In this document: positions 1 through 64,000 of the stretch, in pieces
Layout: each line of letters starts with the position of its first letter
Position numbering within the stretch: position 1 is the first letter of the stretch
Assembly: GCF_945952405.1 (NCBI RefSeq)
Contig: NZ_CAMFIA010000009.1
Span: 115,976-179,975, forward strand
DNA length: 64,000 nt
Direction of reading: 5' to 3'
Source of the DNA: an uncultured Stenotrophomonas sp.
Lineage (GTDB): Bacteria; Pseudomonadota; Gammaproteobacteria; Xanthomonadales; Xanthomonadaceae
The notes under the pieces: generated by a model
The model's database searches: none
Told to the model about the DNA's origin: nothing
The model's input: the letters and a program-made list of their open reading frames with translations, nothing else
Translations under genes and position numbers: made by a program

Positions 1-548
1 GCCAGCCACTGGGCGCGGCGGGCGAGTGTGCTGCTGCGTACCGCACCCAGGCGGCTGACCCGTACCGGGCGGATGCCGCAGAACTCCAGGAGGGGCGCGC
101 GCAGCTGGGCAATGCCCGGGTCGCGGTAGATCCAGCGGTAGTACCAGGGCGGCGTATCGAGGGTGGTGATCACCCGCGCGCTGCGACCGGCCAGCAGCCG
201 GTCCCACCACACCGAATCGCGGCGGTAGCGGAAGGCGAAGCCCGGCAGCAGCACGCGGTCGAAGAAGCCCTTCAGCAGGGCCGGCATCGCACCCCACCAG
301 GTCGGGAAGACCAGCACCAGGTGATCGCAGGCCAGCAGGGCGTCGGCGGCGTCCTGCAGGTCGGGCTCCAGCGGCTGGGCCTGGCGGTAGCCGTGGCGCA
401 GCACCGGATCGAAGCCAAGCTCACCCAGGGCGATCAGGCGCACCCGGTGGCCCGCATTCTCGGCGGCGGTGGCATAGCGCTGGGCGAGGGCGCCACACAG
501 GCTGTCGCGGTCGGGATGGCCCAGCAGGATCAGGATGGAACGGGACAC
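1..548 (-). CDS. NAD(P)H oxidoreductase, flavodoxin-like fold (partial, C-terminus outside window)
   Basis: Reads from a GTG at 548 (VSRSILILLGHPDRDSLCGA) to the window edge, giving about 182 visible codons, so the C-terminus is missing. The N-terminal strand followed by GHPDRDS is the flavin-phosphate loop of the flavodoxin-like quinone reductase family (KefF/MdaB/NQO type), and FPTWWGAMPALLKGFFDRV is the conserved second flavin-contacting region of that family. Such enzymes use FMN or FAD to transfer two electrons from NAD(P)H to quinones or other acceptors in the cytoplasm. It lies 55 bases downstream of a MerR regulator and an SDR reductase on the same strand, which suggests a redox or xenobiotic response operon under the MerR protein. 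The family is clear; the substrate is not. Confidence 0.82.
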   Translation of the reverse strand, partial: MSRSILILLGHPDRDSLCGALAQRYATAAENAGHRVRLIALGELGFDPVLRHGYRQAQPLEPDLQDAADALLACDHLVLVFPTWWGAMPALLKGFFDRVLLPGFAFRYRRDSVWWDRLLAGRSARVITTLDTPPWYYRWIYRDPGIAQLRAPLLEFCGIRPVRVSRLGAVRSSTLARRAQWL

Positions 549-603
549 GGCAACCTCGGGCAATGGAAAGCGCGCGAGGTTGGGCTATGCCCCTGGGGCA
601 GAG

Positions 604-999
604 TCAAACGCCGGTGGTGCAGCCGCTCGGCTCCAGCACGCAGTCACCCTGGCCGCTGCGCAGCCAGTGCTGCAGTTCATCGCTGACCTGCTGCAGGGCC
701 TGGTCGACGCGTTCCAGTCGCACGCGCTCGCTGGCGATGCGGGTGCGCTGCTGCTCCAGCAGGGCCAGTACCGCGGTCCAGTCGAGCCGTCCGTCCTGTC
801 CCTGCAGGCGCGAGATCGCCGTCAGCGTGATGCCCAGGCCCAGCGCCTGGCGGATCAGCTGCACCCAGGCCACGTCCTGCGCGCTGTAATCGCGGTAGCG
901 GTTCAGGCGCGGCACCGGCGGCAGCAGTCCGCGCGCCTCGTACAGGCGGATGGCCTTGGCGCTGGCACCGGTCAGGCGGCTGACTTCGGAGATGCGCAT
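604..999 (-). CDS. MerR family transcriptional regulator
   Basis: 131 residues from the ATG at 999 (MRISEVSRLTGASAKAIRLY). I prefer this start to one nine codons upstream because MRISEVS is the usual beginning of the winged-helix domain and because it places the start 4 bases after the SDR stop codon. Residues 1-70 form the MerR DNA-binding domain (helix-turn-helix, then YEARGLLPP and the wing RYRDYSAQD); residues 75-115 form the antiparallel dimerisation helix. Two cysteines, C120 and C127, in the C-terminal tail (CVLEPSGC) resemble the metal- or redox-sensing cysteine pairs of CueR/SoxR-like members, though the inducer cannot be read from sequence. Probably regulates the adjoining SDR and NAD(P)H oxidoreductase genes. 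Confidence 0.88.
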   Translation of the reverse strand: MRISEVSRLTGASAKAIRLYEARGLLPPVPRLNRYRDYSAQDVAWVQLIRQALGLGITLTAISRLQGQDGRLDWTAVLALLEQQRTRIASERVRLERVDQALQQVSDELQHWLRSGQGDCVLEPSGCTTGV

Positions 1000-1003
1000 G
1001 GGT

Positions 1004-1765
1004 TCAGTCCCGCACCAGGCCGCCATCCACCACCAGGTTCTGCCCGGTCACCGCACGCGACCACGGGCTGGCAAAGAACAATGCAGCGTCCGCGAACTCG
1101 GCCGGGGTGGTGACGCTGCGCAGCGGCGTGTTGGCGGCGATGTAGTCGAACACCGCTTCCGGCGTGGCGGCGCTGGCATCGGTGGTGCGCAGCAGGCCGC
1201 CGGACAGCATGTTCACGGTGATGCCATGCGGGCCGAGGTCGCCGGCCAGGGTGCGGGTCAGCGCCAGCAGTGCAGCCTTGGCCGCGGTGTAGTCGTGATA
1301 GGGCACCACCGGGTTCTGGAACAGGTTGGTGCCGATGTTGATGACGCGGCCGAAACGACGGGCCTGCATGCCGGGCAGGACGGCCTGCACGGTATTCAGC
1401 GCGCCGCGCACGCTGCCCTCGAACTGTGCCTGGAACGCGGGCCAGCCGATGTCGGCGGCGCCATCGCGGGCATCGCCATTGAACGAGAATGCCGCAAGCG
1501 CATTGTTGACCACGGTGGTGACACCCTGGCCGAAGTGGGCCAGCGCCTGCTGCAGCATGGTATCGACCTGGCCGCGGTCGGTGACATCAGCAGGCAGCGC
1601 GATCGCCTGGCCGCCCAGCTCTGCGGCGAGTGCGCGCGCGGCGGCTTCGCTGCGGTGGTAGTTGATGATGACCCGCGCACCCTGCGCGGCGAACGCGCGG
1701 GCAAGATGCTGGCCAAGGCCGCGCCCGGCGCCGGAGACCAGTACCAGCTGTTCGCTGATCTGCAT
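1004..1765 (-). CDS. Short-chain dehydrogenase/reductase (FabG-like)
   Basis: 253 residues from the ATG at 1765. A second possible ATG lies 11 codons upstream, but the protein from MQISEQLVLVSGAGRGLG starts in register with the family. GAGRGLG (residues 12-18) is the Rossmann nucleotide-binding loop, VVNNAL replaces the usual NNAG motif, and YHDYTAAKAAL contains the YxxxK catalytic pair. The C-terminus TGQNLVVDGGLV is typical of 3-oxoacyl-ACP-reductase-like SDRs. The substrate is unknown; such genes are often named 3-oxoacyl-ACP reductase without proof. It is first of three genes on this strand, with the MerR regulator beginning 4 bases after its stop, and it diverges from dapB across 90 bases. 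Confidence 0.87.
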   Translation of the reverse strand: MQISEQLVLVSGAGRGLGQHLARAFAAQGARVIINYHRSEAAARALAAELGGQAIALPADVTDRGQVDTMLQQALAHFGQGVTTVVNNALAAFSFNGDARDGAADIGWPAFQAQFEGSVRGALNTVQAVLPGMQARRFGRVINIGTNLFQNPVVPYHDYTAAKAALLALTRTLAGDLGPHGITVNMLSGGLLRTTDASAATPEAVFDYIAANTPLRSVTTPAEFADAALFFASPWSRAVTGQNLVVDGGLVRD

Positions 1766-1855
1766 GAGGGAACGGCCATCCATTGCGTGAAAGGGCATGC
1801 AGCGTAGCAGCGAAGAGGCTTGCCGGAGCGGGCGTGCTGCCGCTAGCCTGCGGGC

Positions 1856-2575
1856 ATGAACCAGACTCCCCTGCGATTGCTCATCCACGGCGCTTCCGGG
1901 CGCATGGGCCAGGCCCTGCTGCGGCTGGCCGCCGAATCCCCTGAAACCCTGCAGGTCGTTGCCGCGGTGACCGGCCGCGCGCCGACCCAGCGCGTGGTCG
2001 ATGGCGTGCCGTTCTTTGCTGCCAGCGAGCTGCCCGGCGCGCCGGAGTTCGACGTGGCGATCGATTTCAGCCTGCCGGAGGGCTTCGACCCGATGCTGGC
2101 GCTGTGCGTGGAGCGTGGCGCGGGGCTGGTCTCCGGTACCACCGGCATTTCCACCACGCAGCGCCAGGCACTGGACGCGGCGGCCGCGAAGATTCCGCTG
2201 GTGTGGGCCTCGAACTTCAGCCTGGGCGTGGCGGTCCTGGACGAACTGGTCGAGCGCGCCGCGCAGGCGCTGGCTGGCTGGGACTGCGACGTGGTCGAAT
2301 CGCACCATACGCAGAAGAAGGATGCGCCGTCGGGGACCGCCCTGACCCTGGGCGCCGCCGCGCAGCGGGGTGGGGCGGAGCCGCATTACGCCAGCCTGCG
2401 TGCCGGTGACATCGTTGGCGAGCATCTGGTGCAGTTCACCGGGCTGGGTGAGCGCATCGAGCTGGTGCACCGGGCCACCAATCGCGACATCTTCGCCCGT
2501 GGCGCGTTGTTCGCCGCGCGCCAGCTGCACGGCCGCGCGGCCGCCAGCTACCGGGTCCGCGACCTCCTGCAGTAG
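1856..2575 (+). CDS. dapB: 4-hydroxy-tetrahydrodipicolinate reductase
   Basis: 239 residues. Reduces 4-hydroxy-tetrahydrodipicolinate with NAD(P)H in the lysine and meso-diaminopimelate pathway, in the cytoplasm. The N-terminal HGASGRMGQALL is the nucleotide-binding loop, SGTTG is the conserved turn near the cofactor, and ESHHTQKKDAPSGTAL is the family signature that holds the catalytic histidine and lysine. The protein is somewhat shorter than the Escherichia coli enzyme (about 273 residues), with a shortened segment after the signature (AAQRGGAEPHYASLRAGD), but it is otherwise complete. A dapB-carA-ORF-carB-greA order is also known from pseudomonads. A SMAG-type palindrome begins 4 bases after the stop. 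Confidence 0.96.
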   Translation: MNQTPLRLLIHGASGRMGQALLRLAAESPETLQVVAAVTGRAPTQRVVDGVPFFAASELPGAPEFDVAIDFSLPEGFDPMLALCVERGAGLVSGTTGISTTQRQALDAAAAKIPLVWASNFSLGVAVLDELVERAAQALAGWDCDVVESHHTQKKDAPSGTALTLGAAAQRGGAEPHYASLRAGDIVGEHLVQFTGLGERIELVHRATNRDIFARGALFAARQLHGRAAASYRVRDLLQ

Positions 2576-2579
2576 AACG

Positions 2580-2602
2580 GTAGTGCCGGCCGCTGGCCGG
2601 CA
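2580..2602 (+). repeat. SMAG-type GTAG palindrome
   Basis: GTAG followed by the perfect palindrome tgccggccgctggccggca. It lies just after dapB. The same sequence recurs at 35200 and 47290, so it is a dispersed element and not only a local hairpin. Confidence 0.85.
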
Positions 2603-2617
2603 ACCTCGTGATTCCTC

Positions 2618-2709
2618 GGGTCGGATCCCTTTCCAGCGGAAAGGGCTCCGACCCCATCTGAGGGCGCCTGGGGTCAGAGCCCTTGCCATTCGGGAAAGGA
2701 TCCGACCCC
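2618..2709. repeat. Two degenerate ggggtcagatccc-family palindromes in the dapB-carA gap
   Basis: Two hairpins in a row, 2618-2655 and 2670-2709. Each has a gggtc(g/a)ga left arm and a ccgacccc right arm around aaaggg. They are diverged relatives of the palindromes at 59226-59310, 60054-60207 and 63898-64000. The dapB-carA gap (2576-2945, 370 bases) holds these, the SMAG repeat and the carA leader, and no credible gene. Confidence 0.7.
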
Positions 2710-2813
2710 GCCTCCGGCCCGCAGCGCGCCTTCCGCGCCGCCGGATTGAAATGAATACGCAATCGCCTGTTCATAAAGCAACAGAACCGCTGGCGCGAGC
2801 GCCCCGGCAGCGC

Positions 2814-2878
2814 TACAATTCGCACTCGCCGAATCACGAAAGCCGGACCGGTCCCAGACCGTACGTCCGCGCTTTTTT
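2814..2878 (+). promoter_or_regulatory. Candidate carA promoter -10 and leader hairpin with T-run
   Basis: TACAAT at 2814-2819 is a good -10 element; the matching -35 (about 2790, ctggcg) is weak. Downstream, ggac (2845-2848) pairs with gtcc (2865-2868) and ggt with acc inside it, closely followed by cgcgc and six T residues (2873-2878). This looks like an intrinsic terminator located about 70 bases before carA, i.e. a possible attenuator. The hairpin is imperfect, with a 4-base bulge, so confidence is modest. Confidence 0.4.
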
Positions 2879-2945
2879 GCAACCGGATTTCCGTGAAGCG
2901 CAGGCGTGACTTCGGCACCCCCTCGGTAGCCAAAGTGAGAATTCC

Positions 2946-4073
2946 GTGACCCAAGCCGCAATCCTCGTCCTCGAAGACGGCACCGTATTCGAGGGCGAAT
3001 CCGTAGGCGCGCCCGGCCTGTCCGTCGGTGAGGTGGTGTTCAACACCGCCATGACCGGCTACCAGGAAGTGCTGACCGACCCGTCCTACGCCCGGCAGAT
3101 GGTCACGCTGACCTATCCGCATATCGGTAACACCGGCATGACCGACCAGGACGATGAAGCGTCCAAGGTGTGGTCGGCCGGCCTGATCGTGCGCGACGTT
3201 CCGCGCCGTCCCAGCAACTGGCGCAGCCAGGTGTCGCTGCAGGACTGGCTGATCCAGCGTGGCGTCGTCGCCATCGCCGGCATCGATACCCGCAAGCTGA
3301 CCCGCATCCTGCGCGAGAAGGGCGCGCAGAACGGTGCGCTGATGGCCGGTGACATCGACGTGGAAAAGGCACTGGAAGCCGCCCGCAAGTTCCCGGGGCT
3401 CAAGGGCATGGATCTGGCCAAGGTCGTCACTACCGAGAAGACCTACGTCTGGACCGAGGGCCAGCTGGACCTGGATGCCAACGCCTTCGTCAGCGTGCCG
3501 GCCAAGTACAAGGTCGTGGCCTACGATTTCGGCGTGAAGACCAACATCCTGCGCATGCTGGCCGAGCGCGGCTGCGAGGTCACCGTGGTGCCGGCACAGA
3601 CCCCGGCCGCCGAGGTGCTGGCGCTGAAGCCGGACGGCGTGTTCCTGTCCAACGGCCCGGGTGACCCGGAACCGTGCGACTACGCGATCGCCGCGATCAA
3701 GACCTTCATCGACGTGAAGATCCCGACCTTCGGCATCTGCCTGGGCCACCAGCTGCTGGGCCTGGCCTCGGGCGCGCAGACCGTCAAGATGGGCCACGGC
3801 CACCACGGCGCCAACCACCCGGTGCAGGATCTGGACAGCGGCCGCGTGATGATCACCTCGCAGAACCACGGCTTCGCGGTCGATGAATCGACCCTGCCGC
3901 CGACCCTGCGCGTGACCCATCGTTCGCTGTTCGATGGCACCAACCAGGGCATCGCGCGCACCGACGTGCCGGCGTTCTCGTTCCAGGGCCATCCGGAAGC
4001 CTCGCCGGGCCCGCACGATGTCGGCCCGCTGTTCGATCGCTTCGTGGTGCTGATGGAAGAGGCCAAGGCCTGA
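2946..4073 (+). CDS. carA: Carbamoyl-phosphate synthase, small (glutaminase) subunit
   Basis: 375 residues from a GTG at 2946, preceded by gtgaga at a short spacing. Hydrolyses glutamine and passes ammonia through a tunnel to CarB for carbamoyl-phosphate synthesis, which feeds both arginine and pyrimidine pathways. The N-terminal CPSase small-subunit domain ([14 protein letters not shown]) occupies roughly residues 1-180, and the class I glutamine amidotransferase domain the rest. The triad is visible: Cys265 in [10 protein letters not shown], His349 and Glu351 in FQGHPEAS. The stop TGA overlaps the next ATG by one base (TGATG), so the following secreted ORF is probably translationally coupled. 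Confidence 0.97.
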
Positions 4074-4618
4074 TGCGCAACCTCGCGCTGCTGCTGCCGC
4101 TGCTTTGCGTTGCCGGTCTCGCCTCGGCGGCGCCGGCGAGCGAAGCCGCTTTGGCGGACGTGATGCGGACGTTGCACAAGGACACGATGGGAGCCTCGTC
4201 GGCCGAAATGATGGTGGCCGAAGTGCCGTCGCTGAAGGTGCTGCCCGAGGGCGACCGCCAGTGTGCCCGCAGCGCCCTCCATGCGGTGCTGATTGGCCAG
4301 GCCAGGCAATCGGTGATCAACGATCTTGGCGACGACGGCGACACCGTCATCGCCGAATGGGCGCGCTTCCTGGACACCCCGTCAGGCAAGGGCTACCTGG
4401 CCCTCGAAGGCGCCGTCAGCGCTGCCGAGGCCGAGGCCATCGATGTGCAGAGCGAGCAGTACCAGTCCGTGTTCGCGGCGTTCCTGGCCAGCCCGGCGCA
4501 CACGCGCCTGACGGCCAGTTTCAGCCGCCTGGCGATGCCCGGCGACCTGCCGGAGCAGCTGGCGAAAGGATTGCAGGACCAGTGCCGGATTGCGCTGAAC
4601 CCCAAAGAGATTTCCTGA
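4073..4618 (+). CDS. Secreted or periplasmic protein of unknown function between carA and carB
   Basis: 181 residues. [19 protein letters not shown] followed by APAS is a clear Sec signal peptide with an AxA-type cleavage site near residue 19. The mature part is about 160 residues, acidic and mostly helical, with cysteines near positions 64 and 172 that could form a disulfide. I do not recognise the family. It starts inside the carA stop codon and is 54 bases from carB, so it is co-transcribed with enzymes that act in the cytoplasm, which makes its role puzzling. An ORF at this place also interrupts carAB in pseudomonads, but I cannot say that the two are related. Confidence 0.85.
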   Translation: MRNLALLLPLLCVAGLASAAPASEAALADVMRTLHKDTMGASSAEMMVAEVPSLKVLPEGDRQCARSALHAVLIGQARQSVINDLGDDGDTVIAEWARFLDTPSGKGYLALEGAVSAAEAEAIDVQSEQYQSVFAAFLASPAHTRLTASFSRLAMPGDLPEQLAKGLQDQCRIALNPKEIS

Positions 4619-4672
4619 TCGACAGCGTGCGATCACTCCCCCTTGTCACGCTGTACTGACTTAGAGAAGAAA

Positions 4673-7911
<3,239 letters not shown>

Positions 7912-7915
<4 letters not shown>

Positions 7916-8388
7916 GAGCCCCCATCACCATGAAGGGCGCGCAGAAGCTGCGCGATGAGCTGGATCACCTGAAGTCGGTCAAGCGCCCGAAAGTGATCGC
8001 CGCGATCGCCGAAGCGCGTGAGCATGGCGACCTGAAGGAGAATGCCGAGTACCACGCCGCGCGCGAGGAACAGGGCTTCATCGAAGGCCGCATCAAGCAG
8101 CTGGAAGGCGAGCTGTCGCACGCCGAGATCATCGACGTGAGCAAGCTCAATGCCGGCTCCAAGGTGGTGTTCGGCGCCAGCGTGACCCTGGCCGATGTGG
8201 AAACCGACGAAGAAAAGAAGTACCAGATCGTCGGTGACCTGGAAGCGGACATCAAGCTGGGTCTGATCGCGATTTCCTCGCCGGTGGCACGCGCGATGAT
8301 CGGCAAGCTGGAAGGCGATTCGATCGTGATCGACGCCCCGGCCGGCCAGCGCGAGTACGAGATCGTCAGCGTCAGCTACCTGGACTGA
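7912..8388 (+). CDS. greA: Transcription elongation factor GreA
   Basis: 158 residues, the same length as the Escherichia coli protein. It rescues backtracked RNA polymerase by inserting its coiled coil into the secondary channel and stimulating transcript cleavage. The N-terminal coiled coil spans residues 8-75, and its tip [13 protein letters not shown] contains the acidic catalytic residues. The C-terminal FKBP-like domain includes [12 protein letters not shown] and [12 protein letters not shown]. The ATG overlaps the carB stop by 4 bases. The start MRAPITMKG also holds an internal ATG six codons in, but the first matches the family. Confidence 0.97.
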
Positions 8389-8392
8389 CCCT

Positions 8393-9310
8393 GTGGCGAC
8401 GGCGACCCTGCTGTTGCCGGCACGCAGCCGCTTCGCCGCGGCTGCGCTGCCGGACGATGTGGCGCGTGCGCTCGGCCGTGCCACGGCGGTGCAGGTCGCG
8501 CCGGGCGAGCGCGCGCAGCTGACGCGCCATTTCACGGTCGCCGCGCCGCACTGGCCGGTGGCCGCGTTGACCCGCCAGCGTGACGTCGGCGATGCCGCCG
8601 GCGCCAGCTGGCTGCGCGCCGATCCGGCCTGCATGGTGCCCGACATGCATGGCGCGCGGATGATGGCCTACGGCGAGACCCTGCGGCCGACGCTGGCTGA
8701 CAGCCTGGCCCTGCTGCCGGTGCTGCAGCCGCTGTTCGCCGATGCGGGATTCGCCCTCGACGCACCTGATCCGTCGCGCTGGTATGTGCGGCTGCCGATC
8801 GACCTGGCCTTGCCGGAGTTCGACAGTCCGGACGAGGTGCTGGGTGATGACCTGTTCTCGCACCTGCCGGAAGGCGAGGGCGGCCGCCGCTGGCGGGCGC
8901 TGATGACCGAGGCGCAGGTGCTGTTGCACAACCATTCCTGGAACCAGCAACGCGCCGCGCAGGGACAGCAGCCGATCAATTCGCTGTGGTTCTGGGGCGG
9001 TGGTGTGATGCCGGTATCGGTCAGTACGCCGCATGCACAGGTGCGCAGCCGCGATGCCCTGTTGCAGGGCCTGGCCCTGGCCGCAGGCGTTGCCGTAGAC
9101 GGCGAGCAGGCGGTGGATGCACTGGTCGATCTGCGCCAGCTGCGTTCGCTGCAGCAGCTGGGCCATGACGCGATCCGTCCGTTGTTGGCGGCGCTGAAGC
9201 GCGGTGAGCTGCAACGGCTGGTGCTGGACTTCGAGGACGGCCTGCAGTTCCAGCTGGACCGTGGCCAGCGCTGGCAGTTCTGGAAGAAGCCGCGGCAGCT
9301 GCACGACTGA
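8393..9310 (+). CDS. rpfE: RpfE-like protein (phosphoglycerate-mutase-like annotation), rpf-locus gene
   Basis: 305 residues from a GTG at 8393, only 4 bases after greA. No catalytic motif is obvious. Blocks such as MVPDMHGARMMAYGE, SWYVRLP-like SRWYVRLPIDLALPEFDSPD and LLHNHSWNQQR, followed by SLWFWGGGVMP, are characteristic of a conserved xanthomonad and beta/gammaproteobacterial protein. Databases often label it cofactor-independent phosphoglycerate mutase or regulatory protein RpfE. In Xanthomonas campestris rpfE sits next to recJ at one end of the rpf locus; the greA-rpfE-recJ proximity here agrees, and this is the main reason for the symbol. The molecular function is not known. Confidence 0.68.
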   Translation: MATATLLLPARSRFAAAALPDDVARALGRATAVQVAPGERAQLTRHFTVAAPHWPVAALTRQRDVGDAAGASWLRADPACMVPDMHGARMMAYGETLRPTLADSLALLPVLQPLFADAGFALDAPDPSRWYVRLPIDLALPEFDSPDEVLGDDLFSHLPEGEGGRRWRALMTEAQVLLHNHSWNQQRAAQGQQPINSLWFWGGGVMPVSVSTPHAQVRSRDALLQGLALAAGVAVDGEQAVDALVDLRQLRSLQQLGHDAIRPLLAALKRGELQRLVLDFEDGLQFQLDRGQRWQFWKKPRQLHD

Positions 9311-9326
9311 TCCCGGCGTTCCGCCT

Positions 9327-9352
9327 GTAGCGCCGAGCCCACGCTCGGCTGC
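9327..9352 (+). repeat. SMAG-type GTAG palindrome
   Basis: GTAG, then gccgagc..gctcggc arms around a short loop. It sits between the converging rpfE and DUF1176 genes, 5 bases beyond the latter's stop, and may also act as a weak bidirectional terminator. Confidence 0.85.
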
Positions 9353-9356
9353 TTCG

Positions 9357-10430
9357 CTATCGAATCTCGGTGACGTAGGTCGGCAATTGCCAGTGCCGCT
9401 GGCCCGGGGTGAGGCAATCCGGGCCGATGTATTCCGCGCCCAGGTTCAACCGGGTGCCGTCCCACACCCAGTGCCGGGTCGTGCCGCACGCCTCCTTGCC
9501 GGTGGCCACGCCTTCTTCAACAAACACCGCGTGCAGGTCGAGCGGAGACAGCAGGGCGCGGGTGATCAACGTGGGCGAGTACGGTGGCCGGTCGCGGATC
9601 AACCACGTGCCCGCTGGAATGTTGTAGCGATCGCGTGTACAGCTCAGCTGCGCAAGTACATGGCGGGCGTCCACCCGCTCGATGCCCAGCCGGCGCGAGG
9701 ATTCCCCGGCACAGTCCTGGCGGGCGGCGGCGACAGGCTGCAGCAGCTGCAGCAGGTCCGCGCGCTCGCCAAGCCTGGCATCTTCCTCACGGGTCTCGAG
9801 CCGCAACGGCGGGGCGTCCAGCGGCGGCGCAGCGGCGGCGGCAGGCACACTCGATTCCGACCGCGAGCCCTTGCTCATCAATGCGCCGGGGGTCTGTGCG
9901 CGGCCCTGCACCTGGTCCATCTTCAACAACAACGTGCGAGCGCCCAGACCCGACAGCGGCCAGGCATGGCCCGCAGCGTCGTGCATCTCGATCTGCCTGC
10001 CATGTGCCAGCGCCTCGATCAGCGCCATCACGTGGCGCGCGGGCAGCTCCAGGCCGAGGTCGGGGGCCTCCATGTGGCCGATGGCACCCAGGTCCTTGCC
10101 GTCGACCCGTAGCCGCACGCTGCCTTCCAGCGCTGCGGTCGCCGGGCTGTGGGCTGAGGCATCAAGGTCCTCGGCCATCGACAGGCGGCCGGTGACGGCG
10201 GTCTGCGGTCCGCCGGCGCGTTCGAACAGGATGCTCAGCATCAGCGGTGCCGACGGGCCGAAAGCGGCCAGCCGGCAGGTGCCGGTGTTGTCGCAGGCCA
10301 TGAAGGCGTCGCGTTCGAAGAAGGCGGCGCCGGTGGCTGCGGCGATCGACGCGAAGGGGAGCACAAGCAGCGATGCCAGCAGCAATGCCTTCAGCAACGG
10401 ATGCGCAGGCAGCCGGGGAAGCGTGCGCAT
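9357..10430 (-). CDS. DUF1176 family secreted protein, copy 1
   Basis: 357 residues. A hydrophobic segment at residues 13-32 (LLKALLLASLLVLPFASIAA) is a signal peptide or anchor. The mature part has the DUF1176 pattern: FMACDNTGTCRLAAF near the N-terminus, then a two-domain layout ending with HWVWDGTRLNLGAEYIGPDC and a C-terminal HWQLPTYVTEIR. Paired cysteines (CDNTGTC, and several in the C-terminal half) suggest disulfides in the periplasm. Its ATG follows directly on the stop codon of copy 2 with no gap, so the two are an operon. It is the most diverged of three copies within 5 kb. The function of the family is unknown. Confidence 0.85.
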   Translation of the reverse strand: MRTLPRLPAHPLLKALLLASLLVLPFASIAAATGAAFFERDAFMACDNTGTCRLAAFGPSAPLMLSILFERAGGPQTAVTGRLSMAEDLDASAHSPATAALEGSVRLRVDGKDLGAIGHMEAPDLGLELPARHVMALIEALAHGRQIEMHDAAGHAWPLSGLGARTLLLKMDQVQGRAQTPGALMSKGSRSESSVPAAAAAPPLDAPPLRLETREEDARLGERADLLQLLQPVAAARQDCAGESSRRLGIERVDARHVLAQLSCTRDRYNIPAGTWLIRDRPPYSPTLITRALLSPLDLHAVFVEEGVATGKEACGTTRHWVWDGTRLNLGAEYIGPDCLTPGQRHWQLPTYVTEIR

Positions 10431-11480
10431 TCAACGCACCTCGCTGATCAGGGTCGGCAGCATCCAGTGCCCACCCGGCATGCCGCGGCACAGGCCGGTG
10501 CTGAAGGCGCTGCTGGCCACGAAGCGGTGTCCATCCCAGGTCCAGTCCGCGCCGGACACGCAGTCGCCGATGCCACGGCCCTTGTAGCGTGCGAACAGGG
10601 TGCGCTCGTCACGGCTGAAGCCTTCTGCTTCCAGGGTGACCGTCTGCGCTGCGAACGGCGCTCGATCGCGCGCGATCCAGAAGCCATTGCTGTAGTTGTA
10701 CGCCCCCATCTGACATAGCGCCTGCACCAGTACATGCTGGTCATCGAGCCGTTCGATCACCATCTCCGGGGTTCCGGTGTACTCGACCAGGCGCGGGCAG
10801 TCGTCACTGTTGCCGAGCGTGGCGATCAGCGCGGCGCGCAGCGCTTCGCTGCTGCCGAGCGCGGCATCGCTGGCACGGGGAGCCGCCACGGCGCCGCGTA
10901 CGATCACCGGCATCGCCCGTGCCGGCGGCACGCTCGCTTCGGCGCGCTTGCCACGCCGTACCAATGCGCCGGGCGTGCCCACCCGGCCCTGTGCCTCGTC
11001 CATCTTCAGCAGCACGGCGGCCGCGCCCCGGTCGGAAATCGGCCAGCGCGTGCCGCGATGATCGATCACCTCGATGCGCGCCTGGCCGGGCAGGGCGGCC
11101 AGCAGGGCAGCAACCTGCGCCGGCCGCAGCGTCACCTGCTGGTCGGCACCGGTGTCCTCTGCACGGCCCAGGTCACGGTCGTTCAGCAGCAGGCGCAGTG
11201 AACCTTCCGGCGCTGCGCTTTCGCCATCTTCACCCACCCGCAGGCGTGCCTTCACCGCGGTGCCGGGGCCGCCGTCACGCTCCAGCATCAGCGCCATCAG
11301 GCTGTCTGCGTTCTCCGGCGCGTAGCCGGCGGCACGGCAGGTGCCGGTGTTGTCGCAGGCAAGCATCCAATCGTGGTGCACGAATTCGATGCCGGGCGTT
11401 GGCGGTGTGCCTGCGCCTGCGGCGTGGGCAGCGGGCGCGAGAAGCAGGCTGGCAAGCAGCGCGGACAGCGGGTGATACAT
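10431..11480 (-). CDS. DUF1176 family secreted protein, copy 2
   Basis: 349 residues from the ATG at 11480, which has an aaggga ribosome-binding site; the longer open frame upstream has no such support. The signal peptide is MYHPLSALLASLLLAPAAHA, cut before AGAG. Then come DWMLACDNTGTCRAAGYAPE, the central RWPISDRGAAAVLLKMDEAQ and the C-terminal DWTWDGHRFVASSAF with GGHWMLPTLISEVR, all typical of DUF1176. Copy 3 at 13419-14486 matches it along its whole length, including the RGAAAVLLK/KGAAAALLK block, so these arose by duplication. It diverges from recJ across 116 bases. Confidence 0.87.
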   Translation of the reverse strand: MYHPLSALLASLLLAPAAHAAGAGTPPTPGIEFVHHDWMLACDNTGTCRAAGYAPENADSLMALMLERDGGPGTAVKARLRVGEDGESAAPEGSLRLLLNDRDLGRAEDTGADQQVTLRPAQVAALLAALPGQARIEVIDHRGTRWPISDRGAAAVLLKMDEAQGRVGTPGALVRRGKRAEASVPPARAMPVIVRGAVAAPRASDAALGSSEALRAALIATLGNSDDCPRLVEYTGTPEMVIERLDDQHVLVQALCQMGAYNYSNGFWIARDRAPFAAQTVTLEAEGFSRDERTLFARYKGRGIGDCVSGADWTWDGHRFVASSAFSTGLCRGMPGGHWMLPTLISEVR

Positions 11481-11596
11481 GGCGAATTCCCTTTCAGAAG
11501 CGCGCAAGCATGGGCGATCGTCACGCCTGCGCCAAGCCTGGGCCGAGCCAACCGGGCTGCGCGCGGTATCATGCCCGGGTCTTCCGCAACCCGGCG

Positions 11597-13360
11597 ATGC
11601 CGATGTCCCTTGCCGCCGATGCCGTGCAGTCGTCCTCCGATACGCCGATGATCCGCCGCCGCGATGCGGTTGCGCCGGGTGCATGGCCGGACGGTACGCT
11701 GCCACTGCTGGCCCGTCTCTACGCCAGCCGGAGCGCCGCCACGCCGGAGCTGGCGTTGCCGAAGCTGGGCAGCCTGCATGCGCCCGAGCTGATGACCGGC
11801 ATCGACGATGCCGTCGGCCTGCTGCTGCAGGCCATCGCCAACGACAAGCGGATCCTGGTGGTTGGCGATTTCGATTGCGACGGCGCTACCGCCTGTGCGG
11901 TCGGCGTGCGCGGCCTGCGCATGCTCGGCGCGCAGCACGTCTTCCACGCGGTGCCGAACCGCATGGTGCACGGTTATGGCCTGTCGCCCTCGCTGGTTGA
12001 CGAGCTGGCGGCCCTGCAGCCGGACCTGCTGGTCACCGTGGACCATGGCATCGCCTGCCACGCCGGTGTCACCGCGGCCAAGGCGCGCGGCTGGCAGGTG
12101 CTGGTCACCGACCACCATCTGCCGGGCCCGCAACTGCCGCCGGCGGATGTGATCGTCGATCCGAACCTCGACGGCGACGCGTTCCCCAGCAAGTCACTGG
12201 CCGGTGTGGGGGTGATCTTCTACGTGCTGATGGCGTTGCGCCGGCAGATGCGCGAGGCCGGTGTCTTCGCCGATGGCAAGGGGCCGGACCTGACCACGCT
12301 GCTGGACCTGGTGGCCGTTGGCACGGTGGCCGACCTGGTGGCGCTGGACCCGAACAACCGGGCGTTGGTGAGTGCCGGCCTGCGTCGGCTGCGTGCAGGC
12401 CAGGGGTGCGTCGGCCTGCGTGCGCTGATCGAAGCGAGCGGCCGCGATGCCGCGCGGCTGACCGCCACCGACATCGGGTTCGCGCTGGGGCCGCGGCTGA
12501 ACGCTGCCGGCCGTCTGGAAGACATGGCGCTGGGCATTGCGCTGCTGCTGACGGAAGACCCGCGCCAGGCGCGCGAGATCGCGCAGACGCTGGAGCAGAT
12601 CAATGCCGAGCGGCGCGCGGTGCAGCAGTCGATGACCGACGATGCCGAGCAGGCGTTGACCCGCGTGGTGCTGGACATGGCGGGGCAGCGGCCGGTGGCC
12701 GCCTGCCTGTTCGACGCCGATTGGCATCCGGGCGTGGTCGGCCTGGTCGCCTCGAAGATGAAGGATCGCCTGCATCGCCCGGTGATCGCCTTTGCCCCGG
12801 CGGAGCCCGGCGCCGACATGCTGCGTGGCTCGGCGCGCTCGATTCCCGGCCTGCATATCCGTGATGCGCTGGCGCTGGTCGATGCGCGCCACCCTGGCTT
12901 GATCGAACGCTTCGGTGGGCATGCCATGGCCGCTGGCCTCAGCCTGCGGCTGGATCATGTCGAGGACTTCAAGGCGGCCTTCGTGGCGGTGGTGCTGGAG
13001 ATGCTGGACCCGGCTGCGCTGCAGCAGCAGGTGCTGAGCGACGGCGAACTGGCGGCTGACGAACTCGACCATCGCCATGCCGACGCGCTGCGCCTGGCCG
13101 GCCCGTGGGGCCAGGGCTTCCCGGAGCCACTGTTCGACGGCCATTTCGAAGTCGCCAACTGGCGCGTGCTGAAGGAGCGCCACCTGAAGCTGGAGCTGCG
13201 CCTGCCGGGCGTGCCCGGCACCTTCAACGCGATCCACTTTGGCGGCTGGCACGGCAACGCACCGGATCGCCATGTCCACCTCGCCTACCGACTGGCCTGC
13301 GACGACTATCGCGGCGGCACCGCCATCCAGCTGATCGTCGAACACTGCCTCCCCGCCTGA
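11597..13360 (+). CDS. recJ: Single-stranded-DNA-specific exonuclease RecJ
   Basis: 587 residues from the ATG at 11597; another ATG lies two codons on. A 5'-3' single-strand exonuclease for recombination and mismatch repair. The DHH-family phosphoesterase motifs are present in order: VVGDFDCDGATA (motif I, metal ligands), VTVDHGIA, VTDHHLPG (motif III), DLVAVGTVADLV, then GPRLNAAGRLEDM. The DHHA1 domain follows, with RGSARSIPG and FGGHAMAAGLSL, and then the C-terminal OB-like region that binds DNA. In Xanthomonas campestris recJ is a neighbour of rpfE and prfB within the rpf region. Ends 5 bases before a large inverted repeat. Confidence 0.97.
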   Translation: MPMSLAADAVQSSSDTPMIRRRDAVAPGAWPDGTLPLLARLYASRSAATPELALPKLGSLHAPELMTGIDDAVGLLLQAIANDKRILVVGDFDCDGATACAVGVRGLRMLGAQHVFHAVPNRMVHGYGLSPSLVDELAALQPDLLVTVDHGIACHAGVTAAKARGWQVLVTDHHLPGPQLPPADVIVDPNLDGDAFPSKSLAGVGVIFYVLMALRRQMREAGVFADGKGPDLTTLLDLVAVGTVADLVALDPNNRALVSAGLRRLRAGQGCVGLRALIEASGRDAARLTATDIGFALGPRLNAAGRLEDMALGIALLLTEDPRQAREIAQTLEQINAERRAVQQSMTDDAEQALTRVVLDMAGQRPVAACLFDADWHPGVVGLVASKMKDRLHRPVIAFAPAEPGADMLRGSARSIPGLHIRDALALVDARHPGLIERFGGHAMAAGLSLRLDHVEDFKAAFVAVVLEMLDPAALQQQVLSDGELAADELDHRHADALRLAGPWGQGFPEPLFDGHFEVANWRVLKERHLKLELRLPGVPGTFNAIHFGGWHGNAPDRHVHLAYRLACDDYRGGTAIQLIVEHCLPA

Positions 13361-13365
13361 CACCT

Positions 13366-13443
13366 AAAAAGGGGACGGAGGGAATTAAGTCGTTTGTGCC
13401 TTGTTTGCCGATTGCGACTTAATCCCCTCCGTCCCCTTTTTTT
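13366..13443. terminator. Large inverted repeat (ggggacggagg family) between convergent genes, bidirectional terminator
   Basis: Arms of about 27 bases with one mismatch (13366-13392 and 13415-13443) around a 22-base loop. The left arm begins aaaaaggggacggagg and the right arm ends cctccgtcccc followed by seven T. Reads as an intrinsic terminator on both strands, between recJ and the third DUF1176 gene. The stop codon TAA and last residues (KKGDGGD) of the latter lie inside the right arm. Its outer ggggac..gtcccc ends resemble repeats linked to REP-type transposases in other bacteria. Confidence 0.75.
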
Positions 13444-14486
13444 ACTTCGGTGACCAGCAGGGGGAGTTCCCAGGTGCCGCCGGGGACGCCGCGGCACAGG
13501 CCGGCCGCCGCTTCCGAGGTGGCGACGAACGTGCGGCCATTCCAGGTCCAGCTGCCATGCGACATGCAGTCGGCCAGGCCACGGCCCTTCTGCGCGGCGA
13601 TGATCTGGCCGTTGTCGTAGTCGATCGCATCGCTGGTCACCCACTGTGCCTGGAATGGGGCCTGCCGGCGGGCGACCCAGTAGCCGTCACCGCTGTTGTA
13701 GGCCCCCCGCCAGCAGGGCACGTTGACCAGAACGTGCTGTGCGTCGAGCGGCCGGACCTCCAGCGCTGAATTGCTCAGCGGAATATCGGCATCGGCCTCC
13801 AGCAGGCCCTCGCAACTGGGGTCCGGTAGCGTGTGCCGCAGCGCTGCACGCAGCGCCGGCGAGGCGGCCAGGCGGGCGAGTGCCGGGTCGTCGTGGCTCG
13901 CATCCAGGCTCGGCGCGCTGTGCACCACCGGCATCGGCAACGCTGCCGGCACGCGGGCTTCGGGACGGTTGCCCTTGCGCATCACCGCGCCGGGCGTGTC
14001 CAGGCGGCCCTGGTATTCGTCGATCTTCAACAGCGCCGCCGCGGCCCCCTTGTCCGACAGTGGCCAGCGATGGCCGGCAGCGTCGGTCACGCTGATCCCA
14101 CCGTCGCGCACCAGGGCCGACAGCAGCGCGCAGGTCTGGGCAGCGTTCAAGGTGTGCATGCCTTCACCCCTGGCCGCCGCCAGCAGGCCCAGATCCTGCT
14201 GATGGATGCGCAGGTGCAGCGTGCCCCTGGGCTGGGTCAGTCCCTCCTCGGGGCGCAGCAAGAGACGTCCCTCGATGGCCTGGTCGGGGCCGCCCTTGCG
14301 GGTGAGCAGGACGCTCAGGGTGCTGGTGTCGTCGGTCGCGTAGCCGGCCGCGCGGCAGGTGAGGGTGTTGTCACAGGCCACGACCCAGTCGTGGTGCTCG
14401 AAATACAGGCTCCTGGCCGGTGTGGCGGCGTTAGCGTTCAGGGCGCCGGCCAAGGCCAGTACGGTGGTCAACAGAGGCAATCGCAT
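13419..14486 (-). CDS. DUF1176 family secreted protein, copy 3
   Basis: 355 residues from the ATG at 14486, placed after aagga; another in-frame ATG lies two codons upstream. Signal peptide MRLPLLTTVLALAGALNANA. Family landmarks are DWVVACDNTLTCRAAGYATD, HRWPLSDKGAAAALLK, SWTWNGRTFVATSEAA and GGTWELPLLVTEVK. It is clearly closer to copy 2 than to copy 1. The normal C-terminus of the family (TEVR or TEIR) is here TEV followed by KKGDGGD, encoded by the inverted repeat, so the insertion of that repeat appears to have replaced the original stop codon. Confidence 0.87.
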   Translation of the reverse strand: MRLPLLTTVLALAGALNANAATPARSLYFEHHDWVVACDNTLTCRAAGYATDDTSTLSVLLTRKGGPDQAIEGRLLLRPEEGLTQPRGTLHLRIHQQDLGLLAAARGEGMHTLNAAQTCALLSALVRDGGISVTDAAGHRWPLSDKGAAAALLKIDEYQGRLDTPGAVMRKGNRPEARVPAALPMPVVHSAPSLDASHDDPALARLAASPALRAALRHTLPDPSCEGLLEADADIPLSNSALEVRPLDAQHVLVNVPCWRGAYNSGDGYWVARRQAPFQAQWVTSDAIDYDNGQIIAAQKGRGLADCMSHGSWTWNGRTFVATSEAAAGLCRGVPGGTWELPLLVTEVKKGDGGD

Positions 14487-14617
14487 CGGCATCCTTGCAC
14501 GTGTGGGAGAGTGGGGCATGGTGCCTGCCGTCGGGGGCGATGAAAAGCCGCGCAGCCTGCAACCCCGTTGCGGTCGTTCGCGCGTTCAATGGTCCACGAT
14601 CCCACTGGAGCCCCGTC

Positions 14618-17530
14618 ATGCTCTTCGCCCGTTGCTGCACTGTGGTGTTGCTGATCCTCGCGGCCTGGCCCGCCAGCGCCCAGGTCCCCCGCATCGCCCG
14701 GCCGCCCGCCGCCCTGCCGCTGCTGATCGCGCCTGCCGCCGAGCGACCGGTGCAGTTGCAGCAGGCGCGCATCGAGGGCGAGGTGCAGGCGGGCATCGCC
14801 CAGACCCGGATCACCCTGGAATTCCACAACCCGAACCGGCGCGTGCTGGAGGGCGAGCTGCAGTTCCCGCTGGCCGATGGCCAGCAGATCACCGGCTTCG
14901 CGCTGGACATCAACGGTGAGCTGCGCGAAGCGGTACCGGTGCCGAAGGATCGTGGCCGCCAGGTCTTCGAGGAGATCGCCCGCCGTGGCGTCGACCCCGG
15001 CCTGCTGGAACAGACGGCCGGCAATCAATTCCGCCTGCGCATCTATCCGTTGCCTGCCGCTGGCAGCCGTCGCGTGCAGCTGGTGCTGCGCGAGCCGCTC
15101 GCGTTCGCCGGCAAAGGGTGGCAATGGACGCTGCCGCTGCAGTTTGCCGCCGCTGCCAGCGCGGTCGAACTGAAGCTGCAGGCGCCGGGCGCGGTCACCG
15201 CTGGAACGGCGCCGTTCCGCATCGATGCAGGCCAGCTGCAGTGGCAGGGCCGGGGTGCGCAGTTGCCGGCGCAGCTGCAATGGACGCTGCCGGTCGCGCG
15301 CCAGGCGCAGGTGCAGGTGGCCCGCTGGCAGGACGGTCACTACCTGCTGGCGCAGCTGCCGGTGCCAACCCGGATCCGGCAGCGCAGCGTGCCCTCGGAG
15401 GTGGGGCTGCTGTGGGATGCCTCCGGCTCGGCCGGCCAGCGTGACCGCACGCAGGAGTTCGCCCTGCTTGATCGCTACTTCGCCGCAATGGGCGAGGGCA
15501 CCGTCGCGCTCAGCGTACTGCGCGACCGCGCCGAGTCGGTACGGCGCTTCCGCATCCGTGCCGGCAACTGGAGCGAGCTGCGTGCGGTGCTGCAGGCGCT
15601 GCGTCCGGATGGCGCCAGCGCGCTGGCGCAGTGGCAGCCGCAGCCGAGCGTGAAGGAGTACCTGCTGGTCAGCGATGGCCTGCTTACCTACGGGACGGAA
15701 GCCTTGCCGGCGCTGGCAGCGGGTCAGCGCCTGTTCGCAATCAGCAGCGCCGGCGCGCATACCGACACGGTGCGCCTGCGCGGCTGGAGCGAGGCGCATG
15801 GCGGCCGTTTCGTCGCGTTGGGCAAGGATCCCGATGCGGCCGCGCGAGCGCTTCTGTCATCGCCGCGGGACGTACAGATCGATGCAGGCCGGGGCGTGCA
15901 GGACGTGGTGATCGATCGCCGCAGCGAAGCCCAGGGATGGCTGTGGCTGCATGCCCGCCTCGCCGCTGAGGGCGTGCCGATGCGGGTTCGCCTGGACGGA
16001 GGTGAGTGGGAGGCGCTGCCGGCGACGCAGAACAGTGATGACGGCGAGCTGCTGGCGGGGCTGTGGGCGCAGGCCCGGTTGCAGCAGCTCGCGGCCGACC
16101 GCCGCGGCAACCGCGAAGCCATGCAGCGGCTGTCGCAGCAGTTCGGCCTGGTCGGTCCGGACACTTCACTGATCGTGCTGGAGACCCTGGAGGACTATCT
16201 GCGCTATGCGATCCGCCCGGCCGGCACATTGCGCGCCGACTACGACGCGCGGTTCGCACGACAGGTGAGCGACCGCGCCGCCGCCGATCGCCAGCGCCTG
16301 GATGAGGTCGCTGTGCGCTGGAAGGAACGCCAGCAGTGGTGGAGCCGAAGCTGGCCGAAGGGCGCGCCGCCGCAGCTGAAGGGCAGGGCGCTGGAAGTGG
16401 CCGCCGCGGATTACGCGATGGAATCGGCGCCGGTGGCGATGCTCGCTGCGCCTGCACCAGCGGCACCGCCTGCCCCGGCGCCGGTGGCTGCGGCAGCCGA
16501 GCAGCGCATGCAGGCCGCCAGCGCGCGCGCGCGCCGATCGGCCACTGCATCCGGCAACGCGCTGGATTCGGTGGTGGTGACCGGCAGCGTTGCCGCGTCG
16601 CCGGCCGCTGCCAATGAGGGCCAGATCGGTATCCAGCTGGCCGCGTGGCAGCCGGACTCGGCGATTGCCCGGCGCCTGCGCGAAGGCCCGCCCGCGCAGT
16701 TGTACGACCGCTATCTGGCCGAGCGCGAGGCGCATGCGGACAGCAGCGCGTTCTTCCTGGATGTGGCCGATCTGCTGCTGGCGCAGGGGCAGCGCGAGTT
16801 GGCGCTACGGGTACTGTCGAACCTGGCCGAGATGGAGCTGGACAACCGCCACCTGCTGCGGGTGCTGGGTTACCGGCTGATGCAGGCCGACGCACCGGCG
16901 TTGGCGGTGCCGGTGTTCGAGCAGGTGCTGGCGATGGGCCAGGAAGAGCCGCAGAGCTTCCGCGATCTTGGCCTGGCGCTGGCGGCAGCCGGCAAGCCGC
17001 AGCAGGCGCTGCTGCCGCTGTACCAGGTGGTGGTGCGGCCGTGGGACAACCGCTTCGATGGCATCGCGTTGATCGCGCTGGATGAGCTGACCAACCTGGT
17101 CGCGCGCAGCACGCCACGCCTGGACACCCGCGCGATCGATCCGCGGCTGCTGCAGGCGATGCCGCTGGACCTGCGCGTGGTGCTGTCGTGGGATGCCGAC
17201 AACAGCGACATGGATCTGTGGGTGACCGATCCGAACGGCGAGCGCGCCTACTACGGCAACCGGTTGACCTACCAGGGCGGGCAGATGTCGCAGGACTTCA
17301 CGGGGGGCTATGGTCCCGAGCAGTTCTCACTGCGCAACGCCAAGCCCGGGAAGTACAAGGTGGAGGCGAACTACTTCGGCAGCCGCCAGCAGCTGGTGAC
17401 CGGCGCCACCACGCTGATGCTGCGCCTGACCACCCAGTGGGGCACGCCGAAGCAGAAGGACCAGAGCGTCACGATGCGCTTGAAGGACCGCGCCGAGACC
17501 GTGCTGGTGGGCGAGTTCGAGGTGAAATGA
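14618..17530 (+). CDS. VIT domain / von Willebrand factor A-like secreted protein with C-terminal DUF2135
   Basis: 970 residues from the ATG at 14618 after ggag; the signal peptide is MLFARCCTVVLLILAAWPASA. Residues about 30-165 form a VIT domain (ITLEFHNPNRRVLEGELQFP, then RQVFEEIARRGVDPGLLEQT). A vWA-like domain follows with the metal-binding motif DASGSAG, YLLVSDGLL and FRDLGLALAAAG-type TPR-like helices further on. The C-terminal 115 residues (VVLSWDADNSDMDLWVTDPN, TGGYGPEQFSL, KPGKYKVEANYFGS) are DUF2135. An Ala/Pro-rich linker contains DSVVVTGS, which resembles the TonB-box region of outer-membrane receptors. Probably periplasmic or outer-membrane attached. The function is unknown. Confidence 0.88.
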   Translation: MLFARCCTVVLLILAAWPASAQVPRIARPPAALPLLIAPAAERPVQLQQARIEGEVQAGIAQTRITLEFHNPNRRVLEGELQFPLADGQQITGFALDINGELREAVPVPKDRGRQVFEEIARRGVDPGLLEQTAGNQFRLRIYPLPAAGSRRVQLVLREPLAFAGKGWQWTLPLQFAAAASAVELKLQAPGAVTAGTAPFRIDAGQLQWQGRGAQLPAQLQWTLPVARQAQVQVARWQDGHYLLAQLPVPTRIRQRSVPSEVGLLWDASGSAGQRDRTQEFALLDRYFAAMGEGTVALSVLRDRAESVRRFRIRAGNWSELRAVLQALRPDGASALAQWQPQPSVKEYLLVSDGLLTYGTEALPALAAGQRLFAISSAGAHTDTVRLRGWSEAHGGRFVALGKDPDAAARALLSSPRDVQIDAGRGVQDVVIDRRSEAQGWLWLHARLAAEGVPMRVRLDGGEWEALPATQNSDDGELLAGLWAQARLQQLAADRRGNREAMQRLSQQFGLVGPDTSLIVLETLEDYLRYAIRPAGTLRADYDARFARQVSDRAAADRQRLDEVAVRWKERQQWWSRSWPKGAPPQLKGRALEVAAADYAMESAPVAMLAAPAPAAPPAPAPVAAAAEQRMQAASARARRSATASGNALDSVVVTGSVAASPAAANEGQIGIQLAAWQPDSAIARRLREGPPAQLYDRYLAEREAHADSSAFFLDVADLLLAQGQRELALRVLSNLAEMELDNRHLLRVLGYRLMQADAPALAVPVFEQVLAMGQEEPQSFRDLGLALAAAGKPQQALLPLYQVVVRPWDNRFDGIALIALDELTNLVARSTPRLDTRAIDPRLLQAMPLDLRVVLSWDADNSDMDLWVTDPNGERAYYGNRLTYQGGQMSQDFTGGYGPEQFSLRNAKPGKYKVEANYFGSRQQLVTGATTLMLRLTTQWGTPKQKDQSVTMRLKDRAETVLVGEFEVK

Positions 17531-17575
17531 CCGCGGTGGAGCCGGGCCAGCCGAGCGATGCTGGGTGGTCCGGGT

Positions 17576-17688
17576 GTAGCGCCGAGCCAATGCTCGGCTC
17601 AGGGCCGAATCAGCCGAGCATGGCTCGGCTCTACAGGGGCATTCGTGCAGGGTGGCTTGGATGTAGCGCCGAGCCAATGCTCGGCTCA
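17576..17688. repeat. Cluster of three SMAG-type repeats
   Basis: Copies at 17576-17601 (+), 17611-17634 (-) and 17663-17688 (+), each GTAG plus gccgagc..gctcggc arms. The first and third are identical over 26 bases (gtagcgccgagccaatgctc then ggctca). The last one supplies the TGA stop codon of the PAP2 gene on the opposite strand. Confidence 0.9.
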
Positions 17689-18675
17689 GGTCCGGGACGG
17701 CCGGGCAGGGCCCGGCACTGCACAGGGAATCCAGCGCGCGAGCACCACACCGCCGCCGAGGATCAGCAGGGTGCCGAGGGTTTGCCACAGCAGGACGCTG
17801 GCGGCGCCGTCAGGCAGCGGAACGCGGTGCGCCAGCGCATCGATGATCGGTCGTGCCAGCAGGTAGACCGCCACCACGCCGAGCACACCCAGCACCCGCT
17901 GCGCGATACCCTGGGGATTGGCCGGCCAGCCGCGCCACTGCAGCCACGTCACCAGCAGGCTGAGTGCCAGCAGGCGCGCGGCCTCGCCGGTTGGCACGAG
18001 GTGCGTCAGCAGCGAGGTCCACGCCAGCGCCAGGCCCATCCCCAGCAGCAGCGGTGTCTGCCAGCGCCGGTTCGCATGCAGCCCGGGCATCAGCTGCCAC
18101 GCCAGTACTGCCACGCCGATGCCGACCAGCCATCCGGCCAGCACGTCGGCCAGGAAATGCCGGCCCAGGTACATCCGTGACAGCGCCATCAGCAGCGGCC
18201 AGCCGAATGCCAAGGCCCAGCGCAGCCAGCGGCGGCGGATGCCGAACGCCAGCAGCAGGCCGACGCAGGCCGCGGTGGCTACGCCGACATGGCCACTGTT
18301 GAAACCGTAGTCGGCATCGGGCTGGGCGCGCAGCATTGCAATGGCCTGTGCGTCGGGCAGTGACCAGAACGTGCGCCCGCCACCGTCGACCACGAACGGG
18401 TGCGACGGCACGCCTTTATCCAGCACGCGCGCGTCCACGTCCGAAGGGCGGGGCAGGGCGGCACTCTGCTTGATCGCGTGGGTGGCACAGGCCATCAGCA
18501 GCACGGCCAGCATCACGCACAGGCCGGCACGCAGCCGTGCACCGAACGCGCACAGCAGGATCAGTGCGGTGTAGGCCATTTCGTAGCCGAGCAGGCTGAT
18601 GAACTGCATCAGCGTCAGCACCCAGCCGGCGTCGAAGGTCTGCTGCAACCACAGGTGCCAGTGCGTCTGGAACAT
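17686..18675 (-). CDS. PAP2 family membrane phosphatase
   Basis: 329 residues with about eight to nine hydrophobic segments. The PAP2 tripartite motif is complete: KQSAALPRP (motif 1, KxxxxxxRP), FNSGHVG (motif 2, with Asn in place of Pro in PSGH) and SRMYLGRHFLADVLAG (motif 3, SRxxxxxHxxxD). Such enzymes remove phosphate from lipid substrates such as undecaprenyl pyrophosphate or phosphatidate at the periplasmic face of the inner membrane. The extra C-terminal half with several helices (HLVPTGEAARLLALSLLVTW onward) is longer than in minimal PAP2 proteins. The gene lies 89 bases downstream of an acyltransferase gene, perhaps in one operon. The final residues and stop fall in a SMAG repeat. 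Confidence 0.88.
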   Translation of the reverse strand: MFQTHWHLWLQQTFDAGWVLTLMQFISLLGYEMAYTALILLCAFGARLRAGLCVMLAVLLMACATHAIKQSAALPRPSDVDARVLDKGVPSHPFVVDGGGRTFWSLPDAQAIAMLRAQPDADYGFNSGHVGVATAACVGLLLAFGIRRRWLRWALAFGWPLLMALSRMYLGRHFLADVLAGWLVGIGVAVLAWQLMPGLHANRRWQTPLLLGMGLALAWTSLLTHLVPTGEAARLLALSLLVTWLQWRGWPANPQGIAQRVLGVLGVVAVYLLARPIIDALAHRVPLPDGAASVLLWQTLGTLLILGGGVVLARWIPCAVPGPARPSRT

Positions 18676-18764
18676 CCGTTGTCCTCAATCGGTAGGGGCG
18701 AGCCCGCGCCGGGCTCATGGCAGAAGCCGCCGGGCAGCGGTCCGGCGTCGCAACGCTGGGGTTC

Positions 18765-19955
18765 TCATTGGGCTCCGGACGATAGCGGATCCGCACGCAG
18801 GCCGAACAGGGGGCGCAGCCAGCGCGTTCGCCGGATCAGCAGTTCGTGGATCAGCAGGCAACCGGCGAGGGTGCCGGCCACCAGCAGTGCCGGTTCCAGC
18901 CACGGGCCCAGCTGCCAGGGCCGCAGCAGGTACAGCAGCACGATCAGCACGGTCTGGTGCAGGATGTACCAGCTGAACACCGCTTCCCGGCAATAGCCCA
19001 GGCCGCGCCAGGGGCGGTCCAGCAGCACGCGCGCCCAGCCGAACAGGGCCAGCAGCATGCACCAGGTATAGAGTGCGCGGCCGACACGTTCGGTCTGGGC
19101 CCAGGGCAGGGCCTGTACCCAGGCATCCACTTCACCGGCCTGCGGCAGGCGCGACAGCGCGCGGATGCCCAGCTCCAGGCACAGCCCCAGCACGGCCAGG
19201 GCCAGGGTCAAGCGGCGCCCGCGTACCAGCAGTTCCCAGCCGCGTTGCCAGCGTGCCGCCAGGAAGCCACCCAGGAACAGCGGCAACGACTCGGCATGCA
19301 CGTACACGTCGTCCAGCAGCGCGTGGCTGGGTGGCCAGCGCGGCATCAGCACCAGCAGGGCCCAGCTCAGCCAGGCGACCGGCAGCACCAGCAGCACCAC
19401 GCACAGCAGGCGGTCCCCCAGCAGCCCGGGCGGCAGCAGCGGGCGCAGCGGACGCAGCAGGCTGGCCAGGACGACCGCCAGTACCGTGTAGGGAAGCAGG
19501 TAGGCCAGGTACCACAGGTGGTTCCAGGTGAAGCCGTAGGCGGCCCCGGTGAAATGGGCGTCCGGCCACGGCCGGAACTGCCAGTAGCGCCACAGGAAAT
19601 GGGCCAGGCCGGGTGCCACGTCGCCCTTGTCGAGGGCCTCGCAGTAGGCCTGCAGGGACACCACCGCGACGATGCCGAACAGCAGGGGCAACTGCAGGCG
19701 CCAGCAGCGACGCAGCGTGTGCCGCAGCCGCCCGTGTTCGGGCAGCGACAGGCCCAGGGCGATGCCACTGATCGCGAACAGCAGCGGCATCCGCCAACGG
19801 TTGAGCGCGATCATCGGCCATTGCAGCCACTCGAAGGTGTAGGCGCTCTTGAGGTGAAAGTCCCAGCCGGCCACATAGGCCATGCCGGCGTGATAGAGGA
19901 TCAGCAGCGCGAACGCGGCGATGCGCAGGGTGTCCAGATCGTGGCGACGGTGCAT
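18765..19955 (-). CDS. Acyltransferase 3 family membrane protein (OpgC/MdoC-like)
   Basis: 396 residues with ten or so transmembrane helices. The start MHRRHDLDTLRIAAFALLIL has the R/H-xDxLR pattern of the acyltransferase 3 family, followed by ILYHAGMAY with the conserved histidine. RMPLLFAISGIALGLSL is the next family block, and YILHQTVLIVLLYLL near the C-terminus is typical too. Members transfer acyl groups to periplasmic glucans, lipopolysaccharide or exopolysaccharide. The layout resembles OpgC (succinyl transfer to osmoregulated glucans), but the donor and acceptor cannot be read here. It diverges from a LytTR regulator across 144 bases, so that regulator may control it. Confidence 0.85.
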   Translation of the reverse strand: MHRRHDLDTLRIAAFALLILYHAGMAYVAGWDFHLKSAYTFEWLQWPMIALNRWRMPLLFAISGIALGLSLPEHGRLRHTLRRCWRLQLPLLFGIVAVVSLQAYCEALDKGDVAPGLAHFLWRYWQFRPWPDAHFTGAAYGFTWNHLWYLAYLLPYTVLAVVLASLLRPLRPLLPPGLLGDRLLCVVLLVLPVAWLSWALLVLMPRWPPSHALLDDVYVHAESLPLFLGGFLAARWQRGWELLVRGRRLTLALAVLGLCLELGIRALSRLPQAGEVDAWVQALPWAQTERVGRALYTWCMLLALFGWARVLLDRPWRGLGYCREAVFSWYILHQTVLIVLLYLLRPWQLGPWLEPALLVAGTLAGCLLIHELLIRRTRWLRPLFGLRADPLSSGAQ

Positions 19956-20099
19956 GGCGATGGGTATCGGAAGGTGGCTTCACCATCCGCTGCCCCCTTC
20001 CGCGCGGCCAGCGCAGGGGGGGCAATGGGGGCCGCGCGGGGGCCAATGGTGGCGTTGCCGGGACCAATGGCCGGTGCGGTCGCGGCTGGATCGGCAACA

Positions 20100-20996
20100 A
20101 TGACCGGCATGGAAAATGGAACTCCGGCGGCGCTGCCCGTCCCCGTTGCAGAATCGCCGCGCCGTGGGCTGGCGGCCGCATTCTGGTCGCTGCTGTTCCT
20201 CGGCACCGCCGCGGGCAACGTGCTGGCACAGTGGATGCGCGCGTTACGTGATGCGCAGCCTTTCCCCGCGGCGGCGACGTCCATCGAAGAATTCAGCAGC
20301 GCGCTGGCCAGCCTTGGCCTGCTGGTGCTGCTGCACGCGGGGGCGCGGCGCTGGCCGTTGCATGCCGATACCTGGCGGCGCCGGATCGGCATCTACGTGC
20401 TGGGTGGGGTCGCCTGGTGGCTGCTGCACGTCAGTGGCATGGTGCTGTTGCGCAAGCTGGCCTTCGCGCTGGCCGGCCAGCACTACACCTATGGTGACTG
20501 GCCGACGCAGTGGTTCTACGAGTTCTTCAAGGATGTGCAGACCTACAGCCTGCTGGTGATCGCCGTGCACGCCGCGGCCTGGTTCGGCCGCCAGCGGCAG
20601 GGCGAGGCGCACCTGCTGGCGCCGCCCGACGAGGGCCCGCCGGTGGAGCCGGTGGAACGCCCACAGCACTTCCTGGTACGCAAGCTGGGCAAGGAGTTCC
20701 TGGTTGCTACCGCGGACGTTGAGTACGCCCAGGCGGCCGGCAATTACGTGAACCTGCGGGTACGCGGTCACGATTACCCGCTGCGGATCACCATGGCGGT
20801 GCTGGAGCAGCGGCTCGATCCAGCGGTGTTCCTGCGCCCGCACCGCAGCTGGCTGATCAACCGCGATCAGCTGCGCTCGATCCAGCCGCTGGACGGGGGC
20901 GAGGCCCTGCTGCACATGGCCGACGGGGCCAGCGTACCGTGCAGCCGGCGCCAGCTGCCGCTGCTGCGGCAGGCGCTGGGCGGGGCGGCTGGGTAG
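20100..20996 (+). CDS. Membrane-bound LytTR transcriptional regulator (possible RpfD)
   Basis: 298 residues from the ATG at 20100; a second ATG lies three codons later and neither has a strong ribosome-binding site. Residues 20-160 carry about four transmembrane helices (LAAAFWSLLFLGTAAGNVLA, GIYVLGGVAWWLLHVSGMVL and others). Residues 195-295 form a LytTR DNA-binding domain: FLVRKLGKEFLVATADVEYA, AAGNYVNLRVRG, FLRPHRSWLINRDQLRSIQP. The rpf locus of Xanthomonas campestris includes rpfD, a LytTR-type gene near prfB and lysS; position and domain type suggest this is its counterpart, but I hold that loosely. The stop TAG is part of a GTAG sequence that begins a downstream inverted repeat. Confidence 0.82.
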   Translation: MTGMENGTPAALPVPVAESPRRGLAAAFWSLLFLGTAAGNVLAQWMRALRDAQPFPAAATSIEEFSSALASLGLLVLLHAGARRWPLHADTWRRRIGIYVLGGVAWWLLHVSGMVLLRKLAFALAGQHYTYGDWPTQWFYEFFKDVQTYSLLVIAVHAAAWFGRQRQGEAHLLAPPDEGPPVEPVERPQHFLVRKLGKEFLVATADVEYAQAAGNYVNLRVRGHDYPLRITMAVLEQRLDPAVFLRPHRSWLINRDQLRSIQPLDGGEALLHMADGASVPCSRRQLPLLRQALGGAAG

Positions 20997-21077
20997 CGTC
21001 GACTGCGGGGCGACCTTCGCGCGCCGCACGGGCTTCAGCGCAACCTGAATGAAAAGCCGTCGACGGGCAGTCGACCC
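20993..21077. repeat. GTAG-led inverted repeat with gtcgactg/cagtcgac arms
   Basis: GTAG at 20993 is followed by gtcgactg (20998-21005), which pairs with cagtcgac at 21068-21075. The interior (cgacgg, gccgtcgacggg) can fold further. Lies between the LytTR gene and prfB. A relative of the SMAG repeats, or a composite of two of them. Confidence 0.5.
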
Positions 21078-21184
21078 CACCAGCCGTCAGGTTGCAGCCT
21101 GGAGGCCGGCCATGGCCCCTCATGCCGGGCGGCACCGGCCTGCGGTATCATTGGCAGTCATCTTTTGAATGCATAACCGCCGAC

Positions 21185-22310
21185 ATGATCGAACTGAATC
21201 CTGTCCGCCAGCGCATCACCGATCTGACCGATCGCGTGCTGTCGCTTCGGGGGTATCTTTGACTACGACGCCAAGAAAGAGCGTCTTGAAGAAGTAACGC
21301 GGGAGCTGGAAAGCCCCGACGTCTGGAACAACGCCGAGTATGCCCAGAACCTGGGCCGCGAGCGTTCCAGCCTGGAAAAGACCGTGGGCGGCATCGCCTC
21401 GGTACTCGACGGCCTGGCCGATGCCACCGAGCTGCTGGAGCTGGCCGAGTCCGAACAGGACGAGGACACCGCACTGGCCGTGGTCGCCGACCTGGACAAG
21501 CACCAGGCGCACGTCGAGAAGCTGGAATTCCAGCGCATGTTCTCCGGCGAGATGGACAACGCTGCCGCGTTCGTCGACATCCAGGCCGGTGCCGGCGGCA
21601 CCGAAGCCCAGGACTGGGCCGAGATCCTGCTGCGCATGTACCTGCGCTGGTGCGAATCGCGTGGCTGGAAGACCGAGCTGATGGAAGTCTCCGGCGGCGA
21701 CGTTGCCGGTATCAAGTCGGCCACGCTGCGCGTGGAGGGTGACTATGCCTACGGCTGGCTGAAGACCGAGACCGGCGTGCACCGCCTGGTGCGCAAGTCG
21801 CCGTTCGACTCGGACAACCGTCGCCACACCAGCTTCACTTCGGTGTTCGTGTCGCCGGAAATCGACGACAACATCGACATCACCATCAATCCGGCCGACC
21901 TGCGTACCGACGTGTACCGTTCGTCCGGTGCCGGTGGCCAGCACGTCAACAAGACCGAGTCGGCGGTGCGTATCACCCACATCCCGACCAACATCGTGGT
22001 GGCGTGCCAGACCGGCCGCAGCCAGCACCAGAACCGCGACAACGCGATGAAGATGCTGGCCGCCAAGCTGTACGAGCTGGAGATCCAGAAGCGCAACGCC
22101 GAGAAGGACGCGGTGGAAGCCACCAAGTCCGACATCGGCTGGGGCAGCCAGATCCGCAACTACGTGCTCGACCAGAGCCGTATCAAGGACCTGCGCACCG
22201 GCATTGAACGCTCGGATACGCAGAAGGTGCTCGACGGCGACCTGGACGAGTTCGTCGAGGCCAGCCTGAAGGCCGGCCTGGCCGTGGGCTCCAAGCGCGT
22301 CGATGCCTGA
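21185..22310 (+). CDS. prfB: Peptide chain release factor 2 (programmed +1 frameshift)
   Basis: RF2 recognises UGA and UAA stop codons and releases the peptide from the ribosome. The first 25 codons run from the ATG at 21185 to an in-frame TGA at 21260-21262. Reading then continues in the +1 frame from 21261 ([12 protein letters not shown]) to 22310, giving 374 residues, the usual length. The anticodon-mimic motif SPF occurs in [13 protein letters not shown] and the catalytic GGQ at residues 250-252 in [20 protein letters not shown]. The frameshift is an autoregulatory device, so this is not a broken gene. prfB lies between recJ and lysS within the Xanthomonas rpf region too. Confidence 0.97.
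21248..21263 (+). promoter_or_regulatory. prfB: Programmed +1 frameshift site of prfB
   Basis: cgggggtatctttgac: an internal Shine-Dalgarno-like ggggg sits just upstream of the slippery CTT followed by the poor stop context TGA-C. This matches the conserved bacterial prfB site (GGGGGTATCTTTGAC). When RF2 is scarce, the ribosome slips forward by one base and makes full-length RF2. Confidence 0.97.
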
Positions 22311-22355
22311 TCGGCACGCCTGCGCCGATATCATCGCCTTCCGCAACGGAGGGCG

Positions 22356-23138
22356 ATGATGCGCAGCGAGAGTGAACGCAAGGAACTGGGCGGCTTCCTC
22401 AAGGCCTGCCGTGCACGTGTTGATCCCGCCACGCTCGGCCTGCCGGCCGGGCGCCGGCGTACGCCCGGCCTGAAGCGCGAGGAGGTAGCGCTGGCGATCG
22501 GGGTCAGCGTCAGCTGGTACACCTGGATCGAGCAGGGCCGCGAAGTGCGTGCCTCGCCCGAGGTGCTGGAACGGCTGGCACAGGTGTTGCGCATGAGCGA
22601 TGACGAGCGCGCCTATGCGTTCGCGCTGTCCGGTTACGGCGTGCCGCTGGAGTCGCCCGACGAAAGCGTGACCGATGGCCTGCGCCAGCTGGTGGAGGCG
22701 ATGCAGCCGATCCCGGCCTATGTGCGCAATACCCGCTTCGACATCCTGGCGTGGAACCCGGCCATCGCCGAGCTGTTTGTCGACTACAGCCAGCTGGCGC
22801 CGCACGAGCGCAACACGCTGCGGCTGATGTTCCTGTACCCGCCGTACCGCTCGCTGATCCTCAACTGGGAGGAGATGACCCGCGGCCTGCTGGCAGGCTT
22901 CCGCGCGGCCATGGCGCAGGCGCCGGACAAGACCCCGTTCCTGGCCCTGGTCGAGGACATCGCCGCGCACAGCGAAGTGTTCCGCCAGTGGTGGCCGGAG
23001 CACGATGTGCGTCGATTCGACGAAGGCGCGAAGAAGCTGAACCACCCCACGCGCGGGCTGCTGGACCTGCAGTACGTGGCGCTGGTGCCGGAGAGCCGGC
23101 ACGACCTGTCACTGGTGACCTACCTGCCGCGGAAGTAG
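22356..23138 (+). CDS. XRE-family helix-turn-helix regulator with MmyB-like ligand-binding domain
   Basis: 260 residues; two adjacent ATGs (22356 and 22359) follow cggaggg. Residues 8-85 hold the helix-turn-helix (GLKREEVALAIGVSVSWYTW, IEQGREVRASPEVLERLAQV). Residues about 105-255 are the MmyB-like PAS-fold domain (PAYVRNTRFDILAWNPAIAE and NTLRLMFLYPPYRSL), which in this family binds fatty-acid-like or other hydrophobic ligands. Such regulators often control a neighbouring dehydrogenase gene; here an aldehyde dehydrogenase and an acetolactate synthase-like gene follow on the same strand after a 342-base gap. The ligand is unknown. Confidence 0.9.
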   Translation: MMRSESERKELGGFLKACRARVDPATLGLPAGRRRTPGLKREEVALAIGVSVSWYTWIEQGREVRASPEVLERLAQVLRMSDDERAYAFALSGYGVPLESPDESVTDGLRQLVEAMQPIPAYVRNTRFDILAWNPAIAELFVDYSQLAPHERNTLRLMFLYPPYRSLILNWEEMTRGLLAGFRAAMAQAPDKTPFLALVEDIAAHSEVFRQWWPEHDVRRFDEGAKKLNHPTRGLLDLQYVALVPESRHDLSLVTYLPRK

Positions 23139-23480
23139 GGCGGCGGCGGCGGGGCTTGCAGCCCTTTCCCGCGCGGCCTGTTGTAGAGCCGAGCCGATGC
23201 TCGGCTACGTTTCGTTCCAATTTCGAAACAGTCGATTCCGATGGAGATTCATCCACGCATGGCGCGGATCTACGGGCCGCCATCCCACTGAATGCAGGCC
23301 TTTGACCTGACGTTGCGCTGGCCTCTGCGGGTGCAGGGCGCAGCCCTGCCGATAACCCCATTCAGGCAGGTAAGTGCAGGTCACAGGATAAGCAGACGCC
23401 TTGTTGCATCCCGCGAACGGGTCCACATTCCTGTGCAGGAGACGGGCCGCCGCCCGTTGTCGAGACACCAGGAGACCTGC
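23139..23480. other. Intergenic region with two GTAG-type palindromes
   Basis: 342 bases without a gene. It holds a SMAG repeat at 23183-23208 (gtagagccgagcc..ggctac) and a second-type palindrome at 23251-23273 (atccacgcatggcgcggat, followed by ctac, i.e. GTAG on the minus strand). The remainder presumably carries the promoter of the aldehyde dehydrogenase gene, although no strong promoter was identified. Confidence 0.7.
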
Positions 23481-24866
23481 ATGTCCGCTGCCCCCAGCAC
23501 TGCCATTTCCCGCGATCCGGCCACCGGCCAACAGATCGCCAGCCATCCCTTTGCCAGCGACGCCGAGCTGGATGCGATCCTCGAGCGCGGCCAGGCCGGC
23601 TTCAGCGCCTGGAGTGCCAGCAGCCTCGAACAGCGGGCACAGGTGCTGCGCGCGATGGCCGCCGTGCTGCGTCGCGACCGGGAGGCGCTGGCTGCGCTGG
23701 CCACCGCCGAAATGGGCAAGGTCCAGGCCGAGTCGCTGGCCGAGATCGAAAAGTGCGCCGTGCTGTGCGACTGGTACGCCGACAACGGCGCGCGGTTCCT
23801 GCGCGATGAGCCGACCCAGGTTGCCGACGACAAGGCCTATGTGTCCTACCTGCCGCTGGGCGTGGTGCTCGGCATCATGCCGTGGAACTTCCCGTACTGG
23901 CAGGTGATGCGCGCGGCGGTTCCGATCCTGATGGGGGGCAATGGCTTCCTGCTGAAGCCGGCCGAGAACATCGTCGGCACCGCGCAGCTGCTCGACGCCG
24001 CCTGGCGCGATGCCGGATTGCCGGATGGCGCCTTCATCGCCGCCAACATCAGCCGTGAAGGTACCAGCCGCGCGATCGCCGATGACCGCATCGCGGCCGT
24101 GACCCTCACCGGCAGCGTGGCCGCTGGCCGCAGCATCGCCGCGCAGGCCGGGCAGGCACTGAAGAAGGTGGTGCTGGAACTCGGTGGCTCGGACCCGTTC
24201 ATCGTGCTGGCCGATGCCGATCTTGATGCCGCGGTCGATGCGGCGGTGGCCTCTCGCTTCCAGAACACCGGGCAGGTCTGCATCGCCGGCAAGCGCATCA
24301 TCGTCGAAGAGCCGGTCTACGAGCGGTTCGTGGCGCAGTTCTGCCAGAAGGTGCAGGCGCTGACCGTGGGCGATGGCCGCGACGCCGGCAACCGGATCGG
24401 CCCGATGGCGCGCCAGGACCTGCTCGAACAGCTTGACGCGCAGGTGCGTGCCTCGGTCGATGCCGGCGCGCAGCTGCTGGTCGGTGGCCACCAGCTCGAC
24501 CGGCCGGGAGCGTTCTACGCACCCACCGTGCTGGCCGGCGTGGAGCCGGGCATGCAGGCCTTCGATACCGAGACCTTTGGCCCGGTCGCGTCGATCAGCC
24601 GTGCGCGCGACGCCGATCATGCGGTGGAGCTGGCCAACCAGAGCGAGTTCGGCCTCAGCGGCAACCTGTGGACGGCTGACCGCGCACGCGCGATGCAGCT
24701 GGCGCGCCGGCTGCAGACCGGCGGCGTATTCGTCAATGGCTTCTCCGCCTCGGACCCGCGGGTGCCGATCGGCGGGGTGAAGAAGAGTGGTTTCGGCCGC
24801 GAGCTCTCGCACTTCGGCATCCGCGAGTTCGTCAACGCGCAGACGGTGTGGTTCGACCGGCGTTGA
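23481..24866 (+). CDS. NAD(P)-dependent succinate-semialdehyde dehydrogenase-like aldehyde dehydrogenase
   Basis: 461 residues from the ATG at 23481 after caggagacctgc. Oxidises an aldehyde to the acid with NAD(P). Motifs in order: MPWNFPYWQVMRAAVPILMG (oxyanion Asn and cofactor site), FTGSV-like LTGSVAAG, LELGGSDPFIVLADADL (general-base Glu), QNTGQVCIAGKRI (catalytic Cys) and ETFGPVASI. The compact length and the SDPF and GGVKKSGFGRELSHFGIREF blocks match the Sad/GabD-like group of succinate-semialdehyde dehydrogenases. The precise substrate remains inferred. The acetolactate synthase-like gene starts 63 bases on, probably in the same transcript. Confidence 0.88.
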   Translation: MSAAPSTAISRDPATGQQIASHPFASDAELDAILERGQAGFSAWSASSLEQRAQVLRAMAAVLRRDREALAALATAEMGKVQAESLAEIEKCAVLCDWYADNGARFLRDEPTQVADDKAYVSYLPLGVVLGIMPWNFPYWQVMRAAVPILMGGNGFLLKPAENIVGTAQLLDAAWRDAGLPDGAFIAANISREGTSRAIADDRIAAVTLTGSVAAGRSIAAQAGQALKKVVLELGGSDPFIVLADADLDAAVDAAVASRFQNTGQVCIAGKRIIVEEPVYERFVAQFCQKVQALTVGDGRDAGNRIGPMARQDLLEQLDAQVRASVDAGAQLLVGGHQLDRPGAFYAPTVLAGVEPGMQAFDTETFGPVASISRARDADHAVELANQSEFGLSGNLWTADRARAMQLARRLQTGGVFVNGFSASDPRVPIGGVKKSGFGRELSHFGIREFVNAQTVWFDRR

Positions 24867-24929
24867 CGCGCAGCTTCCCTCGTTCCTGCAACGATCCATC
24901 CCCAGTCCAGCGAAAAGGACCGCATTCCC

Positions 24930-26570
24930 ATGTCCAAGGGTTCAGACCTGCTCGTCGCCGCGCTTGAAAACGAAGGCGTCGAGCGCATTTTCGGCATCCC
25001 CGGCGAGGAAAACCTCGACGTGGTCGAGTCGCTCCGCCATTCCAGCATCGAACTGGTCATCACCCGCCATGAGCAGGCCGCGGTGTTCATGGCGGCCACC
25101 TATGGCCGCCTGACCGGCAAGCCGGGCGTGTGCCTGGCCACGCTCGGCCCGGGCGCACTGAACTTCACCACCGGCGCTGCGTATGCGCTGCTGGGTGCGT
25201 GGCCGGTGATCCTGATCACCGGCCAGAAGGGGATCGTCGCCAGCAAGCAGGCGCGCTTCCAGATCGTCGACATCGTCAGCACGATGAAGCCGCTGACCAA
25301 GCAGGCGCGGCAGATCGTCTCGGCGCGCACCATCCCGACCATCGTCCGCGAAGCATTCCGGGTTGCCCAGGAAGAGCGGCCGGGCCCGGTGCTGCTGGAA
25401 CTGCCCGAGGACATCGCCGCCGACCAGGTCGAGGGCGTGGCGCTGATCCCGCCGCATGTGGTGGACCGGCCGGTGGCCAGCCCGGAGGCGCTCGAGCGCG
25501 CGGCGGACATCATCCGCGCCGCCAAGCGCCCGCTGCTGATGATCGCCTCGGCGGCATCGCGGCCGCAGTCCAGTGAGGCGCTGTCGGCGTTCGTGCTGCG
25601 TGCGGGCATTCCGTTCTTCACCACGCAGATGGGCAAGGGCGCGGTGGCTGGAGGCTCGGGCCTGTACATGGGCACCGCCGCGCTGACCGAACGCGACTAC
25701 GTGCACATGGCGATCGACCAGGCCGACGTGATCGTCACCATCGGCCATGAGGTCACCGAAAAGCCGCCGTTCGTGATGCGTCCGGGCGGGCCGACCGTGA
25801 TCCATATCGGCTATTCGCAGGCAGCGGTGGAGCAGGTGTACTTCCCGCAGGTCGAGGTGATCGGCGATATCGGCCGCTCGCTGACCCAGCTGGCCGAGCG
25901 CATCGAAGGCGCGGTGCCCAACGCCGCCGCGCTGCTGCCGCTGCGCGCGACCATCCTGGAGCATCTGGCCGACCGTGCCGAAGAAGACGGATTCACCCCG
26001 CAGCGTCTGGTCCACGATGTGCGCCAGGTGATGCCGCCGGACGGCATCGTGGCGCTGGACAACGGCATGTACAAGATCTGGTTTGCCCGCAACTACCGTA
26101 CCCAGGTGGCCAATACGCTGCTGCTGGACAATGCGCTGGCGACGATGGGGGCGGGCCTGCCGTCGGCGATCATGGCCTCGATCCTGTATCCGCAGCGGCG
26201 GGTGCTGGCGGTGTGCGGCGACGGCGGTTTCATGATGAACAGCCAGGAGCTGGAGACCGCGCGCCGGCTGGGCCTGAACCTGGTGGTGCTGATCCTCAAC
26301 GACGGTGCCTACGGGATGATCCGCTGGAAGCAGGCGGTGGACGGCTTCACCGATTATGGAATGACCTTCGGCAACCCGGATTTCGTCAAGTACGCCGAGG
26401 CCTACGGCTGCCGGGGCCACGACGTGACGGCCATCGACCAGTTCGTGCCGACCCTGGAGGCGGCGTTCAACGAGGGCGGCGTGCACCTGGTGTCGGTGCC
26501 GATCGACTACTCGGAGAACGAGCGGGTGCTGGTGGACGAGCTGCGCCAGGCGTTCCCCGGAACCCGCTAG
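24930..26570 (+). CDS. Thiamine-diphosphate enzyme, acetolactate synthase large-subunit-like (catabolic type)
   Basis: 546 residues; start after aaaagga. It has the three-domain layout of the pyruvate decarboxylase/acetolactate synthase family. The N-terminal Pyr domain shows [15 protein letters not shown] and [19 protein letters not shown], with the catalytic glutamate. The central domain is at about residues 190-320. The C-terminal PP domain has the ThDP/Mg motif [20 protein letters not shown] then [14 protein letters not shown]. No small regulatory subunit gene is nearby, which fits the catabolic AlsS type that forms acetolactate from pyruvate. Its place beside an aldehyde dehydrogenase could also mean another 2-oxoacid reaction. 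Confidence 0.87.
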
Positions 26571-26697
26571 GGCGGGGTCCGGCCCGGTAGCCGGGAGGGG
26601 GTCAGCCGCAGGGCCGGGGCAGGGTGGTTTTGGTATGCTGTGGAACCGGCTGTGCCGGGTGCAAGATCCCCCCTCACTACACGATTCCCGCAGATCC

Positions 26698-28212
26698 ATG
26701 AGCGAAGCTACCGATACCCCCCCCGTCGACGAAAACAAGTTGATCGCCGAGCGCCGTGAGAAACTCAAAGCGCTGCGTGGGCAGGGCATCGCGTACCCGA
26801 ACGACTTCCGTCGCGAGGACTTCGCTGGCCGTCTGCAGGAAGAATTCGCTGACGCTGCGCAGTGGACCGCCGAGGCGCTGGAAGGCAATGGCCGCCAGGT
26901 GAAGATGGCCGGCCGCCTGATGGCCAAGCGCATCATGGGCAAGGCCAGCTTCGCGCAGATCCAGGACGAGTCCGGTCGCATCCAGCTGTTCCTGCAGGGC
27001 GCGGCGCTGGGCGATGCCTACACCGCCTTCAAGGGCTGGGACGTGGGCGACATCATCGCCGTCGAAGGCGGCCTGACCCGCACCAAGACCGGCGAGCTGT
27101 CGGTCAAGGCCGAATCGATCCGCCTGCTGACCAAGTCGCTGCGCCCGCTGCCGGACAAGTGGCATGGCCTGGCCGACGTCGAGCAGCGCTACCGCCAGCG
27201 CTATGTCGACCTGATCGTGACCCCGGAGTCGCGTGCGGTGTTCATCAAGCGCTCGAAGATCATCCGCGCCATGCGTGCCTGGCTGGACAACCGCGACTTC
27301 CTGGAAGTCGAGACGCCGATGATGCACTACATCCCCGGCGGCGCGGCGGCCAAGCCGTTCACCACCCACCACAACGCGCTGGACCTGGACCTGTACCTGC
27401 GCGTGGCGCCGGAGCTGTACCTCAAGCGCCTGACCGTGGGTGGCCTGGAGCGGGTGTACGAGATCAACCGCAATTTCCGCAACGAAGGCGTCAGCACCCG
27501 TCACAACCCGGAATTCACCATGATGGAGCTGTACGAGGCCTACGCCACGTACAACGAGATCATGGACCTGACCGAAGGCGTGATCCGTGACGTGGCCAAG
27601 ACCGTCAACGATGGCTCCACCGAAGTGGAGTGGGACGGCGCCAGGATCGACCTGGGCCCGGCGTTCCGCCGCTGGCGCATGGACGAGGCGGTGCGTCACC
27701 ACAACCCGGAAATCTCCGCCGCCGACTGCACCGACCGCGATGCGCTGCTGCGCCATTGCGAGCGCCTGAAGATCAAGGTCAAGCCGTCCTACGGCTGGGG
27801 CAAGCTGCTGCTGGAGATCTTCGAAGCCACCGTCGAGCACACCCTGATCCAGCCGACCTTCATCACCGACCACCCGGTGGAGGTCTCGCCGCTGGCCCGT
27901 GCCAACGACAACGATCCGGGCTACACCGACCGCTTCGAGCTGTTCGTCAACGGCAAGGAACTGGCCAACGGCTTCTCCGAGTTGAACGACCCGGAGGACC
28001 AGGCGCAGCGCTTCCAGGCCCAGGTGGCGGCGAAGGAAGGCGGTGACGACGAGGCGATGCACTACGACGCCGACTACATCCGTGCGCTGGAGTATGGCAT
28101 GGCCCCGACCGGCGGCCTCGGCATCGGCGTCGATCGCCTGGTGATGCTGCTGACCGGCAGCAGCTCGATCCGTGATGTGCTGCTGTTCCCGTACATGCGT
28201 CCGGAGCAGTAA
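26698..28212 (+). CDS. lysS: Lysyl-tRNA synthetase, class II
   Basis: 504 residues from the ATG at 26698. Charges tRNA-Lys in the cytoplasm. The N-terminal OB-fold anticodon-binding domain occupies residues about 60-145 ([20 protein letters not shown]). The class II catalytic core has motif 1 near [20 protein letters not shown], motif 2 [20 protein letters not shown] and motif 3 [16 protein letters not shown]. It precedes rpfG, just as lysS neighbours the rpf genes in Xanthomonas. Confidence 0.98.
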
Positions 28213-28237
28213 GCCGAGTTTCTGACTCATGATTGTG

Positions 28238-28264
28238 CGCGCCGTCGCGAAACGAGACGGCGCG
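28238..28264 (+). terminator. GC-rich hairpin after lysS
   Basis: cgcgccgtc (28238-28246) pairs with gacggcgcg (28256-28264) across a 9-base loop. No T-run follows, so it is at best a weak or factor-assisted terminator between lysS and rpfG. Confidence 0.35.
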
Positions 28265-28265
28265 A

Positions 28266-28293
28266 TTGACGCGTCCCGCACTCGGCGTATCGT
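28266..28293 (+). promoter_or_regulatory. Candidate rpfG-rpfC promoter
   Basis: TTGACG (28266-28271) and TATCGT (28288-28293) with a 16-base spacer, about 125 bases before the rpfG start. A second TTGACG occurs at 28306 without a clear -10. Judged by eye only. Confidence 0.35.
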
Positions 28294-28417
28294 TAATGCA
28301 CTACCTTGACGCCTGTTATGGCTTGATCGGCGCCAGGGGGATGACGCATTGTGGAGAGTCCGCTTCACAATGCGATGACGATCATGAACCGGGACGTATG
28401 ACACGGGAGTCAGGCCG

Positions 28418-29557
28418 ATGCAGGGTGCGAGCGTTCGCAGCGGCAGAGTATCCTCGCCTGCTGATGATCCAGCGTGGTCGAGAAACCAGGCAGAGTACGC
28501 GTTGAACATCGTCATTGTTGACGACCAGACGTCCGCGCGGACGATGCTGCGTCACGTCATCGAGGACATCGCGCCGGAACTGAGCGTGTATGACTTCGGT
28601 GACCCGCTGACCGCATTGGCCTGGTGCGAGGCGCATCCGGTCGACCTGCTGCTGCTCGATTACCGCATGCCGGAGATGGACGGGCTTGAGTTCGCCCGTC
28701 GTTTCCGTCGCCTGCCCAAGCACCGCGACATTCCCGTGATCCTGATCACCGTGGTGGGCGACGAGCCGATCCGGCAGGCCGCGCTGGAAGCGGGTGTCAT
28801 CGATTTCCTGGTCAAGCCGATCCGCCCGCGCGAACTGCGCGCGCGCTGCTACAACCTGTTGCAGCTGCGCCAGCAGACCGAGAACGTGAAGCAACGCGCG
28901 TTGTCGCTGGAACAGCGCCTGCTGGCCAGCATGCACGAGGTCGAGGAACGCGAGCGCGAGACCCTGTCACGCCTGGCCAGGGCGATCGAGTTCCGTGATG
29001 CCGGCACCAGTGCCTACCTGGAGCGCATGGCGCGGGTGGCCGGGCTGATCGCCGAGCAGCTGGGCCTGCCGGAGGAAGACGTCAAGCTGATCGAGATGGC
29101 GGCGCCGCTGCATGACATGGGCAAGATCGCCATTCCCGATGCCGTGCTGCTCAAGCAGGGCAAGCTCAACGACGAGGAGCTGGCGATCATGCGCCGGCAC
29201 CCGCGCATCGGCCATGAGCTGCTCAGCGGCAGCCAGAACCGCTTCATCCAGGTCGGCGCGCTGATCGCACTGCGCCACCACGAGCGCTACGACGGCAGCG
29301 GTTACCCGGATGGCCTGGTGGGCGAAGCGATCCCGCTGGAGGCGCGGATCGTGGCCGTGGCCGACGTCTTCGATGCATTGATTTCTCCCCGTCCGTACAA
29401 GGAAGCATGGACCATGGAAGCCACACTGGCTTATCTGTACGCCCAGCGTGGCCGACTGTTCGATCCGCGTTGCGTGGATGCGCTGATGCGCGGCCACTCG
29501 CAGCTGATGGACATCTGCGCCCAGCACTCGACGGCATCGACGCGACCGGGTGGGTGA
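28418..29557 (+). CDS. rpfG: DSF-system response regulator RpfG, HD-GYP cyclic-di-GMP phosphodiesterase
   Basis: 379 residues from the ATG at 28418 with cgggag at good spacing; a TTG at 28502 would begin directly at the receiver domain, but the longer form matches the length of Xanthomonas RpfG. The receiver domain (residues about 29-145) has IVIVDDQTSA, the phosphorylated Asp81 in LLLLDYRMPEMDG and LVKPIRPREL. A linking coiled coil follows, and the HD-GYP domain from about 168 contains HDMGKIAIPD (His232, Asp233) and YDGSGYPDGL (Gly295-Tyr-Pro). Phosphorylated by RpfC upon DSF binding, RpfG degrades cyclic-di-GMP and so links quorum sensing to motility, biofilm and exoenzymes. rpfC begins one base after its stop. 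Confidence 0.96.
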   Translation: MQGASVRSGRVSSPADDPAWSRNQAEYALNIVIVDDQTSARTMLRHVIEDIAPELSVYDFGDPLTALAWCEAHPVDLLLLDYRMPEMDGLEFARRFRRLPKHRDIPVILITVVGDEPIRQAALEAGVIDFLVKPIRPRELRARCYNLLQLRQQTENVKQRALSLEQRLLASMHEVEERERETLSRLARAIEFRDAGTSAYLERMARVAGLIAEQLGLPEEDVKLIEMAAPLHDMGKIAIPDAVLLKQGKLNDEELAIMRRHPRIGHELLSGSQNRFIQVGALIALRHHERYDGSGYPDGLVGEAIPLEARIVAVADVFDALISPRPYKEAWTMEATLAYLYAQRGRLFDPRCVDALMRGHSQLMDICAQHSTASTRPGG

Positions 29558-29558
29558 C

Positions 29559-32279
29559 ATGCAGGACCTGTTCGCACGCGTGAAGCGCCGGCTGGCGCAG
29601 CGTCCGGATTCGGAGCATGGCCAGGCGATCGTGCGGGTGGTGCTGATCTCGCTGATCCTGGTCTACGTGCTGCTGTCGGGCGCCCGCCTGCACCGGCTGG
29701 AGCAGTACCAGGGCGTGCTGGCGACGGTCCTGGTAGGGCTTGGACTGTCGCTGCTGCTGTTTGCCTGGCTGTTGTGGCAGCCGGGGCGCTCCGACCCGCG
29801 GCGGGTGATCGGGATGCTGGCCGACTATGGCCTGATCGCGGTCGGCATGATCCAGATGGGCGAACCACTGGCCTGGGTGTATGCCGTGGTGATGTGGGTG
29901 ACGGTCGGCAACGGATTGCGCTTCGGGCCACGTTACCTGGCCGCCGCCATCGTGATGGCGATGGCCAGTTTCGGCGCCACCGTGCTGTTGACTCCGTACT
30001 GGCAGGCCAACCCCGGCCTGGCCCTTTCCCTGTGGCTGGGACTGCTGGCGGTGCCGTTGTGCTGCTCCTCCCTGCTGCGCCGAAGGATGCGACATCCGAC
30101 CATGGATACCCCCCCTGCTGCCGTCCCGTCACGCTCGCTGCTGGCCCGCTTCAAGCAGCGCCTGGCCGGCCGCGAGGACAGCGAACACGCGCAGAACCTG
30201 ATCCGCATCGTGATCACCGCGTTGTTCATCAGCTACCTGGGCTGGCGCTCGCTCAGCGGTGGCGGTGAAGCGCTGACCACGACCTGGTTGATCCTGGCGT
30301 TCGAACTGACCATCTCCGCCGGCCTGCTGACCGCGATCCTGATCCATCCCGGCGTATCGCATGTGCGCCGGGTGATCGGCATGCTCACCGACTACACCTG
30401 CATGGCCTGGATCATGACCATCCAGGGCGAGCCGGCCGCGCCGCTGTATGCGGTGATGCTGTGGGTGACGATCGGCAACGGCATGCGCTACGGCAGTACC
30501 TATCTGCGCGTGGCCACGGCCATGGGCTGCCTGGCCTTCCTGTGCACGGTGATGTTGTCGCCGTACTGGCGCAGCCACGACTACCTGGGCTGGGGCCTGC
30601 TGCTGGGCCTGGGCGCGATCCCGCTGTACTTCGATTCGCTGCTGCATGCACTCACCCGTGCGGTGGCCGAGGCGCGCCAGGCCAACGAGGCCAAGAGCCG
30701 CTTCCTGGCCAACATGAGCCATGAGTTCCGCACGCCGTTGAACGGCCTGGCCGGCATGACCGAGGTGCTGGCCACCACCCGCCTGGACGACGAGCAGCGC
30801 GAATGCCTAAACACCATCCAGGCGTCCACCCGCAGCCTGCTGGCGCTGGTGGAGGAGGTGCTGGACATCTCCGCGATCGAGGCCGGCAAGGTGCGCGTGG
30901 AATGGCACGAGTTCGCGCTGGCCGACGTGCTGCAGGCGATCAACCTGATCCTGACCCCGCAGACCCGTTCGAAGTCGCTGGATTACCGCGTGCAGGTGGA
31001 CGACAACGTGCCGCCGCGCCTGCTCGGCGATGCCGGCCATCTGCAGCAGATCCTGCTGAACCTGATGGGCAACGCGGTCAAGTTCACCGACAGCGGCTAT
31101 GTGCACCTGCGCGTGTCCAGCCCCGATGCGCTGGGCAGCGAGCGGGTGCGCCTGCGTTTCGAGATCATCGATACCGGCATTGGTGTGCCGGTGGCGCTGC
31201 GTGGCCGCCTGTTCAACGCGTTCGAGCAGGGCGATGTCGGCCTGGCGCGCCGCCACGAAGGTACCGGCCTGGGCACCGCCATCGCCAAGGGCCTGGTCGA
31301 GTCGATGGGCGGCCAGGTCGGCTATGCGCCGAACAGTCCGCGCGGCAGCGTGTTCTGGGTCGAGATCACGCTGGATGTGGCCGAGGTCAGCGCGGCGCCG
31401 GCAGCGCCCGCCGAAGTGGCCGAAGCCGGCAATGTCATCGCGTTCTCCAATCCGTTCCTGCGCCATCGTGCACGGGTGCGCAGCCTGCGGGTGCTGGTGG
31501 CCGACGACCACGAAGCCAACCGCATGGTGCTGCAACGGCTGCTGGAGAAGGCCGGGCACAAGGTCACCTGCGTCAATGGTGGTGCCGAGGTGCTTGATGC
31601 CCTCGAGCAGGCCAGCTATGACGCAGCGATCGTCGACCTGCACATGCCCGGCATGAGCGGCCTGGACCTGCTCAAGCAGCTGCGGGTGATGCAGGCCAGC
31701 GGCATGCCCTATGTGCCGGTGATGGTGCTCAGCGCCGATGTCACCCCCGAGTCGATCCTGCGCTGTGAACAGGCCGGCGCGCGCGCCTTCCTGGCCAAGC
31801 CGGTGGTGGCCACCCGCCTGCTGGAAGTGCTGGCCGACGTGGCGGCCAACACCCGTGCCGACACCGGCATCCAGTCGGTGCCCGCGCTGCCGGTCGGCGA
31901 CGGCGTGCTGGATACGGCGGTACTGGACGAACTGGCCTCCCTGGGCATGGGCGATGGTTTTGAACGCAAGTTCATCGACCAGTGCCTGGTCGACGTGGAT
32001 GCGAGCATGGGTCAGCTGCAGGCCTGCGGCGAGCGCCAGGCCTGGGAGGATTTCCGCGAGCACGCCCACGCACTGCGCGGCGTGGCGAGCAACCTGGGTC
32101 TTGTCCAGGTTGCCGCCTCCAGTGGCGAGATCATGCGCATGGCGGACTGGCAGCTGAAGGGCGAGTGGAACACCCGCCTCGGCAACCTGGTGGCCGCCCT
32201 GCGCAACGGCAGGAATGCGCTGGCCGCCCGTAGTGCGGGAGCACCGCACCGCGACGACAGTGAGCGCAGCCCGTCCTGA
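29559..32279 (+). CDS. rpfC: DSF sensor hybrid histidine kinase RpfC with duplicated sensor module (RpfH-RpfC-like fusion)
   Basis: 906 residues from the ATG at 29559. Senses the fatty-acid signal DSF at the inner membrane, phosphorylates RpfG and, at low DSF, binds and restrains RpfF. Two homologous membrane sensor modules lie in tandem: residues about 5-180 (RVKRRLAQRPDSEHGQAIVR, then RRVIGMLADYGLIAVGMIQM) and 194-370 (RFKQRLAGREDSEHAQNLIR, then RRVIGMLTDYTCMAWIMTIQ), each with about five helices. The kinase follows with His388 in MSHEFRTPLNG and ATP motifs GNAVKFTDSG and DTGIGV, then a receiver with Asp693 in IVDLHMPGM, and an HPt domain with His837 in HALRGVASNLG. Xanthomonas RpfC has one sensor module. 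The two-module form corresponds to the rpf-1 type of S. maltophilia as I recall it. Confidence 0.95.
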   Translation: MQDLFARVKRRLAQRPDSEHGQAIVRVVLISLILVYVLLSGARLHRLEQYQGVLATVLVGLGLSLLLFAWLLWQPGRSDPRRVIGMLADYGLIAVGMIQMGEPLAWVYAVVMWVTVGNGLRFGPRYLAAAIVMAMASFGATVLLTPYWQANPGLALSLWLGLLAVPLCCSSLLRRRMRHPTMDTPPAAVPSRSLLARFKQRLAGREDSEHAQNLIRIVITALFISYLGWRSLSGGGEALTTTWLILAFELTISAGLLTAILIHPGVSHVRRVIGMLTDYTCMAWIMTIQGEPAAPLYAVMLWVTIGNGMRYGSTYLRVATAMGCLAFLCTVMLSPYWRSHDYLGWGLLLGLGAIPLYFDSLLHALTRAVAEARQANEAKSRFLANMSHEFRTPLNGLAGMTEVLATTRLDDEQRECLNTIQASTRSLLALVEEVLDISAIEAGKVRVEWHEFALADVLQAINLILTPQTRSKSLDYRVQVDDNVPPRLLGDAGHLQQILLNLMGNAVKFTDSGYVHLRVSSPDALGSERVRLRFEIIDTGIGVPVALRGRLFNAFEQGDVGLARRHEGTGLGTAIAKGLVESMGGQVGYAPNSPRGSVFWVEITLDVAEVSAAPAAPAEVAEAGNVIAFSNPFLRHRARVRSLRVLVADDHEANRMVLQRLLEKAGHKVTCVNGGAEVLDALEQASYDAAIVDLHMPGMSGLDLLKQLRVMQASGMPYVPVMVLSADVTPESILRCEQAGARAFLAKPVVATRLLEVLADVAANTRADTGIQSVPALPVGDGVLDTAVLDELASLGMGDGFERKFIDQCLVDVDASMGQLQACGERQAWEDFREHAHALRGVASNLGLVQVAASSGEIMRMADWQLKGEWNTRLGNLVAALRNGRNALAARSAGAPHRDDSERSPS

Positions 32280-32291
32280 ACCGCCGGGCTG

Positions 32292-33161
32292 TCAGGCCGG
32301 GTCGCCATTGCGCCGGGCCTGTGCCCGCACCAGCCGATCCATCGTGCGCAGGGACTTCTCGCCGAGCTGCATGGCAGTGTCCACCCAGATCTCGGTGATG
32401 CGCATCATTTCGTGCAGCGGGACCATGCTGGCGATCTCGTTGACTTCGCGCATCGCCGCCCAGGCATGCGGAATGCGCTTGCTGTCCTTGATCACCTGTT
32501 CCACCGCGGCAACGCCTTCGCCCACCGGCACCACGATGTCGACCAGGCCCATCTCCTTCAGCTGGTAGGCGGTGTAGAGATTGCCTTCCAGCATGATCTT
32601 CTCGGCCAGCCGCGGGCTGATCCGCTGGCACAGGAAGGAGTAGGCGCCCATGCCGGGGAACAGGTCGAACAGCACCTCCGGCAGGCCCATCAGTACGCCT
32701 TCCTCGGCGACGATGGTGTGGCAGCTCAGTGCCGCCTCGAAGCCGCCGCCCAGCGCATTGCCCTGCACCAGGGCGATGCTGTGTGCACGCGCGCCGAGAC
32801 CGGCGTGGAAGGCGTGCACCCCGCGCACGCAGCGCTGGGCATAGTCGAGCAGGCGGGCACGGTCGCCTTCGCGGATCAGGCGGCAGAACAGTTCGAGGTC
32901 GCCGCCCAGGTTGAACACGTCACTGTCCGAAGCCAGCACGACATGGGGCGACAGCACGTGCGAGGCGCTGAGGCGATCGCCGAGCTCGCGCTGGTAATCG
33001 ACGATGTCATCGACCAGGCGCGAGGCAAAGCACGGCCGGCCCGGCTGGTTGACCAGGTTGGCATGCATGTGGATCCAGTAGACATCCCGCTCCGGCTCTT
33101 CGGTGATGCGCAGGGTGGGGTGCTGCGAGGGGCGGGTGATGATGGGGCGTACTGCAGACAT
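32292..33161 (-). CDS. rpfF: DSF synthase RpfF, crotonase family
   Basis: 289 residues, the same length as Xanthomonas RpfF. A bifunctional crotonase-fold enzyme that dehydrates 3-hydroxyacyl-ACP and then releases the cis-2-unsaturated fatty acid DSF by thioester cleavage. The catalytic glutamates are Glu142 in NALGGGFEAALSC and Glu162 in MGLPEVLFDLFPGMGAYSFL, one residue offset from Glu141 and Glu161 of the Xanthomonas enzyme. HVVLASDSDVFNLGGDLELF is the family's oxyanion-side segment. It faces rpfC tail to tail with 12 bases between the stop codons. A terminator downstream of rpfB at 33302 suggests that rpfF also has its own promoter in the 33162-33300 gap. Confidence 0.97.
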   Translation of the reverse strand: MSAVRPIITRPSQHPTLRITEEPERDVYWIHMHANLVNQPGRPCFASRLVDDIVDYQRELGDRLSASHVLSPHVVLASDSDVFNLGGDLELFCRLIREGDRARLLDYAQRCVRGVHAFHAGLGARAHSIALVQGNALGGGFEAALSCHTIVAEEGVLMGLPEVLFDLFPGMGAYSFLCQRISPRLAEKIMLEGNLYTAYQLKEMGLVDIVVPVGEGVAAVEQVIKDSKRIPHAWAAMREVNEIASMVPLHEMMRITEIWVDTAMQLGEKSLRTMDRLVRAQARRNGDPA

Positions 33162-33301
33162 GGGAGTTCTCCGAGTGACCGTCCGGCCAACCGCAGAGCG
33201 GACGGAGAAGAGTGAGGGGGCGAGCTGAACGTGCGGCGGCGACTGATTCTATGCACCCCTCGTGAACCGCCCGCAAGCGTGCTGCCGGCCATGTTCCGGC
33301 A

Positions 33302-33336
33302 ACAAAAGGGCCCCGCCGTCGCCGGTGGGGCCCCAG
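33302..33336 (-). terminator. Intrinsic terminator of rpfB
   Basis: Arms gggcccc (33308-33314) and ggggccc (33327-33333). On the minus strand the hairpin is followed by TTTT at 33307-33304. It lies 25 bases past the rpfB stop and would separate rpfB from rpfF unless read through. Confidence 0.8.
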
Positions 33337-33360
33337 AGGCTTCACGATGTCCCGAAACCC

Positions 33361-35037
33361 TTACTGGGCGGGCGTATCACGCAGCTCGCGACGGAGAATC
33401 TTGCCGACGTTGGTCTTCGGCAGCTCCTTGCGGAACTCCACGATGCGGGGGTGCTTGTAACCGGTCAGGTTTGCCCGCGCGTGTTCCTTGACCATCTCGG
33501 CGGTCAGGTTCGGGTCCTTCTTCACGATCACCACCTTCACCACCTCGCCGGACTTCTCGTCCGGTACGCCGACCGCGGCCACTTCCAGCACGCCCGGCAT
33601 CATCGCGATGACGTCCTCGACCTCGTTCGGGTACACGTTGAAGCCGGACACCAGGATCATGTCCTTCTTGCGGTCGACGATGTAGAAGAACCCGTGCTCG
33701 TCCATCTTCGCCATGTCGCCGGTGTGCAGCCAGCCGTCGGCGTCGATCGCCTTCTCGGTCTCCTCCGGTCGCTGCCAGTAGCCCTTCATCACCTGCGGGC
33801 CCTTGATGCACAGCTCGCCCACTTCACCCAGTGCCAGGATGTTGCCGTTGTCGTCCTTGATGCAGGCATCGGTGGACGGGATCGGCAGGCCGATCGAGCC
33901 GTTGTACTCGGGCAGGGTGAGCGGATTGATGCAGGCCGCCGGTGAGGTCTCGGTCAGGCCGTAGGCCTCGACCAGGGTCACGCCGGTGGTCTTCTTCCAG
34001 CGCTCGGCCACCGCGCGCTGCACCGCCATGCCGCCACCCAGGGTGAACTTGACCGAAGAGAAGTCGATCTCGTCGAAGCCGGGGGTGTTGAGCAGGCCGT
34101 TGAACAGCGTGTTGACGCCGGTGATGGCGGTGAAGCGGGTGCCCTTGAGCTCCTTGACGAAGCCCTTCATGTCACGCGGGTTGGTGATCAGGTGGTTGCA
34201 GCCACCGAACTTCATGAAGACCAGGCCGTTCGCGGTCAGCGCGAAGATGTGGTACAGCGGCAGGGCGGTGATGATCACTTCCTTGCCCGGCTCGATGCCC
34301 GAGGTCGACAGCCACGCCGATGCCTGCTGCATGTTGGCAATCAGGTTGCGGTTGGTCAGCATCGCGCCTTTGGCCACGCCGGTGGTGCCACCGGTGTACT
34401 GCAGGAAGGCGATGTCGTCATGGTCGATTTCGACCGGCGGAAGCGTGTGTCGGCTGCCCAGCTTGAGCGCCTGCTTGAAGCGGACCGCGCCCTTGATGTG
34501 GTAGTTGGGCACCATCTTCTTGACGTACTTCAGCACGAAGTTGACGATCGCGCCCTTGGCGCCGAGCAGGTCGCCCAGGCCGGTGGTGATCACGTGCTTG
34601 ACCGGCGTATCGGCGATGACCTGCTCGACGGTGTCGCCGAAGTTGTCGACCACCACCAGTGCGCTGACGCCTGCATCGACCAGCTGGTGCTTGAGTTCGC
34701 GTGCGGTGTACAGCGGGTTGACGTTGACCACGGTCAGACCGGCGCGCAGCACGCCGAAGGTGGCCACCGGGTACTGCAGGCAGTTGGGCATCATCAGGGC
34801 GACGCGGTCGCCCTTCTTGAGCTTGAGCTCGCCCAGCAGGTAGGCGGCGAACTGCTCGACCAGGGTGTTGGTCTCACCATAGGTGATGACCTTGCCGAAG
34901 CTGGAGTAGGCCGGGCGGTCGCGGAATTTCGCGACGGAAGCGTCGAAGACCGAAGCTACCGAATGGAACTCGTTGACGTCGATTTCGGCGGGAACGCCTT
35001 TCGGATAGCTCTGCAGCCAGGGACGATCCAGACTCAT
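33361..35037 (-). CDS. rpfB: Long-chain acyl-CoA ligase RpfB (FadD-like)
   Basis: 558 residues from the ATG at 35037, which has a near-perfect ggaggggg ribosome-binding site; the open frame continues upstream without support. It activates free fatty acids with ATP and CoA; in xanthomonads RpfB recycles fatty acids released by RpfF and turns over DSF. AMP-forming ligase motifs: FLQYTGGTTGVAKGAML (ATP/AMP P-loop), EAYGLTETSPAAC, HTGDMAKMDEHGFFYIVDRK and the C-terminal KDMILVSGFNVYPNEVED with a late catalytic lysine region (PKTNVGKILRREL). Next to rpfF as in Xanthomonas. Confidence 0.95.
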   Translation of the reverse strand: MSLDRPWLQSYPKGVPAEIDVNEFHSVASVFDASVAKFRDRPAYSSFGKVITYGETNTLVEQFAAYLLGELKLKKGDRVALMMPNCLQYPVATFGVLRAGLTVVNVNPLYTARELKHQLVDAGVSALVVVDNFGDTVEQVIADTPVKHVITTGLGDLLGAKGAIVNFVLKYVKKMVPNYHIKGAVRFKQALKLGSRHTLPPVEIDHDDIAFLQYTGGTTGVAKGAMLTNRNLIANMQQASAWLSTSGIEPGKEVIITALPLYHIFALTANGLVFMKFGGCNHLITNPRDMKGFVKELKGTRFTAITGVNTLFNGLLNTPGFDEIDFSSVKFTLGGGMAVQRAVAERWKKTTGVTLVEAYGLTETSPAACINPLTLPEYNGSIGLPIPSTDACIKDDNGNILALGEVGELCIKGPQVMKGYWQRPEETEKAIDADGWLHTGDMAKMDEHGFFYIVDRKKDMILVSGFNVYPNEVEDVIAMMPGVLEVAAVGVPDEKSGEVVKVVIVKKDPNLTAEMVKEHARANLTGYKHPRIVEFRKELPKTNVGKILRRELRDTPAQ

Positions 35038-35133
35038 ATTCCCCCTCCAGGAATCGTGATGTTTTAGGTTCCGGCCCTGAGCGTATCGAGAATGGCCGGT
35101 CATTGCAGCATACCCCGGCGTAGGGAAAACGCG

Positions 35134-35155
35134 AAGAGGCCCCGAAGGGCCTCTT
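35134..35155 (-). terminator. Intrinsic terminator downstream of the bet genes
   Basis: aagaggccc and gggcctctt arms around a 4-base loop; on the minus strand followed by cgcgttttc. It lies between the betA stop (35251) and rpfB (start 35037), with two SMAG-type palindromes between it and betA. Confidence 0.75.
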
Positions 35156-35164
35156 GCTCTGGTC

Positions 35165-35222
35165 ATGCCGGCCGCTGGCCGGCATCTGCTCTCTTTCCGG
35201 TAGTGCCGGCCGCTGGCCGGCA
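35165..35222. repeat. Two SMAG-type palindromes
   Basis: atgccggccgctggccggca(t) at 35165-35185 lacks GTAG, while 35200-35222 is the full GTAG form. Their core equals that at 2580 and 47290. They lie in the rpfB-betA gap, at the edge of the bet gene block. Confidence 0.85.
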
Positions 35223-35250
35223 TGACCTGGCCCCAGGCGGGCCGCCTGCG

Positions 35251-36933
35251 TCAGCCCTGCTTGCGCACCGGCGCGCCGTTGGCCTTGTAGTAGGGCGCAG
35301 TGCTGCGCGCCAGCGGCGTGCGGCCGCGGATCACATCGGCCAGCTTCTCGGCCATCATGATGGTCGGCGCGTTGAGGTTGCCGGTCACCACCTGCGGCAT
35401 GATCGAGGCATCGACGATGCGCAGGCCTTCCAGGCCGTGCACGCGGCCCTGGCCATCGACCACCGCCATCGGATCGTCGGCGTGACCCATCTTGTTCGAG
35501 CACGACGGGTGGTAGGCGGTCTCGGCATGCTCGCGCACGAACGCATCGATCTGCGCATCGGTCTGCAGCGCGCTGCCCGGCGAGATTTCGCGGCCGCTGT
35601 ACGGGGCCAGCGCGGGCTGCGCGAAGATCTCGCGGGTGATGCGGATGGCCGCACGGAACTCGCGCCAGTCCTGGTCGTGCGACATGTAGTTGAACAGGAT
35701 GCTCGGGTGTTCGCGCGGGTCCTTCGAGCGCACGTGGATGCGGCCGCGGCTGGGCGAGCGCATCGAGCCGACGTGCATCTGGAAGCTGTGCGCCTTGATC
35801 GGGTTCGAGCCGTTGTAATTGATCGCCACCGGCAGGAAGTGGTACTGCAGGTTCGGCCAGTCGAACTCGGCATCGCTGCGGATGAAGCCGCCGGCCTCGA
35901 ACTGGTTGCTGGCGCCGATGCCGGTACCCAGGAACAGCCACTCGGCGCCGATCGCCGGCTGGTTGTACAGCTTCAGTGCCGGGGCCAGCGATACCGGCTT
36001 CTTGCACTCGTACTGCAGGTACATCTCGAGGTGGTCCTGCAGGTTGGCGCCGACGCCGGGCAGGTGGTGCACCAGGTCGATGTCGAGGCTGCGCAGCAGA
36101 TCGGCCGGGCCGACGCCCGAGCGCTGCAGGATCTGCGGCGAGGCGATGGCGCCGCCGCACAGCAGCACTTCGCGGCGTGCGGTGGCACGCTGCGGCTGCT
36201 CGTTGTGCAGCCACTGCACGCCCACCGCACGCTTGCCCGAGAACAGGATGCGGTCGGTCAGCGCGTGGGTGACGATGGTCAGGTTCGGGCGCGGCTTGGC
36301 CAGGTCCAGGTAGCCGCGGGCGGTGCTGGAGCGGCGGCCCTTCGGGGTCACCGTGCGGTCCATCGGGCCGAAGCCTTCCTGCTGGTAACCGTTGAGGTCG
36401 TCGGTGCGCGGGTAGCCGGCCTGCACGCCGGCCTCGACCATCGCGGCGAACAGTTCGTTGTTGCCGGCCTTGGGCGTGGTCACGCGCAGCGGACCGTCGC
36501 CACCGTGGTAGTCATTGGCGCCGATGTCGCGGGTTTCCGCCTTGCGGAAGTAGGGCAGGCAGTCCAGGTAGGTCCAGTCTTCCAGGCCCGGCATGCTGGC
36601 CCAGTTGTCGTAGTCCATCGCGTTACCGCGGATGTAGCACATGCCGTTGATCAGCGACGAGCCACCCAGGCCCTTGCCGCGGCCGCAATCCATGCGGCGG
36701 TTGTTCATGAAGGGCTCGGGATCGGTCTTGTACGCCCAGTTGTAGCGCTTGCCCTGCAACGGGAAGGCCAGCGCGGCCGGCATCTGGGTACGGAAGTCGA
36801 GCCGGTAGTCCGGGCCACCGGCTTCCAGCAGCAGCACGCTGACATCGGCATCTTCAGTGAGGCGGGTGGCCAGCACGTTGCCGGCCGAACCGGCGCCGAT
36901 GATGATGTAGTCGTACTCGTTATGGGTGCTCAT
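35251..36933 (-). CDS. betA: Choline dehydrogenase
   Basis: 560 residues from the ATG at 36933 after caggaga. A GMC-family FAD enzyme at the inner membrane that oxidises choline to betaine aldehyde and on to glycine betaine. The N-terminal [17 protein letters not shown] is the FAD dinucleotide-binding loop; [20 protein letters not shown] and [20 protein letters not shown] are the two GMC signatures. The catalytic region HPSCSNKMG and [19 protein letters not shown] completes the fold. Last gene of the betI-betB-betA operon, as in Escherichia coli. Confidence 0.97.
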
Positions 36934-37034
36934 GGGTGTCTCCTGCAGGCCGGGGCGCACTGCATGCAGGCGTCCCGGCGGAATGTCGGATCGGCACGGT
37001 GGCCGGACGAAGGGGCGCGCTCAGGGCGCGCCGA

Positions 37035-38507
37035 TCAGAACACGCTGGCGTAGTCGCCCAGTTCTACCTGCACCGACTTGATGCGGGTGTAGTGGCCGAG
37101 GGTCGAGATGCCGTTCTCGCGGCCGACGCCGGATTCCTTGTAGCCACCGACCGGCATTTCCGCCGGCGATTCACCCCAGGTGTTGATCCAGCAGATGCCG
37201 GCTTCCAGGCGGTGGATGATGCGGTGGGCGCGGCTGACATCCTTGCTGACCACGCCGGCGGCGAGGCCGAAGGTGGTGTCGTTGGCACGGCGCACCACTT
37301 CCTCTTCGTCGTCGTAGGCGAGGATGCTCATCACCGGCCCGAAGATCTCTTCCTTGACGATGGTCATGTCATCGCGGCAGTCGGAGAACACGGTCGGCAG
37401 CACGTAGGCGCCGTTGGCCAGTGCTCCCTCGGTGGCGCGGCCACCACCGGTGAGCAGGCGGGCACCCTCGGCCTTGCCGCTCTCGATGTAGCGCAGCACG
37501 TTTTCCATGTGCGGGAAGCTGGTCAGCGGGCCGAAATTGGTCTCGGCGGCCATCGGGTCGCCGATGCGGATGCGCTTGACGCGCTCGACCACGGCGGCCT
37601 CGAAGGCGGCCAGCATGCTGCGCGGCACGAACACGCGGGTGCCGTTGGTGCAGACCTGGCCGGAGCTGAAGAAGTTGGCCATCACCGCGATGTCGGCCGC
37701 GCGGTCGAGGTCGGCGTCATCGCAGATCACCAGCGGCGACTTGCCGCCCAGTTCCATGGTCACTTCCTTCAGCGACGAGGAGGCGGCGCTGGCCATCACC
37801 TTCTTGCCGGTGGCGACGCCGCCGGTGAAGGAGATCTTCTCGATCACCGGGTGCTCGGTCAGCCACTGGCCGATCTCGCGGCCCGGGCCCTGCACGACGT
37901 TGAACACGCCGGCCGGCACGCCGGCTTCGGTGTAGATCTCGGCCAGCCGGATCGCGGTCAGCGGGGTCACTTCGGACGGCTTGAACACCATCGCGTTGCC
38001 GGCCGCCAGCGCCGGGGCCGACTTCCACATGGCGATCTGGATCGGGTAGTTCCAGGCGCCGATGCCGGCGACCACGCCCAGCGGCTCGCGGCGGGTGTAG
38101 AAGAAGCTGGACTCGCGCAGCGGCAGCTGGATGCCCTCGATGGCGGTGGCCAGGCCGGCGTAGTACTCGACCACGTCGGCACCGGTGACGATGTCCACGG
38201 TGGTGGTTTCAGCCAGCGCCTTGCCGGTGTCCAGCGTTTCCAGGTGGGCCAGCTCGTCATTGCGCTCGCGCAGGATCTCGACGGCGCGGCGCAGGATGCG
38301 CGAACGCTCCATCGCGGTCATCGCCGCCCAGACCTTCTGGCCTTCGGCCGCGCTCTGCACGGCGCGCTCGACGTCGGCCTGGCTGGCGACCTGCACTTCA
38401 GCGATCACTTCACCGGTGGCCGGATTGACGGACGTGAAGGTCTTGCCGCTGGTGGCATCGACCCGCTGGCCGTGGATGTAGAGCTGTTGGACGGGCAGGG
38501 TGGTCAT
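37035..38507 (-). CDS. betB: Betaine aldehyde dehydrogenase
   Basis: 490 residues, equal to the Escherichia coli enzyme; the start follows aaggag. It oxidises betaine aldehyde to glycine betaine with NAD(P). Motifs: [49 protein letters not shown] (base Glu) and [15 protein letters not shown] (catalytic Cys). The signature [19 protein letters not shown] near the C-terminus is typical of BetB. Lies between betI and betA, with 101 bases to betA. Confidence 0.97.
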
Positions 38508-38545
38508 GGGGCGTACTCCTTGGAAGGGGGCGGGTGCTGACACGC

Positions 38546-39136
38546 TTATAGCGCGGCAGCCTGCAACTGGAAGTCGATGTAGCCGTAGGCGATGCGCCGG
38601 GATTTCTCGGCGTTGAACTGGCCGCCGACCAGGCTGCCGCGCAGCCACAGGCCGTCGATCATCGCGGCCAGGCCGCGGGCGGCCAGGCGGGCCTGCGGGT
38701 GGGGCAGCAGGCGGTTGAACTGGTGGCACAGGTTGGAGAACAGGCGCTGGTCGTTGGCGCGCTGCAGCCGGGCCAGTTCCGGCTGGTGCATGCTCGCGGC
38801 CCAGAAGGTGAGCCAGACGCGCATCGCAGTGCCGTTGATCTGGCTGTCGTCGAAGTTGCCATCGACGATGGCACGCAGCTGCTCGCGCGGGTCGTCGCCG
38901 ACATCGGCGCGGTAGCGGGCGACCGCCTCCTTCAGTTCGCGCAGGATCTGCCGCATTGCAGCATTGAGCAGGCCGTCCTTGTCGCCGAAGTAGTGGGCGA
39001 CGATGCCGCTGGACAGCCCTGCCTTCTTCGCGATGGTGGCGACGGTCGCATCGGCCATGCCGATCTCGTCGATGGTCTGGAAAGTGGCCCGGATCAGCTG
39101 CTCGCGCCGGACCGGTTCCACGCCTTTCTTCGGCAT
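38546..39136 (-). CDS. betI: Choline-responsive repressor BetI (TetR family)
   Basis: 196 residues from the ATG at 39136 after ggagag; the frame is open for 24 more codons upstream, into the operator, and that part is not credible as protein. The N-terminal helix-turn-helix ([20 protein letters not shown], then [20 protein letters not shown]) is very close to BetI, and the C-terminal ligand domain keeps [20 protein letters not shown]. Represses the bet genes until choline is present. A perfect 28-base palindrome lies 53 bases upstream. Confidence 0.96.
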
Positions 39137-39188
39137 TGTCTCTCCACGGATTGCGACCCGAAGGATCGGGCTGCCGGCCATTATGCTT

Positions 39189-39216
39189 TTTATTGATTGA
39201 ACGTTCAATCAATAAA
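39189..39216. promoter_or_regulatory. BetI operator palindrome
   Basis: A perfect 28-base dyad with the centre between 39202 and 39203; the half-site is tttattgattgaac and its core ttgaacgttcaa matches the ttgaacgtccaat core of the Escherichia coli bet operator. It sits between divergent betI (start 39136) and betT (start 39307), so BetI bound here could repress both directions. Confidence 0.88.
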
Positions 39217-39306
39217 CCCTAGGATGCGCTCGCGCCCCACGCCATGGGCCCGGTTTACCGGTCCGGCCCCGCCCATGTGCTCCCTCGGACTTGATGAGAC
39301 GACCCC

Positions 39307-40857
39307 ATGTCTTCCCTGGCTCATCCCAAGCGTTCGCCCCTGCGCTTGAACCGCTTTGTCTTCTTCAGCTCCTCGGTGTCGATCGGCATCCTCGGGCTGC
39401 TCACCGTTCTCTATCCCGAAGGCAGCGAGCATTGGCTGCAGTGGGCGCAGGCCGAGGTGTCGGCCGCGTTCGGCTGGTGGTACATGCTGCTGATCGTGCT
39501 GTGCCTGGGCTTCGTGCTGTGGCTGGCGTTCTCGCCGTACGGCCGCATCCGCCTGGGCCACAACGAGGAATCACCGGCCTTCGGCTACGTCGCCTGGGTG
39601 TCGATGCTGTTCTCGGCCGGCATCGGCATTGCGCTGCTGTACTACGGTGCCTACGAGCCGCTGGACCATTTCCTCAATCCGCCCGGGCAGCCCGGCGGTA
39701 CCGTGGCCGCCGGCCGCGAGGCGATGGTGCTGACCTTCCTGCACTGGGGCCTGCACGGCTGGGCGCTGTACGCCCTGGTCGGCGTGGCACTGGGCTATTT
39801 CGCCTATCGCCGCGACCTGCCGCTGGCGCTGCGTTCGGCGCTGTACCCGATCTTCGGCGAGCGCATCCACGGCCGCATCGGCGACATGGTCGATGGCTTC
39901 GGCATCCTGGCCACCCTGATCTCGATGGTGACCAATCTTGGCATCGGTGCGCTGGTGGTGCAGTCCGGCCTGGTCTACCTGTTCCACATTCCGGATACGC
40001 CGCAGGTGCTGGTGGCGATCGTGCTGGTGATGATGGTGGTGGCCACCATCGGCGTGGTGGCCGGTGTCGAGAAGGGCATTGCCTGGCTCTCCAACCTCAA
40101 CGTGCGCCTGCTGTGCGGCCTGCTGCTGTTCGTGCTGGTCACCGGCCCGACCCTGCACCTGTTCGACGGTCTGATCCAGAACACCGGCGATTACCTGGGC
40201 GCGTTCGTGCGCAAGAGCTTCGACATGTACCTCAACGACCCCAAGGGCCGTGAGTGGATGGGCTCGTGGACGCTGTTCTACTGGGCCTGGTGGATTGCCT
40301 GGGCGCCGTTCGTCGGCCTGTTCGTGGCGCGCATCTCGCGTGGCCGCACCATCCGTGAAGTGATCATGGGCGTGCTGCTGATCCCGCTTGGCTTCACCCT
40401 GGCCTGGCTGTCGATCTTCGGCAACACCGCCATCGACCTGGTGCTCAACCACGGCCAGGCGGTACTGGGCGAGGTGGCCCAGCATGATGCGGCCATGACC
40501 CTGTTCAAACTGCTGGAGTACCTGCCCGCCGCGCCGTACGTGGCCGGCGCCGCGGTGGTGATCGGCTTCGTGCTGTTCCTGACTCCCGTCGATTCGGGCA
40601 CGCTGATGATCGCCAACCTGTGCACCCGCCGTGTTGATGACGGCGTGGAGGACGGCCATGACGCGCCGATCTGGCTGCGCGTGTTCTGGGCCGCGGGCAT
40701 CACCGTTGCCAGCGTCGGCCTGCTGCTGGCCGGCAATTTCAGCGCGATGCAGACCGCAGTGGTGCTGTGCGGCCTGCCGTTCTCGTTCACCCTGGCGTTC
40801 TACATGTGGGGCCTGTTGAAGGCCCTGCGCACCGACCCGGACGCCCCGCGCCGCTGA
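39307..40857 (+). CDS. betT: BCCT-family choline/betaine transporter
   Basis: 516 residues with about twelve transmembrane helices. Uptake of choline or betaine driven by an ion gradient. BCCT landmarks are AWVSMLFSAGIGIALLYYGA (glycine-rich unwound helix), FLHWGLHGWALYALVG and WTLFYWAWWIAWAPFVGLFV, the tryptophan-rich substrate box. It lacks the roughly 150-residue C-terminal osmosensing extension of E. coli BetT (677 residues), so it may be a shorter BCCT subtype whose activity is not osmotically gated in the same way. Divergent from betI and sharing the operator, so choline uptake is implied by context. Confidence 0.9.
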   Translation: MSSLAHPKRSPLRLNRFVFFSSSVSIGILGLLTVLYPEGSEHWLQWAQAEVSAAFGWWYMLLIVLCLGFVLWLAFSPYGRIRLGHNEESPAFGYVAWVSMLFSAGIGIALLYYGAYEPLDHFLNPPGQPGGTVAAGREAMVLTFLHWGLHGWALYALVGVALGYFAYRRDLPLALRSALYPIFGERIHGRIGDMVDGFGILATLISMVTNLGIGALVVQSGLVYLFHIPDTPQVLVAIVLVMMVVATIGVVAGVEKGIAWLSNLNVRLLCGLLLFVLVTGPTLHLFDGLIQNTGDYLGAFVRKSFDMYLNDPKGREWMGSWTLFYWAWWIAWAPFVGLFVARISRGRTIREVIMGVLLIPLGFTLAWLSIFGNTAIDLVLNHGQAVLGEVAQHDAAMTLFKLLEYLPAAPYVAGAAVVIGFVLFLTPVDSGTLMIANLCTRRVDDGVEDGHDAPIWLRVFWAAGITVASVGLLLAGNFSAMQTAVVLCGLPFSFTLAFYMWGLLKALRTDPDAPRR

Positions 40858-40865
40858 GCGCCTCT

Positions 40866-40893
40866 GTAGCGCCGAGCTCTTGCTCGGCTTTAC
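40866..40893 (+). repeat. SMAG-type GTAG palindrome
   Basis: gtagcgccgagctcttgctc followed by ggctttac, 9 bases past the betT stop and before the shared terminator. Confidence 0.8.
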
Positions 40894-40909
40894 AGGGGGT
40901 ATCCCAAGC

Positions 40910-40944
40910 AAAAAGGGCCGGATCCGCAAGGATCCGGCCTTTTT
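40910..40944. terminator. Bidirectional intrinsic terminator between betT and acnA
   Basis: aaaaagggccggatcc and ggatccggccttttt arms around gcaa; the A and T tracts make it a terminator on both strands, serving betT (+) and acnA (-). Confidence 0.93.
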
Positions 40945-40967
40945 CTCAATCGGGCGCAGGCCAGGCG

Positions 40968-43721
<2,754 letters not shown>

Positions 43722-44023
43722 GCGGGGTAACTCCTTCTTGCGGATGGCTTGCAGTGGCCCGTGCGTGGACGGGCCTGCTTGCGGTCGCCGCGGGCCTGGC
43801 GGCCCCGGTGGTTCCAGTATGAACCCGATACTGAATGGATTCATCCGGGCCGGGCACCGGCCTGCGGCATCGGTTCCAGACTACAGGGGAAGGTGTATGG
43901 CGTATGTCACGTTTGTGGCCGATCCTTTGCGAGGCAAGGGCTGGCGGGTTGCCGGTCCTGTTCAGGGTGGAAGTATGCCCGGGGAAGTATGTATAATTTG
44001 TGCATACTCTGGAGGGCCTACCG
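43722..44023. other. Divergent gap with toxin-antitoxin promoter and operator
   Basis: 302 bases between acnA and the antitoxin gene; no gene seen. It holds a TATAAT at 43992-43997 within gtatg..catac inverted half-sites (43987-43991 and 44003-44007), plus a direct copy of ggaagtatg at 43969 and 43983. A -10 element inside a dyad is what autoregulated antitoxin promoters look like. The rest presumably holds the acnA promoter. Confidence 0.6.
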
Positions 44024-44248
44024 ATGGAAGCCACTGTTGCAGAACGCGGACAGATCACCCTGCCCAAGGCGGTGCGTGATGCCCTCGGCCTGACCAAGGG
44101 CACGCTGCTGAAGGTCGAGCTGGACGGCAGCCGGATCATCCTGCGCAAGAGTGTTGACGATGCCATTTCACGGGCACGCGGCAAGTTCGCGCTGGACGGC
44201 TTCGAATCGTCCGAGGCCGCCGTGCGCTCGGTGCGCGACGAGGACTGA
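44024..44248 (+). CDS. AbrB/MazE-family antitoxin
   Basis: 74 residues from the ATG at 44024 after ctggagggcc. Residues 1-45 form the swapped-hairpin AbrB domain (MEATVAERGQITLPKAVRDA, then LGLTKGTLLKVELDGSRIIL). Residues 46-74 form an acidic C-terminal tail (SVDDAISRARGKFAL) that would wrap the toxin. With the PIN-domain gene 6 bases on, it is a type II toxin-antitoxin pair, likely autorepressing through the dyad upstream. Confidence 0.92.
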   Translation: MEATVAERGQITLPKAVRDALGLTKGTLLKVELDGSRIILRKSVDDAISRARGKFALDGFESSEAAVRSVRDED

Positions 44249-44254
44249 ACCGTG

Positions 44255-44653
44255 ATGATCGCCGTCGATTCGCCGGTGCTGGTCGAACTGCTCAGCAATG
44301 GGCCGCAGGCCGATGCGGTGGAGGCCATCCTCCGGCAGAGCCTGGTCGGTGGCCGCGTGGTGGTCTGCGGCGCGACCCTGGCCGAGGTCTGCGCATCGCT
44401 GCGGGGCGGCGCCGAGGTGCTGGAAGCGCTGGAAGAAATGGGCGTGCACTTCAACCCGATGGAAGCCAAGTCGGCGCTGCGCGCCGGCGAGATGCACCGC
44501 CGCCACCGCCAGCGCAGCGGCAGCCGCCGCAGCCTGGATGAATTCATGGTTGGTGCCCACGCACTGCTGCAGTGCGATGGCCTGATCACCTGGAACGACA
44601 CGTTTTACCGCGACTACTTCAAGGGCCTGAAGCTGATCGTGCCGCACGCCTGA
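44255..44653 (+). CDS. PIN-domain ribonuclease toxin, VapC-like
   Basis: 132 residues from the ATG at 44255, with a GTG directly before it as an alternative. The PIN-domain acidic residues are in place: Asp5 in MIAVDSPVLVELL, Glu44 in ATLAEVCASL, Asp95 in RRSLDEFMVGAHAL and Asp115 in ITWNDTFYRDYF. VapC proteins cut tRNA or rRNA in a magnesium-dependent way when released from the antitoxin. The pair lies between acnA and acnB and is probably a later insertion between the two aconitase genes. Confidence 0.92.
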   Translation: MIAVDSPVLVELLSNGPQADAVEAILRQSLVGGRVVVCGATLAEVCASLRGGAEVLEALEEMGVHFNPMEAKSALRAGEMHRRHRQRSGSRRSLDEFMVGAHALLQCDGLITWNDTFYRDYFKGLKLIVPHA

Positions 44654-44695
44654 GCCCACTTTGTTCTTTAACCTACGCATTACCCGGGAGTTGTC

Positions 44696-47287
44696 ATGTT
44701 GGAAGCCTACCGCCACCACGTCGCCGAGCGCGCTGCGCTTGGCATCCCGCCGCTGCCGCTGAGCGCGCAGCAGACGGCCGATGTCATCGAACTGCTGAAG
44801 AACCCGCCGCAGGGCGAGGCCGAGTTCCTGCTCGACCTGCTGACCCACCGCGTGCCGGCCGGCGTCGATGACGCGGCCAAGGTCAAGGCCTCGTACCTGG
44901 CGGCGATCGCCCTGGGCAGCGAGCAGAACCCGCTGATCAGCCGTGAGCGCGCCACCGAACTGCTGGGCACCATGCTCGGCGGCTACAACGTCGCGCCGCT
45001 GATCCAGCTGCTGGACGACGCCAGCGTCGGCACCGTCGCCGCCAACGGCCTGAAGAAGACCCTGCTGGTGTTCGATGCCTTCCACGACGTGCAGGAAAAG
45101 GCCAAGGCCGGCAATGCCAACGCCCAGGCCGTGCTGCAGAGCTGGGCCGATGCCGAGTGGTTCACCAGCAACCCGGAAGTGCCGCAGAGCCTGACCGTCA
45201 CCGTGTTCAAGGTGCCGGGCGAAACCAACACCGACGACCTGTCGCCGGCGCCGGACGCGACCACCCGCCCGGACATTCCGATGCACGCCCTGGCGATGCT
45301 GAAGAACAAGCGTGACGATGCCGCGTTCACCCCGGAAGAAGACGGCAAGCGCGGTCCGATCCAGCAGATCCTCTCGCTGAAGGACAAGGGCCACCTGGTG
45401 GCCTACGTCGGCGACGTGGTCGGCACCGGTTCGTCGCGCAAGTCGGCCACCAACAGCGTGCTGTGGTGGACCGGCGATGACATTCCGTTCATCCCGAACA
45501 AGCGCGCCGGTGGCGTCTGCCTGGGCGGCAAGATCGCCCCGATCTTCTACAACACCATGGAAGATGCCGGCGCACTGCCGATCGAGCTGGACGTGTCGCA
45601 GATGGAGCACGGCGACGTGGTCGAGCTGCGCCCGTACGAAGGCAAGGCGCTGAAGAACGGCGAAGTGATCGCCGAGTTCCAGGTGAAGTCCGATGTGCTG
45701 TTCGACGAAGTGCGTGCCGGTGGCCGCATTCCGCTGATCATCGGCCGTGGCCTGACCGGCAAGGCGCGTGAAGCGCTGGGCCTGGCCCCGACCGACCTGT
45801 TCCGCCTGCCGGTGCAGCCGGCCGATACCGGCAAGGGCTTCTCGCTGGCGCAGAAGATGGTCGGCCGCGCCTGTGGCCTGCCGGAAGGCCAGGGCATGCG
45901 CCCGGGCACCTACTGCGAACCGAAGATGACCTCGGTCGGCTCGCAGGACACCACCGGCCCGATGACCCGTGACGAGCTGAAGGACCTGGCCTGCCTGGGC
46001 TTCTCGGCCGACCTGGTGATGCAGTCGTTCTGCCACACCGCCGCCTACCCGAAGCCGGTGGACGTCAAGACCCACCACACCCTGCCGGAGTTCATCTCCA
46101 CCCGTGGCGGCGTCTCGCTGCGCCCGGGCGACGGCGTGATCCATAGCTGGCTCAACCGCATGCTGCTGCCGGACACCGTCGGCACCGGCGGTGACTCGCA
46201 CACCCGTTTCCCGGTCGGCATTTCGTTCCCGGCCGGTTCGGGCCTGGTCGCCTTCGCCGCAGCCACCGGCGTGATGCCGCTGGACATGCCGGAATCGGTG
46301 CTGGTGCGCTTCAAGGGCAAGATGCAGCCGGGCGTGACCCTGCGTGACCTGGTCAACGCGATCCCGCTGTACGCGATCAAGTCGGGCCTGCTGACCGTGG
46401 CCAAGGCTGGCAAGAAGAACATCTTCTCCGGCCGCATCCTGGAAATCGAAGGCCTGCCGGAGCTGAAGGTCGAGCAGGCGTTCGAACTGTCCGACGCCTC
46501 GGCCGAGCGTTCGGCGGCCGGTTGCTCGGTGCGCCTGAACAAGGAACCGATCATCGAGTACCTCAACAGCAACATCACGCTGCTGAAGTGGATGATCGCC
46601 GAGGGTTACCAGGATCCGCGTTCGCTGCAGCGTCGCATCGAGAAGATGGAAGCGTGGCTGGCCAACCCGGAGCTGCTGGAGCCGGATGCCGACGCCGAGT
46701 ACGCCGCCGTCATCGAGATCGACCTGGCCGACATCCACGAGCCGATCGTGGCCTGCCCGAACGATCCGGACGACGTGAAGACCCTGTCCGAAGTGGCCGG
46801 TGCCAAGATCGATGAAGTCTTCATCGGTTCGTGCATGACCAACATCGGTCACTTCCGCGCCGCTGCGAAGCTGCTGGAAGGCAAGCGTGACCTGCCGACC
46901 CGCCTGTGGGTGGCCCCGCCGACCAAGATGGATGCCTCCGAGCTGACCAAGGAAGGCGTGTACGGCACCTTCGGCGCCACCGGCGCGCGCATGGAAATGC
47001 CGGGCTGCTCGCTGTGCATGGGCAACCAGGCGCAGATCCGCGAAGGCTCCACCGCGATGTCGACCTCGACCCGCAACTTCCCGAACCGCCTGGGCCGCAA
47101 CACCAACGTGTACCTGGGTTCGGCGGAACTGGCGGCGATCTGCTCGCGCCTGGGCCGCATCCCGACCAAGGAGGAGTACATGGCGGACATCGGCGTGATC
47201 AACGCCAATGGTGCGGAGATCTACCGCTACATGAACTTCGACCAGATCGAGGAATACCAGGACGTGGCCAAGACGGTCGCCGCCTGA
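44696..47287 (+). CDS. acnB: Aconitate hydratase B (bifunctional with 2-methylisocitrate dehydratase)
   Basis: 863 residues; the start follows ccgggag at 6 bases. The N-terminal HEAT-like domain ([20 protein letters not shown]) is peculiar to AcnB, and the swivel domain comes before the cluster domains. Cluster ligands lie in [14 protein letters not shown] and [13 protein letters not shown]. Main housekeeping aconitase of the citric-acid cycle; AcnB also acts on 2-methylisocitrate. Its pairing with acnA and the TA genes between is an arrangement to note. Confidence 0.98.
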
Positions 47288-47289
47288 GG

Positions 47290-47312
47290 GTAGTGCCGGC
47301 CGCTGGCCGGCA
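47290..47312 (+). repeat. SMAG-type GTAG palindrome
   Basis: GTAG plus tgccggccgctggccggca, identical to the copy at 2580-2602. It lies 3 bases after the acnB stop, before the terminator. Confidence 0.85.
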
Positions 47313-47328
47313 GCCCGTTGAAATAAAG

Positions 47329-47356
47329 AACCCCCGGCGCAAGCCGGGGGTTTTTT
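47329..47356 (+). terminator. Intrinsic terminator of acnB
   Basis: acccccggc and gccgggggt arms around gcaa, then TTTTTT. Confidence 0.93.
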
Positions 47357-47418
47357 GTTGCCCGCACGCATTACCGCGATGGATCCGTGATGCAGGCGAA
47401 ATGGCGCCGATGCCTGCG

Positions 47419-47487
47419 GTAGAGCCGAGCCTACGCTCGGCTGCTTTTTTGCAGGGAACCCGCAGCCGAGCACAGGCTCGGCTTCAC
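47419..47487. repeat. Two SMAG-type repeats in opposite orientation
   Basis: Copy 47419-47444 (gtagagccgagcctacgctc then ggctgc) and copy 47462-47487 (gcagccgagcacaggctcgg then cttcac) with ttttttgcagg between. Confidence 0.85.
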
Positions 47488-47532
47488 AGAAAAGCGTGGG
47501 GCGATGCTCCCTGCATGGCGTCACCTCTGCGA

Positions 47533-48168
47533 TCACGCGCCGCGCCGTCCGTTAAGCGCCAATTTCGCCGTCTCACACAGGAACTGCTGTTCCTCCGGGC
47601 TGCTGCGCTGGCGGTAATACGCGCGTTGCAGGCTTTCCTCTACATGACAGGCCTCGTTGTCGGTCAGAAGGCCGAGGCGATCATCCATCAGCAGAATCGC
47701 CAGCAGTGCGTCCGCCGCGTCGGCGTTTGGGATCCTGCGCCCTTGCTCGCCCGCCTTGATGACCTCGAACAGGGCCAGGCACTGCCGTGGCGCGTCAATG
47801 GCAGCCCATGCCTGCGCCAGCACTTCGCGTAGGAAGTGATAGCGCGTTTCATAAGGAGCCAACGGCGGGCGTCTCGCTTCAGCAATGTGCTGTTCGACCC
47901 GTTCGGCATCCTCCGGTGCAAGAAACGGCGCATCCTGGTTGAAGTTGTAGACGGCCAGCAGCGCACTCTGTGCGGTTGCGGTGTCCAGGGGAATATTGCG
48001 CTGCGCCTGGCCGAGCACCAGGCGCACAAACTTCATGTTGGGCCGTGCGCGATTGGCGACGTGCTGCAACGACATGCCGATGGGGCTCTCATGGGCAATC
48101 AGGTCGGGGTGGAAGCTGACGCGGCGCGCCGGCGGGGTACTGGGGGCTGCAGCGGGGGAGACAGGCAT
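47533..48168 (-). CDS. Uncharacterised alpha-helical protein, paralogue of the gene at 51248-51895 (copy A)
   Basis: 211 residues from the ATG at 48168, with aagga 11 bases before it; the same spacing occurs in copy B, which supports this start. No known family recognised. After a Pro/Ala/Ser-rich leader (MPVSPAAAPSTPPARRVSFH) comes the shared block LIAHESPIGMSLQHVANRAR, then LVLGQAQRN, FLAPEDAERVEQHI, YHFLREVLAQAWAAID and ADAADALLAILLMDDRL. No signal peptide or membrane segment. The body is predicted to be all alpha. The two copies bracket an autotransporter gene, both on the opposite strand. Function unknown. Confidence 0.75.
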   Translation of the reverse strand: MPVSPAAAPSTPPARRVSFHPDLIAHESPIGMSLQHVANRARPNMKFVRLVLGQAQRNIPLDTATAQSALLAVYNFNQDAPFLAPEDAERVEQHIAEARRPPLAPYETRYHFLREVLAQAWAAIDAPRQCLALFEVIKAGEQGRRIPNADAADALLAILLMDDRLGLLTDNEACHVEESLQRAYYRQRSSPEEQQFLCETAKLALNGRRGA

Positions 48169-48544
48169 GGGATCGACAATCCTTGGAAGAGATGGCCGCA
48201 TCGTGTGCGCCCGGCTGCACTGGCGCCATCCAATCCGTTTCAAAGATGCGGTGCGTTCTTTCGCCGCTGCCATGCCGCCATGAGCAAAACACGTCACGCC
48301 CGGTGGCCGAAATGGGCTGCCAGGCGCGGCAGACCCTTGTGTTTGCTGGGGTTAAGTGTGCTTTACCTGAAGCCTCGGTTCATCGTAATGCAACAAGTTG
48401 CATGGAGCGCGCAGCGGCTACCCGGCAAAGTTCCAAGCCTTGGCACCGCATCAGCCGCTGCCTGATTCCATTGTGGCGTTGGCGCTGTGTTGAGCCTGTC
48501 CCGGTCACCACTGCCCCGCGCTACCCCCAACGAGGAATGTGAAC
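48169..48544. other. Divergent upstream region of the autotransporter
   Basis: 376 bases without a convincing gene; less GC-rich than its surroundings. The palindrome atgcaacaagttgcat at 48388-48403 has 7-base arms and could be an operator. gagga at 48532-48536 is the ribosome-binding site for the autotransporter. Confidence 0.55.
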
Positions 48545-51031
48545 ATGAAGCATCCTGCTCCCACACCCCTGGCCCTCGCCCTGGTCGCCGCCCTGTGCGT
48601 CGCCGCCCCCGCCCATGCGGGCGAACTGGCACCCGGCGAATCGGCGATCGTCAATCCTGGTGACCTGCGCGAGGACTGGATCCTGGACGGCGCCACGCTG
48701 ACCCTGAATCCGGGGGCTGTCGCGGGGATGGTGTCGGCGGATAATGGTTCAACGGTCACGATCGACGGTGCATCGTTGAGCGGTCCTTCGATCGCAGGCC
48801 CGCTATACATGGCACTGTGGCTGGGTGACGGCAGCCAGGCCACGGTAAGCAATGCGAGCATTGCTTCGGCAGGGGCAGGCATCTCGCTTGTGTCAACGAT
48901 AAGCGGGACGACCGCAAACTTGTCGCTCATGGATTCAACGGTTACAGCCCAGGCCGCAGGGATTCACATCAGCGGCGGCGGCGTGGCCCTGATCGAGCGC
49001 AGCACAATCATCAACACCGATCGGGGTTTCTCCAGTCAGAACAGCACGGCGTTGTTGTTTGGCATGTGGGGAGGCGGCCGAGCGAGCCATCTGACCCTGG
49101 CCAAGGGCAGCCGTGCAACCGGCACAGAGCATGCGGCGGTGTTCAGCAACGAACTCATTGGACCCGGTAGGCATACGCTTGTGGTTGACGGGTCGCACCT
49201 GGAAAGCGCCAGCGGCGCGGCACTCTATGTGGGCGCATTGTCGGGTGGTGTCACGGTGGAGGCCAACATTGAGCTCAACAACGGCAGCACCGTCAAGGCC
49301 GGCAACGGTGTGCTGCTGCAGACCAAGCGTATTGCCACGGGTCCCGAGCCGGTGACCGCCAACCTGACCATCGACAACAGCCAGATCAGTGGCGACATTC
49401 TCAATGACAAGCTCAACGGTGCCACGGCCAACGTCGTTCTGCGCGGCAATGCAGGGCTGAAATCGACGATGACCGATGTCACCTCGGTCTCGGTCGAGAA
49501 TGCGCGCTGGACCGTCAGCGGTGATTCCAGCGTGGACGCGCTTCAGCTCGGCGCCGGCGGTGTGGTGGCGTTCGACGCACCGCTGGCGGGTGCCTACAAG
49601 ACCCTGACCGTCGGCGACTTCAACGGCGCGGGCGGCACCGTGGTGTTCAACAGCGTGCTGGCCGACGATGCGTCCGCCAGCGACAAGCTGGTGATCACCG
49701 GTGATTCCTCCGGCACCGCCAACGTGCGCGTCAACAATCTGGGCGGTGGCGGCGCGCAGACCGTCAACGGCATCGAACTGATCCGCGTGGGCGGTGCGTC
49801 CAACGCGGTGTTCGCGCTGGAAGGGCGTGCGGTGGCGGGGTCGTACGACTATTTCCTGCACAAGGGCAGCGGTGCCGACGGCAACTGGTACCTGCGCTCG
49901 GAATTGCCGACCGCGGGCCTGTTGCCGGGCCCCGATCGTCCTGAGCCGTTGCCCGGCCCGGATCGTCCCGAACCGCTGCCCGGTCCGGACCGGCCGGAGC
50001 CACTGCCGGGCCCGGATCGGCCGTATCCGATGCCGGGGGTGGAGAAGCCCGCGGATCCAGAGCCGGGCAACCCTGACCCGGGCAACCCCGACCCCGGCAT
50101 TCCCGATCCGATCCTGCGCCCGGAAGGCGGCGCTTACCTGGCCAACCTGCAGTCGGCACAGCAGATGTTCCGCATTGGCTATCGTGATCGCCAGCCGGGC
50201 CAGAACACGGGGCGTGCCTGGGCCAAGGTCGATGGCTCGCGCAACGGCTTCGATGCGGTCAGCCGCCAGCTGGACGTGCGTGGCAACAGCCAGGCGCTCA
50301 GCGTCGGTGCCAACGTGTGGCAGCACGAGAGCGGCAGCAGTGCGGGTGTGATGCTGTCCAGTGGCAACGCCACCAGCACCTCCACCAATGAGCTGACCGG
50401 CTACTACGCCCGCGGCAAGGTCAAGGGCGAGGCGCTGGGCATTTACGGCACCTGGCGTGGTGGCAATGCGGCGGACCCGTACGCCGGCTTCTACGTGGAT
50501 GGCAGCGTGCAGCGTGCGCAGTTCCGCAACCGCGTTGAAGGCGTCGGTCTGGAGACCGAACGCTACACGAGCCGCGCCTGGCAGGGTGCGGTGGAAGCGG
50601 GTTACGCCTTCCGTGTCGGTGGTGCCAGCAATGGTGGCATCTATCTGGAACCGCAGCTGCAGGTCGGCTACACCCGTTGGGACCAGGGGCAGCACACCGA
50701 AGCCAATGGCACCGTGGTGCAGACCGAGGATGCCAACGGTCTGTTCGGCCGTGCCGGCGTGCGCCTGTCCGGCGTGACCCGTGCAGTGAACGGTGGCGTG
50801 GAAGTGCAGCCGTATGTGGCCGCGCATTGGCTGCACACCCGTGCCGGTTCGCAGATCCGCATGGACGACGAGATTGTGGATGCGCGCATTCCGCAGAACC
50901 GCGGTGAGTTCAGTGCCGGTGCGTCGTTGAACTTCGGTAATGGCTTTGGCGCCTGGGGCGGCCTGTCGCTGCAGAAGGCCTCGGGCTACCACCAGACCAG
51001 CGCCCAGGTGGGCCTGAGCTACCGCTGGTAA
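48545..51031 (+). CDS. Autotransporter (type Va secretion) outer-membrane protein
   Basis: 828 residues from the ATG at 48545 after gagga (a GTG two codons upstream is possible). The signal peptide MKHPAPTPLALALVAALCVA ends with APAHA. The passenger (residues about 30-440) has glycine-, serine- and threonine-rich beta-helix repeats such as GSTVTIDGASLSG and SSVDALQLGAGGVVAFDA, with the pertactin-like GNWYLRSEL at its end. A proline-rich linker with four LPGPDRPEP-like units and DPGNPDPGNPDPG follows. The C-terminal 280 residues form the translocator barrel (RAWAKVDGSRNG to QVGLSYRW, with the terminal aromatic residue). The passenger is fairly short; it is likely an adhesin, though no enzymatic motif shows. 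Confidence 0.93.
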   Translation: MKHPAPTPLALALVAALCVAAPAHAGELAPGESAIVNPGDLREDWILDGATLTLNPGAVAGMVSADNGSTVTIDGASLSGPSIAGPLYMALWLGDGSQATVSNASIASAGAGISLVSTISGTTANLSLMDSTVTAQAAGIHISGGGVALIERSTIINTDRGFSSQNSTALLFGMWGGGRASHLTLAKGSRATGTEHAAVFSNELIGPGRHTLVVDGSHLESASGAALYVGALSGGVTVEANIELNNGSTVKAGNGVLLQTKRIATGPEPVTANLTIDNSQISGDILNDKLNGATANVVLRGNAGLKSTMTDVTSVSVENARWTVSGDSSVDALQLGAGGVVAFDAPLAGAYKTLTVGDFNGAGGTVVFNSVLADDASASDKLVITGDSSGTANVRVNNLGGGGAQTVNGIELIRVGGASNAVFALEGRAVAGSYDYFLHKGSGADGNWYLRSELPTAGLLPGPDRPEPLPGPDRPEPLPGPDRPEPLPGPDRPYPMPGVEKPADPEPGNPDPGNPDPGIPDPILRPEGGAYLANLQSAQQMFRIGYRDRQPGQNTGRAWAKVDGSRNGFDAVSRQLDVRGNSQALSVGANVWQHESGSSAGVMLSSGNATSTSTNELTGYYARGKVKGEALGIYGTWRGGNAADPYAGFYVDGSVQRAQFRNRVEGVGLETERYTSRAWQGAVEAGYAFRVGGASNGGIYLEPQLQVGYTRWDQGQHTEANGTVVQTEDANGLFGRAGVRLSGVTRAVNGGVEVQPYVAAHWLHTRAGSQIRMDDEIVDARIPQNRGEFSAGASLNFGNGFGAWGGLSLQKASGYHQTSAQVGLSYRW
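49926..50033 (+). repeat. Four 27-base tandem repeats coding the autotransporter Pro-rich linker
   Basis: Units of 27 bases start with ccgggcccc, cccggcccg, cccggtccg and ccgggcccg and encode PGPDRPEPL-type nonapeptides; synonymous and a few amino-acid changes separate them, and the last reads PYPMPG. This in-frame repeat could vary in number between strains. Confidence 0.9.
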
Positions 51032-51040
51032 CGCCAGGGT

Positions 51041-51238
51041 TGATGTGGAGCCGAGCATGGCTATGCCGGTCGTCCTGACCGGCACCCTTCGGGCCGTCGC
51101 ACGCGACGTTGGCAACGGCTCCTGCCGTTGCCTTCGGCTCTACAACCAACACCCGCGTTCCCGGTAGAGCCGAGCCCACGCTCGGCTGCTTTTTTTCAGG
51201 GTGAAACAGAGCAAGCCGAGCCTCGGTTCGGCCGTATA
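51041..51238. repeat. Composite SMAG-type repeat array after the autotransporter
   Basis: 51041-51144 combines gtggagccgagc, nested inverted repeats (tgccggtc..gaccggca, and ggcaacgg..ccgttgcc) and a terminal ggctctac (GTAG on the minus strand). 51165-51190 is a plain SMAG copy and 51212-51238 a degenerate one. The array separates the autotransporter from copy B. Confidence 0.75.
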
Positions 51239-51247
51239 CGCGGGGCC

Positions 51248-51895
51248 TCACGTCGGCCAGTGCTCGACGCGACGGCCGATCAGTGCCCGCTGTGTCATCT
51301 CGAACAGGAGCAGTCTGTCGTCCTCATCGACGCGGCGGCGGGCGCAAGCGCGTGCCAGGCTGCGTTCCACCTCGTCGAGCTCCGGCCCTGAAAGAAAGTC
51401 GAGGTGCTCATTCATGACCAGAATGGCCAGCAACACGTCTCCGGCGTCGGCACTCCCCACGTTGCGACCTTCGATCAATGCCTCGTTGAACTCGGCAACG
51501 GATATGGCGGCCCGCTGCCTGTCGAAGGTCGCGCTGGCCTGGGTGAGCACGCTGCGCAGAAAGCGGTGGCGGCGGTCAAATGGGCCCGACAGCGAGCGCC
51601 GCGGGCCAATGATGTACTGCTCGACCTGTGCAGCCTGCTCCGGTGCGAGGAAGTGATGGTCATCGTTGCGATTGAACACCCCGAGCAGCGCGCTGTGCGC
51701 GGATCCTGCATCAATGGCGGCACCCTGCCTGAGCTGGCCAAGCACCGCGCGCAGCAGTTTCAGATCGGGTTGGGCGCGATTGGCGATGTCCTGCACGGAC
51801 ATGGCGACCGGACTCTCATGGGCAACCAGCTGATCGCTGAAGCGAACCTGGCGCACGGGCGAAGTGCAGGGGGCGGCGACGGGAGAAAGCGGCAT
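51248..51895 (-). CDS. Uncharacterised alpha-helical protein, paralogue of the gene at 47533-48168 (copy B)
   Basis: 215 residues from the ATG at 51895, with aagga 10 bases before it. It shares with copy A the Pro/Ser-rich leader (MPLSPVAAPCTSPVRQVRFS), LVAHESPVAMSVQDIANRAQ, LRAVLGQLRQ, HFLAPEQAAQVEQYI, HRFLRSVLTQASATFD and ADAGDVLLAILVMNEHLDFL. The relatedness runs over the whole length with few gaps, so it is a true duplication. No signal peptide, no known domain. The gene is convergent with the autotransporter. Confidence 0.75.
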   Translation of the reverse strand: MPLSPVAAPCTSPVRQVRFSDQLVAHESPVAMSVQDIANRAQPDLKLLRAVLGQLRQGAAIDAGSAHSALLGVFNRNDDHHFLAPEQAAQVEQYIIGPRRSLSGPFDRRHRFLRSVLTQASATFDRQRAAISVAEFNEALIEGRNVGSADAGDVLLAILVMNEHLDFLSGPELDEVERSLARACARRRVDEDDRLLLFEMTQRALIGRRVEHWPT

Positions 51896-52051
51896 GGCGG
51901 GGCATTCCTTGGAGGGGAGGTCCACAGGGTGGGCGCAAGGCAGCGCCGGTGCCATTGAATTTGCTTGAAACAGGTGCTGCTCAAGCGGCAGGGTCACGCC
52001 GGCCGGTGGCCCCGCCGGCCACGACGAGAACAGGCCGCGTCTATACGCCGC

Positions 52052-52077
52052 TGCAGCCGAGCCTGCACTCGGCTACA
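52052..52077 (-). repeat. SMAG-type palindrome
   Basis: gcagccgagcctgcactcgg then ctac; read on the minus strand it begins GTAG. It lies 13 bases past the hydrolase stop. Confidence 0.8.
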
Positions 52078-52089
52078 GCCCTGCTGGAA

Positions 52090-52893
52090 TCAGACCGTGG
52101 CGTTGCGGGACAACCGGATCCATGCGTCCAGCTGCGCGCTCACAACGTCCGGATTCTCCAGCGAGGAGATATGGCCCGCGCCCGGTATCGATTGCGCGCG
52201 GCAGCCAATCTGTTCGGCCATCTGCAACGACTCGGTGAACGGACGCGGCACATCCTGATCGCCGCTGAGGATCAGCGTGGTGGTGGGATCGAGCTTGCTC
52301 AGTGCAGACAAGCGGTCCGGGCGACCGAAGATCAGCCGGCCCAGCGGCACCACGGCGTCCAGCAGCCGCTGGCGTGGCCAGGAAAGCAGACGGTGCAGGA
52401 ACTGCAGCCGGATCGGATCGTCGACGCGGATTCGGGGGCGGAAGAACAGGGGAACGATCTGTTCGGCCAGGGTTTCGGGGATATGACCCAGCCCTTCAAT
52501 CGTATCCAGCATGGCGAAGTACCGCCGCTGCGACGCCTGCGGTTCTGCGCCGAGATAGGTGTCCATCAGGATCAATGAGCTGACCTGCTCAGGACGCTGC
52601 AACGCCAGCTCTGCCGCCCACATGCCGCTGACCGACAGGCCGACGATGGCGTACTGGTGGATTTCCAGACTATCGAGGAGGCGGCCCACGTCGCGTGCAA
52701 GGTCGGCGGGCGTGGTGCAGGTGGGTGACAACGGACGATCGTTGTCGTGTCCGGGCAGTTCGGGAAGGATCAGGCGGTAGCGCCGCGACAGTTGCTGGAT
52801 CTGTGGCGCCCACATGTCGCAGCCCCAGAGATAGCTGCCGCCAAGGACGACGGGAAAGCCGCTGCCGATATCGTGATGGGTAAGAAGGGGCAA
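52090..52893 (-). CDS. Alpha/beta-hydrolase fold protein
   Basis: 267 residues from a TTG at 52893 with ggag at 7 bases; no ATG fits better. HDIGSGFPVVLGGSYLWGCD (oxyanion region, with GGSYLWG in place of HG), LPELPGHDND, and the nucleophile elbow GLSVSGM with the catalytic Ser. The acid is probably Asp in ILSGDQDVPRP and the His is in GAGHISSLENP. The cap domain is normal for carboxylesterase or haloperoxidase-like members. The substrate cannot be told. It stands alone on its strand. Confidence 0.85.
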   Translation of the reverse strand: MPLLTHHDIGSGFPVVLGGSYLWGCDMWAPQIQQLSRRYRLILPELPGHDNDRPLSPTCTTPADLARDVGRLLDSLEIHQYAIVGLSVSGMWAAELALQRPEQVSSLILMDTYLGAEPQASQRRYFAMLDTIEGLGHIPETLAEQIVPLFFRPRIRVDDPIRLQFLHRLLSWPRQRLLDAVVPLGRLIFGRPDRLSALSKLDPTTTLILSGDQDVPRPFTESLQMAEQIGCRAQSIPGAGHISSLENPDVVSAQLDAWIRLSRNATV

Positions 52894-53091
52894 GGGGAGT
52901 CTCCGTGGAAGGGAGACTCACGCTGCGGCATGTCCAATGCCGGAATGGCCGTTGGCGTGGATGCGACGACAAGTCCGGGTTGTTGGCGACAAATCGTGAC
53001 TTCAGATGATCGATGGTGACGCGGTAATCGTTAGTGCCGCCGATGTGAAGTGGGCCGATTCCGACAAGGCGAGCACGGGATCGGTACTTCC

Positions 53092-53134
53092 GTAGCGCCG
53101 ACGGCAACGGCTCCTGCCGTTGCCGTCGGCTCTC
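53092..53134. repeat. GTAG-led hairpin with 14-base arms
   Basis: gtagc then gccgacggcaacgg (53097-53110) pairing with ccgttgccgtcggc (53117-53130) around ctcctg. A near copy of ggcaacggctcctgccgttg(cc) lies at 51112-51130. It may double as terminator for the secreted-protein gene on the minus strand. Confidence 0.8.
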
Positions 53135-53147
53135 CAGTTCCGCAGCG

Positions 53148-54131
53148 TCAGGGCTGTGCGGCCGGGGCCGCGGCCTTGGGGTCGGCTGCGGTGCCGGGGA
53201 ACAGCTTCGGCAGCTGCGCCGCAAACTGCGCCACGCACTGCTGTGCGTACTGGCGAGCGGTGGCCTTGACCAGGGCATAGCGGTCTTCCTGCCAGTTCGC
53301 CAGCGGCGCGGCCACCGGTGCGGTTACGCAATGCACGCCTTCGCCGCCGGTGCTGCGCAGGAACTTGCGCACGATCGGGAAGCGGATGCTGGCTTCATGG
53401 CGCAGCTCGTACTGGGTCTGCGAATCGCTGAGCTTCTGGTAGATCAGCGACCATTCGCCGGCAGCGACCTGCAGCACGGTCACGCCTTCCGGCAGCGCTT
53501 CGGGATGCGCGGCGAAGTAGCTGTCCAGTTCCTTGCGGATCAGCGCCGGCATGATGCTGAAGGACGGGCTGGGCAGGGTGACGATGCGATCGCCTTCCAG
53601 GCCACGCTTGCTGAAGCCATTGGCGTCGCCGGAGAACGAGCCGCGTGCCAGCAGCGAGACCGCCACCATGCCGATGCGCCCGGCCGCGGCCTGGCCGGTG
53701 TGTTCGCGGGTCACCAGGCGCAGTTCGCGGTCGCCATGCGGCTGGCCGTTCTTGTCCTGGTCGAAGGTCGGCTGGATCTTGATGCGTTTGCTGCTGACCG
53801 GTACGTCCTGTGCCAGGTCCTCATCGTCTTCGGCCAGCGTGGTGTCGCTGCCGTCTTCGGCCGCGACCTGCGTGGCCGGGTCGGCCACGGTGCTGTCGTC
53901 GGGTGCTGCCTCGGCCACCGTCGCGTTGCTGGCAGCGGGGTCGCTGGCGGTGTTTGCCGACGTTGCGCTGGCAGGGGCCTCGGCCGGCGGTTCGGCCGCC
54001 GCAGGTGCCGGAACGGTGGCCGAGGCGTCGCTGGACGGGCGCGCTACCGGCGGCGTTTCGGCGCCGGCAGGGGAGGCCAGCAGCAGGCTGGCAAGAAGGA
54101 CGGCGGGAACAAGGGACTGGCGTACTGCCAC
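53148..54131 (-). CDS. Secreted protein of unknown function with acidic Ala/Pro-rich leader
   Basis: 327 residues from a GTG at 54131 with aggag at 7 bases; the open frame upstream lacks support. The signal peptide is VAVRQSLVPAVLLASLLLAS with cleavage near SPAGA-ETPP. Residues 25-110 are low-complexity Ala/Pro/Asp/Glu-rich. The conserved part (residues about 115-315) contains TREHTGQAAAGRIGMVAVSL, VLQVAAGEWSLIYQKL and YELRHEASIRFP, then two cysteines (VHCVTAP, QQCVAQF). I do not recognise the family. Monocistronic by context, upstream of cheB in the reverse sense. Likely periplasmic. Confidence 0.75.
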   Translation of the reverse strand: MAVRQSLVPAVLLASLLLASPAGAETPPVARPSSDASATVPAPAAAEPPAEAPASATSANTASDPAASNATVAEAAPDDSTVADPATQVAAEDGSDTTLAEDDEDLAQDVPVSSKRIKIQPTFDQDKNGQPHGDRELRLVTREHTGQAAAGRIGMVAVSLLARGSFSGDANGFSKRGLEGDRIVTLPSPSFSIMPALIRKELDSYFAAHPEALPEGVTVLQVAAGEWSLIYQKLSDSQTQYELRHEASIRFPIVRKFLRSTGGEGVHCVTAPVAAPLANWQEDRYALVKATARQYAQQCVAQFAAQLPKLFPGTAADPKAAAPAAQP

Positions 54132-54247
54132 GGTGAAGCTCCTGGGGTGGATGGTGCGTTGGGGTGGAACAGTGCAGGCCGCGACGCCCGTTCGGGAGCC
54201 GCGGCCTGCGGGGAAAACCACGTTGAGGGGTGGAAGAGGGGGGGCGG

Positions 54248-55321
54248 TCAGCCGCGGGACAAGGCCAACAGGCGTTCGGCGATCCGCTCCAGGGGCACTT
54301 GTTCCTCGGCGGCGCCGAGCTTGAAGGCGGCGCCGGGCATGCCCCAGACCACGCTGGATGCTTCGTCCTGGACCAGCGTGGGGGCACCGGCCTGGCGCAT
54401 TTCCAGCAGGCCCCGCGCACCGTCGTCACCCATGCCGGTGAGGATGGCGCCGATGGCGTTGCTGCCGGCGCTTTGCGCGACCGAGCGGAACAGCACGTCC
54501 ACCGCCGGCTTGTGGCGGTTCACCGCCGGGCCGTCATCGACCCGGCAGCGCCAGCGCGCACCATCACGGATGATGCGCAGGTGCTTGCCGCCCGGGGGCA
54601 GGTAGGCGTGGCCGGGCAGCACGGCTTCACCGTCGCTGGCCTCGCGCACGGCCATCGCCGAGTGGCGGTCCAGGCGTTCGGCGAACGCGCTGCTGAAGCT
54701 GGCCGGCAGATGCTGGGTCATCACCACGGCGGGCGCATCGGCGGGCATGCCTTCCAGCACCACGCGCAGGGCTTCGGTGCCACCGGCCGATGAGCCGATC
54801 GCGATCAGGCGGTCGGTGGTGCGGAACTGCGGCGAAGCCGGGCGCGTGGCCGGTACCGCGTCCAGGGTCAGCTTCGGCGTGGTGGCACGTACCAGTGGCC
54901 GCACCCGCGAGCGTGCCGCCATCTTGACCTTGGCGATGATTTCGTCGGCATAGCCCTGCAGGCCGCGCGCAACGTCCAGCTTGGGCTTGGAGACGAAATC
55001 CACCGCACCCAGCGCCAGCGCCTGCAGGGTGGTGTCGGCGCCGCGCTCGGTGAGCGAGGAGATCATCACCACCGGCAACGGATGCAGGCGCATCAGGTTT
55101 TCCAGGAAGGCCAGGCCATCCATGCGCGGCATTTCCACATCCAGGGTGATCACGTCCGGGGCCAGGCGCTTGATCTTCTCGCGCGCCAGCAACGGGTCGG
55201 CGGCAGTGCCGACCACATCGATGGACGGATCGCTGGACAGGATCTCGGTGAGCATCTGCCGCACCACGGCGGAGTCGTCGACGATCAGGACCCGGCAGGG
55301 GGCGTTGCCGGTCAGGGTCAT
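54248..55321 (-). CDS. cheB: Chemotaxis response regulator protein-glutamate methylesterase CheB
   Basis: 357 residues from the ATG at 55321, which overlaps the cheD stop (ATGA). The N-terminal receiver has [10 protein letters not shown] and Asp61 in [13 protein letters not shown], with [10 protein letters not shown]. The C-terminal methylesterase domain shows [20 protein letters not shown] (catalytic Ser), [18 protein letters not shown] (catalytic His) and [17 protein letters not shown] (catalytic Asp). It removes methyl groups from, and deamidates, receptor residues when phosphorylated by CheA. Operon cheR-cheD-cheB on the minus strand, 4-base overlaps at each junction. Confidence 0.97.
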
Positions 55322-55914
55322 TCGAACAGCTCCACGCCACCGGTGACCGGGGCCTTGGACAGGCGTGCACGCACCGCCGATTCGGTTGCGGCCACTTCGG
55401 CCTCGTGGGCATGCGGCAGGCGCTGCACCACCACGCGGCCGGTATCGGCGAAGAACCAGATCTTGCGCGGGTGGATGCCGCACAGGTCTTCGGCAATGAT
55501 CGGGATGTGCTCGGCCTGCAGGTACTGGCGGACGAATTCGGCGTTGCGGGTGCCGACCGGGTTGCTGGTGAAACCCTTGAGCACGTTGGCGCCGCCGAAC
55601 ACCTTGGCTTCGATGCGCTTGCGGTGCGCACCGCGCTTGAGCATGTCGTTGATCAGCAGTTCCATCGCGTAGCTGCCATAGCGCGCGGGCGCGCCGTCAC
55701 CGGCATTGCCCTCGGGCAGCAGGAAGTGGTTCATGCCGCCGATCTTCAGCACCGGGTCGCGCAGGCAGGCGGCCACGCAGGAGCCCAGCGTGGTGGTCAG
55801 CGCGGTGGTGTCATCGACCACCAGGTACTGGGTCGGCAGCAGTTTGGCTGCAATGGTCTGGAAGCGCGCGTCCTGGTAACGCATCACATCGTCGGTACGC
55901 AGCGAGGCGTTCAT
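55318..55914 (-). CDS. cheD: Chemoreceptor glutamine deamidase CheD
   Basis: 198 residues. Converts specific glutamines of chemoreceptors to glutamate. The thiol nucleophile is Cys46 in [12 protein letters not shown] and the partner His63 in [24 protein letters not shown] and [13 protein letters not shown] are conserved in the family. An N-terminal extension of about 30 residues precedes the core. Overlaps both cheR and cheB by 4 bases, hence translationally coupled. Confidence 0.97.
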
Positions 55915-56780
55915 GCGCCGGCCTTTGCCGCACGGCGGTACAGGGTCCGCCCGCAGGGCTGGATCAGGTCGGCGGCGTGCAGGTAGTTCTCCGAGTGGCC
56001 GGTGTAGAGCAGGCCATCATCGGCCAGGTGCTGTACCAGGCGGCCGAGGATGGCGCGCTGGGTCGGCTTGTCGAAGTAGATCATCACGTTGCGGCAGAAC
56101 AGGGCGTCGAACGGGCCGCCGACGTCGTAGCGCGGCGCCAGCAGGTTGAGCGGGCGGAACTCGATCAGCTCGCGCAGCGCCGGCAGCACCCGGCACTGGC
56201 CTTCGTTGGGGCCACTGCCGCGCTGGAAATAGCGCCGGCGCAGGTCCGGGTCGAGGTTGGCAACGCGGTCGATGTTGTACACGCCACGGCCGGCGGTGGC
56301 CAGCACCTGGGTATCGACGTCGGTGGCGACGATGCGCACCGGCGGCTTCAGCGTGCCGAACGCTTCGCAGGCGGTGATCGCCATCGAATACGGTTCTTCG
56401 CCGGTGGAGGCGGCGCAGGACCACAGCAGCAGCGGGGTGCGGCTGGAGCGTTGCTGCAGCTCTTCACGCAGCTTGTCGAAGTGGTGCGGTTCGCGGAAGA
56501 ACGAGGTCAGGTTGGTGGTCAGCGCATTGGTGAACGCCTGCCACTCATCACCGTCTTCCTGTTCCAGATGGTCCAGGTACTGCTGGAAGCTGCGCATGCC
56601 GAGCGTGCGCAGGCGGCGCGACAGGCGGCCATACACCATGTCGCGCTTGGCCGGCGCGAGGGCGATGCCCACGCGCTGGTAGATCAGGTCGCAGACACGG
56701 CGGAAATCACGGTCGGCGAACTCGAATTCGCGCGGGCCGGTGACGATGGGAGTAGGACTTTGCACGGGGGACGTGTCCAT
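55911..56780 (-). CDS. cheR: Chemotaxis protein-glutamate O-methyltransferase CheR
   Basis: 289 residues from the ATG at 56780. Methylates receptor glutamates using S-adenosylmethionine. The N-terminal helical domain contains [20 protein letters not shown]; the catalytic domain has [18 protein letters not shown], the SAM loop [34 protein letters not shown] and [14 protein letters not shown]. Its beta-subdomain would bind the DWQEF tail of the adjoining receptors. 37 bases after the first MCP gene, same strand. Confidence 0.97.
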
Positions 56781-56817
56781 CGGCAGGGGCGGCGGCCGAA
56801 GCCGCCGCGGGTGGGTC

Positions 56818-59097
56818 TCAGAATTCCTGCCAGTCGCTGTCGCTGGCGGCGAAGCTGCTGGCGTTGCTGCTGCGGCGAACCTGCGCCGCAACCGGCGCGC
56901 TGGCCGGCTGCGGACGCGCGACTGTGGCGACGCGGACCGCCGGCTCGACGCGGGCGGCCACCGCCTTCATCGCGGCCGAAACCTGGTTGTCGAGCCGGAA
57001 GATCGCCACCGCGTCGGCCAGCTGTGCGGCCTGGTCTTCCATCGCGCGTGCGGCAGCGGTGGCTTCTTCCACCAGCGCGGCGTTCTGCTGGGTGGTTTCG
57101 TCCATCTGCACCACGGTCTGGTTGACCTGTTCGATGCCGGCCGACTGTTCCTGCGAGGCAGCGGAGATCTCGGCCATGATGTCGGTCACGCGTTGCACCG
57201 AGGCGACGATCTCGCCCATGGTGCTGCCGGCCTGGTGCACCAGGCTGGAGCCTTCGGCGACCTTGCCGACCGAATCGTCGATCAGGCCCTTGATCTCCTT
57301 GGCGGCGGCGGCCGAGCGCTGCGCCAGGGTGCGCACTTCGCTGGCGACCACGGCGAAGCCGCGGCCCTGTTCACCGGCGCGGGCGGCTTCCACCGCCGCG
57401 TTCAGCGCCAGAATGTTGGTCTGGAAGGCAATGCCGTCGATGACCGAGATGATCTCGGCGATCTTCTTCGACGAGGCTTCAATCGCGGACATGGTATGCA
57501 CCACCTGGCCGACCACGTTGCCGCCCTGCGAGGCGACGCCCTGCGCACCGATCGCCAGCTGGTTGGCCTGGCGGGCATGCTCGGCGTTCTGGCGCACGGT
57601 GGAGGTCAGTTCCTCCATCGAGGCCGCGGTTTCTTCCAGGTTGGCGGCCTGCTGTTCGGTGCGGCGCGACAGGTCGCTGTTGCCGGAGGCGATCTCGCCG
57701 GCGGCAAGGGTGATGCTGGAGGCGCTGGCCTGGATCTGGCCGACAATCTGGGTCAGCTGGGTGACGGTGGTATTGGCATCGTCACGCATGCGCGCGAACA
57801 CGCCCTGGTAGTCGCCATGCATGCGCGCGGTCAGGTCACCCTCGGCGATGGCCGACAGCAGCTGCGAGAGCTTGCCGAGGTTGTCATCGCTGACCGCCAT
57901 CATGGCGTTGAGGTTTTCCAGCATCAGGCGGAAATCGTGATCGAAGCGCTGCGCATCGCCGCGACGGCTGAAGTCACCGGCGGCAGCGGCGGTGGCCAGC
58001 TGCTTGATCTCGCCATTGATGCGGCCGAGGTTGGCCTTGACCGTATCGACGGTGGTGGTCATCGCCGCCTTCTCGCCCGGGTAGCGTGCGATGTCGCGGC
58101 TGAGATCGCCGACGGCATACTGCTGCACCACGTCGAGCACGTCGTGCAGGGTCTGCACGTGGCCACCGACCAGCGCGTTGGTTTCCTGCACCATCAGCCC
58201 GTACTCGCCGGGGAAGGCGCTGGCGTCGATGCGGTAGCTCAGCTCGCCGGCATCGTGGCGGCTGGCCATCTCGCGCTGACCGCTGATCACCGCGTGCAGC
58301 TGCTGCTGCATGCCGGACATGGCGTCCAGCAGGCGGCCGGTCTCGTCGTGCGGCTGTACGCCGATGTGGCTGTCCAGCTTGCCGCGGGCGATGCCCTCGG
58401 CGACGGCGGTGGCCTGCTTCAGCGGCACCGCGATGCGGTTGCCGATGACCCAGCTCAGGGCCAGCACGATCAGCACCAGCACGCCGCCGGAGACGGCCAT
58501 GATGGCGGTGAACACCAGCGCCTGCTTCTGCACGTCGTCCATGTAGACGCCGCTGCTGACCACCCAGTTCCAGGGCGCGAACAGGCCGGCGTAGGCCACC
58601 TTCTCGACCTCACCCTTGCTGCCGGGCTTGGCCCAGCGGTAGTTGACGAAGCCGCCACCGGCCTTGGCCGCTTCGACCTGGTCGTAGTAGATGCGCACGC
58701 CATCGTCGGTGCGGAAATCCTTCATGTCCTTGCCGACCAGGTCCTTGCGGAACGGGTGCATCAGCAGGCGATAGCCGGTGTCGTAGATATTGAAGTAGTA
58801 CGTATCGTTCTCGGCACGCATGACTTCCAGCGCCTGCAGCGCCGCGCTCTTGGCCGCGTCTTCGCTGAGCTCGCCGGTGCCGGCCAGGCGGTGGTAGTGC
58901 TGCAGGATGCCGTAGCTCAGCTCGACCTGGGTCTTCAGCGCGGTCTTGCGGGTCTCGGTGAGGTCCAGGTACTGCATGCGCGCGGCGATCACCGACAGCG
59001 CGATCACGCCGAGCGCGATGAGCAGCGTCAGCAGGTTGAGCTTGCGCCGGACGGAGAGATTGCTGAAGTAGTGTTGCCAGCGATGCAGGAGATTCAT
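56818..59097 (-). CDS. Methyl-accepting chemotaxis protein with single Cache (sCache) domain
   Basis: 759 residues. First transmembrane helix at about residues 20-40; periplasmic sCache-type domain at 45-190 ([36 protein letters not shown]); second helix at about 193-217; then HAMP and two further HAMP-like units ([40 protein letters not shown]). The signalling domain has the tip [20 protein letters not shown] and [20 protein letters not shown]. It ends in SDSDWQEF, a CheR/CheB-binding pentapeptide. Senses a small periplasmic ligand, possibly an organic acid, as is common for this domain. The signalling part is nearly identical to that of the receptor at 60272-62653. Confidence 0.95.
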
Positions 59098-59225
59098 CGA
59101 GCAGGACCAGGTCGAAGCAGGCGGGCGGCGCCGAGCCGGTCACGACGGGACGCGCCGTGACAACCCCGTTATCGGCCGCGCGGGCGGGGGATTGAGCGCC
59201 CGTGTCCGAACGTATTCAGGTTCGT

Positions 59226-59310
59226 GGGGTCAGATCCCTTTTCTCCGGAAATGTCCCGCTTGGGGTCAGATCCCTTTTCCGGAGGAAAAGGGATCTGACC
59301 CCAAGCGGGA
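59226..59310. repeat. ggggtcagatccc-family palindromes, left flank of the sigma-like gene
   Basis: A degenerate copy (59226-59253) followed by a perfect palindrome with 27-base arms: 59254-59280 (tcccgcttggggtcagatcc...) and 59284-59310, with loop gga. The gap 59098-59409 holds nothing else recognised. Confidence 0.9.
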
Positions 59311-59409
59311 TACCGGCTGATCCGGCAGCCTCGCAATTGCAACTTCCTCCATAGCGCCTTGCCTGCGAACCGGGTCAACGTTCCAGGCTTTGGCAGGAGT
59401 TGGTTCATA

Positions 59410-60090
59410 TTGGATGGATTTGCGGCGTTCGTGGAACAGCGGCGGGCTGACCTGAAGCGGGTAGCGCGGCACACCCGGGGGGAGTGCAGCGAAGAGGATG
59501 TGATCAATGAAGCGTGGCTGCTGGCTGCAACGTGGGAAGAGGCGGGCAGGGAGTCGCTGGATCTGGCAGCGCCTGATGATCGGAGCCTGTTGATCAGCCA
59601 TCTCTACCAGAAGCTGGTTCGCTACACCGATGTGAACGTCCGGCACGCCGTACGCCTGGATCACGCTCCGGGCGGGGAGGAGGGCAGTCACCCCTTGCTG
59701 GAGCGGTTGAGTGCCGACGGGCAGGATCCCTTGTCCGTTCTGCAACGGTGCGAAGAGGCTCCCTCGCTGCCCGGCGAGGGGGAGCTGAAGTACTCCGTGG
59801 CCAGCACCTATCTCTTGATGTTGCAGCACCACAATTTCCGTGTCTCCGCACTGGCCCGCTTTCTGCGCCTGTCCGTTTCCCACACCTACCGTTGTTGTGC
59901 CGGTGCGAGCCTGCTGTCCGCGCGGCAGCATGCGCTTGTTCTGGCTCCGCCGATCGGTATGGAGAGCTTGAGGCCATGGCGTCGATACCGCGCCCTGCGT
60001 ATACCCAGGCAACTCGAGTTCGACTTCGAAGACAGGCTTGAGTTGTGCCATGCGGGGTCAGATCCCTTTTCCTCCGGAAAAGGGATCTGA
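59410..60090 (+). CDS. Divergent sigma-70-like (ECF-type) protein of unknown role
   Basis: About 226 residues from a TTG at 59410 with aggag 10 bases before it; a further upstream TTG at 59359 is also possible and no ATG fits. Residues about 5-40 (DGFAAFVEQRRADLKRVARH, then EEDVINEAWLLAATW) resemble sigma region 2 with its D-xx-NEA-WL pattern. Residues about 140-180 (YSVASTYLLMLQHHNFRVSA, then LARFLRLSVSHTYRCC) resemble the region 4 helix-turn-helix. The intervening segment is long and unlike a standard ECF factor. The last residues (SDPFSSGKGI) and the stop TGA are encoded by a flanking palindrome. It lies between two chemoreceptor genes on the opposite strand, bracketed by repeats, as if inserted. 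Confidence 0.65.
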   Translation: MDGFAAFVEQRRADLKRVARHTRGECSEEDVINEAWLLAATWEEAGRESLDLAAPDDRSLLISHLYQKLVRYTDVNVRHAVRLDHAPGGEEGSHPLLERLSADGQDPLSVLQRCEEAPSLPGEGELKYSVASTYLLMLQHHNFRVSALARFLRLSVSHTYRCCAGASLLSARQHALVLAPPIGMESLRPWRRYRALRIPRQLEFDFEDRLELCHAGSDPFSSGKGI

Positions 60091-60207
60091 CCCCACGCGG
60101 GATATTTCCGCAGGAAAAGGGGATCTGACCCCACGCGGGATATTTCCGCAGGAAAAGGGGATCTGACCCCGCGCGGGATATTTCCGCAGGAAAAGGGATC
60201 TGACCCC
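60054..60207. repeat. ggggtcagatccc-family palindrome plus three 37-38-base tandem units, right flank
   Basis: A perfect palindrome 60054-60094 (arms of 19 bases, loop tcc), then direct units at 60095-60132, 60133-60170 and 60171-60207, each gcgggatatttccgcaggaa followed by aaggg(g)atctgacccc. Related to the left-flank elements and to 63898-64000. Confidence 0.92.
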
Positions 60208-60215
60208 GGCCCCAA

Positions 60216-60252
60216 ACGCACACGCCCCGGCGCGGGGCCGGGGCGTGTGCGT
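60216..60252. terminator. Strong GC-rich hairpin downstream of the second MCP gene
   Basis: acgcacacgccccgg (60216-60230) and ccggggcgtgtgcgt (60238-60252) with a 7-base loop. The minus-strand side is followed by ttgggg, a poor T-run. It probably terminates the receptor transcript. Confidence 0.65.
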
Positions 60253-60271
60253 GGATCACATCAGGCAGGCA

Positions 60272-62653
60272 TCAGAACTCCTGCCAGTCTCCATCAGCCA
60301 GTTCGGTGGCCATCGGACGGCCGCCGGCGGTGCGGCGGGCCGGCGGCGCGGCCGGGGCCGGGGTGGCCGCAGCGACAGTGCGCGGGGCCGGCGCGGCGAC
60401 GGTGGCACGCGGGGCGGCCACGGTCTCGGCTTCGTCCACCACGAAGATCGACACTGCTTCGCTGAGGTGGCCGGCCTGTTCTTCCATTGCGCGGGCGGCA
60501 GCGGTGGCTTCTTCCACCAGCGCGGCGTTCTGCTGGGTGGTTTCGTCCATCTGCACCACGGTCTGGTTGACCTGCTCGATGCCGGCCGACTGTTCCTGCG
60601 AGGCAGCGGAGATCTCGGCCATGATGTCGGTCACGCGCTGCACCGAGGCAACGATCTCGCCCATGGTGGCGCCGGCCTTGTGCACCAGTGCCGAACCGTC
60701 GTTGACCTTGCCGACCGAGTCGTCGATCAGGCCCTTGATCTCCTTGGCGGCGGCGGCCGAACGCTGTGCCAGGGTGCGCACTTCGCTGGCGACCACGGCG
60801 AAGCCGCGGCCCTGCTCACCGGCACGCGCGGCTTCCACCGCAGCGTTCAGCGCCAGGATATTGGTCTGGAAGGCGATGCCGTCGATGACCGAGATGATCT
60901 CGGCGATCTTCTTCGACGAGGCCTGGATGGCCGACATGGTGGTGACCACCTGGCCGACCACTTCGCCGCCCTGCGAGGCCACGCCATGCGCGCCGATCGC
61001 CAGCTGGTTGGCCTGGCGGGCATGTTCGGCGTTCTGGCGCACGGTGGAGGTCAGTTCCTCCATCGAGGCCGCGGTTTCTTCCAGGTTGGCGGCCTGCTGC
61101 TCGGTGCGGCGCGACAGGTCGCTGTTGCCCGAGGCGATTTCGCCGGCGGCCGAGCTGATCGCACGGCTGGACTGCTTGATGCGGGTGACGATCTCGCTCA
61201 GCTGCGCGGCGGTGGCGTTGGCATCGTCGCGCATGCGGGCGAACACGCCCTGGTAGTCGCCGTGCATGCGCACGGTCAGGTCACCCTGCGACAGTGCGGC
61301 GAGCAGGCCGGAGATCTGTTCGATGCTGCCGGCGTTGGCGTCGAGCAGGCCGTTGATCTGCTGGGCCAGCTGCAGGAAGAAGCCTTCCTTGTCGCTGGCA
61401 TCGATGCGGCCGGAGAGGTCGCCGCTGGCGGCCTGGGCGATGACGCGGGCCACTTCGGCTTCAACCAGGGCCTCCTGGGTACGGTCGCGCCATTCCACCA
61501 CGTAGCCGACGGTATCGCCTTCTTCGTTGCGGATGGTCGAAACCACCTGCGCGAACTGGGCGTCGCCGTACTGCATCGGGCGGCGTGCCACGCCGTGCGC
61601 CTTCAGGTTGCCCAGCAGGGTCTGGTCCATCTCGCCGCGGTGTTCGAGCACGGTGACCGGCTTGCCGATCAGCGAGGCCTGCGCGTCAAAGTCCGGCAGG
61701 TCGCGGCGCACTTCGTCCTGGTACTGGTTCAGGGTCTGCTGCAGGGCGCGGTTGCTGTAGACGATGGTGTTGCTGGTGTCGGTCAGGTAGACGCCGGTCG
61801 AGCTGTAATCCAGCGCGGTGCGGATGCGCAGGTTCTCGCGGGCGACGGCCTGGTCGGTTTCGATGCGCTCGCGCAGGTCGCGCTGCATGCGCTGCATGGC
61901 CTGCATCAGTTCGCCCACTTCGTCCTGGCGGCTGACGTCGATGTGGCCATCGAGCTTGCCACCGGCCACGTCGTTGGCGACCGAGACGGCGCCACGCACG
62001 CTGCCGACCAGGGCGCGGGCGAACAGCCACACCAGCACCAGGCCGAGCGCGGCACCGCCGAGCAGGGCGATCACGGTCAGCACGGCCGAGGCGGCGTAGG
62101 TGGATTCGGCCTCTTCGCGCGAGGCGCGGGCGAGGCGGTTGTCTTCAGCGATCAGCTGTTCCAGCGCCGAAGCCGCCTTGCGGTGCTTGGTGCGGGTTTC
62201 ACCGACGAAGGTATCGATGGCGTCGTCCGGCAGGTCCAGTTCCAGCATCTCGGTGACGCTGTCATAGGAAGCCAGGGCGTCCTTCCATTCCTTGGCGAAG
62301 GTGTCGAACAGCTTCTTCTGCTGTGCGTTGTCGACCAGTGCCGGGTAGCCCTTGATCGACTTGTCCATGTTCTCGCGCAGCTCGGTGGCCTGCTTGCGCG
62401 CGTCGGCCTTGACGTCATCGCTGGCGCGGATCAACTGCTGGTAGGCGGCGTTGCGGTATTCACCCAGCATGCCGCGCATCTCGCCGGCCATGCGGATGCT
62501 TTCCATGCGCGAACCGGCCAACTCGGTGGTGACGTTGTTCAGCGAATGCAGGCCGCGATAGGCGACGATGCCCTGCAGCAGCATCACCAGCAGGAGGACA
62601 CCGAAGGTCAGCAGCAGCTTCGGCATCAGTTTCAGGTTGTTGATCCACGGCAT
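60272..62653 (-). CDS. Methyl-accepting chemotaxis protein with four-helix-bundle sensor and PAS domain
   Basis: 793 residues. Transmembrane helix at about 12-32 ([20 protein letters not shown]), a periplasmic 4HB_MCP-type helical bundle to about residue 185, a second helix ([20 protein letters not shown]), HAMP, then a PAS-like domain at about 275-400 ([32 protein letters not shown]) in the cytoplasm. After more HAMP-like units ([20 protein letters not shown]) comes the signalling domain with [21 protein letters not shown]-terminal GDWQEF tether. The PAS domain suggests internal redox or small-molecule sensing beside the periplasmic input. Confidence 0.95.
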
Positions 62654-62710
62654 GGGCGTTGCGATCTCCTAAGGCAGACGCGTCCGGGCGTCGGGCCCGG
62701 TTGCAGCAGA

Positions 62711-62740
62711 AACCACGCCGGCACGAGCTCCGGCGTGGTT
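62711..62740 (-). terminator. Hairpin terminator after the small secreted-protein gene
   Basis: aaccacgccgg and ccggcgtggtt arms around an 8-base loop, 14 bases after the stop codon at 62755; the minus-strand side continues tttctg, a short T-run. Confidence 0.6.
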
Positions 62741-62754
62741 CGACGGACAGCGGA

Positions 62755-63138
62755 TTACTTGATGTTGGCCAGCTTCAGGCCGGCCGGCGAGCTGACTTCG
62801 ATTTCGGCGCGCGAGGCGTCGCGCTGGATCTTGCCGATCACGCAGACGGTCTTGCCTTCCAGGGTTTCCAGCGGGAAGGAGAACTTGCCGCGGTTCTCGC
62901 CGGCGATACGGGCCGAGAAGGTGTGGCGCGGGAAGGCGCCGCCCATGTACAGGAAGGTCGGCTGGCCTTCGGAACCTTCTGCGTAGCGGGCCTTTTCGAC
63001 CTTGCCACAGACCATGCCGTCCTTGCCGACCGAACGCGGGGCCAGTTCCGGCGGGATCATGTCGGCCGACTGGGCGAATGCGGAGGAAGCGGTGGTGGCC
63101 AGGACAGCGGCCGAGACGAACGCAAGCAGGGACTTCAT
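62755..63138 (-). CDS. Small secreted protein of unknown function in the chemotaxis cluster
   Basis: 127 residues. The signal peptide MKSLLAFVSAAVLATTASSA is followed by FAQSADMI (cleavage near AFA-QS). The mature protein of about 105 residues appears beta-rich, with MVCGKVEKARYAEGSEGQPT and FPLETLEGKTVCVIGKIQRD; VCGKV and VCVIGKI together look like an OB-fold nucleic-acid- or ligand-binding barrel, and the two cysteines could form a disulfide. It lies between cheW and the second receptor gene on the same strand. I do not assign a function; a periplasmic accessory of the receptor is only a guess. Confidence 0.82.
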   Translation of the reverse strand: MKSLLAFVSAAVLATTASSAFAQSADMIPPELAPRSVGKDGMVCGKVEKARYAEGSEGQPTFLYMGGAFPRHTFSARIAGENRGKFSFPLETLEGKTVCVIGKIQRDASRAEIEVSSPAGLKLANIK

Positions 63139-63274
63139 CGAGGTGTATCTCCGGGGATGGTGATGGTCGTTCCGGTCCTGCGCGCTCCTGCGCGGCCGGC
63201 TTCAGTCCCCCTATCGGCACCGCCGGGGGGAACTGAAGGGTTTTGTGACCAGAACGTGAAGCAGTTCCGCTTGC

Positions 63275-63766
63275 TCAGGCGGCGGCGTCTTCGGCCACGG
63301 CGGTCTGGCCCATGTCGGCGCTGTCGAGCAGGGTTTCGATGTCCAGCAGGATCAGCATGCGGTCGTCGTGGGTGCCGATGCCGGAGATGAAGCGGGTATC
63401 GACGGCGGCACCGAATTCCGGGGTCGGGCGGATCTGCTCGGCCGACAGCGGGATCACGTCCGAGACGCTGTCGACCACGATGCCGACCACGCGGTCTTCC
63501 ACGTTCAGCACGATCATCACGGTGAACGCGTCGTAGCGGGCGTTGTCCAGGCGCAGCTTCAGGCGCAGGTCGATGACCGGCACGATGGTGCCGCGCAGGT
63601 TGATCACGCCCTTGATGTAGTCCGGGGCATCCGGCACCCGGGTGACGGCGTCATAGCCGCGGATTTCCTGCACCTTGAGGATGTCCACGCCGTAGTGCTC
63701 GGCGCCGAGGGTGAAGCTGAGGAATTCGCCACCGGCGCTGGCGGCGGAGCTGGTCTTGTCGTTCAT
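63275..63766 (-). CDS. cheW: Chemotaxis coupling protein CheW
   Basis: 163 residues. An SH3-like adaptor that links receptors to the kinase Che[21 protein letters not shown] begins the domain, with [54 protein letters not shown] and [11 protein letters not shown] all as in CheW. First gene of the minus-strand series cheW - small secreted protein - MCP - MCP - cheR - cheD - cheB; cheA is not in the window. Confidence 0.97.
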
Positions 63767-63851
63767 CGAGGGGTCCTGGTTCTGCCGGAAGTCCCGGTGT
63801 CAGGCTCGATATCGGCCCCGGAGGGGGGGACTTTAGCTGGGCTGCCGGGGC

Positions 63852-63874
63852 ATCCACGCGTGGCGTGGATCTAC
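63852..63874 (-). repeat. GTAG-type palindrome, atccacgc subclass
   Basis: atccacgcgtggcgtggat followed by ctac; begins GTAG on the minus strand. Same subclass as 23251-23273. Confidence 0.8.
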
Positions 63875-63897
63875 TGGGGCACGGGCATCCGGGAGAT

Positions 63898-64000
63898 GGG
63901 GTCAGATCCCTTTTCGCAGAAAAGGGATCTGACCCCGGGGGAGGTGCAGAAAAGGGATCTGACCCCGGGGGAGGTGCAGAAAAGGGATCTGACCCCGGGG
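63898..64000. repeat. ggggtcagatccc palindrome running into 30-base tandem repeats at the window end
   Basis: Palindrome 63898-63936 (ggggtcagatccctttt and its complement around cgcag), then direct 30-base units at 63917-63946, 63947-63976 and 63977-64000 (cut by the window edge), each cagaaaagggatctgacccc followed by gggggaggtg. The number of units cannot be told. Confidence 0.92.

What the first reader, a model, noticed from the sequence alone, without database searches (positions are those of the whole stretch)
29559..30720. RpfC carries a duplicated sensor module that looks like a fused RpfH
Residues about 5-180 and 194-370 of RpfC align to each other: RPDSEHGQAIVR with REDSEHAQNLIR, RRVIGMLADYGLI with RRVIGMLTDYTCM, VMWVTVGNGLRFG with VMLWVTIGNGMRYG. 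Xanthomonas campestris has one such module in RpfC and a separate small membrane protein, RpfH, resembling it, encoded between rpfG and rpfC. Here no rpfH exists and the extra module lies exactly in that place, in frame. An internal ATG at 30102 (MDTPPAAVPSRS) sits where a one-module RpfC would start, but without a visible ribosome-binding site. The parsimonious reading is that the stop/start between rpfH and rpfC was lost, making a ten-helix sensor. S. maltophilia strains are known to differ in five- versus ten-helix RpfC, and this would be the longer type.
Basis: partly seen in the sequence, partly recalled or inferred. Interest (0 to 1): 0.75.

Follow-up and report, generated by a model that had tools for sequence, protein, structure and literature searches.

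The report
Quorum-sensor kinase with displaced second sensor
A bacterial quorum-sensing receptor carries two sensor units, most likely because an incoming receptor gene was joined behind the sensor of the gene it displaced, and the small gene rpfH of Xanthomonas looks like a parallel leftover of the same kind.

Summary
The repeat is real: two sensor modules (29559-30107, 30120-30671), 43% identical over 180 residues (E 2e-41). The architecture is published for S. maltophilia rpf-1 strains ("ten-TMR" RpfC, 5' repeat similar to rpfH; PMC4517397), so the object is known; its origin was not resolved in what I could read. A recent internal duplication is rejected (p 1e-81). Module 2 belongs with Xanthomonas-type RpfC (type B), module 1 with sensors of one-module rpf-2-type RpfC of its own genus (type A; median 71% identity, 45% to RpfH). 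rpfG and rpfB follow the genus; module 2, kinase and rpfF do not. So RpfC-1 is best read as an incoming rpfC-rpfF cassette joined behind the resident sensor. RpfH is probably a separate leftover, with 3' ends like that of rpfG; a shared origin is not fully excluded. Module 1 is under purifying selection and, in at least 11 of 12 members, keeps 42 of 44 conserved positions; the two lost lie in the last helix. Models give six helices per module; reporter data on a homologue disagree. What module 1 does is inferred.

The parts
28505..29557 (+). rpfG (open frame from 28418), response regulator; resident, genus-like flank
   Evidence: [quoted passage not shown]
29559..30107 (+). module 1: type-A sensor (residues 1-183 of the 906-aa protein); rpf-2-type lineage of the same genus
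   Evidence: dN/dS median 0.16
30081..30119 (+). junction: type-A similarity ends after the Leu-Leu-Arg that closes helix 6; variable linker with an in-frame ATG at 30102 kept in 12 of 12 two-module genes
30120..30671 (+). module 2: type-B sensor, the one attached to the kinase
   Evidence: AlphaFold2 model with six long helices before the kinase, mean pLDDT 75
30672..32279 (+). kinase part of RpfC: HisKA (30690-30887), HATPase (31026-31373), receiver (31491-31832), Hpt (31974-32207)
   Evidence: Pfam
32292..33161 (-). rpfF, DSF synthase, type B (goes with module 2 and kinase)
   Evidence: rpfF tree, 38 type-B rows one side of a branch, support 100
33361..35040 (-). rpfB (open frame to 35223), right-hand resident flank
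   Evidence: [quoted passage not shown]

Best explanation
RpfC here is a chimera left by allele replacement. (1) The family has two old versions of the rpfC sensor and rpfF, type A and type B. (2) In an ancestor of the rpf-1 Stenotrophomonas a type-B cassette (rpfC-B plus rpfF-B) entered the locus between the resident rpfG and rpfB and was joined in frame behind the resident type-A sensor, just after its sixth helix; the resident kinase and rpfF were lost. (3) Xanthomonas rpfH arose by a separate event of the same kind: a type-A sensor related to those of other Xanthomonas, ending in a stretch that resembles the 3' end of rpfG with its stop, then rpfC-B. (4) Inferred mechanism: module 2 drives the kinase when it binds DSF. 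Module 1 is still a folded membrane sensor unit that keeps the DSF-sensing motif but has lost helix-6 residues that kinase-attached sensors keep, so it probably acts on module 2 sideways (ligand capture, dimer partner or damper of autoinhibition) and not directly on the kinase. Steps 1 and 2 rest on trees and identity profiles, step 3 on trees and an end-match test, step 4 is inference.
For: Module tree, 121 rows: A/B split 100/100; m1 (12 rows) with rpf-2-type Stenotrophomonas sensors 100/97; RpfH (12 rows) with three type-A Xanthomonas genomes and [P.] boreopolis 99/90. Identity of window m1: median 71% to rpf-2 sensors, 45% to RpfH, 40% to m2. Flanks: rpf-1 and rpf-2 Stenotrophomonas together in rpfG (98) and rpfB (100); rpf-1 plus Xanthomonas-B as one clade rejected for rpfG (p 3e-76) and rpfB (p 4e-82), while rpfF type B is one clade (100) and the kinases of rpf-1, Xanthomonas-B and three relatives form one clade of 31 (99). 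Nucleotide identity, window against rpf-2 strain SJTL3, 150-nt steps: rpfG 82-96%, m1 64-80% (last step half unaligned), module 2 absent, kinase 56-86%, rpfF 50-75%, rpfB 88-97%; a like pattern in Xanthomonas. RpfH 3' ends match Xanthomonas rpfG ends anchored at the stop: 57-65% over 30 nt in 9 of 12 (0-2 of 1000 codon shuffles as good), 48% in L050 (4 of 1000), 47% in L054 (2 of 1000), no match in L048 (105 of 1000); against ends of rpfC, rpfF and rpfB (40 loci each at most) the lowest count is 45 of 1000. Of 44 positions conserved in 99 kinase-attached sensors, G159 and Y170 are lost in all 12 m1 and in all 14 RpfH, RpfH losing four more; R15, D17, E19 and Q22 of Cai 2017 are kept in 11-12 of 12 m1 and 14 of 14 RpfH. 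dN/dS median 0.16 for m1, 0.18 for working rpf-2 sensors.
Against: The AU test of m1+RpfH gave p 0.066 with all rows; the rejection (p 0.0017) came after I removed six long rows and added two loci. Both leftovers end at about the same place, after helix 6, and the X. hortorum linker aligns to the window's linker better than 200 of 200 shuffles (L053 191, L050 188, L063 128 of 200; the aligned part of the first three includes codons of the homologous Leu-Leu-Arg), which a shared event would explain. The Stenotrophomonas linker shows no clear rpfG-like tail. The rpfG-tail signal is weaker by other measures: last ten residues against RpfG ends, 8 of 12 loci with at most 7 of 1000 shuffles as good, 4 of 12 with 105-314; free local alignment gave a consistent signal for L053 and L116 only. 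By summed ratio dN/dS is 0.26 for m1 against 0.17 for rpf-2 sensors, and m1 exceeds m2 in 52 of 55 matched pairs. S. cyclobalanopsidis L047, in the same clade, has lost module 1.
Confidence: 0.7

Rival explanations
1. One reading: an ancestral rpfH and rpfC, as in Xanthomonas, lost the stop and start between them and became one gene.
For: Same gene order and position; RpfH and module 1 are both type A; both end after helix 6; all-row AU test does not reject m1+RpfH at 0.05 (p 0.066).
Against: Module 1 is nearest to rpf-2-type RpfC sensors (median 71% against 45% to RpfH; 100/97); second AU test p 0.0017; rpfH and rpfC lie in different frames in 12 of 12 intact Xanthomonas loci; no clear rpfG-like tail in the Stenotrophomonas linker.
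Confidence: 0.1
2. One joining event in a common ancestor or by transfer, after which homologous exchange through rpfG replaced the leftover by local type-A sequence in each genus.
For: About the same joint position in both genera; linker similarity between X. hortorum and the window; the type-B kinases of both genera and three relatives form one clade; in the rpfG tree neither rpf-1 nor rpf-2 strains form a split of their own, so exchange at this flank is likely.
Against: The joints differ: rpfG-like tail and stop in Xanthomonas, 24 nt without a clear such tail in Stenotrophomonas. The deeper branching order of m1 and m2 agrees, so m1 appears to travel with m2.
Confidence: 0.18
3. Recent internal duplication of the sensor inside RpfC.
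For: The two halves are 43% identical and adjacent.
Against: m1+m2 as one clade costs 152 log units, p-AU 1.1e-81.
Confidence: 0.01
4. The origin is as proposed but module 1 is a harmless passenger with no role.
For: Lost in L047; RpfH is broken or mostly deleted in L052, L061 and L064, and rpfH deletion in Xcc altered only four genes (PMC3744752, passages); dN/dS of m1 exceeds that of m2 in 52 of 55 matched pairs.
Against: dN/dS of m1 is far below 1 (median 0.16, summed 0.26); 42 of 44 conserved positions kept in at least 11 of 12; module 1 reads open in 12 of 12 two-module loci, L055 with its frameshift in module 2 included.
Confidence: 0.25

Closest known systems
RpfC-1 ('ten-TMR' RpfC) of S. 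maltophilia rpf-1 strains such as K279a (PMC4517397, PMC5928129)
   Same: Same architecture and gene order; the 5' repeat was already noted as similar to rpfH, and horizontal exchange of the two variants was proposed.
   Different: The passages I could read compare the repeat with RpfH and give no tree of the modules; here module 1 is assigned to the rpf-2-type receptor and twelve helices are predicted.
RpfH of Xanthomonas (rpfGHC operon; PMC3744752, PMC3071791)
   Same: Type-A sensor module without kinase, between rpfG and rpfC, DSF motif kept, same two helix-6 positions changed.
   Different: Separate gene in another frame, different nearest relatives, rpfG-like tail, weaker constraint, broken in some species.
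RpfC-2 (one-module) of rpf-2 Stenotrophomonas
   Same: Its sensor is the nearest relative of module 1.
   Different: One module, type-A rpfF; reported to keep RpfF-2 repressed until DSF is present (PMC4517397, passages).
PA1396 of P. aeruginosa (PMC6536496) and CqsS (named there)
   Same: Kinases with short-looped membrane sensors for fatty signals; the paper states that the PA1396 input domain resembles that of RpfC.
   Different: One module; PA1396 has a published five-helix reporter map; a relation to CqsS was not tested here.

Membership tests
RpfC DSF sensor kinase | Membrane sensor, HisKA, HATPase, receiver and Hpt in this order | tested here: met
   Pfam hits; helical sensor models
RpfC DSF sensor kinase | Between rpfG and convergent rpfF | tested here: met
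RpfC DSF sensor kinase | DSF-essential residues R15, D17, S18, E19, Q22 (Cai 2017) | tested here: met
   Both modules of the window carry them (alignment)
RpfC DSF sensor kinase | Binds DSF and signals to RpfG | not testable with these tools
   needs protein
RpfC-1 of rpf-1 Stenotrophomonas | Two sensor modules in one frame with type-B rpfF | tested here: met
RpfH (orthologue of module 1) | Module 1 and RpfH form one clade | tested here: inconclusive
   p-AU 0.066 with all rows, 0.0017 with the changed row set; best trees keep them apart
Recent internal duplication | The two modules are sisters | tested here: not met
   p-AU 1.1e-81
Five-helix RpfC sensor (published) | Five TM helices, N-terminus in the periplasm | tested here: inconclusive
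   Models and charges give six helices with N inside; PA1396 reporter fusions favour five (PMC6536496); hydropathy scan six and five peaks

The most novel reading that the evidence does not exclude
A and B are two dialects of the same signalling locus: sensor type and rpfF type go together in 96 of 96 loci with a usable rpfF, although the kinase, which lies between them, does not always follow. The two-module receptor would then be a receptor with two ears, one for its own rpfF-B signal and one inherited from the displaced rpf-2-type system, letting rpf-1 strains listen to rpf-2-type neighbours; RpfH would be a detached second ear.
Probability: 0.2. Interest if true: 0.8.

Novelty: already known. 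Interest (0 to 1): 0.55.

Why it matters
The role of RpfH was called enigmatic in 2013 (PMC3744752). The leftover model gives it an origin and links it to the two rpf variants of Stenotrophomonas, which differ in when they make DSF. It predicts that sensor type and synthase type stay matched, that module 1 can be removed without killing the kinase, and that any effect of removal is on tuning. The natural tandem of two modules also bears on the helix count: two five-helix units in tandem would force one of them upside down, two six-helix units would not.

Tried and rejected
Recent internal duplication: rejected. A stop-separated rpfH in the same frame as rpfC in other genera (suggested by rows with one stop inside): checked in L065, where rpfG and rpfC lie in one frame with no module between them; not checked in the other genomes. 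Continuation of RpfH into the kinase: in the six alignments shown, similarity to type A ends within about a dozen residues after helix 6, so no kinase remnant was seen. rpfG-like tail in the Stenotrophomonas linker: no clear signal. Internal start at 30102: ATG kept in 12 of 12 two-module genes, no conserved ribosome-binding site; undecided. 'All type-B kinases are one clade': rejected, p 1.6e-98. Solved folds: no hit at E <= 0.001; best 7yzk (adenylyl cyclase Rv1625c, E 0.046) is only a lead. Solved sequences: the best stretches cover the kinase start, profile positions 174-247, only. The sensor modules alone have no hit in Pfam up to E 1 or NCBIfam up to 0.01. Alignments A1 and A3 put type-A rows on module 2 and were not used; A4 was used for the two-module model, whose confidence is low (pLDDT 64, pTM 0.43), so the arrangement of the two modules is not interpreted.
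Full report
Observation. The open frame 29559-32279 encodes RpfC. Its first two stretches are homologous to each other, 77 of 180 identical, E 2e-41. The window's own genome has no other place that matches the 369-aa sensor region at E <= 1e-5, so no separate rpfH was found. Of 297 genomes of the family searched (rows of the best matches listed) only same-genus genomes matched the query from end to end: 8 of the 17 same-genus genomes listed, own genome included.

Data set. One search annotated rpfG, sensor modules, kinase, rpfF and rpfB in each. Types: 12 with two modules in one gene, L055 among them with a frameshift in module 2; 12 with a separate intact rpfH; 59 with one type-A module; 15 with one type-B module, among them L047 (module 1 deleted) and L052, L061, L064 (Xanthomonas with a lost or broken rpfH). 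The script first counted L055 as type A (60); from then on it is counted as two-module.

Trees of the modules. With 121 rows and 183 columns the sensors fall into types A and B (100/100). Module 2, Xanthomonas RpfC, S. panacihumi and several other genera are B. Module 1 (12 rows, 100/100) lies with the sensors of rpf-2-type Stenotrophomonas (32 rows together, 100/97). RpfH (12 rows, 100/100) lies with three type-A Xanthomonas genomes and [Pseudomonas] boreopolis (99/90). A first quick tree of 99 rows gave a like picture. Forcing m1 and m2 together is rejected (p 1.1e-81). Forcing m1 and RpfH together gave p 0.066 with all rows, and p 0.0017 after I dropped six long rows (L115, m1 of L044, L079, RpfH of L056, L105, L132) and added the modules of L022 and L038. 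In that second set the m1 plus rpf-2 group had 94/96 and the RpfH group 98/89.

Flanks and cassette. In the rpfG and rpfB trees rpf-1 and rpf-2 Stenotrophomonas are together (98 and 100), and neither forms a split of its own; the nearest rows to X. hortorum outside type-B Xanthomonas are type-A Xanthomonas (path lengths 0.00-0.07). Holding rpf-1 Stenotrophomonas and type-B Xanthomonas together is rejected for both flanks (p 3e-76, 4e-82). rpfF splits into B (38) and A (58) with support 100, matching the sensor type in the 96 of 98 loci that have a usable rpfF. The kinase of rpf-1, Xanthomonas-B and L049, L062, L110 is one clade of 31 rows (99), but the eight other type-B kinases mix with type-A ones; one clade of all 39 B is rejected (p 1.6e-98). 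On a tree of rpfG+rpfB, sensor and rpfF types change together in 7 of 7 independent pairs on starred branches (p 0.016), sensor and kinase clade in 5 of 7 (p 0.06). Full RpfF/RpfC association was already published for an S. maltophilia population (PMC4517397, passages); the wider form is from these calls. Linkage could explain much of it, but the kinase lies between the two.

Profile along the locus. Against rpf-2 strain SJTL3 the window has, in 150-nt steps, 82-96% nucleotide identity in rpfG, 64-80% in module 1 (the last step is half unaligned), nothing aligned in most of module 2, 56-86% in the kinase, 50-75% in rpfF and 88-97% in rpfB. X. hortorum against three type-A Xanthomonas shows a like mosaic, as far as the fetched stretches reach into rpfB. 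Recombination breakpoints in these genes had been reported (PMC4517397, section 18).

The joints. Type-A similarity of module 1 ends after the Leu-Leu-Arg closing helix 6; a linker of eight codons, the first being this Arg or the next residue, leads to the in-frame ATG 30102, kept in 12 of 12 two-module genes. In L047 a few codons of the module 1 start remain and the gene would begin at the corresponding ATG. In Xanthomonas 106-115 nt lie between the end of helix 6 and the rpfC start in the seven loci measured. Aligned at the stop codon, the last 30 nt of rpfH match type-B Xanthomonas rpfG ends at 57-65% in 9 of 12 loci (0-2 of 1000 codon shuffles as good), 48% in L050 (4 of 1000), 47% in L054 (2 of 1000), and not in L048 (105 of 1000), whose frame ends elsewhere. 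Against the ends of rpfC, rpfF and rpfB the lowest count is 45 of 1000; against rpfG ends of type-B-only genera identity is 28-39%. Two other tests were weaker: the last ten residues gave at most 7 of 1000 in 8 of 12 loci and 105-314 in the other four, and free local alignment gave a consistent signal for L053 and L116 only. The loci are related, so these are not 12 independent cases. I read the tail as an rpfG end carried in with the cassette; a local duplication of the resident rpfG end is not excluded. The Stenotrophomonas linker shows no clear rpfG-like tail, yet the X. hortorum linker aligns to it better than 200 of 200 shuffles (L053 191, L050 188, L063 128), partly through the homologous Leu-Leu-Arg codons; this favours a shared event.

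Constraint. Median pairwise dN/dS (NG86): m1 0.16, m2 0.12, rpf-2 sensors 0.18, RpfH 0.26, Xanthomonas RpfC sensor 0.05; summed ratios 0.26, 0.16, 0.17, 0.27 and 0.05. m1 exceeds m2 in 52 of 55 matched pairs, RpfH exceeds the RpfC sensor in 90 of 90. Pairs are not independent. Of 44 positions conserved at 95% or more in 99 kinase-attached sensors, two are lost in all 12 m1, G159 and Y170 of the module-2 numbering, both in helix 6; the others are kept in 11 or 12 of 12. RpfH (14 rows) has lost these two throughout, with other residues, and E104, Y128, G163 and A166. If losses fell at random among the 44, both m1 losses would lie among the six of RpfH with probability 0.016. The DSF-essential R15, D17, E19 and Q22 of Cai 2017 (PMC5391125, passages) are kept in both.

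Helices. The mean K+R content, summed by me, is 12.2 for the four segments that a six-helix, N-inside model puts in the cytoplasm and 2.0 for the three it puts outside. AlphaFold2 of module 2 plus the start of the kinase gives a short helix and six long ones (pLDDT 75, pTM 0.56); the two-module model gives six and six at low confidence. Against this: a simple hydropathy scan gave six peaks in module 1 and five in module 2, Cai 2017 draws five helices and a putative periplasmic N-terminus, and PhoA/LacZ fusions of PA1396 fit five (PMC6536496, passages). If PA1396 numbering is carried over by the stated E8/E19 match, its sites at 107-109, 137-141 and 205 agree with six helices and those at 4-6, 37-38 and 66-70 do not. 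Two five-helix units in tandem would need one unit inverted; by eye both modules have the same charge pattern.

Function. Shown: homology, placement, constraint. Inferred: module 2 is the driver; module 1 tunes it. Published: rpf-1 strains make DSF in pure culture, rpf-2 strains only when DSF is present, and the authors suggested that the longer sensor is more promiscuous (PMC4517397, passages). That fits a tuning role but does not show it; rpfF and kinase differ as well. Xcc rpfH deletion altered four genes (PMC3744752, passages).

Novelty. The architecture is known. That module 1 is the sensor of the displaced rpf-2-type receptor, that RpfH is a parallel leftover with an rpfG-like tail, and the shared helix-6 losses did not appear in the listings (65 listed 12 of 18 papers, 72 listed 10 of 27) or in the passages read; the founding paper (Huedo 2014, PMC4054175) was not held.

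Noticed in passing
L047 3843-4025: S. cyclobalanopsidis belongs to the two-module clade but has lost nearly all of module 1; its rpfC would start at the ATG that corresponds to window 30102.
   Followed up: partly
L055 4571-5100: S. rhizophila GN_RF2.1: module 2 is split between two frames; real or sequencing error unknown.
   Followed up: no
L061 4004-4503, L064 4007-4491, L052 3916-4291: rpfH matches in two frames in X. bromi and X. populi and is largely deleted in X. prunicola.
   Followed up: partly
L053 6800-7655: rpfF of X. phaseoli ATCC 49119 matches in three frames, so probably broken.
   Followed up: no
L069 2944-4007: rpfG of Stenotrophomonas sp. RAC2 is split between two frames.
   Followed up: no
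L065, L079, L125-L128, L134, L135: Type-B sensor and rpfF with a kinase outside the Xanthomonas/Stenotrophomonas type-B kinase clade: possible recombination inside rpfC between two parts that stay matched.
   Followed up: partly
window 32280-32291: Only 12 nt separate the convergent ends of rpfC and rpfF.
   Followed up: no
model of window 30120-30869: Best though not significant fold match is mycobacterial adenylyl cyclase Rv1625c (7yzk, E 0.046).
   Followed up: no
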